From Cryoendolithus antarcticus (Eukaryota > Ascomycota > Dothideomycetes > Cladosporiales > Cladosporiaceae): DNA of 64,000 nucleotides. Shown here piece after piece: positions 1 to 64,000 of the stretch; the stretch's first letter is position 1, and every line of letters begins with the position of its first letter. Below the pieces are notes generated by a model, which saw nothing but the letters and a program-made list of their open reading frames with translations, was not told the DNA's origin and ran no database searches. The position numbers were made by a program, and so were the translations under genes. Location: positions 50,556-114,555 of the forward strand of contig NAJO01000079.1 in the NCBI GenBank assembly GCA_002077065.1, written 5' to 3'.

Positions 1-546
1 AATAGCGCCCTGGACGACTTGATAGCCTTCGGGATCGAGGGAGTTCGAGATGATGTGCTGCATGATCCTCGCCGCATTGGGAGCATTTTCACTCGGCTTC
101 AGCACTGCAGTACAGCCGGCTGAGATTGCACCAATGAACGGACCAAGCGAGAGTTGTATGGGAAAGTTGTAGGCGCCAATTACCAAGACTGCACCTAATG
201 GGTCCTTCCGAATGCGCGGCCGCAATGGCAGGTTCGTCAATGCAGTGTCCTCGGCCTTCTCGTCTTTCATGAAACGCTCCAAGTTCTTGCTCATGAAGAT
301 AATGTCATTGAGCACCCAGCTGATCTCAGCAAGGTAGGACTCGTACGAGCTCTTGCCCAGGTCAAGCTTGAGCGCTTCGTACAGCGCTGGCTCCTCATCT
401 TTGATACCCCAGTACAGCGCACGTAGCTGTTTCAGTCGGTACTCGATGGGACGGGTGGTATGGCTGTGGAATTTCGCGGTGACTCGGGCGTGAACGGCCG
501 GGATCGAGTCCACAGAGGTGTGCGTAAAGGGTGGGAGGTCGTCCAT
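1..546 (-). CDS. Aldehyde dehydrogenase, ALDH3-like (N-terminal part, cut by window edge)
   Basis: NAD(P)-dependent oxidation of fatty or aromatic aldehydes to acids is the expected role. The reading frame is open from an ATG at 544-546 to base 1 (182 codons), so the 3' part lies outside the window. The visible protein begins MDDLPPFTHTSVDSIPAVHA and then carries the ALDH core: LGAVLVIGAYNFPIQLSLGP, whose Asn in the NFP motif is the oxyanion-hole residue, followed by GAISAGCTAVLKPSE, the coenzyme-binding Lys-Pro-Ser-Glu segment. The short N-terminus before the first ALDH helix and the IGAYNFP wording fit the ALDH3 group rather than ALDH1/2. The catalytic Cys and Glu are beyond the edge. No intron is needed in the part seen. 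It is divergent from the MAP kinase gene, with about 1.2 kb between the starts. Confidence 0.9.
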   Translation of the reverse strand, partial: MDDLPPFTHTSVDSIPAVHARVTAKFHSHTTRPIEYRLKQLRALYWGIKDEEPALYEALKLDLGKSSYESYLAEISWVLNDIIFMSKNLERFMKDEKAEDTALTNLPLRPRIRKDPLGAVLVIGAYNFPIQLSLGPFIGAISAGCTAVLKPSENAPNAARIMQHIISNSLDPEGYQVVQGAI

Positions 547-1768
547 TTTGAGGTAAATCATTGTGGGAACAAGAGGAGAGTAGGGAGGAAACAGATGAGA
601 TCAGTATATGCGGCGCGCGATGATATGCTCGGAGCGAGCATAGAACGATGCCGAGGCGTTGTTCTAGCTCGAGGGGGGACCGGCCGTAGCAACGCTTACG
701 CTTACTGGCTAGACATGGAGAGTGATCTGTACAGGTGGCGCATGGGGTTGTGACTGCCAGCAATACTTTAGGAGGCTCGGCATACCAGCAGGGGCTGTAC
801 GAGAGCTCGTTCAGGAGAGCATGTGAAGATGTGATGCTCTTTGAGTTTGGAAGCCCGCCTCGGCAGGCAATGCATATTGAACCTCAGGCCATCTGCGGAG
901 AAATACTATCCCCATCTTCCGATGCTCACGTGCTGAGGTGTGTGTTCTTGAGCAGTGCCACAGTCTGTTCTCAAACCGTTACAATTGTCCAGACGTTACA
1001 GCCATCTCACTCTTCCCTACTGAACAAGCACCACGCCGCCGCCCATGCAAATTTCGTGCAGCTCTAGCTCTATTGGAAATCGCTGCTGTGTTACATTCGA
1101 TTCCCAGCACGTGGCCCCTCAGCACGCGTCGCTACGAACACAATTGTCTGCGCCTGCCTGTGCAAGTGACGGGCATGTGCCTGATGTGCCTGAGACCACG
1201 AGTCTAGCGAAATGCCTTCGACTAAAGCACGGCACCTTAGAGCTACTTCGATACCGTACGCGCCCACAGCCTCTTTCCGTCATGATCGGGCTCAGCCGTA
1301 GGTATTTCAGGAACACCCCCACTAAAGCGCGGGCACTACGACCACGTAGGTTGCAAGCTGACTGTGCTGCAACTCATGTTTACCGCACTGTCCCTGTCAG
1401 ACCATAGTGATCAGTGTCAGCTAGTATTACTACCCTAGACCCTTAAGTCTGCGTCTCTCACTTCCTCTGTCCAGCGTCGCACTTTCCTCGCGCGTCCTTC
1501 ATTCCACCTGCGCGTGCGACTCCAGCCCTACGGCGAGCCACACAGTGCGGGGCAACTGACTTCAATCTCACCGGTTCCTTGCCGAGCAACACGCATGCAG
1601 GGTCCCACGATCTGAGCATAAACTCGAGACCTCACCACGACTACCGTGAGAGCAACTTGGTAGCAGGGTTGCATTCGTCACCTGCTGGCCGCACCACCCA
1701 CCTACTCAGAGACCGCACAGGCACAATCAAGACACTACGAGCTCACTTCTCAAGCTCACACACTCGAT
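547..1768. other. Intergenic region between divergent ALDH and MAP kinase genes
   Basis: About 1.2 kb with only short ORFs of no recognisable family. The last 300 bases (roughly 1430-1768) are rich in pyrimidines on the + strand, which suits a fungal 5' leader of the kinase gene. I see no repeat, RNA gene or clear regulatory motif. Confidence 0.6.
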
Positions 1769-3138
<1,370 letters not shown>

Positions 3139-3580
3139 GAGTGACGGAGCATGATGGCATGAGGATGGGAGCGCGGGCTGGGACTGCGGAGGTTGGATGG
3201 GTGGTGATCTTTTGTTAGGTAGATGATCAGCATCATGTATGGATCACCTTGCAAGCGCGTTGCGACCTATGTCTCATAGTTGAGCCCTACAAGACTTGTC
3301 TTATTACGGGAAAGAAGTGTAGAATCATTCACCGCCAAGATCTCAGTGTCTTTGTAACGCAGCAAGTACGACATCTGTCGCTCTTGCCACTACCGGAGCC
3401 GAACCTGCACTTGACGTGAGAACACACAAGACTCTGCACTTGAAGCCTACACGCAGCATCGCGAGCATCGGGAAGCCAGTAGGAGTATGACGCCGCGCCA
3501 ATTCACGCCTCGCACTCGATCAAGGTGGCGAGAAATTACCTGAACGACCACTCCCAAGCTCGAAGACCAGACCACACCAG
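3139..3580. other. Intergenic region, kinase 3' side and orphan promoter
   Basis: About 440 bases between two + strand genes. It should hold the 3' UTR of the kinase and the promoter of the next gene. No ORF, repeat or motif stands out. Confidence 0.5.
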
Positions 3581-4787
3581 ATGCGTAGCTTGCCAGCCGT
3601 CGAAGTGAGTTGGAGGGAAGCAAAGGACACAGTCCAAGCCTGACCATGGCGCCAGCCGCAGTGCGCGATCCCACTCTCGTCGATGCACAACCTGATCAAT
3701 CACTGACCCTCCTCAGCGTCCCTCGCCCCATCGCTTCCTGCCTCCGAACACCGCGTCAACGCGCCAGAAGTCTCCGACCAAGCAGACGAAGCCCGCTACT
3801 CGCCTTCAGACAATTGCGCAAGATGTCGATCCCGACCTCTTTCCGGTACCGCCCGCACAGGTTCATTCACCGAGACCGATGCCACCGCCTCCGCCCCGAC
3901 AAGCTACTGCCCGCTATGTAGCGCCTCTTGAAGCACCGGCTTCGTCCGCCACGCAGTTCGCGTCAGCACCTCGTTTCTCGACTCGCAGAGCGCCTGCAAA
4001 GGAGGTCACAGCAAGTTCGCCGCCGCGTCTCCCCTTCGCAACCCCTCGAGTACGGGGCGAAGACGTCGAAGAAGCGCCTCCAGACCCAGACGACCAACTC
4101 CACACACGGCACGATGGCGACAACGACGATGACGAGGAGATGCTACTTGACGCGTACGAGAACTCTAAGCAAGATACCGGACTCGATGCCAGCGAAGTCC
4201 TCCCGACCACTGAAACCGTTGCGCAACATGAGACGACCCTCCCCTTCTCCCCCGCCAAACGCCGACGCCTCTCCCCTCCCGCTCAATCTCCCCTCCCAAG
4301 CACAAATACTTCCCGCTTCAGCACCCCCTCCCTCGCTCCCTTGGCCGCAACATCGACACGCCCAGCTTTCATACCTCCTCCAACGCCGACTGCAGCTGAA
4401 GACGCCGCGATCCCGCCGCTCTTCTCGCCCCACCGCCGCGGCGCAAAGTTCCTCCCCGGCGGCTTGGCAGCCACAGTGCAGAGCTGGGTCGTGGAGACGG
4501 GGCAGCAGGCTGCTGCTTCGCGGCGAGCGACGGGCAGGTATGGAGATGTGGAAGGGGCGTTGAATGTCAGAGTTAGGGCGGTGGATGGGAGTGGAGGGTT
4601 CGTGAGGGTCAGAGGCACGAGGGAAGGTTTTGGTGGGGCGGGGGAGGACGTGAGGGTGCTGCTTGTTGGTTCAGAGGGGAAGGGAAAGGTGGAAGTTGGA
4701 GGTGTCGTGAGGATCGTGATGCCGTGGTGGGAAGTGCAGGTTGAAGGAGAGGTGTGGGTTGTGGGCGTGGAGTGGAAAGTGGCTTGA
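3581..4787 (+). CDS. Orphan with disordered N-terminus and possible OB-like C-terminus
   Basis: I do not recognise the family. The preferred model has exon 1 at 3581-3604 (MRSLPAVE) and exon 2 at 3717-4787, with a 112-nt intron (GTGAGT donor; CTGACCCTCCTCAG end). It gives 364 residues. The start is inferred: in the exon 2 frame there is a stop just upstream of the acceptor, so a spliced upstream start is required unless translation begins at 3879. Residues up to about 215 are Pro/Ser/Thr-rich with an acidic run (DNDDDEE) and a basic patch (PAKRRR), typical of a disordered nuclear protein. From PHRRGAKFLPGGLAATVQSW onward, alternating Val/Gly strands (VRVRAVDGSGGFVRVRG, VRVLLVG, VVRIVMPWWEVQVEGEVWVV) look like a five-stranded OB-type barrel. 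A DNA- or telomere-related role would be a guess. The barrel part is strongly G-rich. Confidence 0.7.
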
Positions 4788-5031
4788 TGTCATGACAGCG
4801 CTTTCAAGCTGTGAGGGCAATGCCAACATGTCGCAAGTAACCTACTTGAGCTCGAAGACGCTACACAGCTCAACTCGCTCTTGATCCAACCTTCTCATCC
4901 AAGACACCCCACCCCTTCCTTCGATCTCGCAATTGCGTATCCATGCTCTCATCAACTCGCCTTCCTCCATCCGAGGTCCACCGTAATGTTTCCCACCACA
5001 CCCCTCCATCTCGCCCCTAGCTCTCACCCCA

Positions 5032-7095
5032 CTATATCTCAATGTCAATCCCCAAATCCATCCCAGCAATAACCTCGTCATCCATCTTACTTCTCCCTCC
5101 AACCTGCCCAAACTTCCCCTTCCTCACCCCATTCACCCCCTTCTTCACCCCACCAGGGACCGGCGTCCCCGCCCTAGGTGTGCCGGCTCTACTCCCATCA
5201 CTTTCACCAAACAAATCGCCCGAACCCGGGACTTTCAATCCTCCATTCTTCAGCTTCTCAGCCTCGTCGGCTTTGATGCGTTCGGCCTCTTTGTGTGCCG
5301 CAGCTCTCGCGCGATCTCGCTTGCGTTTCTCTTCAACGAGAGCTTTGTGCACGGCATCGCGGTTGTCCATGCGGGTTTGTATATTGAGGCGAGCGAGGCG
5401 GTCTTGCTCTGTCGTGGATTTCTTGGAGGCCGCGATTGAGTTGGTTTTGGAAGGTGAGGCTTGAGAGGCGGCGGTCTCCTTGTCGGTAAGAGCAGCGAGC
5501 TCGGCTTCGACACGTGAGAGCTCTTCGGTATCGCCACTCTCCTCAGCCAGTGCTTTGCGGTCCTGCAGCTTAGCGCGGGATTGCGCAAAGATATTCGATG
5601 GATCGTATTTCTTCGCCAAGTCGCGGATGCGCGCGAGGCGGGCGCCGATGTCGACGTCACTCCATTGGTGGTCTATGATCGCTTTTATGTCGTCTAGCTT
5701 TCTGGCTACCTGGCTGCGCGTCGGTGGGCGGAGGTTCTCTTTCCGAAGCGTGGCGATGTAGCGCTCGAATTCAGGGGGCGTCAGATGCGAGTCTGAGCAG
5801 GCGAGGAAAGGGTACGGTTTCGAGGATGAGCCTTGCGAGACGAGCGCATAGACATCGGTCAAGAAAGGCTTGCCGTTCGCGGCTGTGAGGGTGTAGGGTT
5901 TGCCTTCTGTGAAGCCCTTGATTTGCGCCATGCGGTAGGCGTTTCGTCCGGGGTGCTCGCGATCCGGGCCGATGCAAACGCGCACATAGCAGCCTTTGAT
6001 GCGGGCGTCGAAGTCGGGTGTGAAGCAGTAGTGTGAGAAGTTCGTCCTGCCCACGCGGGCGCGGTCGAGCTCGCGAAGGTCTGCTGGTGGATCGTCCTTC
6101 TTCGGCGCAGCTTCTGGTTCTCGCGCCCACTCCACTTCGCTCTCGCCGTCTGCGTCGCGGTCGGAGAATAATGCGGAGCGGTCGTCTCTACGATCGCGGC
6201 GGCTGTCGCTACGGTTCTTGGCTGCGCCTTTCTGTTCGCGGGCAAGCTTGTAGTCGTCTAATGCGGTCCTGCCAGCTTTCTCGACTCTGGGTCTGCTCGT
6301 CTTACGGGTATTGTCATCATCTATCTCGGCCGCTGCCGCTTTCCTCTTGTGGTGTCCGTCTGCCTTCTGTCGCGTAGCTGCAATGGCTCGCTTCAGCTGT
6401 AGATCCTGCTGCCGGCGAGTGACGAGTTGAGCGCGCTCTGCCAGGATCTCTTCACGCTCAATTTCCGGAAGGTCAAGGATCTCCGAGCGGTCTTTGGTGG
6501 ACAGGAATTTGCCCTCGAGGGGGTACAGTGGGGCGTCGTCGTCGGCTGCGGGTGAGCCAGGTGCGTCGAGTTCTGATGAAGACTGCTGCATGGCGTCTGA
6601 ATCGGGTGATCGGGGTGATGCCGGATCGGAGCTGTAGACACGATCGTCAGTCATGAAAGGCATAATGATCGATAGCGTTGGTGCTGTTGAGCGCAAGCCG
6701 GGAGCAGACTGAGGTGAGGGAGAGTTTATGAAGCCCCTCGGAGCCCTCAGTCACTATCACCCATTCTCTTGACCCCACCTTCGCTTACTTTTCCCCCTCC
6801 CACAGCACACAACAGAAACAGGGCCAACTCACGCTTCACCATCCTCCTCCACACTTTGCTGCCGCCTCCTCGCCGCCGCAGCCTTCGCGCCCCGCTTCGG
6901 ACGAATCTTCTGTGCAACACCTCGCCTCGGTGCATCATCGTGCTTCTCCACGCTGGCTTTCACGACTGGCTCGGGGGTAGGAGAGCGATCGGGCATCATC
7001 TGTGTTGCGTCGATCTGACCCTCATCGTCGGACTCGCTGTCGCTGCCGCCGCCGCCGAGGGCGAGCAGCTCGGCGTCGATGTCTTCTTGGGACAT
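5032..7095 (-). CDS. RTF1: RTF1, Plus3-domain subunit of the Paf1 complex
   Basis: Rtf1 belongs to the Paf1 complex on elongating RNA polymerase II and promotes H2B ubiquitination and elongation. The model joins exon 1 (6833-7095) to exon 2 (5032-6631) across a 201-nt intron with GTGAGT donor, a CTGAC branch site and a TGTCTACAG acceptor; the product is 620 residues. Exon 1 starts MSQEDIDAELLALGGGGSDS, the usual Rtf1 opening. The acidic Ser/Asp region leads to YPLEGKFLSTKDRSEILDLP and REEILAERAQL, then the Plus3 domain from ELDRARVGRTNFSHYCFTP through GCYVRVCIGP, YRMAQIKGF and FLTDVYALVSQG. A basic coiled coil follows (ARLNIQTRMDNRDAVHKALV). The intron placement is supported because the spliced junction GEA/SDPASPRSPDS matches the family pattern, whereas reading straight upstream of exon 2 does not. 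It is divergent from COQ7, 357 bp between starts. Confidence 0.93.
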
Positions 7096-7452
7096 TGTAT
7101 GGGTTTATGAAGGGAAGAGTGGTTTCTTGAGGTAGTGAAGGGGGGGTTGGGGTTCGATGGTCTCTGAGCGGGATTTGGTAGAGGGCGCTGCTCGGTGTAG
7201 AGAAGTCGAGGGTGAAGCAGAGGCGGTGCGTGGCTCAAGAGTCGTCAATAAGATCAAGTACTTGACTTGCTATTGTCGTCGAGATGGACAATTGCCCTGA
7301 CGTGTTTCAGAATCGCGCTGGACTTTCCCCGGAAAGTGCTGCCTCAGGCCTCAATTTTACATGCAAATGTTCATGACGTCTCATATGTTGATGCTTCCCT
7401 ACACCTTCCCTCTAACTCCCAACGAAGCAAAGCTATCAAGAGATACACAATC
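7096..7452. promoter_or_regulatory. Shared intergenic region of divergent RTF1 and COQ7
   Basis: A 357-bp gap lies between the two start codons and must hold both promoters and leaders. No TATA-like box or obvious factor site is convincing. The side next to COQ7 is pyrimidine-rich just before the ATG. Confidence 0.5.
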
Positions 7453-8211
7453 ATGCTAGCCACCACCACCACCCGCGCCCGTCTCTCACCACTGGCATTC
7501 CAGCTCCGCGCCCGCCATGCCTTCTCCACCTCCCCCCGCTCATCCAACGCCACCCCAGTCTCCCACCCAGCCAAAGCCGAGACCCTCGAACCCCAAGCCG
7601 TCAAAGAACCAGCATCGTCCCAAGGCGCCCGTCGCACACCCCTCACACCGACTCAACGCCAATTCCTCGACTCCGCCCTCCGCGTAAACCACGCCGGCGA
7701 ACTCGCCGCAACCCTAATCTACACCGCCCAAGCCCCTCCAATCTACAAATCCCATCCTCACTTGAGGCCATTGATGAAGCACATGTACGACCAAGAAGCC
7801 GGCCACTTCAAAACCTTCAACCACCTGCTAGCCAAACACCGTATCCGCCCCACAGTCCTCTACCCCGTTTGGCAACTCGCAGCCACGACCCTCGGCTGGG
7901 CCACAGGAGCCATGGGCCGAGAGGCAGCGATGGCGTGTACAGAAGCCGTGGAAACTGAGATTGGTGATCACTATAATCAGCAGGTGAAAATGTTGCTGGG
8001 TTGGGTTGAGGCTATGGAGGCGAAGGGAGAGGTTGTCGGGGAAGAGTTGATGGGGCTGGTGAAGGAGATTAGAAGGATTAGAGATGAAGAGCTGGAGCAT
8101 TTGGATACGGCGGTGGAGAATGATGCCAAGATGGCGCAGCCGTATGAGGTGTTGACGGGGGTCATTAGGGCGGGGTGTAGAGGGGCGATATGGGTGAGCG
8201 AGAAGGTATGA
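7453..8211 (+). CDS. COQ7: COQ7, 5-demethoxyubiquinone hydroxylase, mitochondrial
   Basis: Coq7 is the di-iron hydroxylase of the penultimate step of ubiquinone synthesis on the mitochondrial inner membrane. The single-exon frame gives 252 residues from the ATG at 7453; an upstream extension is open but the ATG starts a typical arginine- and serine/threonine-rich targeting sequence (MLATTTTRARLSPLAFQLRA). The iron ligands of the family are all visible: E83 in VNHAGELAA, E115 and H118 in DQEAGHFK, E167 in EAVETEIGDHY, and E213 and H216 in RDEELEHLD. The 3' third of the coding strand is G-rich while the 5' half is C-rich. The stop is only 74 bases from the stop of the converging gene downstream. 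Confidence 0.95.
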   Translation: MLATTTTRARLSPLAFQLRARHAFSTSPRSSNATPVSHPAKAETLEPQAVKEPASSQGARRTPLTPTQRQFLDSALRVNHAGELAATLIYTAQAPPIYKSHPHLRPLMKHMYDQEAGHFKTFNHLLAKHRIRPTVLYPVWQLAATTLGWATGAMGREAAMACTEAVETEIGDHYNQQVKMLLGWVEAMEAKGEVVGEELMGLVKEIRRIRDEELEHLDTAVENDAKMAQPYEVLTGVIRAGCRGAIWVSEKV

Positions 8212-8285
8212 AGGGAGCCGGCTAAGTGTACACAAAACATTACGCGATGATACCACCTGCTCACGACGCCTGTGGCTCGCGAAGT

Positions 8286-9230
8286 TCAGCCAAGACGATC
8301 TGTCCTCGGCCGTGCGAAGTGCATGAACACAGCGAGTCCACTCGTACCCGGTCTCTTCAACCACCGACTTCCCCTCGGTACTACCACCGCCTCTCCCGGC
8401 TTGAGCTCGCGCGGCCACACCAAATCCTCCCGCACTCCACGGCCGTCGGGAAGCTTTATCAACACCGGCAATCCCTCGACCTCACTAATATGCGTCAAGG
8501 CCACAATGACCAGCACACCGTCCGAGTCCAGTCCGAGACTAGACGAACGTTCTCTCCTGCCAACAAATCGAACAGCGAATTGGTCTGTCATTGCGAGTGG
8601 CCAGAAGTGTGGGGATAGTTTCTGCGGTTGGGTCCAGTACAAGGCACAGATCAAGAGAGCTTGCTTCTTACTTGGTTTACAATCTCCGCTACACCAACTG
8701 TGTGCTCGCTTCAAGACGCCAAGCTCATTATCTCTGTTCTTGCGCAGCCGCCGCGATCGGTCTACTTGCACCGCAACGCTGTCGCATGTTGCACGCGAGA
8801 CTACGCAAGTGAGATGATCCCAGGTTTCGTCTCCGTTCACGATGCAGCTCTCGTTGCTGGCCATACCGGGCTCGCAAAGCTTGCATCGAATGTCCGGATA
8901 TTTCTTGCGGTGCGCCGATGCTGCCCTCGAGCTAGTCCCGGTTCTCAGAGTGACAGCAGCATCCCGGCGCCGATCATCACTCTCCGTTGGAGTCAGCAGA
9001 TCTCGCTCGAGGTCACACGCTCTTGCTTCACCAACGGACTCAATGCAGGCAGATTTTGATCCTTCGGCCGGGGTTGCGAGCTCGACAGCTTCTTGCGCGT
9101 CTGTTGAGACGGCGGGAGGAATGTCTAACGGAAGGCTGTCTCTGCTTGGTCTTCTAGGCTCTGAAGTAGATGCTCTGGTCCAAGGGTCTTGCAAGTGGCT
9201 CCTGCTTCGCTGACTGCGTTTCGGAGCCAT
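8286..9230 (-). CDS. Orphan protein with a possible C-x2-C...H-x2-C zinc cluster
   Basis: An uninterrupted 314-codon frame starts at the ATG at 9228-9230 (MAPKRSQRSRSHLQD). I do not recognise the family. The first 100 residues are polar and probably disordered. The middle has RCKLCEPGMASNESCIVNGD followed by TWDHLTCVVSR, giving C-x2-C and a Trp-x-His-x2-Cys group, a layout reminiscent of PARP-type or other small zinc fingers but with shorter spacing. The C-terminal 100 residues are mixed alpha/beta, with LVIVALTHISEVEGLPVLIK and PGEAVVVPRGSRWL. Polar codon use and length support a real gene, but there is no family match, and the opposite strand is also open for 181 codons at 8272-8817. Confidence 0.55.
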   Translation of the reverse strand: MAPKRSQRSRSHLQDPWTRASTSEPRRPSRDSLPLDIPPAVSTDAQEAVELATPAEGSKSACIESVGEARACDLERDLLTPTESDDRRRDAAVTLRTGTSSRAASAHRKKYPDIRCKLCEPGMASNESCIVNGDETWDHLTCVVSRATCDSVAVQVDRSRRLRKNRDNELGVLKRAHSWCSGDCKPSKKQALLICALYWTQPQKLSPHFWPLAMTDQFAVRFVGRRERSSSLGLDSDGVLVIVALTHISEVEGLPVLIKLPDGRGVREDLVWPRELKPGEAVVVPRGSRWLKRPGTSGLAVFMHFARPRTDRLG

Positions 9231-11122
9231 GTTTCTGCAGGTTGACAATCAGGCGATGAAACGATCTAGTAAGGCACAGAAGAGATACTAGCAACACGAA
9301 ACGCTATATTTGTACAGCAGTACAGCCCCCTTGATATGTATTCGAGGCGCTTATATGAACTGCAGCATCTTGGTCCGGCGCCTAGGAACGCATGTCAGAG
9401 TAGCCACGCGCGTGAAGACTTTCATACTTCTATGCGACTTCGGGAGTCGTATGCGGGAGCTCTATGAGCGCGCGTAGGAACTGTACTCGATGCAGGCGGA
9501 TTGCAAGGCAACTGGCGGCGAAGGACACAATTCGCGCGCGAATTTCAGGACACGACAATCTGTCGACCTTGAACTGTGATTCTGGATCCTGACACCTGGA
9601 TGCTGTGTTACGGCTCATGTATATTTCGGGTCCGAGACGACGGAGTCGTGAAGGATCGCATCCCGGAGACTTGGACGTCATGAGTAGAACGGTATCTACG
9701 CTGGTGGACTTGAGCTTGTGCAGTTGTGGCATCGAATAAGTGTGTTTGTTACCATGTGTCTCTTTCTCGGAGCCCGCAATGGCCCATAGCTCGCAACCCA
9801 GGTCGGCATCTCATGTTCAAATGGACGATGGCATTCCAAGCGCTCATCTTGAATATCGCAGTCACGTGCTCATGAGGACTACGCAATCACCCTCCACGAA
9901 CACCAGGATCAGGCATCTGAACTCTGGAAAGAGGGCTCCGCAGCACTGTTTGACCAGCGAAGACGCCTCCTAAGATACAAAGACCCAGCTCCCTCCAGGG
10001 AGCGAAGCGCAGTGGCAATACCAAGCGTTCGGCACTTCATCTATGCACACTTTCGGCGGAGTGCTTGCTGTGCCACCGGGTGATTCTGGACGCCTCCAAG
10101 TAGATCGCGGGCAGACGGCGGGGAAGCACTGTGGATATATTGCTTGCTGCGCCGCTTGGTAGCAGAGTTGTGCATGATGGCGGTCTGACGACGAAAGGAG
10201 CAAATAGGGTGTTGGAACTGCTATATGCAGTACTATATCCTGAGTACGTGCCACACCGCCACCGCATACGCCTATCGCTGGTCGCTATATGTGTATGCGT
10301 GTGTACAGAGTGAAAGAGAATGTGACCGCATGATTTGAACGGCACTTCCAGCACAATAGCGACAGGCTTGCTGACGTCGAGTCCTGCAGGTACGGGGAGC
10401 AGTCCGAGGGGGAACTTAGGCGCCGTTAGATTGGGCTTGCAAAGTTTAGCGATATCTGCACGGCGCGTACCTGTCATTGTCATGAACGGGGCTGATGCTG
10501 ATAGTAGCACGACTGTAGAGTCACCGGACTCATGACTGTCGCAACCAGAGAGTGCCCTATCCGTTGATACTGATTATGTTCAATCTATATTTCCGATTCC
10601 CTATCCTGCAGCCTTGCCACCATTCCTTCACGATCGTCCACCGCCCTCTCCAGGTGCTATCGAGATCTCGACTCGCCATCTCTCTCGCCAAAAGCAATAA
10701 ATGGGTATACTGCGCATTTTCAGCCGTCCCCTGCGTGAATGATAGCAAAGCGCGAATGCCAGCAGGCCATTGCGAGCCTCCCATAATCGAATGTCGTGAC
10801 CAAGTAAATTCGTGAGCGAGGGTGTGATTAGTTCGCCAGTCTTGTCTGTAACGACCCTCCTGTCGTTCAATCTTCTACTCATATCTATATCTCCCACCGG
10901 TCGTCCTCTACGTGGCGAGCAGCGCGATCACTGATGTCTAGTGTCTTGCTCGTGTTCGCATCCTCGGTTGGTCGCCACTGCGAGATCCATCTGAGTGATC
11001 ATGGATGTCGTGGTGTCAACGTGCCTAATCCGTGCTGCGGACCGTCGGCTGCGTAGCAGTGAGCTGAGTCGAAGCCCACTTGAACATACCGGGTGAAGGA
11101 ACCCACATCGATGGGGGTTCAA
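9231..11122. other. Gene-poor intergenic tract
   Basis: Nearly 1.9 kb. Several ORFs of 70-160 codons occur on both strands (for example 9430-9732 and 10037-10510 on the minus strand), but none has a recognisable domain, a matching splice pattern or a family match. No repeat or transposon feature is visible. Confidence 0.5.
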
Positions 11123-11932
11123 CTAGTAGTCCTCCTCCTCCGTCCAATGCTTCCCACTAACCCTCGTGAACTGACTCTCATCCACCGGACTCCGATGGAA
11201 CATCCCCTTGAAAGCGGACTTGAACCTGAGCCCAAAGCCCTTTTCGGCGTCTCGATCAGTCGTCACTCGAGGTCGTCTTGCTTCCCGCGTGGCAGATCTG
11301 GCTCGCGAGCGTGTCGCATCACGACCGCCGCGACTAGACATCGTGCCTGGCAAGGCCGCCTGAGACGATTGATGCTGTGTTGGTGGTGACGGAGAAGGCG
11401 ATGGGCGAGTGAAGCTTTCTGGAGGTGTTGGAGGCGCTCGAGTGGCGACGAATGCCGGGAGCCCGGTGGGTGCCGTGCGAGGTGCTGGCGGGATGTACAC
11501 CGGAGTCTCCAGAGTTTGTGTCTCATATGATGGGAGGTGGGCCACCGCGGAGTAAGGCACCGGGCCAGGATTCTTCCAAGGATTGGTAGTGCTTGTCGCT
11601 GATACTGGCGATGCATAGTCTGTGGCGGGAGGAGCACTAGTAGATGCCGTCAAGCGTGGTCGATATTGTGAGTTCGAGCTGCTGCGGGATCCGTAGAAGC
11701 TCTGCGTATCTGTGTGCTTCGGTTCTGGCGGCGGTGAGCGAGATGCACCGCGGGCGTGGAAGAAGCCTTGGCCGTCCCGTTCGGCGTGTGGAGGAGAGCC
11801 AGGCTCGATGAAGGGGACCTGTGAGATGTTGCGGATCTCCCATGGCGGAAGTGCTGGCGGGTATGCTGGAGCGTGAGTCCGCCGTGTATGCGTCTGATCC
11901 GAGAAAGTCCTGTCCATGGCTGCTGCTGTCAT
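11123..11932 (-). CDS. Orphan, disordered protein with a conserved-looking basic/acidic C-terminal end
   Basis: A single-exon frame of 269 residues begins at ATG 11930-11932 (MTAAAMDRTFSDQTHTRRTH). It is rich in Pro, Ser, Thr and Ala, with repeated PPxP-like stretches, so mostly disordered. The last 40 residues are different: GFGLRFKSAFKGMFHRSPVD, then ESQFTRVSGKHWTEEEDY. This looks like a short amphipathic basic helix followed by an acidic tail, a kind of ending I associate with uncharacterised fungal proteins, but I cannot name the family. An ATG six codons downstream (MDRTF) is an alternative start. Function unknown. Confidence 0.65.
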   Translation of the reverse strand: MTAAAMDRTFSDQTHTRRTHAPAYPPALPPWEIRNISQVPFIEPGSPPHAERDGQGFFHARGASRSPPPEPKHTDTQSFYGSRSSSNSQYRPRLTASTSAPPATDYASPVSATSTTNPWKNPGPVPYSAVAHLPSYETQTLETPVYIPPAPRTAPTGLPAFVATRAPPTPPESFTRPSPSPSPPTQHQSSQAALPGTMSSRGGRDATRSRARSATREARRPRVTTDRDAEKGFGLRFKSAFKGMFHRSPVDESQFTRVSGKHWTEEEDY

Positions 11933-14065
11933 CCAAAGTCTGATCCTCGTCGATACAGAGTCCGTTGATCACAGCTGTAGGCAGCTGATGATAGTGTAAA
12001 TCGTGGTTGTGTTGGTGCCGTCGATAGAAAGGCAGGAGTTGCAAGCTGCGCCTAGCGACTAGCCTAATATCGTGCAGCACTGATGCCTGACCTGCAGGCA
12101 GTCGAGATTATGGTCAGAACTGGAATTGTGTTGCTCGCACTCATCAGTTGCACGCGTACGAGAAGGATAGTCCAAAGCGCCCGTGCAGGAAGGAGAAAGC
12201 AGCAAGACACAACGCTCCGCAATGACAAGACTAGCACAAGGCTTAGCAAGAGAGATGGGCTGACGGCGTACTACCTGCGGGCGCCACTAGTCTATAAGGC
12301 ACTATGGCACACGACATGCGGTACCGCCAGCAAGTCGCGCAAATTGACCTGGCGGCTCTATGCATGTCTGCGGTGGAGAGGGCCTGAGGCCGGCGTGAGC
12401 TGAAACGAAAGCTGTCGGTTGCAGGCTCATCCTAGTCTGCCGAAGCGTTATATTACTGGCCGTCGTGAGTGTACTGGCCCTTTCATTGGGCAAGAGAAGG
12501 AAGCGCTCAGAGCAGTGGTTCGTCAGACTGTGTACTGACCAATGGCGCTGCACCCATGGGTACCGAGCGCCACGGAGGATCATCTGGCTGTACTGGCGCC
12601 CTGAGGCACAGCACGGCTCCGGTATTATGGTGGGCGGCTGCGGACAAGTTTCCTTAATTGCATTGCATTGTACGAGGTGAAATAGGAAGCGAGGCGTCGA
12701 TGCTGTGCAGTAGGCTCGACGTTACAACAGGCGGTCGGTAGCGGACACAGCCGTACGCGCCCGGCGTTAAGACGCCTCTTTGGTGTCTGACCACTCGCAA
12801 CGCACACCGGCAGCTCCTGGCGCTTCGCCGAACATCCAGCAAGGTCAACTCGTGTTTGGCATATCTCGATGGTAAGTGCTTGTCACCACCGCTTCCGTAT
12901 GAACCACCCCTACCTTACATATCACCGCCGAGTTGCGCCCGTCGACAGTTCAAGTCGATTTCTCTCGTGGTGAAGGTTTGCCTTGCTTCCGCCTAGACAT
13001 TTGGGTCCTGAAAGTGCTGGCTCGTTCACCCCTAAAGGATGGCACAGCGAACGCCGCGTTCGTATCGGCTTCTCCGGTGTCGCAGACGTTTGGCAAACAA
13101 ATATCACGCGAACGCTGGCATTTGACCTTGTCAGTGACAGCAGTGTATCTCGCAGGCCCGCGCCTACCAACGATGTTCATCTACTACATAGCCAGTCGGA
13201 GTCGACTGAGACCTTCCGAACCGGCATGAATGATCGCGTGCTTCGAGAATGTAACGGCACAGTGTGTATGCGCTGTTACATACAGTCCGTATGGGACCCC
13301 ATAAATCTAGACACGGCGCTGGTGCTGCAGCGGCACTCTCGGGCAGTCTTGCGAGATCGTGGGCGTGAAATGCGGCATGCACACTTTTGAGCAGCGATAC
13401 AAAGCCGCGGCGAGTCTTGCACAGGCTTGGGACTCCAAAGCCGTTATCATTGTACTCTGCTAGTAAGACTTCACTGTTCGCTTCGTTCATGGGCTTCTGG
13501 TCCAACAGCAGGTCGTGCGAAGGGTTCTGGCCCCCATATCACAGACTGTGGAGTACGAAGGGTATGCACTTCGCTCACAGCCGATAGTACGATCCGATCA
13601 TCCCATTGGCTTCCTGTCCGTCGGGCCGCACCTTCCTCGCCCCACACCCATCCTTCAGCGCTTACATCTCGCGCTCGAGTTGGCCAGCAGTAAAGTGATC
13701 GTCTCGCCGCCACACCAAGTGCGTGTCGCTTACATCCGCCAAGCTGTGCATCGCGTGCATGTGGGCGTGGGCGCTAATCCTTGACTGCGATTAATGGTCT
13801 TTGGGAGGGTCCATTAACCTTGACTGCCGAGTGTAAGCTTACTGTTTCGCAATCCTGTACTCTCTTTCTGTTCTGTCACCGATCTAAGCTACATAGCCAC
13901 AGAGACAACGAATACGGCGAGTGGTGATCAGCCGTTACCAGCAGACGTAGGAAGTAGGACATTAGCTGGCAGTCTTGCAGTGATCACTCTTCAAGGCGGA
14001 GATCGAGAGCGTTTCTAGCCGGACAGCATAGCTCCAGGCGCATTCACCTCCGCAAGCGCACGATT
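11933..14065. other. Gene-poor intergenic tract upstream of the BIM1-like gene
   Basis: About 2.1 kb. Short ORFs are scattered on both strands without any recognisable protein. The only structured element I see is the repeat-flanked inverted repeat at 13779-13827. Confidence 0.5.
13779..13827. repeat. Inverted repeat flanked by a direct repeat, upstream of BIM1-like gene
   Basis: TTAATGG at 13791-13797 and CCATTAA at 13811-13817 are exact inverted copies with a 13-base spacer. They lie between two exact copies of CCTTGACTGC (13779-13788 and 13818-13827). The block is about 240 bp before the start codon of the copper-binding protein gene, so it may be a regulatory site; this is inference from position only. 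Confidence 0.45.
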
Positions 14066-14906
14066 ATGTACAGACTCTCGGGCCTACTGGCCACCTTGGC
14101 CGCGATAGCAACAGTACAAGCACATACAGTGATCACATATCCCGGCTGGCGAGGAAACAACCTACATGCAAACGGCACATCACCTACGCAGACCGGCTCG
14201 ATAGGCATAGACTATGACCCTTCAACCGGCGATGCCAGCTTCCCGTACGGCATGCAGTGGATGTACCCTTGTGCGTTCCCTAATACCTTCCTACTCACAC
14301 TCACCCGACTAATCCACCGACAGGCGGCGGCGTACCCATAACCCAGAACCGCACGAAATGGCCGGTTCACGGCGGCGGCCTCGCAGTTCAGCCCGGCTGG
14401 TTTCAAGGCCACAGCCTAGCACTCTTCTACGTGAACATCGGCATCAACGAGCCCGGCATGAACGCCCCTCCCAACATGTCGCATCCGGTTGTGCCGCCCT
14501 TCCAAGTTGTAGGACCGAGAAATACAGAATACCCTGGCAGCTCATTTTGCATACCGCAGATTGGCATGCCAGCGAATCTGAGCTTGCAGATAGGGACGAA
14601 TATAACACTGCAGGTGATTGAGCTGGCGCAGCATGGAGCAGCGTTGTATAGTGTGAGTATACCGGCGAGAGATGTGGGCTGTGACATGGGCATGGCTGAC
14701 TGTTGCGATAGTGCGTGGACCTAACTCTCGCGGACCCGAGCGAAGTCGAGCCGATTACGCCACAGAATTGCATCAACTCAACGGATCTGAGCTTCAACCT
14801 GATGTACACCATGTCAGAGAAAGCAGCAACGGGCGCAGCGATGTCGCTACGTGCGGCGCCGGTTGCAGTGGTGTTGGGCCTGGTAGTAGCGGCGCTGCTG
14901 CTATGA
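14066..14906 (+). CDS. BIM1-like (X325 family) copper-binding GPI-anchored protein
   Basis: The family is related in fold to lytic polysaccharide monooxygenases but is known for copper binding and uptake at the fungal cell surface rather than sugar oxidation. Three exons join in frame: 14066-14270, 14324-14652 and 14712-14906 (242 residues), with introns of 53 and 59 nt (GTGCGT and GTGAGT donors). A signal peptide (MYRLSGLLATLAAIATVQA) is followed directly by His20, which becomes the N-terminal copper ligand (HTVITYPGWRGNNLH). Further family marks are GMQWMYPCGGVPITQNRTKW, WPVHGGGLAVQPGW, and ALYSCVDLTLAD across the second junction, with Cys residues expected to pair. Several N-glycosylation sequons occur (NGT, NRT, NMS, NLS, NIT). 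The last 20 residues (AAPVAVVLGLVVAALLL) are hydrophobic and follow a small-residue stretch, as for a GPI anchor. Confidence 0.9.
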
Positions 14907-15284
14907 GCCAGATGAGAGCACGTTCGCGAGATACAGGAAAGCTGAGATGATCTGTGCGGGCATTTGCGACGGAGTCTAGGACGGTATATGGGTGGCATGT
15001 GAATACGGCGTTTCGTGTCCTACGTGACAGACCCACGGGCATCACATGCATGCAAAGATATGCAGCTACGGCCGCGCAGTCGAAATACGCTCCCTAATTC
15101 GAAGGCGAAGTACAACTAAGTGCTTTGAACGAATTCACTATCTTATCGGTGTATCTGTACATTGTGAAGGAGCCGAGTCTGTTCCTGCCATGCAATTCAC
15201 AACTTGCAGTCGCCTTTTCTGGCATCCTGCTCGCCATACCCACAAACGCCTACCCCATCTCCTTCACGTCGCGGACACACAGGT
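14907..15284. other. Intergenic region between convergent genes
   Basis: About 380 bases between the stops of the BIM1-like gene and the ABC transporter gene; it should hold both 3' UTRs. Nothing else is visible. Confidence 0.5.
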
Positions 15285-17738
15285 CTACTGCGCCTTTCGT
15301 CCCTCCTCCGCCTTCCCAGCCACAACCTCCACAGCCTCAGGCTCACTGACATCCTCTTTCTCTAGTTCCTCAAGCCTGGCTTTCAACCTCTCCTCCTCAG
15401 TCAACTCGCCGCCACGGTCCTCATCCACACTCATCACCCCTGGCGCAGCTGTCGAAGGCTGTCCGCCATTGATCTGCCACTCCATCAACTTCGCGAATGC
15501 CCCGTCCTTCACCTCAGAAACCTCCTTGTAAGTCCCTGTCTGCGCTACCTTGCCATCAGAGCCGATGACGATAATACGGTCGCTTCGTTGGATGGTGCTG
15601 AGACGATGGGCTATGGAGATCGTGGTGTTGTTGCCTTCGAGGAGCTTGGCCAAGGCGGCGTTCACGAGCGTCTCGGACTCGGCGTCTAGGGCTGAGGTTG
15701 CTTCGTCGAGGATCAAGATGTCGGGATTCTTGAGTAAGGCTCGCGCGATAGCGATGCGCTGTTTCTGGCCGCCGGAGAGTTGCGTGCCGCGAGCACCGGC
15801 GAAGGTGTCCATGCCATCGGGCTGGAAAGAGTATTAGCAGACTTCGCTACGATGGAGAGGAGGTCGAGTACATACAAAGTCAGAGATGAACTGGCAGTTG
15901 GCTTTACGCGCTGCTGCGATGATCTCGTGGCGACTGGCTTCTGGTCGGCCATAGGCGATGTTGTCTGCTATCGAACCGCTGAAGAGCACAGGCTCTTGAC
16001 CCACGTAGCCGATCTTCCGCCGCAGCTGTTTGGCGTTCATCTTACTGATGTCTCTGCCGCCGATCTCGATAGTGCCGGAGTCCGTATCGTAGAAGCGTAG
16101 CAGCAAGCTGGCCACAGTACTCTTGCCCGCGCCAGAGGGCGCGACGATGGCAACATTGCTCCCCGCCGGTATCGAAAAGGACAGGTCCTTGAAAATCTGT
16201 ACTGCTGGTCGTGTAGGGTAGGCGAAGCTGACACCCTTGAAGTCGATGTTGCCGCGGGCTGCTTTCACCATCTCGCCCTTGGTTGGACTGATCGTTGGGT
16301 ATCGGTCCTGCAGCTCGAAAAGTCGACTCGCTGCACCGACGCCTTTCATAAGCTCGCTGTAGAATGCGCTCAGACCGAATAAGCTGCCTCCGGCATACGC
16401 AGTGTACATTAGGAAGCTTGTCAAGTCGCCTACTGAGAGTGCGCCGCTTCGTACCAGCCCACTGCCCACGTATAGAAGTGCCAGGAACGTCATGTTGCCC
16501 ATGAAGCCAGATGCCGAGAAGAACACAGCACTGATGTATGCCTCTTTCCGCCCAAGAAAGAAGATCTTGCGCGTCTGATTATTATAGCGGTGTACTTCTT
16601 GCAGTTCACCTGCAAACGCTTGACTTGTCCGCACATTTCCCAGACGTTCCTCGGCGATCTTCGTGAGAGTTCCAAGGTTCTTCTGAATGCGCCGCGACAG
16701 TGATCTGATCGCCCGCCCGTAGAAGAACGCACCGATTGCCACTGGCGGCGCGGCTATCGCCAAGATACCAGTGAGCTTGACAGACATGAAAGCCATCATT
16801 GACAGTCCAGCCACCGCGGAAACTAGTGATCGTAATCCATCGCTCAGATTCTGCGTAATGCTCTTGCCCACAATGATCGTATCGCTACCAAGTCTGCTGA
16901 TCAAGTCGCCCACGCGATTGGCGTCGAAGAACTCCGCGTTCTGGATGAAGGTCCTCCGGAATAGCTGACTCCGCAGCTTCGTGACTACCCGCTCGCCTAC
17001 AATACGAAGGATGATAATGCGACCATAGTTTGCCAGCGCACCAGTCGCCAGCACCGCGGCAAATGCAATGTAGAATGTGGACATAGGTAGACCTAGCAGT
17101 GTCGCGTTGTCTTCCGGCGATGCTGTGGCAACATCCAGTATTCGACCAATCGAAAAAGGCACACTCATCGTAACACCACTGCTGATGATGAGGAACAGGA
17201 ACGCCCAGCTCAGGGTCTTCAGCTCCGGTCTCGCGATCCGTAGCAATCTCCATATCTCCCCCGACGGTGCGCCTGACTTTCCATCGTCGCTCTCCTTGCT
17301 CAGCCGTGCACTAAGATTGAGCGTCGATGCTTGCGCAGCTTTCTCCGTTCGCTCGAAGTCCTGGTCGTCCTCATCCTGTTCTGCCGGGTCTTCCACGCGC
17401 TTCGCTTTCGTCACGGTCGCTACGGGCGCCGCCGGAGCCGCTACAACTTGTGCTTCTCGCCGTTGTGTCGATGTCTGGAGTCCTCGACTCTGTGAAACCC
17501 AAGCCTTGTTCCATCGTGATCGCGCGGTCTCCCTGGCGAATTCATGTGCTCGTGTCGATAGCACACGCGAGGATATTGGTGCACTTCCACTGTATCGGAC
17601 GCAAGATCCCCTCTGCACAGTAGTCTGTAGTATGCGAGATGCAGCATTCAATGGAGGCGTCCGTATTCTGTTGGTGAACAATGCTCCATTTCCTAAGCTC
17701 TCCCACGCCCTTCCCACTATCCGCCCCGGAACTGCCAT
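15285..17738 (-). CDS. MDL1: Mitochondrial half-size ABC exporter, Mdl1/ABCB10 type
   Basis: Half transporters of this type sit in the mitochondrial inner membrane and export peptides or other matrix products as homodimers. Exon 1 (15876-17738) and exon 2 (15285-15821) join across a 54-nt intron (GTATGT donor, TGCTAATACTCTTTCCAG end), giving 799 residues. The first 100 residues are Arg/Ser-rich as a targeting sequence. A six-helix membrane domain spans roughly residues 180-480 (for example [20 protein letters not shown] and [20 protein letters not shown]). The nucleotide-binding domain has Walker [10 protein letters not shown] (533-541), Q-loop [10 protein letters not shown], signature LSGGQKQR, Walker [13 protein letters not shown] and the H-loop IAHRLST. 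The first Walker A glycine is replaced by Ala. The C-terminus has an acidic extension of about 90 residues beyond the ATPase domain. Atm1-type function is less likely from the overall sequence. Confidence 0.93.
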
Positions 17739-18627
17739 TGCGATCTAGTTCTCGAATATCTCAGTTCACCGCTCGATTAAAAATGGTCGTGGCTATCGCT
17801 CTGGCCTAGCTCTTCGGGGACAAGCCATGGTGACACGCTATCAGTCAATAGGAATCCAGACTTTCAGAACAGCGAGCGTGGTGTGAGAGCTGATGGCGTA
17901 ATCGTGCGATATCCGAAGGATCTTGTTGCTCATCACCATTTCAGAACGCGAAAGGCTTCTATGCAACTGCTCTTCGCCGTGCATTCGTCCCGTCATCGAG
18001 CTCGGCTCGGAGTTTAGCCTCGCTTCCTCGGTGCGGCACGGACCTTGCTGAGCTTCTCGACTGCACTCCATAGCTTCATCAATATTGGCCCGATCAAGGA
18101 CTTGCTGCAGAAGTTTGCGATAAAGGATCGTCGTGAACAGTGTGGGTGATTATAGCCTGGGCAGGCACGATATCGCCTGCTACGAAAGCATTTGGCGAAA
18201 CAGCGCACTAAAGAGTCGCTTGTCCAAATTCCACCGCATGCCCTTGGTGTTTCTGACTCCAAGCACAGCCCACAAGCATTTGAGGCCTTCAGTCCATACC
18301 TCACTGCCCTACAATCTGCCATATGGGCGAATAGGCCATGTCCACCAACACCTCATCAGCCATTCGCTGAGGGGTCACGAACTGAGGGCACGATCACGGG
18401 CAGACGATCACACAGTTCGAGTATGAGCCTAGTGTGACAACCAAAGTCTGCAATGGCACACGATCAGTGTCCATCGAAGGGACAGCACATGACCACTCTG
18501 TGGCGTCCCATTAAGAAGGCAGTTGAGTAAAAGTATTGGGCATTACAAAGTTGGAGACTACTTTGTCTCGCCGCAACCGTTCCTGCTCCATACGCCACTG
18601 GGAGCACCTATTTTCCAAAGTCAACAA
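17739..18627. other. Intergenic region
   Basis: About 890 bases between the ABC transporter start and the clathrin light chain stop. Only short unrelated ORFs occur; no repeat or RNA feature is apparent. Confidence 0.5.
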
Positions 18628-19436
18628 TTACACACCCATCGCACCCGGTGCCTTCTCATCCTTCCGCAACCCCACAAGTACCTCCCTCATCTTCGCCTTG
18701 CCCGTTCCCGCCGCCCCACCTCCAGCACCCTTCCCACTCAGATCCACCAACTTCGCGATCCTCTCCCACGTCGTGCCACCACTCGTCGTATCCTCCCTTT
18801 TCGCCAAGAACTCCTCCGCCTCCTTCCTCGTCTGCGCAGTGCCTTTATCGCGCTTCGTGTTGTAGTTCTCGTACCACTCGTCGATGTTCTTCTGCGCTTC
18901 CTTGATAGTTTCCGACTTTTTAGAGGCGGAGATCTCATCGCGGTGGGCGATAGCGGAGTCGCGAGACTCCCTCCACTTACGTACGGGCTCGGATTCACCT
19001 CCCTCGTCGTCGTCGGTAAAGCCTCGTGACTGTGATTGAAATGGCAAGGCAGAGCCTGTGATTGTGCCGCTGGGGCCTACGGCGTCATTTGAGGTGTCCA
19101 TGGCGGGGAAGGAGGATTCGAAGTCGCCCATGTCGTCGCCGTTGCTGTTGCCGTTTTGGTGTGGAGGTGCGCTGCTGCCTCCGCCGCCTAGTAGATCGTC
19201 ATCGTCATCGTCGTCGTCTGAGCCGTCTTGGAGGGTTGCGTTGTTGTCTGCGGAAGTGCTGAATTGTTGGGCGTCGTCCCCCAGGAGGGCCCTTTCGCGG
19301 GAGAGGAAGTCAGATGTGGAGGTCTCTTGCGGCTCGGTCTGGCCTGTGGGATAGGATTAGTAGACTGCACGTGATCGCCAGGAAGTGAATGCGCACCAGC
19401 ATCGAAGTCATCTAGGGAGGGAAACCGGTCTGCCAT
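18628..19436 (-). CDS. CLC1: Clathrin light chain
   Basis: Clathrin light chain binds the heavy-chain hub and regulates assembly of coated vesicles. The model joins exon 1 (19397-19436, MADRFPSLDDFDAG) to exon 2 (18628-19343) across a 53-nt intron (GTGCGC donor, CTACTAATCCTATCCCACAG end), giving 251 residues. After the junction come TSTSDFLSRERALLGDDAQQ, a poly-Asp run (about eight Asp, from GTC/ATC codons on the + strand), and the conserved MGDFESSFPAMD segment. The second half is the heavy-chain-binding helix: EPVRKWRESRDSAIAHRDEI, ETIKEAQKNIDEWYENYN, then TTWERIAKLVDLSG and the fungal end MREVLVGLRKDEKAPGA. It is divergent from the CTD-binding protein gene with 337 bp between starts. Confidence 0.95.
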
Positions 19437-19773
19437 GGTTGTGTTCCTCTTGTCGCTCAGTTCAATAGAATCAGGGTCGCGCTTGACACTTGAGCTGGTT
19501 TTTCTATATGGAGATGAGTGAATACAAGCGAATTGCTGGCTGATCACGCAAATTGACTGGTGTCGTGTTTGTGAGTGTCGTTGTCCAATGCGTGTACCTG
19601 GAGGTCGGAAGTGAGACGGAGGCGTTCCGCGTTGTCCTTCACAGAAACACCGACCATCTCCTCCAATGCGCCGAACATCTTATCTCCACCCACGATTACA
19701 GCGCGTACATGTGTCGAAAGGGGCGTCCATATAGCTGTAGCCACTCGCCCACACCTCAGCGAGCACCGCCATC
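19437..19773. promoter_or_regulatory. Shared promoter region of divergent CLC1 and Rtt103-like gene
   Basis: A 337-bp gap separates two divergent start codons. Both genes are broadly expressed housekeeping types, so a bidirectional promoter is plausible. No specific motif is claimed. Confidence 0.5.
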
Positions 19774-21134
19774 ATGGCCTACTCCGACGACGCCGTTAAG
19801 GCCAAGCTTGCAGCCCTGAACGAGACTCAGGATAGCATAGTGACAGTCGCGCAATGGATCATGTTCCACCGGTGCGCCTAGTCGTTCGCTCTTGATTCGA
19901 GCTCGGTACTAATGGTTCTTCTAGCCGCCACGCCAACCGCACCGCCGCCCTCTGGCTCGCCCGCCTCACCGATAGTTCCACCACCAAACGCCTCAATCTC
20001 CTCTACCTCGCCAACGAAGTCGTGCAGCAATCGCGCGCCCGCTCGAAGAATGACTTTCTCCTAGCCTTTGAGCCTCTCATTGCTGATGCGACAGCTTTAG
20101 CCTACAAGAACGCTTCCGTAGACGTGCAGGCGAAGATCAAGCGCGTCGTGGAGGTTTGGCGGCAGCGGGGCATCTTCGAAAAGGGCATCCAAGAGGGCGT
20201 TGAAAGGAGAGTAGGGGAGATCGACAAGGCGAGGGGAAATAGAGGGAGTGGAGGGAAGTTGGGAGGAAGCTTGTTTGGCGGGGATGCAGGTGGAGGGGTG
20301 GTGTTGGCAGAGCTGGAAGGCGCGAGTAAAGCTCTAGGAGCGCTGAGCAAAGCTGAGGCTGCAGCGAGAGGGGTTGTGGGAACGGCAAACACGGAGTACG
20401 CGAAGATGATGGATCCCGAGACTGTGTTGCCGACTCCCCCTGTACACGCGGCGAGACTGGCGGCGCTGATGAAGAGCCTGGCAACCGCACAGGGAGCGGT
20501 CGAGGCCAGCATTGCCGCAAGGAAGTCATTGGTGGCATCACTACAGACATTGCTGGAGGCAAACACGAGCAAACTCACGGTCGAGGAGACGACGGCGGCA
20601 GATCTCTCAACCAGACGCCAAGGCATCGAAGACAAGAAGCGCGAGGTCGAGGATGGGATCATGCGCGGGATGTCGAATCCAACATCGCCCGTTCCTACGA
20701 CACCCACATCGGGCCTCCAACCTGCCACCAATGGCGCAGAGTCAGAAGCACCCGAGATGGAGTCCCTCACGCCTCCACCGCCCGAAGTCGAGACCTTCAC
20801 GCCACCACCCGCAGACGTAGAGCCAGAGCTCCAGTCTAACGGCCATGATAGCCTAATGGCAGACGTCAGTTCGGAGCCCGCGCCTGAGCTTCCGCCTTTG
20901 GTCGCCGCGCCTGCTACAATCGATCCGACGCCAACGCCTTCAGAAGCTGTCTCAGCTGCGCAAGACATCCTCGGTTCGCTGCAGATGCCGCAGAGTAGAG
21001 CTGTGGCTGCGGATGCGGAAGTTTCGAGCGATCCAAGGAAGCGAAGGAAGATGGCACACAAGGTGCCTGAAGAGGATGTGCTAGGAGGCATGGCGGGCGT
21101 GGACGAGGACGCTGTGAGTGCGATGCTAGGATGA
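19774..21134 (+). CDS. RTT103: CID-domain protein binding RNA polymerase II CTD, Rtt103-like
   Basis: Rtt103 binds Ser2-phosphorylated CTD and helps the Rat1 exonuclease in transcription termination. Exon 1 (19774-19871) and exon 2 (19925-21134) join across a 53-nt intron (GTGCGC donor, GGTACTAATGGTTCTTCTAG end); the protein has 435 residues. The CID domain fills about residues 1-135: MAYSDDAVKAKLAALNETQD, then SIVTVAQWIMFHRRHANRTA, LNLLYLANEVVQQSRARSKN and VVEVWRQRGIFEKGI. A coiled-coil stretch follows (about 150-280, including LTVEETTAADLSTRRQGIED), as in Rtt103. The rest is Pro/Glu/Thr-rich with a basic patch DPRKRRKMAHK near residue 410 that may be a nuclear signal. The region 20160-20300 is strongly G-rich on the coding strand. 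Confidence 0.9.
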
Positions 21135-21580
21135 GACACGACGAGTGAGAGACTGGCATGAACGCCGTTTCGCCAGTGCGATCTTCAGACTGTAAGGTCC
21201 TGTCTACAGGCAGTCTGGAGCGGGACAGCCGTCGGGGCAGATGTGTGGCTGGGGAACGCCTGTGTAACAATGTACTATGAACATTCTTGCTGAGTATCTC
21301 GGCGTGCTGTCGTCTCACGGGTATAGACTGATGCAGTTGAAAGAGGGTCGACGCCTTCGGAGACCCCTGTAACCCTCGTGAACGGGGTGATCGTCGGTTT
21401 CTAGCTCATCGTCGATCACGTGTTCACGCTGATCAGACGTGGAACGCCACGACGTCATCTCATCCCAGACGCGACCGTGGTGTTGATAAAGGCATTGAGA
21501 ACGCGTTGCATCGTTGCTTTCTAGTCGCACTGCCTTCTGTTAATCAAATCGTACAGAACAGCCAAGTGCGACCGTCGACA
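21135..21580. other. Intergenic region
   Basis: About 450 bases between two + strand genes, holding the 3' UTR of one and the promoter of the next. No feature stands out. Confidence 0.5.
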
Positions 21581-22694
21581 TGCCTGGAGCAAAGACAGTG
21601 AGTATGACGACCGGGTTGCGACTACACGGGACAGAGCTTAGTTCTCACCACGACAGGCTACCCGCGCGCCATTGGGCGAAGTGACAAATGTCGCCAATGG
21701 CAAAGAAACACCTGCTAAGAGGGGCAAAGCCACCGAGAAGGTCGACAAGATCGACCTGACCAAGACACCCGGTGTCTCCAAGACTAGGCCGACACCCGAC
21801 GCACCAACCTCCAATTGCTCCAAGAAGCGCTCTCGCCCAGACGATGCCGCCGAAAGTCAGGAAAGGCCGCGAAGATGGCAACCATAGACCTTGACGACGC
21901 GATGATTGACCAGAATGCCGATCAGGTTCGCAGGAAATTGCGTCGCATCACCGATAATAAGGAGATGACCGTCAAGGCACTCTGCGAAACTTTGCAAGTC
22001 AGCAGCACGAGCTACAGCAATTTCATGCGCCAGTCCGGTTCCACCAAAGGAACGCAGAGTGATGTTTTTATGAATGCGTGGGAGTGTCTGACGAAGAGGG
22101 CCACGGTGGGAGTTAAGCTGCCTGTGGCGAAGAAGGCGAAGAACGCTGAATCTGACTCGAGAACTGCCAAGGGCAAGGCAAATACTAGTATTTCCGAGGT
22201 CCATCTCGATGGCGAGGAGCGCGATGCTGTGCCCGTGTACATGACCTGCGACGCCGTCCGTCGACAAATCACAGTCCACCTACAAAAGACGGGGACGTCG
22301 CAGGCGCAGTTCTGCCGTGATTTGTCGGCGCAGTTGCACGCTGAGAGTGTTGCGGCGATCAAGCCGAATGCTCTGACGACTTTTCGCGGCAAGAAGGGCG
22401 CCAATGGAGGCGCTACGTCAAAGGTGTTCTACGCCGCTTACGTTCTCTTCGAGAAACAGCGCATGGCGGAGGGCAAGGCGAAGAGTAAGATGAGGCAGGA
22501 GCTGAAGGAGGTTTGGGGGGCGAAGGGGATGGACCGCGACCATGATGCATCGACGGGGTAAGTTGGGCACCCCTTCTTGTTCTTTCCTGTCATACAGTGA
22601 GGCTGACGAGTAGGCTAGATACTGGATGCATACTTCCGAGCGGATGGACATAGACAAGTACGGACGCGTGAATATCACTAGGATGGGGTTGTGA
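21581..22694 (+). CDS. DUF7726-type fungal protein with two domain copies (5' part of model uncertain)
   Basis: Function unknown; the two copies look like small helical, possibly DNA-binding, modules. The secure core is the frame 21875-22557: copy 1 (NADQVRRKLRRITDNKEMTV, then CETLQVSSTSYSNFMRQSGS) and copy 2 (YMTCDAVRRQITVHLQKTGT, then FCRDLSAQLH and FRGKKGANGGATSKVFYAAY). A probable 61-nt intron (22558-22618, GTAAGT donor, CTGAC branch) leads to a last exon 22619-22694 (YWMHTSERMDIDKYGRVNIT). At the 5' end, exon 1 (21581-21598, MPGAKT) and an acceptor before 21658 open a Lys-rich frame running to KKRSRPDDAAESQ, but that frame is offset from the core frame. Either a 47-nt intron, a base error or a start at 21875 (MATIDLDDAM) is needed. 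Confidence 0.7.
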
Positions 22695-22717
22695 TTTGTA
22701 CGCTCGCATACGTGTTG

Positions 22718-22915
22718 AGCCAGCAGATATACGAAACTGACTGTGGTGGCGGTATCTTCGTGACCTGTCCTGAGAGCGGTCAGCCGGTGATCGACAAGTA
22801 TGGTCGAGTTGAGATCTTGCAGGAGGGTACATACATTACCCCGGCGATTCGGAGGAAGATCTGGAATTATATACCAGAAGATGCGGAGGCATTTTGTAAG
22901 AAGTGGGCGCCGTGA
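22718..22915 (+). other. Possible alternative or additional 3' exon of the DUF7726 gene
   Basis: This open segment encodes QIYETDCGGGIFVTCPESGQ followed by VIDKYGRVEILQEGTYITPA and ends KKWAP at a TGA (22913-22915). Its IDKYGRV block repeats the IDKYGRV block of the preceding exon (22619-22694). It can be joined in frame by splicing a GTGAAT donor within the previous exon to a GAGCCAG acceptor. I cannot tell whether it is a fourth exon, an alternative last exon or a relic. Confidence 0.45.
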
Positions 22916-23051
22916 GGAGCGGGGATTTCGTGTGTTCTGTACTCGTAAATCATGGCTATGTCTGAGCGGTGATGTGAGAGTGAGCAATTTCATAAGGTAT
23001 CATTAGATCTGGTCATACAAAAGCTATCTACCCTTGTCTCGTCTCATCGAT
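22916..23051. other. Short intergenic region between convergent genes
   Basis: About 135 bases separating the DUF7726 locus from the stop of the catalase gene. It should contain 3' UTR sequence of both. No other feature seen. Confidence 0.4.
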
Positions 23052-24815
23052 CTAGTGCGCCGACACGGCCGTCTGATGTGCCGCAGTTGGCGCGCCGTTG
23101 TGCCCACCAAAGTGCGCAGGCTTCTTCAGCCCGTTGGCATTCGCCACCTTCGAGTCCTTGGTCATGCCGTTGTGGCTACCGTTGAAGTGCATGTTCGAGA
23201 TGCCTTCGTATCCCTTGACCCCAGTAGCCTTCTCTAGTCTCGACGCAAGGTCCTCGCTGACCTCACGGAAGATCGCAATTTGCCTCTTAAGAATCTCCTC
23301 CTCGGTAACGGTCGACATATGTCCAGAGATGTTCTTAATGAATCGCTGCTTGGCATCCTCATCCCAGACCTTCTCCCACAGTGCGCGAGGGGCATTGAAG
23401 TCTTCGGGTCGGATCTCAGAGAGGTAGGAGACAGCTTGGCCGGTGAAGTTGCCGTGCACGACGTCGTGGTCGACTTTACGCTCCTTGAAGCCGATGGGCT
23501 GGATGGATGAAAGATACGCGGGGCGGGAACCCTGGTTGTAGAATGCCATCTGCCCATCGCGCTGGAAGTTCGCCATGCGGTACGGCACTCTCGGCGCGTT
23601 GATGGGAAGTTGCTGGTAGTTCACGCCGATGCGGTGGCGGTGGGTGTCCGGGTACGAGAACAATCTCGACTGTAGGACCGGGTCTGCGGAGGGCTCAATG
23701 CCAGGTGGCATGTGTGCGGGGTTGAAAGCGATTTGCTCGATCTCGGCGAAGTAGTTCTCCACGTTCTCGTTGAGCGTGAATTCACCGACCTTGCGGAGGG
23801 GGAATTGCTTGTGTGGCCAGATGTGAGTCATGTCGAAAACGTTGATCTTCTGCTTCTCCCATAGGTCTTCGGCCTCTTTGGGCGTCATGGTCTGGAAGCA
23901 GACGTCCCAGCTAGGGAAGTCACCCTTCTCGATCGCGGTGTACATATCCTTCTGAGCGTAGTCAGGGCTGTAGTTGGCGGAGTCTTCCTGGGTTATGAAA
24001 GCGGTGCCTTGCTTGGACTTCATGTGCATCTGAGCGTAGACCCACTCGCCACTCTTGTTGACCAGCTTGAGGGTGTGGCCATAGTAGCCGTGCATCTTGC
24101 GCCATCCATCGGGGATACCACGGTCACCCATGAGGATCATGACTTGGTGGATCGACTCTGGGTTCTGCGAAAGGTAGTCCCAGAACACCGTCGCATCGTC
24201 GGCGTGCGTTAGATGCGTGGCCGGGTTGCGCTTCTGCGTGTGGATGAAGTGAGGAAATTTGGCTGCGTCGCGGAGGAAGAACACGGGCGTGTTGTTTGCC
24301 ACGACGTCCCAATTGCCCTCAGCGGTGCGGAACTTCACTGAGAAACCACGCGGATCGCGGGCACAGTCGTGAGATCCGGATTCGCCACCCACGGTCGAGA
24401 AGCGGACGGTGATCGGGACTTCCTTATCGGCTCCAAATAGGTCGGCCATGCAGAGGTCATCGAGAGGGGCAGTCGTCTTGTACACACCGTGGGCGCCACC
24501 ACCCTTGGCATGAACAACTCTCTCCGGGATGCGTTCCCGGTCGAAATGGGAGATGAGATCGATTAGGTGGTGGTCTTGGAGGAGGAGGGGACCATTCTCG
24601 CCGGCTCGCTGTGCCTCGTATGGGTGAGGGACGGGGGCGCCGGATGCTGTCGTGTAGATTGTGTCCTGTGCCTTTGCATCACGATCCTCCATGTAGTCGA
24701 GCTTTACCTCGCCAGCGTTGCCGGCAACATGATGAGATGCTGAAGGAGCCATGTTGAGAGTCTTCTGAACAGTGGATGAGATTGTCGAGATGATTTGAGA
24801 AGGCAGAGGGAGCAT
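23052..24815 (-). CDS. Catalase, monofunctional haem type
   Basis: Breaks down hydrogen peroxide to water and oxygen. A single exon gives 587 residues from ATG 24813-24815; a second ATG at residue 22 (MAPSASHHV) is also possible. Catalytic residues are visible: His102 in RVVHAKGGGAHG, Asn in VVANNTPVFFLRDAAKFP (about residue 174), and the haem-ligand Tyr in RLFSYPDTHRHRIG, together with GESGSHDCARDPRGFSVKFR. The length and lack of a C-terminal flavodoxin-like domain place it in the small-subunit class. There is no secretion signal. The end (HQTAVSAH) is not a canonical peroxisomal PTS1, so a cytosolic site is possible; the extra N-terminal 20 residues are Ser/Thr-rich without acidic residues and could be a targeting sequence. 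The last 60 residues are Gly/His/Asn-rich and poorly conserved. Confidence 0.96.
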   Translation of the reverse strand: MLPLPSQIISTISSTVQKTLNMAPSASHHVAGNAGEVKLDYMEDRDAKAQDTIYTTASGAPVPHPYEAQRAGENGPLLLQDHHLIDLISHFDRERIPERVVHAKGGGAHGVYKTTAPLDDLCMADLFGADKEVPITVRFSTVGGESGSHDCARDPRGFSVKFRTAEGNWDVVANNTPVFFLRDAAKFPHFIHTQKRNPATHLTHADDATVFWDYLSQNPESIHQVMILMGDRGIPDGWRKMHGYYGHTLKLVNKSGEWVYAQMHMKSKQGTAFITQEDSANYSPDYAQKDMYTAIEKGDFPSWDVCFQTMTPKEAEDLWEKQKINVFDMTHIWPHKQFPLRKVGEFTLNENVENYFAEIEQIAFNPAHMPPGIEPSADPVLQSRLFSYPDTHRHRIGVNYQQLPINAPRVPYRMANFQRDGQMAFYNQGSRPAYLSSIQPIGFKERKVDHDVVHGNFTGQAVSYLSEIRPEDFNAPRALWEKVWDEDAKQRFIKNISGHMSTVTEEEILKRQIAIFREVSEDLASRLEKATGVKGYEGISNMHFNGSHNGMTKDSKVANANGLKKPAHFGGHNGAPTAAHQTAVSAH

Positions 24816-25660
24816 TCTGTGGCGTGAGAAAGATATGACAAGAATCGAGAGTGTTTATGTACCGTGGTGGCGAATGGCATTAGTGGGGAAAGCACAAACG
24901 TCATGGACGTTTTGCATCGACGCGATCAAAGATCTCTACTGCATAGCAACTTACTCGCATGCGGCTCACGCACCCCAGCGAATCGCAATCTATGCGTTCA
25001 TCATGACTATGCTGTTGCCAGCTTGGTGCTGTGTTAAAGTATGCAGAGTTTGCCTTGGCTTCGATCTCTATCTGAGCCTCCAGAACGCCACCAACGTCCG
25101 CATTACGATCTTTCTCAATGGCCCTCCAACCTACACCGCTACCAGCCATTGCACTTCGGCATCATTGAGACAGTGTTAAGGTGTCTGCTCACACATATGC
25201 CGCGACGTATGGCCGCTCAATAGTGCCGTGAACGTAAGCGAGCACGCTGCCATCGCCCTCGAACTGCCGAATCTGGTCTCGCTGTACCAATGCTCGCACG
25301 ATGACGAAGCAATCTATCTTATGAGACACCTTAGTCATGTACGCCCTGCGATACCTGTGAAGGGCATCACCATCCATGATCCAACATTACAGAGTTATTG
25401 GTAGACTGCATCGCTGATGCTTCTGTCAATGCCAGCGCTAGCTACGCTCTGGCGCGAGCGGCAGGCGTGTGGTCCCTTTGTGTCTACCACCCCAGGTTCA
25501 TCAATGAGTAGAGGTTACTAGGCGACAGTGAAATCCTGCCGGCATACAGATTGCTATGTGATAAATGTTGTCTCGCGCGACGCCTCATGACCACAGTGCT
25601 GTGAGTCCTCGTACCCTGATTGCTCAGGTCTGTTGAACTGGTGTTACCATGGAGAAAATG
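24816..25660. other. Intergenic region
   Basis: About 845 bases between the catalase start and the stop of the ankyrin gene. It should hold the catalase promoter. Short ORFs have no recognisable product. Confidence 0.5.
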
Positions 25661-28438
25661 TTACACCCTCGTCCTCCCCGAAGCTCCCAATGTCGACGAA
25701 TCTTTCCGTGCCCTGTCTGTTGTCGGCTTCCGCCCCGTTCTCTTCTCTTTGGGACCATGCATCAGAATTTGCTCCTCCTCCTTCATGCCCCTCGCCCTCA
25801 TGATCTCCAGCACACTGTGTCCGTCATCATCCTTGACCTCCAAGTTGGGCGTGCCCATTTCGGCAAGTAGTTGCAGAGTCTTGTCATCGCCCTTGTCGAG
25901 AGCTTGGAGCACGGCGTTCCAGCCACGGTACATCAGGTTCATATCGGCGCCTTTGTGCAGCAAATGCTCAATGTACGACAGGTCGTCCTGTCTGTGGCGG
26001 CGGATGGCCTTTATGATGGGCAGATGCTCCCCAGGCTTGTTCGGGTCTGCACCAGCTTCATCAAGCAAGTAGTAGAAAATCTCCTTTCGGTCCTCGCGGA
26101 TTGCTGTGGTCAGCGGACTGAACACCCCGCCGTTCTTGTCCTCGACCGCAACACCCGCCTCAAGAAGAAGCTTTACGCTCTCGAGCTGATTAGCTTGCAC
26201 TGCGAGCTCAAGTGCGCCCTTGGGTATTGCTGCAGTCGTTAGATGCGGCAGGAGCTTTGCGAGGATCTCAGGATTCTTGACCGCCATGTTCACCGGCCAA
26301 TCATGTCCACGAACGCCAGCATTTGCTTTGCGTGCGAGTAGGATGTCGATATAGCCGAGATCGTTCTTAGTGATAGCGGTCGTGAGAGCAGTGTGACCGG
26401 CTGCATCACGAGCATCTGGGTCCAACCCTGCGTTGAGCAGTAGAATCAAAGCATCCTGGTTGTTGTGCGCCACTGCAGTCTCGACAATGCCTGCCGGCTC
26501 ATCGGCATCGGCGCCCGCGGCGAGAAGCTTCGGAAGAAGGTGAGCGCGATGATGCGTTACGCATTTGAAGGCCGGGTACTCAGATGCTGGAAGATTTGGG
26601 TCTGCGCCTGAAGCCAGCAGAAGGTCGACCAGCTTTTCCCGATCATCGCGGATCGCGGTACACAATGGCGTAAAGATGCCATCTTTCTTCGCATTGACAT
26701 CGACGCCATGCTTCAGCAAGATCTTGACTGCCTCTATGGAGTTGATCGATGTGGCGAGCTCGAGCACACCCGGTGCTTTGCGTAGATCCGCACCCTTGTC
26801 GAGTAGAAGCTCGAGTATCTTGGGGTGATGTACGGCTGGCCATAGCATATGCTTGGGACCTGGCACATTCGGGAGAGCGCCATGATCAAGTAGTGCAGCT
26901 ACAATATCAGGGCGATCGGCATTGATTGCAACAAAGAGTGGCGACTCTCCTCGACTGTTCTTCTTGTTGACTGAGGCTTCGTATAGCAGCATGAGATCCA
27001 CCAGGTGACAGGGAGCAGTTCGGTTGATTGCTTTCATGAAGGGCGTATCGCCACTTTCGAGCTCATCGTCTGTATCTGCGCCGTACTTGAGATACAGCAG
27101 TGCGAAATGTGCTCGACCGTGATGTAGCGTCAGTGCAAAGGGACTTTCCTGGTTAGGTCCTGCGGCCACGTCGGGATCTGCGCCGTACGTGAGAAGCAAC
27201 TGTGCAGCTTCATAGAAAGCGCATTCCGTTGCGGCATACAGTGGGGTGATATCGTCCGGATCAGAGGCATTGACATCTGCGCCGAAGACAAGTAGGAGCC
27301 GGACGCTATCAAGGTCATGGTTGTTGATCGCTATCCTGATTAGACTATTGCCCGATGGATGGTTTGCGGGTACCCCACTGTCGAGGAGGTGCTCGATCAT
27401 CTTGTGATTCTTCTCCTGGAGAGCCACGTAAAGTGCATTACTTGCGGCTGAGTTATTGGCACCCTGAGTATGCTTCGGTTTCCATCGAGATACCGTCGTC
27501 AGATCCACCGGAATCCGTACTGGATGCGTGGGTATCTCATACAAAGCACGATGACCCATCTGCTCCTCTGCATGAACTATAGACGATGGTGGTGTCAATT
27601 CTGTGAGGCTTTTCCCAGTCGCTGCCATACTGGGCCCGCCACGATGATGTAGCTGTCGGCTTATAGTGTGTTCGGAACCCAGATGCTCGTACGAATGGTC
27701 TGAGCCATCTGACCAAGGCGGACTGGGAAGATCGTGACGAAGGTCTTTCATGGTGCCGGAGAGCATGGGTGTTGAGTCGTTGAACGGGCTGCGAAGTGGA
27801 AGTGGAGTCTCAGGGATCAACTCAGGAGCTTTGCGAGCAACACCTCTAGTAGGATCGGCGCTTCCGGTCACCGATGCAAGCGCAGTGTAGCCCATGGAAA
27901 GACCAGTGTCGATGTGAATTTCGCGAAGAAGCCAGCCGAACACCTCAGGTATGGCCTTAGCAGCGGTCCTGCACTGTGCCAATGACGCTTTCATCTTGTC
28001 AAGTTCGCCCTCATTGAACATCAGCCTGATGCCTCGAGTCAACTTGCTGATGCCGTGTTTGTGCTCGTCATCCAGGAGCTTGTTGACCATCTTGTTGAGG
28101 ACGGTCAAATTAGTCCGGTACTGACGAAGTACGTCGCGAAGAGTGTTGTACGTGTCTGCCGGAAGCTGACCACGCTCGCGCTGGAGCTCTGTAAGACCAG
28201 TCATGGCCGCAAAGAGAGGCCTACTGGCTTCCAAATGTTCATTGGCAAGCGCACTGAAGCCTGCGCGGGGCGTCCGTGTCTCCGTCATGTACTAAGCTTC
28301 CTGTCAGCTGATTTGTGCGCGTACGATGAACATTTCGTCGAGACTCACCTCCAGCATTCTGACAGCCGAATTGTTACCAGACTGGATGGATGCACTGCAT
28401 AGCTCCAACAGAGCTTTGTTCTGGCCGTATTGCGCCAT
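25661..28438 (-). CDS. Large ankyrin-repeat protein with helical N-terminal domain
   Basis: Two exons, 28349-28438 and 25661-28291, join in frame over a 57-nt intron (GTGAGT donor, CTGAC branch, AAGCTTAG end), giving 906 residues. The first 170 residues (MAQYGQNKALLELCSASIQS, later LPADTYNTLRDVLRQYRTNL and KLTRGIRLMFNEGELDKMKA) are predicted helical by eye and recall N-terminal domains of fungal NLR-like and ankyrin proteins, but I cannot name the family. A linker with PxP and Ser runs covers about 170-300. From about 305 to 865 I count some 14-16 ankyrin repeats, recognisable by blocks such as DPDDITPLYAATECAFYEAA, GESPLFVAINADRPDIVAAL and AAGHTALTTAITKNDLGYID. There is no transmembrane segment, NACHT domain or catalytic domain. 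The role is probably protein binding; specific partner unknown. Confidence 0.88.
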
Positions 28439-31078
28439 TGCGTGCCCGAATGCGTGCGAAGCGAGCACGATCCGCGAGCCACGCGCGTTTGTTGACTCTC
28501 GCAATGCCGAGTGCTACACAGGCTGTCGATTCGCTGCTAATCGATCGATGTTTTGAAAGCCCGGGTTTGTCGAAGATTTCCCGCCTTGGATGGAAGGACA
28601 GTCCCGCAGTCCCGACTGCACAAGATCGACAGCACACAAAGTGCGCCAGTATGCCTTTTCTTGTGGTAGATCAACCCAGAGTCGCAACAAGCATGACAAT
28701 GCACAGGGAGTCGACAATCTGGCAGCCGTCTAGAGGACTTGCTCCCGTCAATGGTACAGGGTTTGACAAAGTTAAACCACTCAAATTACTCAGAAGTCGG
28801 ATCCTGCAGATCTATGATGTAAGCAACGAAGATCACAAGGATGAGCAACGACTCCCACGTGGGTCTTCTGCAAGCCTTCCTATGTACCAAAATCGACATC
28901 GCATGGGCTCTCATTGCCGCTTCCCAGTCGCGATGCGAAGCACGCGCCTAGATCTTGCGCGTCCAGAGGCGATGCAGAAGGCCAGCATGCGGCGAATTTG
29001 CCAAACACGGCAAGCGGCAGTCTGGACCTGCAGCCTCGTGGGCAGCAGAGGCGCATGCGGGGAGGCTGCAGACAGGGTGTCTTCTGAAACTCTACGACGA
29101 TCTGAGGTCCCATACGGCCTGCAGGAACGTCCTTCAGACACGCGATCAGGTCGGTAAGCGACATGTGTCGAGATATTGCGTGTTGCTTCCAGGCCCTTGT
29201 ATCGACGCGCGCCAATAGTCGTCCAACACTGCTCCCGTACGATGTCAGGAAATTGGCCGAGAGCATGAGCGGGCTAAGGTCCGGGTACTGTTCTACTTAG
29301 CTCCAACTCAACTTGGCTTGCAAGGCGAGGCCCGCAACTATATCGGTGAGCCTCACGGCAGATTTGTGGCTCACGTGTCCAGATGCTTTGATCGTACATT
29401 AGATCACCTCCACTTCGTACTTGAGATTGGGCCGCATCTCGCATGACTCGTGTGCTTGTTGAAGAGCACATGTTGAGGCAAACTTTGTAAACCACATTGT
29501 GGACTGGTGACTGCTGTAGTGCTGCTCTTGGGCGGCTGTCTTCTTCCGAAAGGTGCAGTCCGTGCTTGCGATCCTGCAATGCAACCTCAACTGTAAATTC
29601 AGGCTCGGATCAGTCTGTCAGTCTGATCGGGGGCGATTGCGCGGCAGGAGATCGCGTCGATGTTTGTGTCCGGGTTCTTGGGAGTGGAAAAGGCAGACGG
29701 AGAGGTGGAGTGGAGTGTTGAATAAGGTTGCATGCACGACAGATCCCGTCGACGGCCGTGCGTAGGAGTGGATCTCGACCCAGGACGTCAACCACAGCCG
29801 GACTTTGGACCCCGAAGGTTGGGCATCGAGGCTATGCGATGCTGCCATCGTCGTTTCCGAATCGTGGCCGCGCTATCACACCATCTATGAGGCAGGACGA
29901 GTGGACAGCGCGACGTGTAGCTGCGAATTCAAGGTTCCTCAAACCCGCTAGGCATGACAAGCTCCCCTCGAGCAATCCTTGCTGTCTCTCGTCCGGTTTG
30001 GTGAACGCCGTATCCGTGGCTGACGATTCGAGTGTTGCGGCCGCGAGGCGCACTTCTGAGCAATCTGGATAACTCCGTCTGTGTGAGCTACCACGTGGCA
30101 GTGGGTCTTTCCAGCTTCTGTAGCTTTCAACGGCCCTGGACTATCTCCGCAGCGTTGAGTGACAACTGTCTAGCAGACCCTGTCACAACCGTAGAGTAAG
30201 GTATCGCGGGAGATACTGGATCCTGGACTCTTGCGTGCACACAAAACTCCGAGCGGCCGACTTCGTCGAGTCCCTGTGTGACAAGAAACGACCCGCACAG
30301 GAGCTCGCGATTTCAACAGTCTGAATCCCGTGAGTTGTTGACAGTATCTAGCGGCTGGTCGCACGTCGCACATCAACAGAACGGGTAGTTACCTCATGCT
30401 CGTACTCTAGCAATTATACTCGATATTCGTCCACAATAACGCAATGGACTATCATAGCTTACAACCCTCTCGATGCCCAGGATCGAACGAGACATGCAAT
30501 TTGGAACTGCCTTGAGGGCTGCGGAGGACTGCCATCCGTGGTCTTGGATTGCGACAAAAACTTACAACACCATTCGCGCGTATTGAGATGCTTGAAGCGT
30601 CGTGGATCCTCACTCCGCAACAGTGATGCGCTGATCATGTTCAAACACCACAATGCAGCACCCGTCCTGTGATGGTGTGACCTGGGACTAGGACGTGACC
30701 TTACTACTTACCGGCTTCGAGTCTCACTGTCAAACCTCAGTATCCTTGAAGTCGGACGCACGACTCGGTTACAGCCGCGATCACACCTCTTCGAACAGGC
30801 ACGTCAGCACACTAGATCTCCGCATCGATGGCGCACAAGACCTCACGATATCACAGTCGATTGGACGAGGCCGCCATAGGGTGTGATCGTTCGAGGTGAC
30901 CGACCCGCTTTGTAATGCGAAGTGTACCCCGAGGATGATTCTTTGCATGCCATTACGGTACCCATCACGCAGCACGCCAGTATAGAGAATTTCGACTTGT
31001 AAGTACACCTCCCCATCGCCATTTCCCCAACTTCGAGACATCAGCGAGCTGGCAACTCTTGCGGCACTTCCACGCATA
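28439..31078. other. 2.6-kb tract without supportable genes
   Basis: Many ORFs of 60-130 codons and one of 255 codons (28390-29157, +) cross this tract, but none shows a family motif, a plausible start context or good splice continuation. I see no transposon ends, terminal repeats, AT-rich RIP-like sequence or tRNA. It flanks the secreted repeat-precursor gene. Confidence 0.45.
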
Positions 31079-32085
31079 ATGCACATTCTCTGGCAAACCC
31101 CCTTGCCCTTTGCAATTGTCCTGGGCGGACTTTACTTGGCCACCGCACTACCAGTCTCCCTCCCACCTGCCCAGTACGCGCCTCATGCAGACTTCACAAA
31201 TATCACTCTTTGCCCCGCCGAATGTGCCAAGATACTCCCACCTTCCAGCACCGACCTTCCGCCAACATGGTGTCCCGTCTCCCAGCAGCCTCCAGTAAAC
31301 ATCCGCTATGAGGTGAACTTCAAAGGCGACTGCGTTCTGGTCTCTGGAAACGCGAGGGACGTCTGTCTTAGCATGCCACAGAGCTTGATAGTCGTACCAG
31401 CTCGATCATTCAGGATGGGCGACGAGGTGGAGTGCATGATCTACAAGTAAATCGATCTTTACATTCGACATTACCGCGTTCACTGACAGGCTATAGCGAC
31501 CATGCGTGCACCGGCTCATCTATCTCGATCTCGACACCTTCGAACCCGGACCTTCACGAGAATAGGTGGGCGGCTTGCATCAAATCTCTGTACTGTCGGG
31601 CCCACAAGTTCCATGCTAGATCCACAGGCCTCGCTCCTCGAGATGCGAAGAAGCATCATGATGCCCCTCGTATCGGCGAGCATTGTTGGTGGCAATGGGG
31701 CTGTCTGAAGTCTCGCACCCTCAAGCTCATCTCTCGCTCACCGAAGAAGCACCACGACGCTCCCCGTATCGGCGAGAACTGCTGGTGGCAATGGGGTTGC
31801 CTGAAACGCCGCTATCTCACCTCTACTGTGGCACCTCGCAACGCCGAAGCGAAGAGAGATCACGACCCACCCCGCATCGGCGAGAACTGCTGGTGGCGGT
31901 GGGGTTGTCTTCGTCGCCGCTTCCCAACTAGCACTTCCGCACCAAGCAACCTGCCCAACCCAACTGCGGTACAGAGACACGGTACGACCCCACACTTAGA
32001 GCAACCGAGTACGCCGTTGTTTGTGCCGTTGCCGAGATTCAGCTATGATCCGCCGAAGCAGGAGGGGAGGATGGTAGAGGGTTGA
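31079..32085 (+). CDS. Secreted precursor: cysteine-rich crystallin-like domain plus three Kex2-type peptide repeats
   Basis: Exons 31079-31446 and 31497-32085 join across a 50-nt intron (GTAAAT donor, CACTGACAGGCTATAG end) to encode 318 residues. A signal peptide (MHILWQTPLPFAIVLGGLYL then ATA) is evident. Residues 25-157 contain about ten Cys; the end, VECMIYNDHACTGSSISIS through AACIKSLYC, has the C-x(n)-C-x-G...C layout of beta/gamma-crystallin-like small secreted fungal proteins. Residues 174-264 hold three 18-residue units: HHDAPRIGEHCWWQWGCL, HHDAPRIGENCWWQWGCL and DHDPPRIGENCWWRWGCL. They are preceded by KK, KK and KR and followed by KSR, KRR and RRR, as expected for Kex2-type excision. 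Each unit has two Cys five residues apart enclosing a Trp-rich loop. The RIGENCW part vaguely resembles the second half of filamentous-fungal alpha-pheromones. Function is unknown; pheromone-like signal, RiPP or effector peptides are all possible. Confidence 0.82.
31648..31920 (+). repeat. Three in-frame coding repeats of the peptide precursor
   Basis: Copies lie at 31648-31716, 31744-31812 and 31852-31920 (69 bases each, starts 96 and 108 bases apart). They encode the basic-flanked CWW[QR]WGC units. Between copies 1 and 2, eight codons in the core differ only silently and one differs in the amino acid (His to Asn). Confidence 0.9.
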
Positions 32086-32303
32086 ATTGTGTGGCGGAGT
32101 CACTGCTGCAATGAACGACTCATGAGAAACGAGTCTAAGGCATAGTTCAGTTCGAACGAGGGAGAGGAGTATGACTACATTGCGACGGACCCGACATTTG
32201 TTGGGCGATGGGCTACGGTCGCTGCAGACGGGAAGTTGCCTTTTGTGTATGTCTATCAGTCATTATATACAGCATGACATCCGACTCATCACACATCACC
32301 TCA

Positions 32304-34400
32304 TCAGCCCTTCAACGCCCTCCAAAGATGTACGCCATTTGCGGCCGTGAGCAAAGTCGTCGCATCCATCCAGTCCTTTGTCGTATGTGGATGTGGCCGC
32401 AACACGTCGAACACATCAATGTGGCTTGCCATTTGGAGGGTCATTAAGACTATCAGACTTCGCACTGCAAGGTCCACGGTTGAGATCAACAGAGGCGTGC
32501 CAAAAGCAAAACGCTGAGCCAGGAAAATCTTGCTACATGTGCGTCGGTAAACGCTGGCATCTTCGCCATCGGTGCGAACAAACAGATCCAGCTCGGATAC
32601 AGGCAGGCTGCGGATGTCTGTGGTCGTCATAAGTGAAGCCGGGGAGGAAGCCGGGTATGCCACCGCAGGTGGCGGGCAGCGTAGGTGCTGTATCATCCGC
32701 CAGCGAATTGCATCGATGGAAGTAGACACCGGTCGGCGAGCTGACGATTGTTTGGCTATTGCTTCGAGGAGCACGGGAAGTAGATGGGCAGACTCGATCA
32801 CCAAGGTGCGGTTCCTTTCGTCTGTAGCTAATGACTCTCTGTCAAACGCTTCTTTGGCGTGCGCATAGTGCACAAAGCGACTATAGAAAGCTGGCGACAA
32901 GACCCTGACTGTTAGTGTGCGCACGTGCGCCTCCTCGTAAGTAAATCCTGGACTGTAGAAGACGATGTCCGCATCCGCGCCATCGGCGTGAGGAGGTACG
33001 TAGACCAGTCGCAGGGCCTTCGAAGTCGAGGAAACGCAGTCTGACAGGAAGTCTCGGAAGAAGGTCTCCAGCTTGCGCTCGTCGGCCGTATAGGCCCGAC
33101 CAAGGCTAGTCGCCGTGACCTCTGGGCGGTACCAGACGTGAAGAGAGTGGGTGAAGAAGAGCTTTGCTGCTTGTCTGACGATACGTGGAAATGTCACAAG
33201 GCCAACCCACCACCATCTGGCAATGAAACGAAGGAGCTCCATGGTGGTGATATCGGAAGCGATCTTTGAAGGCGAATCCGAGAAGATGCGTGCAATGAGT
33301 TTGGTTTCAGCTTTGGACGATCGAAGCACGATCGTGTTATCAAAGGCGACCTCCGACGTACTTTGCAGGGCATGGAGGGGATCGATAGCACGGAGCGAGT
33401 AGGTACCTTTGCGGTTGTTGAAGGGAGAGACGTGGAAGTCCTTTTCCCAAGTATCTGTGAAAGTCATGACCTTGCCAGCTCTTGGTCCGGACTTGACTTC
33501 TTCAGTATTTTGGTCATCCGCATCACCCGCGCGAAGTAGATACAGCCGTCTCTCACCGAAAGTGTTGTTCACTTCCAGTATCATGTACTTCAGCTGAGCG
33601 TCCGAAGTGTACAGGTACCAGAAAGAGACTGGATTGAAGCTGTAACCCAAGAAACGCGGTGCTGTCACGAGGTATGCGAAGGAATAGTCCCGGTCAGTCA
33701 CTCCTTGGGTGTGCAGATAGCTTTTCAGTTTGTCCGCGAGACTCAGATGACCATCTCCGCGATTGAGATAGTCTGCAGATCGAACATTGAACCAAGCTGG
33801 TGGTGAGCCATCGACTGACAATGCATTTGATAGTCTACCAGATGAGCCGACTGGCACACCTGTGAGGAGGTACGAGTACTCGAAGCTATGCTTCTTCGGG
33901 AACAGCCTCGTGTGCGTCGTCTTGCTTGGGATCAAGAGTGGAGGCAGCAGTTCCTCATCGATTCGATGATCGGCATAAGACCGTTCGGCTCCAGTTCTCC
34001 TGCGCTGTACGCGATGATCTCGGTAGACAATAATACTGGCAAACGTGCCACAGAGAGACAATAGAGCGAATATGGCGAAGTAGATCTGAACCTTCTCATC
34101 TCGATAGTCGACCGATGTGAACCAACTTGCACTTGGCCACGCCCAAGCACCAGTGCAGAATGAAGATACTGCATGCAACACAAGTGTGAGAAGAAGGTCG
34201 TCTGTCCATGAGCTATCTCGACCCAAGATCCTCAGGACCCAAAGTGGCTGGAACAGTAGGATTCGGATCGCGAAGGTCCTCTCCGGTGGCGTAAAGACTG
34301 CCCAGATAGTGGTCAGGAAGGCCCAGGCCAGTATTGTCAACGTCCGGTAAGGCACATCGCCGGACTGGAAGGCTGTTGCGCCATCGTTGGGCGTACGCAT
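32304..34400 (-). CDS. DUF1365-family membrane protein
   Basis: DUF1365 proteins are often found beside lipid-modifying enzymes in bacteria, but the fungal protein's reaction is unknown. One exon gives 698 residues from the ATG at 34398-34400 (MRTPNDGATAFQSGDVPYRT); the frame continues upstream for nine codons without another ATG. Three or four hydrophobic segments occupy the first 130 residues (for example LTILAWAFLTTIWAVFT and LLLTLVLHAVSSF). The DUF1365 domain begins near residue 160 with HTRLFPKKHSFEYSYLLTGV and includes the diagnostic LGYSFNPVSFWYLYTSDAQL, LEVNNTFGERRLYLL and DTWEKDFHVSPFNNRKGTYS. A further hydrophobic segment lies near RWWWVGLVTFPRIV. The last 250 residues appear fungal-specific. 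No partner enzyme is adjacent. Confidence 0.88.
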   Translation of the reverse strand: MRTPNDGATAFQSGDVPYRTLTILAWAFLTTIWAVFTPPERTFAIRILLFQPLWVLRILGRDSSWTDDLLLTLVLHAVSSFCTGAWAWPSASWFTSVDYRDEKVQIYFAIFALLSLCGTFASIIVYRDHRVQRRRTGAERSYADHRIDEELLPPLLIPSKTTHTRLFPKKHSFEYSYLLTGVPVGSSGRLSNALSVDGSPPAWFNVRSADYLNRGDGHLSLADKLKSYLHTQGVTDRDYSFAYLVTAPRFLGYSFNPVSFWYLYTSDAQLKYMILEVNNTFGERRLYLLRAGDADDQNTEEVKSGPRAGKVMTFTDTWEKDFHVSPFNNRKGTYSLRAIDPLHALQSTSEVAFDNTIVLRSSKAETKLIARIFSDSPSKIASDITTMELLRFIARWWWVGLVTFPRIVRQAAKLFFTHSLHVWYRPEVTATSLGRAYTADERKLETFFRDFLSDCVSSTSKALRLVYVPPHADGADADIVFYSPGFTYEEAHVRTLTVRVLSPAFYSRFVHYAHAKEAFDRESLATDERNRTLVIESAHLLPVLLEAIAKQSSARRPVSTSIDAIRWRMIQHLRCPPPAVAYPASSPASLMTTTDIRSLPVSELDLFVRTDGEDASVYRRTCSKIFLAQRFAFGTPLLISTVDLAVRSLIVLMTLQMASHIDVFDVLRPHPHTTKDWMDATTLLTAANGVHLWRALKG

Positions 34401-34796
34401 CAGAGGACTGACAGTGCTCAAGACCACATGGATACAAAAGAGATGATGTTACAGGCCCGCCATGTCGGTCGAGTGGTGTTGCTGCAACATAAATCGTCAT
34501 GGCTCTGTATGCGAGATCCGGCTTACATAACGCACATAACGGTGTTCCACGACAGCGTCGAGGCCGCGTGACTTCGATTTCGAGGATCTACATCTACAGT
34601 TTTCCATCGAGTTATTGCGAGTCTCATCTAATTGCATAGCACATAAGCGTATCTTCTACTTCGTACATTCATTGGAACTTCCCGAACATCAATTTCGAAC
34701 TCGACTAAAGTACAAGTCCATCACGGCAACGCACACGACCTCCGCCACCCGCCGCATGACCTCCCAATAACCCCTCCCCTTCTCCGACGATAGACG
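34401..34796. promoter_or_regulatory. Shared intergenic region of divergent DUF1365 and PRELI genes
   Basis: About 400 bases between two divergent starts. The side next to the PRELI gene (about 34720-34796) is C-rich, as in leaders elsewhere in this window. No specific motif is claimed. Confidence 0.45.
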
Positions 34797-35573
34797 ATGG
34801 TCCAAGTCTACACCTCCACGCACTCCTATCCCTACTCCCTCCCCGCCGTCACCCTAGCCTACTTCCTCCGCTACCCAAACCCCTACTCCCTGCACGTAAC
34901 CTCTACGGACACCATCTCGCGCCGCTTCGACCCCTCCACACAACGCCTCTTCACGACCCGACTGCATGTTAAGAAGTCTCGCCTACCAAGCGCAGTTGTG
35001 CGGTTACTGGGAAAGGGAGCAGTCGGCGCGGCAGATGATGGCAGCACGCAGAGCTTCGTGCTGGAGACCACGTGCGTGGATGTGAGGGAGGGGTGGATGG
35101 AGGCGGAGTCAAGGAATCTGGACTGGAGGGGCGTACTGAGTGTGGTAGAACGAGGGAGGTATGAGCGGCCATCCAAGACTACGGTTGGAGCAAGTTCCGA
35201 GGAGGCAGCGAGCCTAGCCGCCAAGGACGAGAAGACGATGGTGTCTGTCAGCGTAACGCTGAAGTCGCATATTGGGGAGCAGTTGCGAAAACGAAGAGCA
35301 CGATGGGGCGAGCAAGCGAGTGAGATGGTGGGAGCGGTATCAGGTTCCGGATCTAGTGGCGACGAGGAGCCTGCGCCGAGAAAGGGATGGTTCAGTGCAT
35401 GGAGCTCTGTAGCCATCAGAACTGCAATCGAGAAGATCAGTCTTCAAAGAACGGAGCGAAGTCAGCCGAAAGCACAACAGGGGATGATGGTCGTCTTGGA
35501 GAGACTACGGAAAGGTGGACTAGTCGGAGTACTTGAAGGCATGCGGCTGGATCGAGAAGTTCATCCCATCTAA
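34797..35573 (+). CDS. PRELI/MSF1-domain protein, mitochondrial phospholipid transfer (Ups family)
   Basis: PRELI-domain proteins (Ups1, Ups2, Ups3 in yeast) shuttle phosphatidic acid or phosphatidylserine across the mitochondrial intermembrane space together with Mdm35. One exon encodes 258 residues. The domain starts at once: MVQVYTSTHSYPYSLPAVTL, then AYFLRYPNPYSLHVTSTDTI and STQRLFTTRLHVKKSRLPSA, which match the family's opening strands and the conserved Asn-Pro-Tyr. The middle (ETTCVDVREGWMEAESRNLD) and the C-terminal helix region (GWFSAWSSVAIRTAIEKISL) are also as expected. It is somewhat longer than yeast Ups1 because of a Ser/Gly/Glu insert around residues 180-200. I cannot decide between Ups1- and Ups2/3-like specificity. 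Confidence 0.88.
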   Translation: MVQVYTSTHSYPYSLPAVTLAYFLRYPNPYSLHVTSTDTISRRFDPSTQRLFTTRLHVKKSRLPSAVVRLLGKGAVGAADDGSTQSFVLETTCVDVREGWMEAESRNLDWRGVLSVVERGRYERPSKTTVGASSEEAASLAAKDEKTMVSVSVTLKSHIGEQLRKRRARWGEQASEMVGAVSGSGSSGDEEPAPRKGWFSAWSSVAIRTAIEKISLQRTERSQPKAQQGMMVVLERLRKGGLVGVLEGMRLDREVHPI

Positions 35574-35761
35574 CAATTGCATCTTGAGGGTGATGAGGTG
35601 GTTCAGCGCCGGCGTCTGGGTTTCTGTCGGATTAGCAGGGGTTGCATGTGAGTGTATGGTACGATCGATCGCGGCATGGCAGGATATGTGAGAATAGTGT
35701 ACAATAGTCATCGAGGCCCCAAGCCTGCAAGGAAGACCTCTCCGCTGTACATTCTCTCCCT

Positions 35762-37717
35762 TCACTTCGCCAAGAACTTCTGGAAAGCAGAACTCTCTAT
35801 CGTCACATTCCCCACAGCCCTCAACTTCTTTCGTCCCTCCTTCTGCTTCTCCAACAACTTCCGCCTCCGACTGATATCAGCTGCATGCAGCTTCTGCAGC
35901 ACGTCCTTCCGGAAAGGCTTGATAGTCTCCCTGGCCACGACCTTCTTGCCGGCCACAGCTTGGATGACAACTTCAAACATCTGCCGATCGACGTGCTCCT
36001 TGAACTTCTTGACCCACTGCTTGCCCATGAACTCGGCTTGCGAGGCGTGGATCACGCGGGCAACCGCATCGACAGGGACTTTGTTGACGTGGAGTTGGAG
36101 CTTTGTGATGTTGGAGGAGCGATAGCCAGCGTCTTCATAGTCTAGGGACGCATATCCTTTAGTCGCGGACTTCAGTTTGCCAAAGAAATCGTCTACCAGG
36201 CGCTCTAAGGGAACTTCGTACTTCAAGATCACCTGCGTGGCTGTGAAGAACGTGAGTGATTCCTGGATGCCGCGGTTGGCTTCGCAGAGTTCGATCACTT
36301 TGCCTAAGTACTCTTCGGGGAGGGCAATTGTGGCCGTGATGATCGGTTCCTGGACGTCGGCTATATGTTGGTGGATGAAGGAAGTCTCGGGGAAGTCGTT
36401 GGGGTTGCGGATGATTTCTTCTGTGCCGTCGCGGCGGATGATCTTGAAGGGCACGGATGGCGGAGTGATGATAATGCTTGCGCCGTGTTCTTGACGAAGG
36501 CGGTCTTCGAAGACAGAGCAGTGGAGTGTACCGAGGAAACCGAGACGCCAGCCGGCTCCCAGAGCTTCGGAAGACTCTTTCATGACTAGGACAGAGCGGT
36601 CGTTGAGGGTCACTTGGTTGATGCTGTCCTCGAGGTGGGTATAGTCGCCTTGATCTGTGGGGAAGGCAGCGACGAAGACCATTGATTGCGGCTCTTCAAA
36701 GCCGGGGAACATCTGAACTTTCTTTGCGTTGCCTACGGTAGTATAGGTGTCGCCGATCTTGGCATCTTTGCTTCTCTTCATACCTGGGTTGAAGTACATG
36801 TAGCCTACTTGGCCGGCTCGCAGCACCGTTTGCGGAGTCTCGAGAGGGTACTGGATACCGACCTCTCCCACAATGTATTCATTCTGAGTGGCAAGCGAGA
36901 TGAGTCTATCTCCCGCTCGAACTGAGCCATCGAATATGCGGACGAGCAAGATGACGCCCTTGTAGTTGTCGTACCAGCTGTCGACCAAAAGCAACTTTAG
37001 AGGGGCTCCGTCATTCGTAGTCGGAGCCGGCACTTGCTCGACGATCGTCGGCAACAGCTGCTCGACATTCAATCCAGTCTTGGCCGACAGGCAAATAGCA
37101 TTAGTTGGGTCGATCTCGAACGTGTCCCTCAGCTGCGTCAACGTCCTCTCCTTATCCGCCGACGGTAAGTCGATCTTGTTTAGCACCGGAATGAGCTCCA
37201 AGTTCTGGGCGAATGCCAGGTAGAAGTTCGCAACAGTCTGCGCCTGCACGCCCTGGGAAGCATCTACCAGAAGTAGCGCGCCGCCACAACTGGCATAACT
37301 CCTGCTGACTTCAGCGCGGAAGTCGACATGTCCCGGTGTGTCGACCAAGTGTAACAGGTAGTCCTCGCCCTTGTAATTGTAGATCATAGAGCATGTCTGC
37401 GCCTTGACAGTGATGCCGCGCTCCCTCTCGACGTCCAGCTTGTCAAGGATCTGCTTGTTGCCGCCCTTCTCGATCGTCCCCGTCAGCTCCAGCAGCCGAT
37501 CGCTGAGTGTGCTCTTCCCATGATCGACGTGTGCAACTATGCAGAAGTTGCGGAAGCGCTCTATTGGGATATCTGCAATGCGCTTTTCCACCTCCGAAGG
37601 GACTCGCTTTGCGAGACGTTGGGCTGTCGTGTGAAAGCCATGTTGTAGACTATGTCGCGAGTTGGACCGCGACAGGCAGAGTGCATTACGTGCCGAGAAT
37701 AGGAGACATCGTCGCAT
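35762..37717 (-). CDS. GUF1: GUF1, mitochondrial LepA/EF4-type translation GTPase
   Basis: Guf1 is the mitochondrial relative of bacterial EF4 (LepA), a ribosome-associated GTPase that promotes fidelity or back-translocation under stress. One exon encodes 651 residues from ATG 37715-37717; eight open codons upstream contain no ATG. The N-terminus ([20 protein letters not shown]) is a clear mitochondrial targeting sequence. GTPase motifs: G1 AHVDHGKST (62-70), the switch region [12 protein letters not shown]3 DTPGHVDF, G4 NKIDLPSAD and [12 protein letters not shown]. The EF4-specific C-terminal domain is present, with [32 protein letters not shown] and the end [17 protein letters not shown]. 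Full family length. It is divergent from MAD2 (215 bp between starts) and converges on the PRELI gene. Confidence 0.97.
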
Positions 37718-37932
37718 GGAGCTGATCGCTGTCGCGCTCAATGCATGCTAATGATTGATGCTGTCGTCGTTCGGACGACTGGAAGATCACCAATGTGCAA
37801 GTCATATTGCCAAGCTTTTCAGTTGCCTCATCAACGCCGCCAAACATTGATCTTCTCGAAAGACTGGCGACGAGCATTGCGTACGATTGTCATTAGCAAG
37901 ACTATTACACTGGAGAATCGACACTGCTCATC

Positions 37933-38725
37933 ATGCCTTCTGCTGCTCCGTCGTCCGCGGACAAGTCGAAAGTGCACAAGCTGTCCATCAAAGGCTCCTC
38001 GAAGCTATGCGTCGAGTTCTTCGAGTTCGCCACGAACACAATACTTTTCCAACGAGGCGTCTACCCTCCCGAAGACTTCGCGCCGTAAGTGACGTGCACG
38101 TAGAGATGTAAGTCAAGGCATATTGCTGACAATACCGTAGAGTCAAGAAGTATGGCTTGAACATGATGGTATCGCTTGACGATCAAGTCAAGGCGTACAT
38201 CAAGAAGATCATGGGTCAACTCAGCAAGTGGATGCAGAAGTCGAAGATCTCGAAGCTCGTCATCGTTGTCACTAGTAAGGAGACTGGCGAGCATATCGAG
38301 CGGTGGCAATTTGATGCAAGTCGTTCTAGTCCGACCTGATCTGAAGACTGCGTGCTGACAGCAACCAGGTCAACGTCTTCAACGACAGCAGCAAGAAGCG
38401 GGCCGAAGCCTCTATCGAAGACAAGGAGAACGCTGGAGCACGCACAGAGTCTGACGCTGCACCGGAGAAGACTGAGCCAGAGATTCAAGCCGAGATCCAG
38501 TCGCTCTTCCGTCAAGTCACTGCTTCTGTCACCTTTCTACCTATGCTAGATGGCAACTGCACATTCAATGTTCTGGTATACGCAGATGCAGACAGTGATG
38601 TGCCACTTGAGTGGGGCGACAGCGACGCGAAAGAAGTGAAGAATGCGGAGAAGGTCCAGCTCAGGAGCTTCTCGACGAACAGCCACAAGATTGACACGAT
38701 GGTGTCGTACCGTCTTGCTGAGTGA
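37933..38725 (+). CDS. MAD2: MAD2, spindle assembly checkpoint HORMA protein
   Basis: Mad2 binds Mad1 and Cdc20 at unattached kinetochores and inhibits the APC/C. Three exons join in frame: 37933-38084, 38141-38315 and 38369-38725 (227 residues). The first intron is 56 nt (GTAAGT to TACCGTAG). The second is a 53-nt GC-AG intron: the exon ends at GAT, the donor reads GCAAGT and the acceptor is AACCAG, joining WQFD to VNVFND. HORMA landmarks: [67 protein letters not shown], then [18 protein letters not shown] and the C-terminal safety-belt strands (DPxx replaced by [30 protein letters not shown]). An acidic Glu/Lys insert (about residues 122-150) is longer than in yeast. Divergent from GUF1. 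Confidence 0.95.
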
Positions 38726-40127
38726 TGCACTTTAACTATGACTGAAGCCAAGATCGAGAGCAACGACATGGCCGTGCAGTACCATTGCAGAGTGGATCAC
38801 GATTCGTCCGGCAGCAATGGGGTGGAGACACAACGTCGAGCGTGTTCTTGAGCAAGCGCATGTAGTTGCTACACACAAGTGCCGACATATTCGACGATGA
38901 GACGGCTTCCCGGGTCCATACAGAAGCCACACTTTCAGGCTCAAGCACCCGCGCGATGTCTACACTATCTGACTGGACACGGAGGAGGCTGCAAGACCGC
39001 ATGCTTTATCTCTGCCCTCCCTATCAGAGTGAGGCTGGCGATTCATAATGAGGAAGTTGTGGGCTGCGTTTGGGCCTCCTAATGGCGCCAGAATCTGGCA
39101 CTGGTCAGCGTACACGGGGCAATTCGCTTTGATGTAATTGTACTGGAGTCTGGCTATGCATCGCAAAAGCGTTCTTTGCAGATGTGAACCCCTACACATA
39201 GTGTATACTGTTCAAGACGACAAAGATAGACTCGCGGTCTCGGGCCGCCGAACTTTCCGCAAACAGCTTCGTAAACATGGCAGCATCAGTTCGAGGAGTC
39301 CATGAACTGTCTCACAAAGGTCATCAAACCAATAAGACTGGCAGCGGCAAACTTGCGAGCGTTTTCAATGCCACCGCCCGTGCGGTTCCGCGTTTATGAC
39401 GCGAGAAGGCCAGATTGGGCTCTTGCAAGACACCGCTGTCAATCACAGCTACGCAGGTCTCACAACGCCCCTTGGCGAGACTCCGCAGCACAGCTTCAGT
39501 GTAGGCGCCGATCACGTGCCGGTGTGGTCTGCACACAGCCACTTGTCGAAATCAAATGCTGGGGATGCCTACCCAGGTCATCAGAGGTTATAGGACGCAT
39601 CACGAGGATTTCTCACTACAGCGTCGACACTTGTCATTGAGGGTTACTCTCGTAACAGCAACAACATAGTGATCACTGTCGCTGGCCCTTGAGACTGGCT
39701 AGACCGTCTCTCGCTTGTGGCAAAGTTGACCGTTATAGGTTTCGACACTGGTGCCCTCCAAGCCAAGAAAGAGGTAAGTTTGTACACCAAGAACGCTATC
39801 ATGATTCACTTCTCCTTTCGCGGTGTCGACGAGGCATCCCTAGTGCGATACCTTCTCAACGAATATAGCTGCTTTCTCGAACGTGTCAAGGGCCGCATCA
39901 GAGTGCCGTCACCGCTGCACCTTGTTCAGATACTCCAGTCTTTACCGCCGTGCGCCTTACAATCCGCGAATTCTATAGTCTCTTCTGCATACGAGTTCTG
40001 GGATGCATCCGGCGACCCTTGTGGGACCGCATACCTCACGTTTGTTCTGGTGAGCAGTCACCACACATTCTTCACGCTCCACGCGAAGCCCTTCGCACGC
40101 AGCAGCAACCTTTGAGCCTCAAACAGC
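38726..40127. other. Long intergenic region upstream of the GT2 gene
   Basis: About 1.4 kb between the MAD2 stop and the GT2 start. The last part contains a GTAAGT donor at 39774-39779 and an ATG-initiated ORF at 39801-40115 that ends 12 bases before the GT2 start; I interpret these as a possible leader intron containing the ORF. The rest has no recognisable feature. Confidence 0.45.
39774..40125 (+). promoter_or_regulatory. Possible 5' leader intron of GT2 enclosing an upstream ORF
   Basis: A perfect GTAAGT donor lies at 39774-39779 and the sequence just before the GT2 ATG ends CTCAAACAG (40117-40125), an acceptor-like site two bases before the start codon. An ORF from ATG 39801 to 40115 (104 residues, no family match) would be removed by this splice. 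Earlier acceptors (for example near 40104) are also possible. Confidence 0.4.
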
Positions 40128-42850
40128 ATGGGCCTCAAAGGTTACTTCAAGCCTGCGGTCGATGATCAGAACACCGCTGCAGAGGAGCATGCGGAGTCTG
40201 ACGTGTCTCCTGAGAAGATCGTGGAGAATGCAGTGTCGCCTCACAGGAGCTTGTTTGGCATGCCGCCTGACGGTCCAGGCTTTGGGTCTCCATGGACCAG
40301 TCGGCCATCCTCGCCAACAAATGCAGAGGAGGCAGACATGGCCGATCTCAAGTGTCAGGTCACTGTCAACTATCTTCACCAGCAACAAGTGGAGAAGACT
40401 TGGATTCAAAACGGCTATGATGAAGGCGTGGTTGTCAAGAAAGGAAGAGGCTCATATGCATGCTGTCCCCTTGGCCTTGCTGAGAACCCCGACGGATTCC
40501 TCCGAGCTGTCGAGTTGCTCAATGTCAAGGTAGGTCGGGACTATGGTACTGTGCATTGCTTACTACTTACTGACCCATTCCCAAGTCCGCCGTCACTATC
40601 AACACACGAGTCATTCAGCTGTTCCTGGAGCATCTAAAGACGCCGTTCGTACCGCTCAAGGGTGGACTCAGCGTGCAAGTGCTCGAAGAAATGGCCCATC
40701 TGCCACATTGTCTGAAGCATACATCTGCCGCATTCATCTCCGATCGTCGCATCTTGGTTGTTTGGGACGACAACCCTCGTCATCTGCTCACGCGTGCCCG
40801 AGACATGGAGAAGCAACTCATGGACATGATCTGGGATGCCCAATCAATCCACTCTGATGAGGATGAGATCCCGAAGGAGCCGCACGTCAAGGAGAAGAGA
40901 GTGTTCGAGGACGATGAAGATGCTGTCAAGCAGAAGCCACGGAGATTCATGCTGATCACACCAATGACCTGCGCTCTTTCTCTTTGCTTGTGCATAGCAT
41001 CCATCGGCACGGGCTGGAAGCAGCTGGTCTTCCAGTCGATTGTGGATAACAACTGGATCCGACTCGTCTTCATGGCGTTTTTCCCACCGCAGTTCTGGCT
41101 GGCCATTTTCTTCTTCCAGTGTCTTATCGGCGATCTCTTCCAGGTTGTAGCGCCAATCAAGCAGATGCACCAGAACAGCAAGTTCTACTCAGGCATTCGA
41201 TCGCCGCGGATACGTCGTGAGCCTGGGAGCTTACCGCACATCACCATACAGATGCCCGTATACAGAGAAGGCATTGCGAACGTCATTGCACCAACCATAC
41301 GCTCACTCAAAGCTGCCATTTCGACGTATGAGATGCAAGGCGGGTCTGCCAACATCTTTGTCAACGAAGACGGAATGCAACTAGACTCTGATACCGACGC
41401 TCAAGTGAAGCAAGACTTTTACGAAGAGCACAACATCGGTTGGGTTGCTCGCCCGGCCCACAAGCAAGTGCTCGATGACGGATCAGTCTACATACGCCGC
41501 GGCAAGTTCAAGAAGGCATCCAACATGAACTACTGCTTGTGGATCAGTTCGCGTGTCGAAGACAAGCTGGCTGAAGTCGAGAGACACGATGGCTGGGCGA
41601 AGGACGATGAAGACTTTGTGTACCGCAATGCTTTAGCAGAGGTCGTCGAAGAAGACCAAGGGCGTACTTGGGCTGACGGCAACATTCGCATCGGCGACTA
41701 CATTCTGATCATTGACTCTGACACCCGTGTGCCGACAGACTGCTTCCTCGATGCTGTCTCTGAGATGGAGCAATGCCCAGAAGTGGCGATCATCCAGTAT
41801 GCATCTGGCGTCATGCAAGTCTCCGACAGTTTCTTCGAGCGAGGCATCACGTTCTTCACAGACATGGTCTACACCCAGATCCGCTATGCCGTGTCAAACG
41901 GCGACGTAGCTCCATTTGTCGGCCATAACGCCGTCGTTCGCTGGAGCGCTCAGCAACAAATCGCTTACCATTGCAAGCTCGATGATCATGAGAAGATCTG
42001 GTCTGAGGAGACAGTCTCGGAAGACTTTGACATGGCTCTCCGCTTGCAGTCCAACGGGTACATCGTCCGCCTTGGGGCCTACTTTGACGGCGGCTTCAAA
42101 GAAGGCGTCTCGCTCACGGTTCAAGACGAGCTTGCCCGCTGGGAGAAGTACGCTTTCGGCTGTAGCGAGCTCCTCTTTCATCCTATTCGACATTGGTATA
42201 AGCGTGGCCCTGTCACAAAGCTCTTCCGCACCTTCCTGTTCTCTGGCATGCCTCTGCCCGCCAAATTCAACATCCTAGCTTATATCGGCACCTACTACGC
42301 CATCGGCTGCTCGTTTTGGCTCACCCTCGCCAACTACTTTCTCGTCGGCTGGTTCAATGGCTTTCTCGACCACTACTACGTTGATAGCTTCAAGCTATAC
42401 TTTGCTATCGTTATCGTCTTCACTGGCTGCGGCAATTTGGCTCTCGCCTACCTCCGCTACCGCATCAACGAGATGGGCTTCTTCGCGAGTCTGTGGGAGA
42501 ACATCTCCTGGGTCCCCATGATGACCATCTTCCTTGGCGGCATTTCGATCCACGTTTCACAGGCATTGGTCTCGCATCTTGTCGGCAAGGACATGACCTG
42601 GGGCGCGACGCAGAAAGAGATCGAGGACACAACATTTGGAGAGGAATTGAAGAAGATCATGCAGGGCTTCAAGTGGACGCTGGGAATCTGCTTCGTCATC
42701 ATCGCGGGCATGATCGTGCTGGCGTTCTTCGTGCCGCCTCTGTGGAGGATCACACAGTTCACGGCGACTTGGCCGTTGGGGACTCTGGTCGTCTCTCACA
42801 TGGCGCTGCCGATTGTGTTGAATCCGGGATTGATGAGGTTCAAATTCTAG
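40128..42850 (+). CDS. GT2: Type 2 glycosyltransferase for hyphal growth (GT2, Zymoseptoria GT2-like)
   Basis: Fungal GT2 is a plasma-membrane processive glycosyltransferase related to chitin and cellulose synthases; in Zymoseptoria and Fusarium it is needed for normal hyphal growth. Exons 40128-40529 and 40586-42850 join across a 56-nt intron (GTAGGT donor, CTGACCCATTCCCAAG end), giving 888 residues. The start MGLKGYFKPAVDD is family-like. Two helices near residue 230-330 (MTCALSLCLCIASIG and LAIFFFQCLIGDLFQVV) precede the GT-A domain. Catalytic elements: VNEDG, the DSDTRVP motif in ILIIDSDTRVPTDCFLD, EDFDMALRLQ, and QDELARWEKYAFG as the Q-x2-R-W motif. Four to six helices follow (for example YIGTYYAIGCSFWLTLANYF and WTLGICFVIIAGMIVLAFFV). 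The product polymer is not known with certainty. Confidence 0.93.
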
Positions 42851-43018
42851 GCGATCATGATGTGGTGAAGTGGTCAGGTCGAGCGGCGTCACGGAGATAT
42901 CAGACTGGAGGACATGCCCGTTGCCATAATACGTTCGCTTCATATACTTCCCTTTGACACAAACCCATGCACATAGCTGGTCATTATGCATATGCTCATG
43001 TAAAGGCATCATGCGACA
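42851..43018. other. Short intergenic region between convergent genes
   Basis: About 170 bases between the stops of GT2 and the cysteine-rich orphan. It should be shared 3' UTR. No other feature seen. Confidence 0.4.
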
Positions 43019-44200
43019 TCATACAGACCCTCCTGACGAACTCGACGCGACACTTTCCGAGCTCATAGCTGGCCTCTCGAGGTCCTTCTTTCCGAGCACC
43101 ACCCTCTCACACCACGAACACCAGCTGCGATTCGCGCCGTTCTGCTCTCGTTGCAGGTACGTGTTGCTACCCCTCTCGTCCTCATACTCTTTGACCACGT
43201 CTCCGACCATGATCCTCTTCTTCACTTTCTTCTTCACACGACCGCCGATGCCCACAATCTCCTGCGTGGTGTAGCTGCTACCTAACCACGAGCGTCCGTC
43301 GAGCTCCGCCTGCGACATCTCGGCTTCGATGGCTGCTAATTCGTCGGCATCACACTCGAGCTCCTTGTATAGCTCGTGTGCAGCAAGGCAATCTCTGCCC
43401 CGTCCGCACTCGACGCCTTCCACGCCCTCACCAATACCTGCACCGATGCCGCCACAGGCAGAATACCGAGTGCGCCAGGCCCAGCCGCGGGTGTATGTAG
43501 TGTCGAACGTCCGCATGCTTAGACCACAAGGCTGACAGAGCCAGACAGAGGATGCGCAAGTGCATGGATCGCGCAGGGTGGTCGGCTCGACATGGCTGTC
43601 ATCAATGCTGCCAGAGATAAGCAAGAGTATCGAGGAATCCATCAAACGTACTTACGACTCCCCAAGTGCCTGACACGATGGCGTACTGACGAGCTTGCTG
43701 ATCGGCGCCTTCATGCATGTTCTACAGAGCCTTCGATGTCGACCTTTGAGTGCAGCAGTGGAAGGTGATTTGACGGTGCAGTTCTGCGAGAGTCTAAGTA
43801 TTTTGTGCGGCTCACAGAGACAGTGTGGCTTACGCGACAGATGATTTTGCTGCATCGTTTGCAATCGCCTACGAGATCACGAGCACATGTGCCGACTTTG
43901 CCACTCGTGAGCCTGTCCGATGGCTTGACATCGCGACCGCGGACAGTCCATTGCTCCAAACCAGCAGTCAGAGCAGAGCCAAGTCGACTACCGATGCTGA
44001 CTTCTTCATTATCGCAGCGTAGGCTCTGTACAATAAGCATTTGCCGGTACTGTAAGAGATTCGCCCTGACTTGTCGACATGTCCGAGATAACTCGTGGAG
44101 GGAGTTCAAGTCTAGGGAACGCGCCAATTGCGATATGATGCTGCGATCTGTGCGTCAGACGAAGCCCACGTCCATGACGAAGGTACTACTCCGATAGCAT
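43019..44200 (-). CDS. Cysteine-rich F-box-like fungal orphan (four exons)
   Basis: Four exons join in frame: 44187-44200, 43834-44140, 43656-43783 and 43019-43607 (345 residues), with introns of 46, 50 and 48 nt. All frames close exactly, which supports the model, although the 14-nt first exon (ATG CTA TCG GAG TA, donor GTACCT) is inferred. The N-terminus MLSEYIISQLARSLDLNSLH then ELSRTCRQVRANLLQYRQML resembles a short F-box-like helix pair. Cys pairs follow: CKRCSKIICRNC, RLCRTC, CTCASSVWLCQPC and, near the end, WCSWC, a possible set of zinc ribbons. The middle is acidic (ELECDADELAAIEAEMSQAE) and the end is Ser-rich. A substrate-adaptor role in ubiquitin ligation would be an inference from the N-terminus only. 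I do not recognise a named family. Confidence 0.75.
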
Positions 44201-46315
44201 ATCACTACGTTTCAGTGCCGAATCCCACTCTTTCTTGTTTAATCCATTTGCTCGGACACACGAAAGGAACGCTCGGAGATTGTACGTACGGATAACAGCC
44301 GAGCGCTGCTGTGACCCTGTTGACATTTGGATTCTCTTGACCAGCTTCACCACTGGTGGCGAAGCCGTCAATTGGTGGACTAGCTTCTGCATCTGGCGGG
44401 TCTTCGTCCTCTAGGCACAGCACGCGGACCATTGTGTGCCGAGTCTTCTGACGGGGTCTGCATTGAAGCAGCTTGCTTCGTTAAAAGTGCGCGTGTACCG
44501 TCCTTTAGGAACGATATATCGCGCAGTGAGACCTCATGGAACGTCGTTGTCCCCACTTCACTAAGGTTCGGGAGGGCGGACGGAAGCGACCTTGTCCCCC
44601 TCCTGACTCGCGCGCTCGCTGCGCAAGTGCAGCCGAACCAATGCAACATGAGTCGATGGCTAAGCAGCAAACGGCGTTCTTTGTACGCTGGTTATCGCAC
44701 TGAAGATGACCGAACTACCTCTCTATGGCAGAAACGGTAGCGAGCTCTTACACTGTATCAGCACTCATTATTGATCAGCCCACATGATATTCCGACTTTG
44801 ATTCCTCTCCAGAAGTCCCGAACCTCCACACATCAGCAGGTTGTCTACACCGATGAACATGGACATTTTACTCAGCCGGCCACGATCACATATATCCGTA
44901 TGCTCGATCAAGTATGCCGATGATCGCCGTTTTCGAGGCTGATCTAGCCAGACCGGAGCGCTTTTGGTGAGGTGGAGCGTCCCTGGAATCATGCAAGCCA
45001 GCCAACGAAGCAGCCAATCGATATCCATGTCCAGAGGCACCAACACTCGCTAAGGTCCACAATCCAGATGAGGAAAGAGGGACACGCAAACCATAATTAT
45101 TCAGCCGCACACAGCGCATGCGTGCACATGCACTCGGCGCACACCGATACTTTCACATGGCCGATCCACAGAGTACGACTGCGACTCTGGTAACGTGAAC
45201 AGAATCACGCAGCTGCTGGATCTCATACGCGTGTAGAAGCTGGCTGACTTTGCGACAGACCAACCTTTGTCCAGATCCTTACATTATGTCAGCATCCCCA
45301 ACGGCGGGATGCCCACGTGCGTAGATTGGGCCTCCACAGAATGTGAAACAGAGCCGAGCAGCCGACGTTGGTCCGTCTGACAAGGGAGAAGATTGCTACA
45401 GTACCTTCGTACGTGCGCAATAGCAATCGAAGATTGCCACTGCGCACATCCAATCGAAAGCTGAAACCGCACATCAGAGTTTGTGTCCATCAACAGAAGA
45501 TCACACCGGTCACGCTAAGTTGATGTTTGCGTCGCTCCGATTGCTTTCGAGATAGGTATCCTCCGAGATGCAGATTTGCTCGAGTCAGGATTCGAGATGT
45601 CAAGATCGCCGCTTCAAGCGCATCAGCAATCACAACCGGATGTATGCAAGTATTGCCGTCGTCTGTAGAAGCTCGCTTGCTGCGTCTATCGTCCGAAACA
45701 GCCAGCTCAGATTACAGCCTATTGTTCAATTATCAAGCCTGCGAATGCGAAGCAAAGGTCGGTATTGTGTCCGCTCTAGCCGCCGAATCCTTCACCGGTG
45801 GCAGGCCGTTAGGACCGCGTCGGCGGGTACGCGAGGCGTCCACAGTGCGCTGGTCTCGATTCCAGGAGCCGCTACTTCGCGAACGATACCGTTTGTGGCA
45901 CATGGGCGTCGAACTTTCACACAAGCCTGCCTGATCCCGGGATTGCGATGCTTGAATGATCGACACCTGGGGAGTTGATTGACCCTATTTTGAAGCGGCA
46001 ATAGTGCTTCTGCAGCGTGGCCTGCAGGCATGCCAGCTGCTCAGGGATAGGTGCATGCGATGCTGTCGAATCCTTCTCCGTGATGCTACGCTCTAGAGCT
46101 ACCTCGTCTTTCAAATCGTTGTTATGTACTATTGACCTCCTCACAGACACATCATGGCAAGCGCAAAGCTAAATTGATGGCTGTTCACATGCTGCTCTTG
46201 TCATCCTATTTCTCGGACACTCATGTTGGTGGCCGTAAACCTGACCCACATAGGGCTCGTGTGGTGAAAGGAGAGCGGTGCACCTCTCCGGCCCCTTCGA
46301 TATAAGTCTTCAGTA
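44201..46315. other. Gene-poor intergenic tract
   Basis: About 2.1 kb between divergent starts of the cysteine-rich orphan and the transcription factor. Short ORFs (up to 136 codons at 45568-45978) lack recognisable motifs. Long upstream regions are common for fungal transcription factor genes. No repeat seen. Confidence 0.5.
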
Positions 46316-49266
46316 ATGGCATCGGGACACAACCCTACCCTGGCCATTGCAGAAGAAGAACGGCCCCTAAATCCCAGAAAGCGTCGGATCACTAGCACTT
46401 CTGGGCCTGCTCAACCGCTCGAAGGTGGACCGTCTGAATCGCGCCAACGATCCGACTCGTCGCCTTATCCGGCAGCCATGGAACGCTCAACGACACCACC
46501 GGATGCTGTCGATGGTGTCAGACGCACCAAGACTGGACGCATCAGCAAGGCCATCAAAGGCCAGCGAGTGCATCACTGTGAGGAATGTGGCAAGGTACGT
46601 CAAGTGATCGTACCCGCTATGTTCTCCACTCGGTTGCGATGTTGAAGGGGTCCGACATATCGCAGACTGCATGTATCACAACAACCCGCCGTGACTTGCG
46701 ACCAGGTCGTGCTGCCCACGGGTCAGCAAGCCCTATCTTCGGATTTTTGCCGCGCCTTCGCTCTGGCACCAACAGCACGATCATATAGCTGACTTGTGAG
46801 TAGACATACACGCGTGCGGAGCATCTACGGTACGCATCGAGGCGTCTACGCAGCCCTTGATCTGTACTGACGGCTATGCACAGACGACACAGCACCAATC
46901 ACAAGCCGGGCGCATTCAGATGTGACTACCCTGATTGCACACGAGCGTTCCATAGAGACGATCTACTTACAAGACACCGAGCACGCCAGTAAGTCTATGT
47001 GAATAGCCCATGGGGAAAGTGGCACCAAGACTGACCATGTAGTGATGAATCACCTGGCCTTGGGAGCCGGCAATCATCCTTGGCTGTCCCGAACTCACCA
47101 CAACCTGGAGAAGCGATAATACCCTTGCCCACACATCCCCACCATGGTACCATGCCATCCACTTTGTCTGGATCGTCTGCTTCGCGGTCACCGGCTTCGA
47201 TCGAGCTCGTCTCTGGTGCGACGCAACCCCCTCGTGAACAGCCCGTAACAGGCAACAAGTAAGTCGCAAGTCAATCATGTTTGAAAAGTCTCGAAAGCTT
47301 TAGCGCCGTCTCGCGACGTCAATAGTGGCATTCGCGTGCAGAGTGTAATTGGTGTGGTCGTAAGCGCTGGCTGACCCGATCCTTCAGGCCCCCTCGTAAA
47401 CAATACATCCCCATGCACGACTTTCGTGCACAGGCCCGGTCTGTCAGCATCACCGAGGCGCACTCGCAACTCTTCACATACGATTACACGGCACAGCCAT
47501 CACCACAGGACTCGTCTGACGACGGAGGCGCGAACCCCTACACCCACCTGCCATACATGCCATCGGTACAGCCAGGTTTTACCGAGTATCAACCATCCAG
47601 CAACCATGACTTCACTGCGTCCAGGTCCTCAATCTCAACGAACGCCAGTGGGCTGCCGTACTGGGGTTTAGGTGCTCAGAGTCCTGCATTTGGGTACAGC
47701 ACTCCTGCGTCCAGCTTATCGTACAGCAATCTGCACAACGGCTGCAACGAACTGTCGCTATACCCACAGCTGGTTCACCAATCTCTTTTCGATCCGGTTC
47801 TTCGCGACAACATGGAAGCGCCACAATTAGCAACGCCCTCGAGTGCTACGTTTGGTCTCGAAGGAATCGACACGGACCTCGGATCCTGGGGCAACGAGGA
47901 GAGATATCTAGCCGCATACTGGCAGAATGTGCATCCCATATGGCCTGTCGTGTGTAAGGCTAGCTTCGATCCAATGACAACTTCTCCGCTCCTGCGCGCG
48001 GCTGTCGTAGCTCTAGGCGCACAATCAATAGGTCTTCGGGATGACTTCCAGAACGCCAAGATTGTACATGAGCGTTGCAGCAAAGTTATCAAGCAACGGA
48101 CGATCGAGATTACTCACAGCTATCGCGACTGTGATATGCAGGCCATACTCCTGGTCGAAGTCTTCGCCGTATTCAGATCTAGGAGACCACCGCTGCAATT
48201 GTCGAAGCCCTTCGAAGGCGTCGTCGCACTGCTCGTAGCGGACCATCTCGCTACGCAGGCATCAGGGAACAGCCTACTAGGTTCATCGACGCAAGCCTAC
48301 GATGCTGGTGACGTGGGAGGAAGACCGCGAATCCTGTCTTCCTGCTACATCCTTGATCGCCAGCACGCAGTCTTTTTTGGACGAAGGAAGAACCCCTTGC
48401 TCGACCAAGTCTCGAGATCTCTCGCATTCCCCCAGCCTCACCTGGTGTGGGACATGATGGGTGCTGAAGTCGGAGGCGGCCTCGCCGGGCTTTCAGGCAG
48501 CACACTGAATCAGATTCTGGACAGCACCGCGAGCTCGCGAGCGGGCAACTCCATAGGCCGCGACATATACCAGTGCCGCATTTCGATCGCATATCTGAGC
48601 GACCTCGGCGATCAAGGCGTTGACAACGCTGCGCAAGAGGAGTACGCGCAAGACATAAAGTCAGTGCTAGAATTCTCAGCAAGAGCGGCGTTGCTGTACC
48701 ACATCACTATGCTTTGTCAACATGCGCACATTCGCGATCTACTTGCAGTTGCTGGTGAGAGCTGGGTCATGGCGGAGAAAATGAGCAGTCAGGCGGAGTA
48801 CACAGCCTCGCAGATTGACACGAGACAGTGGGCGATGGACGCCTCGCACGACTCTAGTCCCGTCCGCTCGGCGCTCACCCACGCCCTGGAAATCCTTCGC
48901 ATCCATCAAGCGAACCCCAGGACCGGTTTGCTGTTCCAGGAATGGGGCGTTTACCTCGCTTCAGTCGTGATCTGGGCTCGTGCGTACGTGAGTGACGAGT
49001 CGAGCCGCAGACTCAGGCTCAGTATTCCAAGCCCGACGGAGCCTCGTGCGTCGGCGCAGGAGCTAGAGCAAGCAGTCACAAACATGATAAGCAACGGTCC
49101 GGCCGCCAATGTTACGTGGCAGCAGGCGAAGAGTGTGTTGCTGTGGACGAAAGGAAAGATCGAGGAGTTGGATGTGCCGCGGAATACTTGCGGATTGACG
49201 AATGGAGCATTGGATGTGCTGGGTAAGCTTGTTACCAGGGGAAACGAGGAGGGTCATTGGTTCTGA
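46316..49266 (+). CDS. Transcription factor with two C2H2 fingers and fungal-specific regulatory domain
   Basis: Five exons join in frame: 46316-46594, 46804-46829, 46884-46988, 47043-47258 and 47388-49266 (834 residues). The splice model is anchored by the fingers, which only appear after joining: finger 1 C88-x2-C91-x12-H104-x3-H108 (HHCEECGKTYTRAEHLRRH) and finger 2 C115-x4-C120-x12-H133-x3-H137 (CDYPDCTRAFHRDDLLTRH). Exon 2 is only 26 nt. A Ser/Pro-rich linker follows (to about residue 280). The rest is a PF04082-like fungal transcription factor domain: RYLAAYWQNVHPIWPVVCKA, LRAAVVALGAQSIG, SCYILDRQHAVFFGRRKNPL and later helical repeats. Combination of C2H2 fingers with this domain is common in filamentous fungi. 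Target genes cannot be deduced from the sequence. Confidence 0.88.
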
Positions 49267-49708
49267 ATGATTGCATCGTGATATACTGCATTGCGGTGAA
49301 GGGAGTAGGGGATGCATGTGCATTGGGCAATCACTCGCATTAGTATTGCGGATGCATCAGGAGCCGCGGGAGTATGACTGGACGATAGATATCATAGACC
49401 AGTAAAACGGGATCTAGATCGAAAAGTCGCTTTGCTACACTCAATCGCGAGACAAAGTCAGTGTCTTGCTCACGTGCCCATAGAAGCACCCAGAAATATG
49501 ACATCGCGGCGTCCAGATTCGGACTTTTGGATGACTTCACTTTGACACAGCGCCACGATCACCACTGCATACATACCTATTTACCAACAACTTCACCCGG
49601 AAATACTCGAACACCAGCCATACCGAGCTTTCAACATACCAGCATCCCAGTATCACCTACATCAGCAGCCGACCTCATTGACCTTGCACACACCCAAACA
49701 CCGCCACA
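49267..49708. other. Intergenic region upstream of MBF1
   Basis: About 440 bases holding the 3' UTR of the transcription factor and the promoter and leader of MBF1. The leader (about 49590-49708) is rich in C and A. No motif claimed. Confidence 0.45.
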
Positions 49709-50255
49709 ATGAGTGACTGGGACCAAGTCACCAAGATTGGTAAGAGCGTGCGAGGCCCAGGAGCCTCCGAACGCGAGACCACGATCAAAGGCAAATCCGC
49801 TCTCAACGCTGCCCAACGTAGCGGAGCAGTCGTAGGCACGGAGAAGAAGTTCGCAACCGCAAATGTATGACCCCTCTGCCCCATAATGTGTCCTTATCTT
49901 CCCGCAGTAACACACTAACAAACATCCTTAGGCCGGCTCTACAGGCCTCGAAGGCCAACGCCTTACGAAAGTCGACCGCGCCGACGGCCCCGTCGCGACG
50001 AAGAAAGTCCCCGAAGAAGTCTCCAAAGCGCTGCAACTCGCTCGCACGCAACTCAAAAACCAGAAGGGTACGACTATGACGCAGAAGGATCTGGCTAGTA
50101 AAGCGAATGTGGACGTGAAGGCTGTGGCGGATTTGGAGCGGACTGGGGCGGACTTCCCGAGTATGGATGTCGTGTTGAAGCTGCAGAAGGCGGCGAATGT
50201 GAGATTGACGGGGAGCAATATTGGGGAGCCGATGTTGGGAAAGAAGAAGACGTAG
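49709..50255 (+). CDS. MBF1: Multiprotein-bridging factor 1
   Basis: Mbf1 bridges bZIP activators and TBP and also acts on stalled ribosomes to prevent frameshifting. Exons 49709-49864 and 49932-50255 join across a 67-nt intron (GTATGA donor, CATCCTTAG end), giving 159 residues, the usual length. The N-terminal MBF1 region reads MSDWDQVTKIGKSVRGPGAS and later AAQRSGAVVGTEKKFATANA. The HTH (Cro/C1-type) domain follows from ALQLARTQLKNQKGTTMTQK through LASKANVDVKAVADLERTGA and MDVVLKLQKAANVRLTGSNI. The end GEPMLGKKKT is typical. The second half of the coding strand is G-rich. Confidence 0.97.
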
Positions 50256-50690
50256 AAGTGTTGAGAGGGAATTTGTATATGTGTTGAGGGATTATGAGGA
50301 ATGAGCGAGCGGTGAGGGCGACTTTGTGGAGGGTTTAGCGACGACATGGATGGCTTGACAGCAGGATATGACAGCCTATGATAGATTGACTGCGGACATG
50401 AATCTGTGGCAGCACATCGAACCTTCTATTGTCCTCGATTTCGACTTGCAGTGCTGGGATAGTTTTGCGACCCCCTCTCAGGCGGACGAAGTGTAGCGGT
50501 TGTGCTTCAGAGAGTGCTGAGAAGAGGCAGTCCTAAGGCTCTGCCGCGAGAATTGGACCGAGGACCACAAGACTACTGCGATATGTTCATCCAGGACTTG
50601 TAGCTGCTCAACATACCCTATAGCCAATCTCGACGGTCATGCAGTCGTCTCTCATGACGTATCTACCATCATGGCCCCGTTCCCAAATCC
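50256..50690. other. Intergenic region between convergent genes
   Basis: About 435 bases between the MBF1 stop and the stop of the PhyH gene. It should be 3' UTR sequence on both sides. Nothing else is seen. Confidence 0.45.
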
Positions 50691-51696
50691 CTACCCTTTT
50701 GTTCCGCCAGCTAATTTCGTGAAGCCGGTCTCAGGTGGCTGCAGCCAGTTCCTCCCATCATACTCCTGATCTCCCGATATTACGTGGAAGGTGTAGATCA
50801 TGCGGCCCTTCCGACTAACATTCTTCTCACTCTTATGCAGTAGATTCCCATGTATAAGCACCAGCGTCCCCGCTTTCACCTCTCCCAACTCGTACACCTC
50901 CTTCTTCACCTCTTCATCCTCCTCCAAGCCCTCCGGCCATTGCGCGCCCTCGTTCTGCACGAAGTGCGTACCTCCGTGCTCCTCGTTCCTCACAAATCGC
51001 TGCCGAATGGGCGCCCTCTTGTGGCTGCCCGCGGCGAAGCTCAGACAGCCGTTCTCAGCCGTGGCGTTCTCGAGTGCGTACCAGAAGCCCACTGCCGACG
51101 GAGGGTCGGTGTAGAGGAATACCGAGTCTTGGTGCGGGGGTACACGGCCGCCAATCTCGGGTTGCTTGCAGATTATCATGCTTTGGAGGACTCTGGGGTC
51201 GTGGAAGCCGAGGGAGTGGGCGATGCGGGCATTCTGGGCGTTGATGGAGGCACGAGCGAAGGGCGGGGAGAGGTGATGGAGGTAGTGGCCAATCTTGTTT
51301 ATGGCTAGATGTTTGGGCTTTGTGAGGGTGCCTTGGGCGTCGAAAGCATCTGGGAGGTCAAATTAGTGCTGCTTCTTCATTTGCACGTTCAAGATGGATT
51401 GTCATACCCTCTTCAAAGAAGAACCGGATCTTGTCTCCAGACTCCAGGAAATACTGATCAGTGACATGCCCGCTTCCCTCGCTGTCGCCAGTCGTGAATT
51501 TGGTCATGGGATGGTCCTCCAATGGGAAATCATTGAGCATCTTGTTCGACTCGCCCAACAACTCCTTGACAGTCTCCTGCGATAGAGCATCCGGAATGAG
51601 GAGGAAGCCATTCGTGTCCCAGAACTCCAATTGCTCCGTAGTGAGACCTTGCGAGCAGTCCGCCGCTGGCGGTGGCGAGATCCTAGAGGGCGCCAT
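50691..51696 (-). CDS. Phytanoyl-CoA dioxygenase (PhyH) family oxygenase
   Basis: An Fe(II)/2-oxoglutarate-dependent oxygenase; PhyH enzymes hydroxylate the alpha carbon of branched acyl-CoAs, but fungal members also act on other substrates. Exons 51408-51696 and 50691-51349 join across a 58-nt intron (GTATGA donor, CTCCCAG end), giving 315 residues from ATG 51694-51696. The iron triad is visible: H169 and D171 in RVPPHQDSVFLYT and H268 in IHGNLLHKSEKN. R279 in SRKGRMIYTFHV is the likely 2-oxoglutarate anchor. The opening LTTEQLEFWDTNGFLLIPDA and the WYALENATAENGCLSFAAGS segment are family hallmarks. No peroxisomal PTS1 is at the end (LAGGTKG) and no PTS2 is evident, so a peroxisomal alpha-oxidation role is not supported. 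It lies 262 bp from a divergent gene. Confidence 0.93.
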
Positions 51697-51958
51697 TGTG
51701 GTAGCAGACAATGGAGTTTAATGTGCGACACTGCGCGACGAGCGTTGGGTTATAGGTACATCTTAGGATGTTGCACGGGATTGCGTGCTGGATATGAGTG
51801 ATGGGGAGGTAGCAAGTACTGATTGCTGCCGAGATAGCGATTTGATGGTCATGGTGGACCTTGGAAGCTCCTCCACGTCACGTCACCTCTCGCCGAAAGA
51901 GGAACTCACCGATTATACCCATTCCTAGCTCTATAATCATTGTACGTACATTGTCGAG
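51697..51958. promoter_or_regulatory. Shared intergenic region of divergent PhyH and TMEM234-like genes
   Basis: A 262-bp gap between divergent start codons. It must hold both promoters. No motif stands out. Confidence 0.4.
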
Positions 51959-52594
51959 ATGGGTTTAGATACTCCAGTACTTGATACTCCGGCGTCGCCT
52001 CCAATATGGCGCTGGATTTTTGGGTTCCTTGCAGTTGGAGCAGCTTGGTACGCGAAATCTACTAGACGACTACTTTGTCTAGGCGCTGAAACTATACTTA
52101 CAGGGGATTGACAACCCCGTTCATGCGCAAGGCAGCCATCTCACGCGACGCTAAACCTCAGGTCCACCGACCTTTTATCGAAGATCCCAGGACGCCATGG
52201 CTGAAACGCAAGTTCTGGGGAATCACCTACGCAGTGCTTGATCTACTCAAAAGTCCTGCATACGCTATCCCGTTACTGCTCAACGTCACTGGATCCGTTT
52301 GGTTCTTCCTTCTTATCGGACAGGCTGGTACGCAGATCCCGCACTCCATGCTCACCGAGATACCAGCTGATAGACCATAGAGCTGTCGCTGACGGTTCCA
52401 ATCACTAACTCCTTGGCCTTCCTGTTCACCGTGCTTGGCGAGTGGTGGGCTGATGGGAAGGTGATAACCCGAGGTAGATCAATCCCTGGGCCTTGATTTC
52501 TGCACGCGCACGGCTGATGGGCGTTCCAGATACATGGATCGGCATGGTGTTCGTGCTTGGTGGCATAAGTTTATGTGTGATCGCCAAAACTTGA
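51959..52594 (+). CDS. TMEM234-like small membrane protein of the EmrE-like superfamily
   Basis: Conserved eukaryotic four-helix protein; transport function is presumed from the superfamily but not shown. Four exons join in frame: 51959-52047, 52104-52327, 52381-52473 and 52530-52594 (156 residues), with introns of 56, 53 and 56 nt. Helix 1 contains the family mark AVGAAWGLTTPFMRKAA, recreated across the first splice. A cytosolic loop with PRTPWLKRKFWG precedes helix 2 (PAYAIPLLLNVTGSVWFFLL). Helix 3 is VPITNSLAFLFTVLGEWW and helix 4 is TWIGMVFVLGGISLCVIAKT, which ends the protein. All four junctions are canonical GT-AG, and only this splicing gives an uninterrupted family match. Confidence 0.88.
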
Positions 52595-52843
52595 GAACGT
52601 TGCCCGTGGACGACATCGCGACCGTTGATGTAGCGTCACAGCCGCCGAAAAAATTGCTGTGTTGGCGCAGACCGCCGAATCCGGCGACCATTATGAGACC
52701 GTCCTGTAGCTGGATACGCTCAGACGGTGTAATCGTATGCCAGGCCAGCCACAGCTCAGCTGCGCAGACCCTCGCATCTTGAAGAGATCGCCTCGCGAAG
52801 TTCCAGGACCTCAATGTAAGACGTGCGGCACGGCAGAAATGCT
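52595..52843. other. Intergenic region between convergent genes
   Basis: About 250 bases between the stops of the TMEM234-like and OTU genes. It holds 3' UTR sequence. Nothing else seen. Confidence 0.4.
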
Positions 52844-53755
52844 TCAAGCGCCCTTCTTCCTCAGACTGTTGTAATGCTCGCCCAACCCAAAGCCGTGCTT
52901 GTAGTAGCCAAGCCATACCTCGCCTTTGCCCTCTCCACTAGACCCGCCCTCGAACTTCTCTACTCTCCCGAAGTCCTGCAAGACGTTGATGTCGATGCCG
53001 TAGGTTTTAGCGAGTGCAAGCAGCTCGAGTTGCCCACCCCACTCCGCGGTGTCTCTCACTTTGTGCAGATACTCGTCCATGGGTTCTTCTAAGAACGGCG
53101 CAAAGTCATCTGGGTGCTTCGCCATATAATAAGCGGCCACAGAGCGAGTGAGCTTATAAGGCTGCACGTCCGCTGTTGCACCGGGTGCAGTGCCAAACGG
53201 AATGTCGAGAAGCTCCAGCTGGTCCGCAATAGCAGAGTAGAGACAATGGCCGTCGGCGCGAATCTCTTTCTCAATCAGACCACGCTCCTTCATGGAGGCG
53301 AGCATACGATCGCGCTCTTGCTTCTTCATATCGGGCAGGCTTTGTGCTTCTTGGGCGGCTTGGCTAGCGATAGCTTCTTGCTCTGCTGCACGCCGAGCGA
53401 GGCGAGCTTTTTGTCTATTCGGCTTGTGACCTCCAGCTCCATGCTCATCCGTCCCGTTCATGCCTCTCGACTCAGCAGCTACATTCGTAGCATTGTGTTC
53501 TACGCCATTAGCAGTGGACGAGACATCATCACCGTAGTGATCGAGCTTTGCCAGGTCCTCTGAAGGATCGTCTACAGGCTCGCCGTTGAGCTCAGCGACC
53601 TCTCGAGCCTGCTGCTCCGCGAGTGTAGCCTCAAGCTGGTGGCACTCATCATTCACGCCTTTGCGAGTTTTCTTACTAGCCTGCTTCTTCTTCTGCGTGA
53701 CGCGACTTTGAAGATCGCGCTGCTCTTTGCGGTGGCGACCTTGCAGCTCTTCCAT
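52844..53755 (-). CDS. OTU2: OTU-domain cysteine protease, Otu2/OTUD6-like deubiquitinase
   Basis: Yeast Otu2 and human OTUD6 are ribosome-associated deubiquitinases. One exon encodes 303 residues from ATG 53753-53755 (MEELQGRHRKEQRDLQSRVT). The N-terminal half is a basic coiled coil with VTQKKKQASKKTRKGVNDEC, the region typical of the Otu2/OTUD6 group, followed by an acidic and Asn/Gly-rich linker and a second helical stretch (QKARLARRAAEQEAIASQAA). The OTU domain starts near residue 150; catalytic residues are D168 and C171 in IRADGHCLYSAIADQL and His294 in GLGEHYNSLRKKG. WGGQLELLALAKTYGIDINV is the conserved OTU core before the His. The stop converges on the TMEM234-like gene. Confidence 0.94.
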   Translation of the reverse strand: MEELQGRHRKEQRDLQSRVTQKKKQASKKTRKGVNDECHQLEATLAEQQAREVAELNGEPVDDPSEDLAKLDHYGDDVSSTANGVEHNATNVAAESRGMNGTDEHGAGGHKPNRQKARLARRAAEQEAIASQAAQEAQSLPDMKKQERDRMLASMKERGLIEKEIRADGHCLYSAIADQLELLDIPFGTAPGATADVQPYKLTRSVAAYYMAKHPDDFAPFLEEPMDEYLHKVRDTAEWGGQLELLALAKTYGIDINVLQDFGRVEKFEGGSSGEGKGEVWLGYYKHGFGLGEHYNSLRKKGA

Positions 53756-54213
53756 CTTCACAGGAGATGGAAAGCTCGCGCTAACACAGCATGAGTCTCG
53801 GGAAGTAAGTAGTCAAATCAAGACAACACAAAATATATGTACCTACCTTCTGTGCAGGTGCCAGTGACCTCAAGCCGATAGGGCTGCATGTCAAGCTTCC
53901 ATGACTCGTGCGAACATAGCAAGGGGCGGAGGGGTTGAGATGAGGCGAGAACATCGTCGCCAATCTCACTTGGTGGTTTGTATGCTGCAATCGGGGTCCG
54001 CATACTATATCGCTGCCACTGCTGTGGTAATTCCGTAGCACAGTGAAGACCTCGTGGACTAATCGAGCTTCCCCCGGCCTACGTCACATGAAATGCTTCT
54101 TGGGCCGAGGCAGTGATAAGCGAGCTCTGAGCATGTAGACACCAAGGCAATGGTTCTCATAGAGTCTCCTCATGCTCGTTGGAATCACACTGGACACCTT
54201 GCAGGCCACCAGC
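53756..54213. promoter_or_regulatory. Shared intergenic region of divergent OTU and GST-like genes
   Basis: About 460 bases between divergent starts. An upstream in-frame ATG for the GST-like gene lies at 54172. No specific motif is claimed. Confidence 0.4.
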
Positions 54214-55329
54214 ATGTCTTCCGCCACGAGTTCCACGATCCCGAATGAGATCATCCTCTACGGGTACCCGGGCTCGCCCTACTTTCGCCGCGTGAAGCAA
54301 TATCTCGCCTTCCGCCAAATAAGCTACGCAGAATGCGTACGTCCCCGTTCGTCGCTTCGCCTTCAACCCCCCCTGACCTTTCATCGTGTAGCCTACAAGC
54401 CCAATCCTCCCACGCCCCATGCTCGCCGCATTGGGAGTCCGCTACCGCCGCATCCCCGTCCTCTCGATTGGTAAAGACATCTACGTTGACACATCCGCTA
54501 TTCTCGCCCGTCTGGACAGCCTCTTTCCTCCTTCCTCAGCGAACCCTGGCCTCGCTCCGACTGGTCTTTCGCAGATCTTGTTTCGTACAAACACAGGGTC
54601 CGAGGGCGTCTTTGCAAGATGCGCGGGGATGCTGGACAGCCGGTTTCCGGCCATGAAAGATCCGGCGTTCGTAAAAGATCGGAGGGACATGATGGGTCCC
54701 CGGTGGGGAGCTGATACTTCTGGGAAGGGGAGAGCCGAAGCGGCGATTGCGCTGAGGAGAGTGTTCGCAGAGCTTGAGACGCTTTTGCAGGATGGTAGAG
54801 ACTGGCTCGAAGGAGGGAAAGGGATGGGCAGAGCCGATGCAGAGGGTGAGTGACTCGGATCGGAAATGGACATGAGAGATGAGAGCTGACAATTGGAATA
54901 GCTGTGTGGCCACTTGACTGGGCGTTGAGCGACCTGCAGGCGGGCGAATACTTCAGCAAGGCAGAGTTTCCGAAGGCTATCGCGTGGGTCGAGAGATATA
55001 GGAAGGTAATTAAAGATGCAGCCACCAAGGCCGGCAAACCTACCAAGGTGAAGGGAGAGGACGCAGTAGCATTCGTCAAGAGCGCAGAGTACAGCGACAA
55101 AGAGAGCGCCGTTGACAGCAGCGATCCTCTTGGCCTGAAGGAGGGCCAGGAAGTTCAAGTGTCTCCGACAGACAGCGGGACATCATACAAGGACCACGGT
55201 AAGCTTGTCAAGCTCACCAGGGACGAGGTGGCGATCGCTGTCAAGACGGATGATGGCAGTGAGGTGCGGATCCACGCGCCGCGTTGGAATTTCAAGGTAC
55301 GAGCTGTGGAGTCGGCAACGAAGCTGTGA
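54214..55329 (+). CDS. Glutathione S-transferase-like protein with extra C-terminal domain
   Basis: Three exons join in frame: 54214-54336, 54392-54845 and 54902-55329 (334 residues), with introns of 55 and 56 nt. The start at 54214 (MSSATSSTIPNEIILYGYPG) puts the thioredoxin-fold strand at the expected distance; an in-frame ATG at 54172 is an alternative. The N-terminal GST domain shows IILYGYPGSPYFRRVKQYLA (no Cys or Ser in the usual catalytic Tyr/Ser/Cys position can be assigned with certainty), then ILPRPMLAALGVRYRRIPVL and SIGKDIYVDTSAILARLDSL, which includes the glutathione-binding Asp-Thr/Ser pair. A helical GST C-terminal domain follows (LETLLQDGRDWLEGGKGMGR; WPLDWALSDLQAGEYFSKAE). 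The last 70 residues (EGQEVQVSPTDSGTSYKDHG and later VRIHAPRWNFKVRAVE) form a beta-rich addition not usual in GSTs. The substrate is unknown. Confidence 0.85.
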
Positions 55330-56552
55330 TAGTCCAGTCCTTTCACCTGGCAGATGCGCCTAGCAGAAGCGTCTACACAGAGCAAGTGAGATCCAGTGAT
55401 TTGTTATCTCAGCCAGTGAAAGAGAACGCTCCAGGTCGTGATCTCAGTCTCGCCATGTCGTGCACTGACTCGTAGTGCTCAAATGGACTGCAATGCAATG
55501 CGAACGGAGCCACTGGTTCACCGGCGTGACGAGCCGCGAATGGGCGGCGTCCACGAGCTCATGGCGCGAGCACTATCGCTTTACGCCCCGGTGCATGAAG
55601 CCAGAAGCATACTTTCGATGTTGAGATGCAAGATGTAGGATGTCGTGGTCGACTGTGAAGCGCCAGATATATGCTGTTGACTTGTTCAGTAATGCGTGGC
55701 GACGAGGCGAGGTGCTGACTGGTGATCGCACAGCGCCGGTGTGCCTGTCCCCTGTCAGTTGTGATGATGATGAGGCAGCAAGCAAGCTGGTTCGCTTGCT
55801 GAGCGGTCGGCTGGTGGGAGCACTTCTAGTACTTTTATCCGGCAGACCAGGCGCTTCGAATAGGCAACGGACAAAACCTCGGGTTGAGGATCGAACGCTC
55901 TCGTGGGCGACCAGCAGAGACGTACCTCAAGCCTCAGCTTTGACATTTGATATGGATCTAAGTCTCAATGTGAAGTCCCGGTGTCGCATAGTAAAAGTAA
56001 TTGGGTGTTTGAACACGTCGACTAAGGAGCATCGTGGCTGCATCGATGCCCGACTTGAACTGACACGCGCTCGGACCCACTTCTCCAGCCGCTTTTCACC
56101 TCAGCGCCGCCGCCTTGTTTCTCACCCCTCCGTCACCTTTATCACAACCTCACCATCCCGCGCTTCTCATCTGATCTTGACCAGATCAGTGGTCTGCCCA
56201 CTTCAGGAGTGATTGCATTGCCAGTTGTACATCAGGACCAGGACACTCATCATTTCAGCCAGGACAGGATCTGCTTGCCGTGACGCCGTCAGTGTAGTGT
56301 GCGCCCACAGCATCTGTATCATCTGGAGCTTGCAGGACTTGCTCTGCTTCTGTTGCAGCGAACACATTGTGCACGCTGGATTGGTTAGAGCACTCGCTCT
56401 CGACGGCTAGAGAAAACGAAGAGACCTTGGTCACGTAGGAATCTGCTCGGATCGCCTCCACATCAGTGCCCCAGAACATCTAGTGGACTTCTTACCTAGT
56501 CAGCTACAGAATTGCCTGGGAGTCAGATACATATCTAGGACGTCAAGTCAAT
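55330..56552. other. Intergenic region upstream of the RfeG-type gene
   Basis: About 1.2 kb. A 190-codon ORF (55640-56212, +) exists, but its second half overlaps a C/T-rich stretch that looks like a 5' leader and it has no family resemblance, so I do not call it a gene. No repeat or RNA feature seen. Confidence 0.45.
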
Positions 56553-58361
56553 ATGCCTCCAGCCGGAGATGTGGAACGCTCGTGGTTCGTGCCAGGTACC
56601 GGCATCGATCGCCATGTCATCACCACGGATATCCAAAGGTATCTCGGGAACGATGCCACTGCACGACCTGGTGTGGGCACTGGATCTTACGCGGTTCGGA
56701 CATACATTGCGCACCGGCCTTGACATTGCCACTAACATCGCTGCAGGGCGTGCCCGGCTTCTGGATCAAGGCCTACAGAAATCTAACTACAGTACGTCCC
56801 TCATGGCTAATATGCAAGCGTGTATGATCGCTGACACCTCCTGCAGGCCATGATCTCGGATCTCAAGACCGATTCTGCTCGCTGGGTTGCGGAACAGCGC
56901 GCTACCGGACAACGAGGTAGTCACAGCCCAGACTTGTCACACGTCAAAGGGATCACAGTACCTAACTTAAAAGCAGGCGGAGGCTATGAGGGATCTGGAA
57001 CTCAGAGTGCTGCCATCGAGCGAACTCATCAAGGCCAAAGTCGTGCTCGAGCTTCTCCATCCACTGATGCCATGTACGCTGCAGCTGCAGCCAGGGAACG
57101 CATGCCAGAGAGGGGATCAGACAGGATGCCACAAGGTAGACCGTCAGGCGACAGAATTGTGGACCGCATGCCAATGGATAGGATGCCCATGGACCGGATG
57201 CCTATGGACAGAGCTCTTGCAGGCCGTGCTCCCGTCGACCGTTATGATGATCATATGGACATTGATCCTCCAGCACCTCGTTATCAGGACAGACAACTTG
57301 CTGGTGATCGCGGCGGACCCGCCATAGACCCGCGGGACCCCCGGTATGGTCAGGATAGCAGAGCTTATCAGACAGATCCCAGGCAGGCCTACGCCGGAGC
57401 AGAAGCACCAGGCTATGGTCGCGCTGCTGCGTCAGCTGGGTTTGGCCAGGACATGGACTACGGACGTGGTGCCTTCGCTCCGCCGGCAACTGATGGTGCT
57501 CCACCAGGATATGTGAGACGCGGTAATCAGTACATCCCCATCTCTGCACTCGACCAGCCAGGCTTGACTGCAAGGGCTGATCCCGCAGCCTTTGGCGCTT
57601 ATGGAGGACCACCACAGCTGCGCGGACCCGATTCGCGGGATCCACGCGACAGGGATCCACGTGACATTCGTGATCCTAGAGACATCCGTGACCCCAGAGA
57701 TATTCGCGACCCTCGGGACATGCGCGACCCTCGGGATATGCGCGATGGCCGTGACCCGCGAGAAATTCGCGATCCTCGAGAAGTCCGAGACCCGCGTGAT
57801 CTCCGCGGCGCCGATCCAAGAGATATCCGTGATCCACGCGACATGCGTGACCAGCGTGACCCACGCGATGCCCGGGACCGTGACATGAGAGACGTTCGGG
57901 ACCCAAGAGATGTTCGAGACCCTAGGGACCCGCGTTTTGCACAGGACTTTGCGCCGCAGGATCCCAGGTACGCTTACCCTAGCCCGGCTGCGACCGTCAG
58001 CGTGCCTCTCGGCCGCGAGCATCCCCTCAGCCCACCACAACAGAGGTTCGCAGACACTCGGCCGTCTGACATGGGCAGATCGGCTGACTCTCGCAGTCCA
58101 TATGGAATGTCGGGCGCGCCGCCCGGTCCCGGCTACAATGATCCGTATGGTGGTGGTGGTGCTCGTCGTAAGTATCGCTGAGTGTGCTTGAAACAGACTC
58201 AGTAGGGCACGCACTGATGGAATGCATCAGCTCCGACTTCCGGCCAGCCGGACCCAAGGGACCCTAGATTCGGCGGCGCACAGCCGCGAGCTCCGCCTGG
58301 TGCTGGTCGCGATGCAGGCAACGGTGGCGACCGCGATGCTCGTCGCCGCCGCCTCGGGTGA
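56553..58361 (+). CDS. RfeG-type fungal regulatory protein with long RDPRD repeat tract
   Basis: The N-terminal domain matches what is annotated in Aspergillus as transcription factor RfeG; its molecular role is poorly known. Exons: 56553-56672 (or to 56693), 56747-56791, 56847-58167 and 58231-58361; the product is 538 (or 545) residues. The first donor is ambiguous: GTGGGC at 56673 or GTTCGG at 56694, both in frame. Domain landmarks: FVPGTGIDRHVITTDIQRYL, LGNDATARPG, GFWIKAYRNLT and AMISDLKTDSARWVAEQRAT. The rest is disordered: DRMPMDRMPMDRMPMDR near residue 160-180, a Gly/Tyr/Pro/Asp-rich stretch, and a long tandem array of RDPRDIRDPRD-type units (57627-57945). The last intron (63 nt) restores a tail RAPPGAGRDAGNGGDRDARR. 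The low-complexity arrangement resembles RNA-binding or condensate-forming proteins; this is inference. Confidence 0.85.
57627..57945 (+). repeat. Coding tandem repeat encoding (R-D-P-R-D-x) units
   Basis: About 320 bases of imperfect units, mostly 18 bases, encoding RDPRDI, RDPRDM, RDPREI, RDPRDV and similar hexapeptides. Unit sequences vary at third codon positions, while Arg and Asp/Glu alternation is retained. The tract lies inside exon 3 of the RfeG-type gene. Confidence 0.9.
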
Positions 58362-60034
58362 TCTGGCTCACAATACCCTTCGCGCTGCGAGACTGGACAC
58401 CTACAGACGTCTGTCTGATACACGTGACCCTATGGATTCCACGTCTGCCAGGCTCTCTTGTCTGCCGTCTGCCAGTGGATGCGTTTTGCAAGTCACTTAG
58501 CACCATCAAGCGGCTTCACGTTCCATGAGTAAGTATTCTGCTCGGCCGTCACTCACGTCATGGTACTTACTGGACACTGCTGGCCAGCTATGTGGCGTAT
58601 CACGGTCTCTCGCGGCTGGACTGCGTGAATCGTATGAGCATGTGCCATGGCTGAGGAATATAGGCTGCTCCTCAGCGGGAATCTCCAGGAGCTTATGGCA
58701 ATTCCCAGCTTGCCTTACCCGCAGCATCGCGGCTGCTACCCAGCTCGTGGATCACCGCCCGGACTCGGCACTATCATGTTGTATTTTGACTCTCATACAA
58801 TTGTATTGCAAGTGCTGGTCGATGTTTCGATGGCCTATCCTCTGCTCAGCATCGGCGCATATGGACTTCATCTGGGATGGTTGCATAGTTTCGATTGATC
58901 ATGTAGGAGGCATAGTGTATGGATACGGCGTATGCTTCTACAGCTCTATCGAGTCATCACTCAACACTTGACAAGTGAATGGCTGACCCTCGTATCCCGA
59001 TTTGTGATGATGCTATGTTGTCCTGACTGCCATACTGCTGGGGTATCTTGCGCTGCTGGCTGACTGGCATGACTACGAATCTTCGGCTGTCATCGGCCCT
59101 GCAACCAGGACCATCAGCGACCGAGATCTGGACAGGAATTGGCGCACGATGGGCCAGAGCCGAGAGCCAAAACTAAGGATTGGCAATGAGCTGATTGTTA
59201 AATCCCCCTGATCGCTAGACCGAAGCGGTACCCTTTCACAAGTGCTGACTGATGTCACGGCCTCTCACGATGAGCTGAGCCGCATGCCGGGTACCGGTCC
59301 ATGTTTCGGGCAGCCTTGCGGTCACTGTCTCTGGAAGCGTCAATCTGATAGCAGCCTGCATGTGTCCGTCGCTCCTAATCTCCATCGCTCGGTCACCCCA
59401 AAACCGGCCGAATTGTGGATTGCCTGATCACGCCAGCGGTCGCCACTTCTCACACCAAATGTGTTTGTCCTCACATGCATCACACCTGCCCGGGGGTGTC
59501 TGTATCACCCCTTGCTCCTGAACTCCGGGAGCGTTAGTTTTCCACGTTCGCCACTGACACTGATTGAAGGTCAGTGCCTCGAGCACATACCTGTTCACCT
59601 AGGAGCAACAAAGCTCTGTCAATTTCGGAAGAAGTATGACAGTGTATTCTTTGCACACGGAACGTAGACTACATGCAAGCTCGGGACGTAAGTAGTACCC
59701 CCGATTAATGCGTGGTCAGCTTTTGTTTGTGCATTCCAAATTGCATAATCATAAACCAGACCACTTTTGCACAGTGCAAGTCCCGACGTGCATCTCACGC
59801 CACCGTAATCGCACCGCCGTCCTGCCTTGGTCAGCGAGTGACTAATACCAAGGCACCACTCGAGCGAGTTGGCAATAGGAATACGAGCACAGAGCGAATG
59901 GAAGTTGGGACGCTCTTTGAGTGGTGGGTATAAGTACTGGAGCCACGAAGGGTGTACAATCTTTCTAGGTACTAGTTATCATACTCGTTCAGAGGCTTCC
60001 ATTCTGCCCCCTCTCTGTCAGACGTGCAGTCAAG
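58362..60034. other. Gene-poor intergenic tract
   Basis: About 1.7 kb between two + strand genes. ORFs up to 148 codons (58525-58971) have no recognisable motif. The start of the tract must include the 3' UTR of the RfeG-type gene. No repeat or transposon seen. Confidence 0.45.
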
Positions 60035-60826
60035 ATGGCCCCGAAGATCGCCATAGTCTATGTACGTCAAAGCGCACGGTCTCTCTCCCAGACTATTCAA
60101 ATAGCATACCTGTCGAAGTCGATAGTCGTTCATCGCGTGCGGCGGCATGCTGATCTACCCTCTCCAGTACTCCATGTACGGCCACGTCAAAAGCCTAGCC
60201 CATGCAGAAGCCGAAGGCATCCGATCAGCCGGCGGCGATGTCGACATTTACTGCGTTGAGGAGACCTTGTCACCAGAAGTCCTAGCAAAGATGCACGCGC
60301 CTCCAACAGACTCCTCGGTCACTGTGCTCTCCAATCCTTCTGTCCTGGAGCAGTACGATGGCTTCCTCTTCGGGATTCCCACGCGTTATGGCTCATTCCC
60401 AGCCCAGTGGCGCACCTTTTGGGACAGGACCGGTAAGCAGTGGACAGCTGGAGCCTACTGGGGCAAGCTAGCCGGTGTCTTCGTCTCGGTGGCAACGCAG
60501 GGCGGCGGACAGGGCGAGACGGCGCTGGCTACGATGAGCACGCTCACTCATCATGGGATCATCTATGTTCCGTTAGGGTATAAGCCAGTCGCTCCTTTGC
60601 TGAACGACAATTCGGAGGTCCGAGGCGGTACCCCCTGGGGCGCTGGGACGTTCGCGGTAAGCCCACTCGCCTTCTCGCCCGAGCATAGTCCCGATCGAAC
60701 GTGCGACATAGCTGACGCGCAGACAAGAACGACGACGGATCCCGTATGCCAAGCGAGAAGGAACTTGAGATTGCAAGGGCTCAGGGCAAGGCTTTCGCTG
60801 AGACTCTGACAAAATTTGGCTTCTGA
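60035..60826 (+). CDS. NAD(P)H:quinone oxidoreductase, WrbA/Pst2-type flavodoxin
   Basis: FMN-dependent two-electron quinone reductase, a stress-protection enzyme (yeast Pst2, Ycp4 and Rfs1 are relatives). Exons 60035-60061 (MAPKIAIVY), 60168-60656 and 60728-60826 join in frame with introns of 106 and 71 nt, giving 204 residues, the usual size. Landmarks: SMYGHVKSLAHAEAEGI (FMN phosphate loop after IAIVYYS), FLFGIPTRYGSFPAQWRTFW, VSVATQGGGQGETALATMST, HHGIIYVPLGYK and GGTPWGAGTFA, all in WrbA. The third exon gives DGSRMPSEKELEIARAQGKA. The last acceptor is taken as ACAAG because it continues the family reading; the alternative GCGCAG five bases upstream would shift the frame. No membrane or targeting signal is seen. 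Confidence 0.93.
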
Positions 60827-61483
60827 TCAGCAATATGCACCAGACGAGGAAGTCCTTCATTTCCTCTTAAATGGCCTATTTGTAGTCAAGGGTACATTGG
60901 CCAAACCGACCGATGACTTTGTCGTGCTGTAAGATCAGAGTCATCGCTTTAGAAGTGGTCTCCGAGACGTTCCTGACGAGGCTTACGTCCGGGCGAGAGC
61001 GAAAGGCGTCTTTGCATGGCGATGAGAACGAATCTAGTTGGTAGCCTGTGAACGGAATAGACGTAGTCTCGCGGTAGCATTTAATTACCACTTCCATGTC
61101 AGCTCCTCCTACAAGCACACTCTGGGTCGCTCGTAAGCAGAATGGTCTAGTTCAGCTCTCATAGACTGTGGAGGAGATGAGTCCATACTCGTAAGGTCAG
61201 ATAGTGATTATATGCAACTTTCACAATGCGCTCAAAGTCGATCCGTTCGGTCTGCAAGCTAGGCTTCATCAGGCAGGCGTAGCCGGCGCGAGCGATCAAC
61301 CTCGAGCTCCACCTATTGGGAGTATGAGCAATATGACTAGATATGGAATGACACATTGCCATCTCCAGCTCGTACCAGGAGCCGTATATGACCTTACAGA
61401 CACCTATTAGATGCACATACCACTGCATCCAAACGACACCGTGAACGTTCCTGAAAGAGCAAGTTACAATTCCCTTCTCAGCA
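60827..61483. other. Intergenic region
   Basis: About 660 bases between two + strand genes, with the 3' UTR of one and the promoter of the next. Short ORFs on the minus strand (61159-61737) overlap the next gene and look like shadows. Nothing else seen. Confidence 0.45.
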
Positions 61484-62320
61484 ATGGCAACCCAGTACGC
61501 CCCAGATGCTCGCAGCAAGGCCAACAGGCTCAGCAAACGCGGTAAGCTGTACACTATATACACCCCGATCTGTGCTTGATACTTACAAGTTGCAGCAACA
61601 TACGATGCACCCCTCATCCACTCCCTGATCAACTCTTGCCCGCTCTTACACGTCTCCTTCAACGCCCCCATCTCCGACTCCCAAGAATCCCAGACCCAAT
61701 TCCCCACCATCCTGCCCATGCTAGGAGCAATCAGCACCTTCTCCTCCCAATCATCCTCAGATGAAGACGCAGAACCATACCTCTACCTCCACGGCTCTTC
61801 CGCCGCTCGTCTCTTCAAACTCACACCCCCCGGCGGCCTCCCCCTCTGCATAGCAGCCACGCACGTAGACGGATACGTCCTTGCCCTAGCACCGTTCCAC
61901 AACAGCTGCAACTACCGCTCAGCCGTCGTCTTCGGTCTCGGCTCCCCCCTCACAGACCCCGAAGAGGTCGAGTTCGCCCTAAAACTAATCACGAACAACT
62001 CCATCCCCTCACGCTGGGAGAACAGTCGCCACCCGCCGACGAAAGCTGAGGTTACATCGACCGGTATTCTGAAGGTCAGGATCGAGACTGCGTCGGCGAA
62101 AGTGAGGACTGGAGGACCGAGCGACGATAGGGCGGATTTGATGGACGAGGCGTTGGTGGCGCGGACTTGGACGGGTGTTGTGCCGATGTATAGTGTATTG
62201 GGGACGCCGATGGAGAGCGAGTATAACAAGGTGAAGGCTGTGCCGGAGTACTTGGGTGAGTGGGTTGAGGATGCGAATTCGATGGCTGAGCAGGTGGCGG
62301 TGGATGCTGTGGAGGGGTAG
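61484..62320 (+). CDS. FMN-binding split-barrel protein (pyridoxamine 5'-phosphate oxidase-like)
   Basis: Flavin-binding split-barrel proteins of this group are related to pyridoxamine phosphate oxidase and nitroimidazole-resistance (NimA-like) proteins; the reaction here is unknown. Exons 61484-61541 (MATQYAPDARSKANRLSKR) and 61596-62320 join over a 54-nt intron (GTAAGC donor, CAAGTTGCAG end), giving 260 residues. The opening, with RLSKRATYDAPLIHSLINSC (R-x-x-x-R-x-x-Y/D), is typical for the group. Barrel strands include PLLHVSFNAPISDS, PYLYLHGSSAARLFKL, GLPLCIAATHVDGYVLALAP and NYRSAVVFGLGSPLTD. A C-terminal alpha/beta part with TGILKVRIETASAKVRTGGP and ARTWTGVVPMYSVLG follows. The first half of exon 2 is C-rich and the second G-rich. 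Its stop is only 22 bases from the stop of the converging PPR-like gene. Confidence 0.88.
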
Positions 62321-62342
62321 ACCTTAGACCGTGGGGCGATGT

Positions 62343-64000
62343 TTAGTCTGGTTTGGACTGGGCTTGCAGGATAGTTGTGGGGATGTAGAGGGTTGGAGCC
62401 TGTGGCCTAGACTTCGGGCCGACTGTAGATCCAGGATTGAGCCTCAGTCGAGTCCGCCGCATCTTGACTGCTGTAGAACTCAGATGTCTCGCAGGACGTC
62501 TATCATAAGGCACAAGTCCTCTCTCGCCTGCCGCGCCGCCGATCCGATGTGGGCTGGTTTCCCAGAGTACTCGCAAATCATACGGCGAGCTCTCACCGCG
62601 CTCTTCGACATGACCGCCGTCAGCCACCCAAGTCTTGACATCCGCGTACTCGCGAGTCTGTTGCCGAACCCCGCGGGCATCCCCAAATACACGGCGGTAC
62701 AGGATAGCCTGCTCGTCAGCAGACCAGACTGGTACAACAAATGCGTGATCGGACGAGTGAACCTGATCAGTCCTCCAAATCCGTTGAGCATGAAGCACGT
62801 AGTGCGCTAGAGACAACCTGTTACGCTCTATGATCAGGGTATTCGCAGGTACCATGGAGGCAGACGGTCCGAACATCACCCACAGTTGCTGTCTCAAAGC
62901 TTCGCGGACGACCTGAGTTTTCACGTGGAATCCTTCTTCTCTCAGCTTCTTGAGTAGGACCAACCCCTGCGCCCATACTGGTGAATCGATCAGGTCCTCG
63001 GCGTCGTGCGATGCGGGTGTTGCCGAGCGTTTCTCGTCCAAATTCGTTTCGTGAAGCATGTCACGGTGCCCTGCGTCGCGTATACCCCACATTACAATAG
63101 CACGCAGCATATTATCGGTCAATGTGGCCCTCAGTACAGCTTTGTTAGAGACCTGAGTCGGATCATGCGTCCTCGGCGGTCGTATCGCGGGCTTTGCGTC
63201 ATTGTGATAATGCTCGACCAGCCAAGTAGCAATCGTCTCAACCCCATCCATGTCATACTCCATGCCATAGCGCTTTAGCAGCTCTGTCCAGATAAACGGG
63301 GGCACGTGTTGGCCATGCTCTGCTGCGTAGATAGACGCTTTCAGTACGAAGTCGCGAGCGATTCGCTCGTTGCGGACAATGCCACCGCTCGGATTAGGCT
63401 GCTTACCACGTGTCCGTGTAGGCAAGATATACTTCTTCATGAAGTTGATGGAGCGCACGGAGAGCGGCATTCTTTCCGATTGGATGTGCTGGAAAGCTTT
63501 GGTGACGCCGTCCCAATTGCCTTGCTTGGCACAATGCTGCAGTATTCTGTTCCACACCAAGTGATCCAGATTTACATCCGCCTGCTGCAGGCAAAGTAGC
63601 GTAAGCTGGACTTGTAAGCCATCGCCTGCCTCCAAGAAATTGGCAAGCAGCGTCTTCTGCATGTGCGCGTCATCGTAGTTCTCAGGATGCTGGTCGCTGT
63701 GTACTAGTGCCCGGTACAGCTCTTCCGAGCGGTCGTTTACTACTTTGCGGAGCAGTCGACTATACATACAATCTGTGAGCTGTAGTCCCGCCGCTGTGAT
63801 CTGCGCGAGTCTTGCATCCAGATCTTCCGTCAACGTGATCCGCATGGCCAGCTCGCGAAGTGCTAGTGGGCCCAACGCTTCGATACCTAGGACAGTAAGT
63901 GTTCTTATAACGAAGTCGATGGAAAAGGCTGCTGTGGCGAACAGCTTGGCGCAGAACGAGTCGCTGATGAGTTTTGGTGTGATGCCATGCACTTCGCCCA
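62343..64000 (-). CDS. Pentatricopeptide-repeat-like mitochondrial protein (start outside window)
   Basis: PPR proteins bind RNA in mitochondria and guide its processing or translation. The frame is open from the stop at 62343-62345 to the right edge with no ATG near 63990, so the N-terminus lies beyond the window; at least 552 codons are visible. Helical repeats are seen: LTDCMYSRLLRKVVNDRSEE, VQLTLLCLQQADVNLDHLVW then NRILQHCAKQGNWDGVTKAF with the PPR-like x-Gly-x-Trp-x2-Val, and PFIWTELLKRYGMEYDMDGV. The C-terminal 200 residues (ANTLIIERNRLSLAHYVLHA, then VVPVWSADEQAILYRRVFGD) form a conserved-looking non-repeat part. I cannot assign it to a named yeast gene; an ATPase-expression or intron-processing factor would be a guess. 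Its stop converges closely on the FMN protein gene. Confidence 0.8.
   Translation of the reverse strand, partial: GEVHGITPKLISDSFCAKLFATAAFSIDFVIRTLTVLGIEALGPLALRELAMRITLTEDLDARLAQITAAGLQLTDCMYSRLLRKVVNDRSEELYRALVHSDQHPENYDDAHMQKTLLANFLEAGDGLQVQLTLLCLQQADVNLDHLVWNRILQHCAKQGNWDGVTKAFQHIQSERMPLSVRSINFMKKYILPTRTRGKQPNPSGGIVRNERIARDFVLKASIYAAEHGQHVPPFIWTELLKRYGMEYDMDGVETIATWLVEHYHNDAKPAIRPPRTHDPTQVSNKAVLRATLTDNMLRAIVMWGIRDAGHRDMLHETNLDEKRSATPASHDAEDLIDSPVWAQGLVLLKKLREEGFHVKTQVVREALRQQLWVMFGPSASMVPANTLIIERNRLSLAHYVLHAQRIWRTDQVHSSDHAFVVPVWSADEQAILYRRVFGDARGVRQQTREYADVKTWVADGGHVEERGESSPYDLRVLWETSPHRIGGAAGERGLVPYDRRPARHLSSTAVKMRRTRLRLNPGSTVGPKSRPQAPTLYIPTTILQAQSKPD

What the first reader, a model, noticed from the sequence alone, without database searches (positions are those of the whole stretch)
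31079..32085. Undescribed Kex2-type repeat precursor with CWW[Q/R]WGC peptides
Seen: a signal peptide, then three 18-residue units of near-identical sequence, each bounded by paired basic residues (KK/KK/KR before; KSR/KRR/RRR after), each with two Cys spaced C-x5-C around a Trp-rich loop. Known: fungal alpha-pheromones, KEP precursors and cyclic RiPPs (ustiloxin-type) share this signal-plus-repeat layout with Kex2 excision. Inference: the gene encodes three secreted, probably disulfide-ringed peptides. The RIGENCW segment weakly echoes the RI-x-GQ[S/P]CW end of known filamentous-fungal alpha-pheromones, but the Cys spacing differs (x5 here, x6 there). No pheromone, RiPP or effector family I know has this core.
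Basis: partly seen in the sequence, partly recalled or inferred. Interest (0 to 1): 0.92.

Follow-up and report, generated by a model that had tools for sequence, protein, structure and literature searches.

The report
Orphan fungal precursor of repeated peptides
A rock-dwelling Antarctic fungus carries a gene that looks built to be cut into three near-identical, tryptophan-rich, probably disulfide-ringed peptides; it is probably not the fungus's ordinary mating pheromone, and what the peptides do is not known.

Summary
Window 31079-32085 is a one-intron gene (exons 31079-31446 and 31497-32085) whose product is identical to NCBI protein B0A48_17968 of Cryoendolithus antarcticus. Five of six unit flanks are dibasic; the 3' flank of unit 1 (KSR) is not. 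A collinear second copy (B0A48_17242) has four units, the fourth degenerate. Among units 1-3 of each copy, 6-10 of about 10 synonymous sites differ but only 1-4 of about 44 nonsynonymous sites: the peptide has been kept by selection. No other relative was found among 5.8 billion proteins. The pheromone reading is disfavoured: the genome has a separate gene pair with conventional C-x6-C pheromone-type repeats. Best reading: a new orphan type of Kex2-processed repeat protein (KEP) releasing disulfide-ringed 18-mers. The N-terminal domain weakly resembles beta/gamma-crystallins (E 0.1-0.15, below cut-off). A self-directed signal function is inferred only; no expression or peptide data were available.

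The parts
31079..31446 (+). Exon 1 of the precursor gene (B0A48_17968)
   Evidence: Splice trial; product identical to the record P0001
31079..31147 (+). Predicted signal peptide, residues 1-23 (cleavage ATA|LP by the -3,-1 rule, recalled)
   Evidence: Hydrophobic stretch, Kyte-Doolittle mean 1.94 over 15 residues, no later membrane-like stretch; SignalP not available
31447..31496 (+). Intron, 50 nt, GT...AG; same place and length in the second genome copy
31497..32085 (+). Exon 2 with the repeat units and stop
31295..31602 (+). N-terminal domain, residues 73-158 (interrupted by the intron); possibly beta/gamma-crystallin-like
   Evidence: Two-copy profile against PDB: spherulin 3A E 0.098 over 82 of 88 positions; Pfam Crystall E 0.15, below cut-off, on the second copy only, none on the window copy; structure models inconclusive
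31648..31653 (+). Dibasic site KK before unit 1
   Evidence: Sequence; kept in the second copy
31654..31707 (+). Unit 1, HHDAPRIGEHCWWQWGCL
31708..31716 (+). KSR after unit 1: not a dibasic site (KFR in the second copy)
31744..31749 (+). Dibasic site KK before unit 2
31750..31803 (+). Unit 2, HHDAPRIGENCWWQWGCL
31804..31812 (+). KRR after unit 2
31852..31857 (+). Dibasic site KR before unit 3
31858..31911 (+). Unit 3, DHDPPRIGENCWWRWGCL
31912..31920 (+). RRR after unit 3
31921..32085 (+). C-terminal tail, residues 265-318, and stop
   Evidence: dN/dS 0.215 between the two copies

Best explanation
The gene encodes a Kex2-processed repeat protein (KEP). The precursor enters the secretory pathway; the two Cys of each unit pair into a seven-residue Trp-rich ring (C-W-W-Q/R-W-G-C); Kex2 cuts after KK, KK and KR upstream and after KR(R)/RR(R) downstream; Kex1 removes the trailing basic residues; ringed 18-mers with a free N-terminal tail, such as HHDAPRIGENCWWQWGCL, are secreted. 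Units 2 and 3 should be released cleanly, unit 1 only with a C-terminal extension or after a second cut. The N-terminal domain is released as a separate secreted product or acts as a pro-domain. Because the peptide is kept nearly unchanged within and between copies, I think it acts on a self target, most likely as an autocrine or paracrine signal of the fungus, less likely as a toxin. Shown: gene, units, dibasic flanks, conservation, presence of Kex2-type genes. Inferred: secretion, cleavage, ring, function.
For: Gene model equals the protein on record. Unit against unit within the window gene: 9.0 of 10.0, 10.0 of 10.3 and 6.0 of 10.3 synonymous sites differ but 1, 4 and 3 of about 44 nonsynonymous sites; units 1-3 of the second copy give 9, 7 and 7 of about 10 against 3, 4 and 4 of about 44. 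Between the two copies dN/dS is 0.047 in the 13-residue cores, 0.24 in the spacers, 0.21 over the gene; nonsynonymous changes core versus rest 3 of 97 against 60 of 628 sites, Fisher p 0.033, with synonymous change not reduced. All five dibasic flanks are kept in the second copy. All six unit Cys are shared by the two copies, whereas only 5 of the 9 Cys before the units are. The fourth unit of the second copy has lost its upstream dibasic site and its second Cys together and differs from units 1-3 of its own copy at 6.0-6.5 of about 44 nonsynonymous sites. The genome has two matches to the P_proprotein domain of Kex2-type proteases.
Against: No expression, peptide or structure data. KK is, as recalled, a poorer Kex2 site than KR, and two of three upstream sites are KK. 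The C side of unit 1 is not dibasic in either copy. The whole gene evolves faster than all nine neighbours measured (dN/dS 0.21 against 0.014-0.147). Spacers keep traces of the same duplication (the DNA repeat is 101 nt at 65-73% identity), so conservation does not stop absolutely at the basic sites. The Fisher test is modest and rests on two sequences. No relative outside this one genome was found, and the signal function has no direct support.
Confidence: 0.72

Rival explanations
1. The peptides are the mating pheromone (Ste2 ligand) of this fungus, a variant in which the disulfide has moved from C-x6-C to C-x5-C.
For: RIGExCW is shared with the T. reesei pheromone WCYRIGEPCW (PMC3068285 passages); two Ste2-type genes and one MAT1-1-1-type alpha-box match are present; the precursor layout is similar.
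Against: The 100 residues read from C46 hold LTLCGYHGMSCAKAKRAADA and a second LTLCGYHGMSCAKAR, the latter without a dibasic site; the start of the frame was not read. BLASTP of P0001 against Trichoderma P0020: best E 0.10, the seven-letter motif alone 0.24. No X-A or X-P dipeptide follows the upstream site in 6 of 6 dibasic-preceded units of the two copies. The GQ or PG dipeptide of most Leotiomycete pheromones (PMC10569646 passages) is absent (GE instead, as in T. reesei; the C46 gene has GM).
Confidence: 0.05
2. The peptides are defensive: an antimicrobial or otherwise antagonistic secreted peptide against microbes sharing the rock.
For: Trp-rich ringed short peptides with Arg recall antimicrobial peptides (recalled); some KEPs are precursors of toxic cyclic peptides (PMC6339444 and PMC7329392 passages).
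Against: The six trimmed 18-mers computed have net charge -1 (five) or -2 (one) without His, unlike typical cationic antimicrobials (recalled); the units are conserved rather than diversified; no UstYa/DUF3328 match on either contig.
Confidence: 0.25
3. The peptides are structural or surface-active at the cell wall, like Rep1 of Ustilago maydis, and serve attachment, hydrophobicity or water retention.
For: Hydrophobic Trp core with polar N-terminal tail; Le Marquer and colleagues speculate on such a role for KEPs of osmo- and xerotolerant species (PMC6339444 passages).
Against: Only three units per precursor and very tight sequence conservation, more than a surfactant would seem to need (judgement).
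Confidence: 0.2
4. No processing: the units are an internal repeat of a Cys-rich secreted protein that stays whole, and the basic residues are linkers.
For: Two upstream sites are KK and one flank lacks a dibasic; disulfides could lie between units.
Against: Units 2 and 3 are framed by dibasic sites on both sides in both copies and spacers change more than cores; the unit that lost its upstream dibasic site also lost a Cys.
Confidence: 0.15

Closest known systems
KEX2-processed repeat proteins (KEPs) as defined by Le Marquer et al. 2019 (PMC6339444) and Umemura 2020 (PMC7329392)
   Same: N-terminal hydrophobic segment and at least three near-identical units set off by KR, RR or KK; lack of a homologue is common in the class (2560 of 7878 KEPs were stand-alone, passages of PMC7329392).
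   Different: Core sequence without match; a 135-residue Cys-bearing N-terminal region; one missing dibasic flank; the window copy fails the KR/RR-first pass.
Filamentous ascomycete alpha-pheromone precursors (CCG-4/PPG1 type)
   Same: Signal-like segment, repeated Cys-paired units, Kex2-type flanks; RIGExCW also in T. reesei WCYRIGEPCW.
   Different: C-x5-C that begins at the Cys of the shared motif, instead of C-x6-C that ends there; no Ste13 dipeptides; lacks the KxKRAAxA and KAKRDL stretches in the consensus of 13 aligned precursors; the genome has its own genes of that kind.
Ustiloxin-type cyclic RiPP precursors
   Same: Kex2-framed repeats.
   Different: No UstYa/DUF3328 match on C127 or C103 (9 match rows on six other contigs); no Tyr in the units; ring expected by disulfide, not by UstY-type oxidation (inference).
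Spherulin 3a / beta-gamma crystallins
   Same: Weak profile match over 82 of 88 positions of the domain, E 0.098.
   Different: Not significant on its own and below Pfam's cut-off; extra Cys; fused to Kex2-type repeats.

Membership tests
KEX2-processed repeat protein (KEP) | ER signal peptide | tested here: inconclusive
   Hydrophobic N-terminus and no later membrane-like stretch; no SignalP run
KEX2-processed repeat protein (KEP) | At least three similar fragments after cutting at KR, RR and KK | tested here: met
   Three unit-bearing fragments of six in the window copy, one of them with a long C-terminal extension
KEX2-processed repeat protein (KEP) | At least three similar fragments after cutting at KR and RR only (first pass of PMC6339444) | tested here: not met
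   Window copy: four fragments, two bearing units. Second copy: three of six fragments bear units (one holds two units, one the degenerate unit), so it may pass
KEX2-processed repeat protein (KEP) | Units fill at least 15% of the protein (PMC6339444) | tested here: met
   Three units of 18 residues in 318, 17%
KEX2-processed repeat protein (KEP) | Excised peptide found in culture | not testable with these tools
   No peptidomics
Ascomycete alpha-pheromone precursor | Unit of the form C-x3-G-x2-C (C-x6-C) | tested here: not met
   C-x5-C in 3 of 3 units; the motif scan gave no match in P0001 and P0002
Ascomycete alpha-pheromone precursor | Ste13 dipeptides X-A or X-P right after the Kex2-type site | tested here: not met
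   HH, HH, DH in the window gene; QH, HH, HH in units 1-3 of the second copy; the fourth unit of the second copy has no dibasic site before it
Ascomycete alpha-pheromone precursor | Sole candidate Ste2 ligand of the genome (supporting, not strictly defining) | tested here: not met
   Separate conventional-type pair on C13 and C46
Ustiloxin-type RiPP precursor | UstYa/DUF3328 gene nearby | tested here: not met
   PF11807 matches at E up to 0.001 on C91, C66, C65, C59, C128, C75 only
Beta/gamma-crystallin domain | Profile match over the curated cut-off | tested here: not met
   Window copy: no Pfam family. Second copy: Crystall 12.6 bits, cut-off 25, E 0.15
Beta/gamma-crystallin domain | Two-Greek-key fold | tested here: inconclusive

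The most novel reading that the evidence does not exclude
A new class of fungal peptide signal: a secreted stress-type beta/gamma-crystallin-like domain fused to a tandem of Kex2-released, disulfide-ringed Trp peptides with an invariant His at position 2 (7 of 7 units of the two copies), which could bind copper(II) through the X-His N-terminus and act as a self-directed signal or metal-handling peptide in a rock-dwelling fungus, with a receptor other than Ste2.
Probability: 0.1. Interest if true: 0.65.

Novelty: new member of a known kind. Interest (0 to 1): 0.42.

Why it matters
KEPs are widespread, but few of their peptides have been detected or studied (PMC9769878 passages). This one is an orphan type in which old, near-saturated synonymous divergence between units sits beside an almost unchanged peptide, good evidence that the peptide, more than the rest of the precursor, is what selection sees. 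It gives exact masses to look for and a natural decayed control unit in the second genome copy. As a by-product it points to the likely conventional alpha-pheromone genes of an Antarctic endolithic fungus.

Tried and rejected
Pheromone reading: followed first. Two DNA patterns for canonical cores gave scattered single matches (32 places against 13 in the backward control; 60 against 54). Of the 32 places, 30 were held as loci; 22 were in frame and their translations showed no Kex2-framed repeats, 8 were out of frame and not translated, 2 were not held. The 60 places were judged by position only: no two lie within a gene's length; none was translated. A query strung together from pheromone cores gave three weak places, E 0.0044, 0.027 and 1.5; two were read and judged chance frames, the third was not read. 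The real pair came from using precursors found as queries. The patterns had missed it because its core has GM where they asked for GQ or GE.

Further paralogues: the only hit of the second copy outside the two genes (L009, E 0.26) is a chance frame. A DNA pattern for C-W-W-[QR]-W-G-C gave 21 places: six exact, three in each copy; one with one mismatch (C60:424269) and fourteen with two, none of these 15 read; backward control 2. So further short copies elsewhere are not excluded.

Structure: whole-protein model pLDDT 33, Foldseek nothing under E 0.001. By my mistake the second structure job was given only the exon 1 half of the domain, 50 residues; its matches are inconclusive, and the absence of crystallins among the rows shown says nothing. 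In the single-sequence PDB search with the second copy the top row was an unrelated ribosomal protein entry at E 0.17, above spherulin 3A at 0.71.

NCBIfam: no family for either copy. The bacterial promoter scan is irrelevant to a fungus. Paper searches for Dothideomycete pheromone sequences and for KEP plus crystallin gave nothing of direct use beyond the papers cited.

Full report
What is there. The finding lies in a 46,965,068-base, 149-contig fungal assembly. Its protein is on record, letter for letter, as hypothetical protein B0A48_17968 of Cryoendolithus antarcticus, a Dothideomycete of the order Cladosporiales, moved from Rachicladosporium in 2023; its type strain came from Antarctic rock (PMC10739867, passages). 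The gene has two exons, 31079-31446 and 31497-32085, and a 50-nt intron.

Anatomy. Residues 1-23 are hydrophobic and end in a plausible signal cleavage motif; no later stretch looks like a membrane helix. Residues 24-158 hold nine Cys. Three 18-residue units follow: HHDAPRIGEHCWWQWGCL, HHDAPRIGENCWWQWGCL, DHDPPRIGENCWWRWGCL, preceded by KK, KK and KR and followed by KSR, KRR and RRR. A tail of 54 residues ends the protein.

More than chance. In 200,000 shuffles of the 62 non-unit residues of 159-274, which include 20 Lys or Arg, the three upstream dibasic flanks recurred in 113 and the full pattern in 2. Duplication makes the flanks dependent, so selection is the better test. Within the window gene, unit pairs differ at 9.0 of 10.0, 10.0 of 10.3 and 6.0 of 10.3 synonymous sites but at only 1, 4 and 3 of about 44 nonsynonymous sites; units 1-3 of the second copy give 9, 7 and 7 of about 10 against 3, 4 and 4 of about 44. 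The degenerate fourth unit is left out of those counts; against units 1-3 of its own copy it gives 6.5, 5.5 and 3.0 synonymous and 6.5, 6.5 and 6.0 nonsynonymous differences. Units 1-3 are therefore old duplicates whose peptide has been held almost constant.

The second copy. Contig C103 carries a homeologue (B0A48_17242, 354 aa) in a block collinear with the window over the 30 kb compared, at 82-87% DNA identity. Pairs on different contigs were also met for Ste2, Kex2-type and pheromone-type genes, so the genome looks doubled or hybrid, although the MAT1-1-1-type alpha box was met once only. Between the copies dN/dS is 0.047 for the 13-residue cores, 0.24 for spacers, 0.41 for residues 25-72, 0.17 for 73-158, 0.215 for the tail and 0.21 overall. 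Nonsynonymous change in cores against the rest is 3 of 97 versus 60 of 628 sites (Fisher p 0.033), while synonymous change is not reduced (9 of 20 versus 68 of 209, p 0.32). Nine neighbouring genes have dN/dS 0.014-0.147, so the gene as a whole evolves faster than all nine, while its cores fall within their range. All six unit Cys are shared, but only five of the nine Cys before the units. The second copy has a fourth unit that lacks the upstream dibasic site (ARN) and the second Cys (WRY), which fits a unit that stopped being released and then decayed; it is a single case.

Relatives. Searches of 5.77 billion proteins with the whole protein (942 candidates, E up to 1) and with the repeat region of the second copy (2776 candidates, E up to 10) returned only the two copies. 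That search needs shared five-residue words, so distant relatives could be missed. The genome itself gave no third copy at E up to 10 apart from a chance frame; a DNA pattern for the ring found the six known places exactly and 15 places with one or two mismatches, against 2 in the control, that I could not read. Pfam and NCBIfam have no family for it. No paper in the library holds the core letters or the two locus tags. The supplementary tables of the two KEP catalogues could not be read, so a listing there is not excluded.

Is it the mating pheromone? The fungus has two Ste2-type genes, one of them with an in-frame stop in the matched stretch, and a MAT1-1-1-type alpha box. I looked for a rival pheromone gene. 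Patterns and a made-up query failed. The second made-up query brought pheromone precursors out of the protein collection (41 proteins at E up to 10 among 724 candidates, not all of them pheromones), one named as from Neofusicoccum parvum, a Dothideomycete (recalled). The 100 residues read from C46 include LTLCGYHGMSCAKAKRAADAVADALASAEPKIKSPLTLCGYHGMSCAKAR: C-x6-C cores, the first followed by KR, the second not; the start of the frame was not read. Two-Cys pheromones are what Le Marquer and colleagues report for Dothideomycetes outside Pleosporales (PMC6339444, passages). So the window gene is very probably not the main Ste2 ligand. It also lacks Ste13 dipeptides in 6 of 6 dibasic-preceded units, and BLASTP against P0020 gives a best E of 0.10, with the motif alone (6 of 7 letters) at 0.24.

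Is it a ustiloxin-type RiPP? UstYa (PF11807) gives nine match rows, none on C127 or C103. Of 34 stop-to-stop ORFs of at least 200 aa in the window, 18 were scanned with Pfam; 17 match families such as ankyrin, DUF1365, PRELI, LepA, catalase, glycosyltransferase, COQ7, ABC transporter and a fungal transcription factor domain, and one matches none. None of the 18 matched UstYa or tyrosinase; the other ORFs were not scanned, and tyrosinase was not searched genome-wide.

The N-terminal domain. Spherulin 3A, a beta/gamma-crystallin of a slime mould (recalled), is the only molecule matched in the PDB by the two-copy profile (E 0.098 and 0.11 for its two entries, 82 of 88 positions). It recurs at E 0.93-0.96 with the window copy alone and at 0.71-0.74 with the second copy alone, there below an unrelated ribosomal protein entry at 0.17. 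Pfam Crystall is the only family for the second copy (E 0.15, below its cut-off) and is absent for the window copy. I take the fold as plausible but unproven; the structure models do not help.

How it most likely works. Signal-led entry to the ER, ring closure between the two Cys of each unit, Kex2 cuts after KK, KK and KR and after KR or RR downstream, Kex1 trimming, and secretion of 18-mers of 2205-2237 Da. Two P_proprotein matches show that Kex2-type protease is encoded. Unit 1 would leave with a C-terminal extension unless another enzyme acts. The trimmed peptides are slightly acidic (-1 to -2 without His), which argues against a classical cationic antimicrobial, and their constancy argues for a fixed self target. 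That last step is inference and I give it modest weight.

Novelty. KEPs are a known kind, and a KEP without homologues is common (2560 of 7878, PMC7329392, passages). Kex2-released peptides joined to a folded secreted domain also have a precedent, the GH128-domain protein of Coprinopsis cinerea (PMC9769878, passages). So this is a new member with a new core, not a new kind.

Noticed in passing
L089 (G000:C46:851957-852256), counterpart at G000:C13:211849-212289: Probable conventional alpha-pheromone precursor pair of C. antarcticus, with repeated LTLCGYHGMSCAKA units; only 100 residues could be read.
   Followed up: partly
L047 and L011 (G000:C139:420002-420917): One of the two Ste2-type receptor genes has an in-frame TGA within the match and is matched in two pieces: an intron, an assembly error or a broken copy.
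   Followed up: no
window 16462-46361 and G000:C103:110001-140000: Collinear at 82-87% DNA identity: the genome looks doubled or hybrid, with homeologues on separate contigs.
   Followed up: partly
L087 (G000:C62:404950-405550), minus strand: An open frame with repeated GCPD-x-[LV]-G units next to an acidic run: an unexamined repeat protein.
   Followed up: no
   Followed up: no
window 31921-32085: The C-terminal tail holds a 21-residue stretch (EQPSTPLFVPLPRFSYDPPKQ) identical in both copies, more conserved than the rest of the tail.
   Followed up: no
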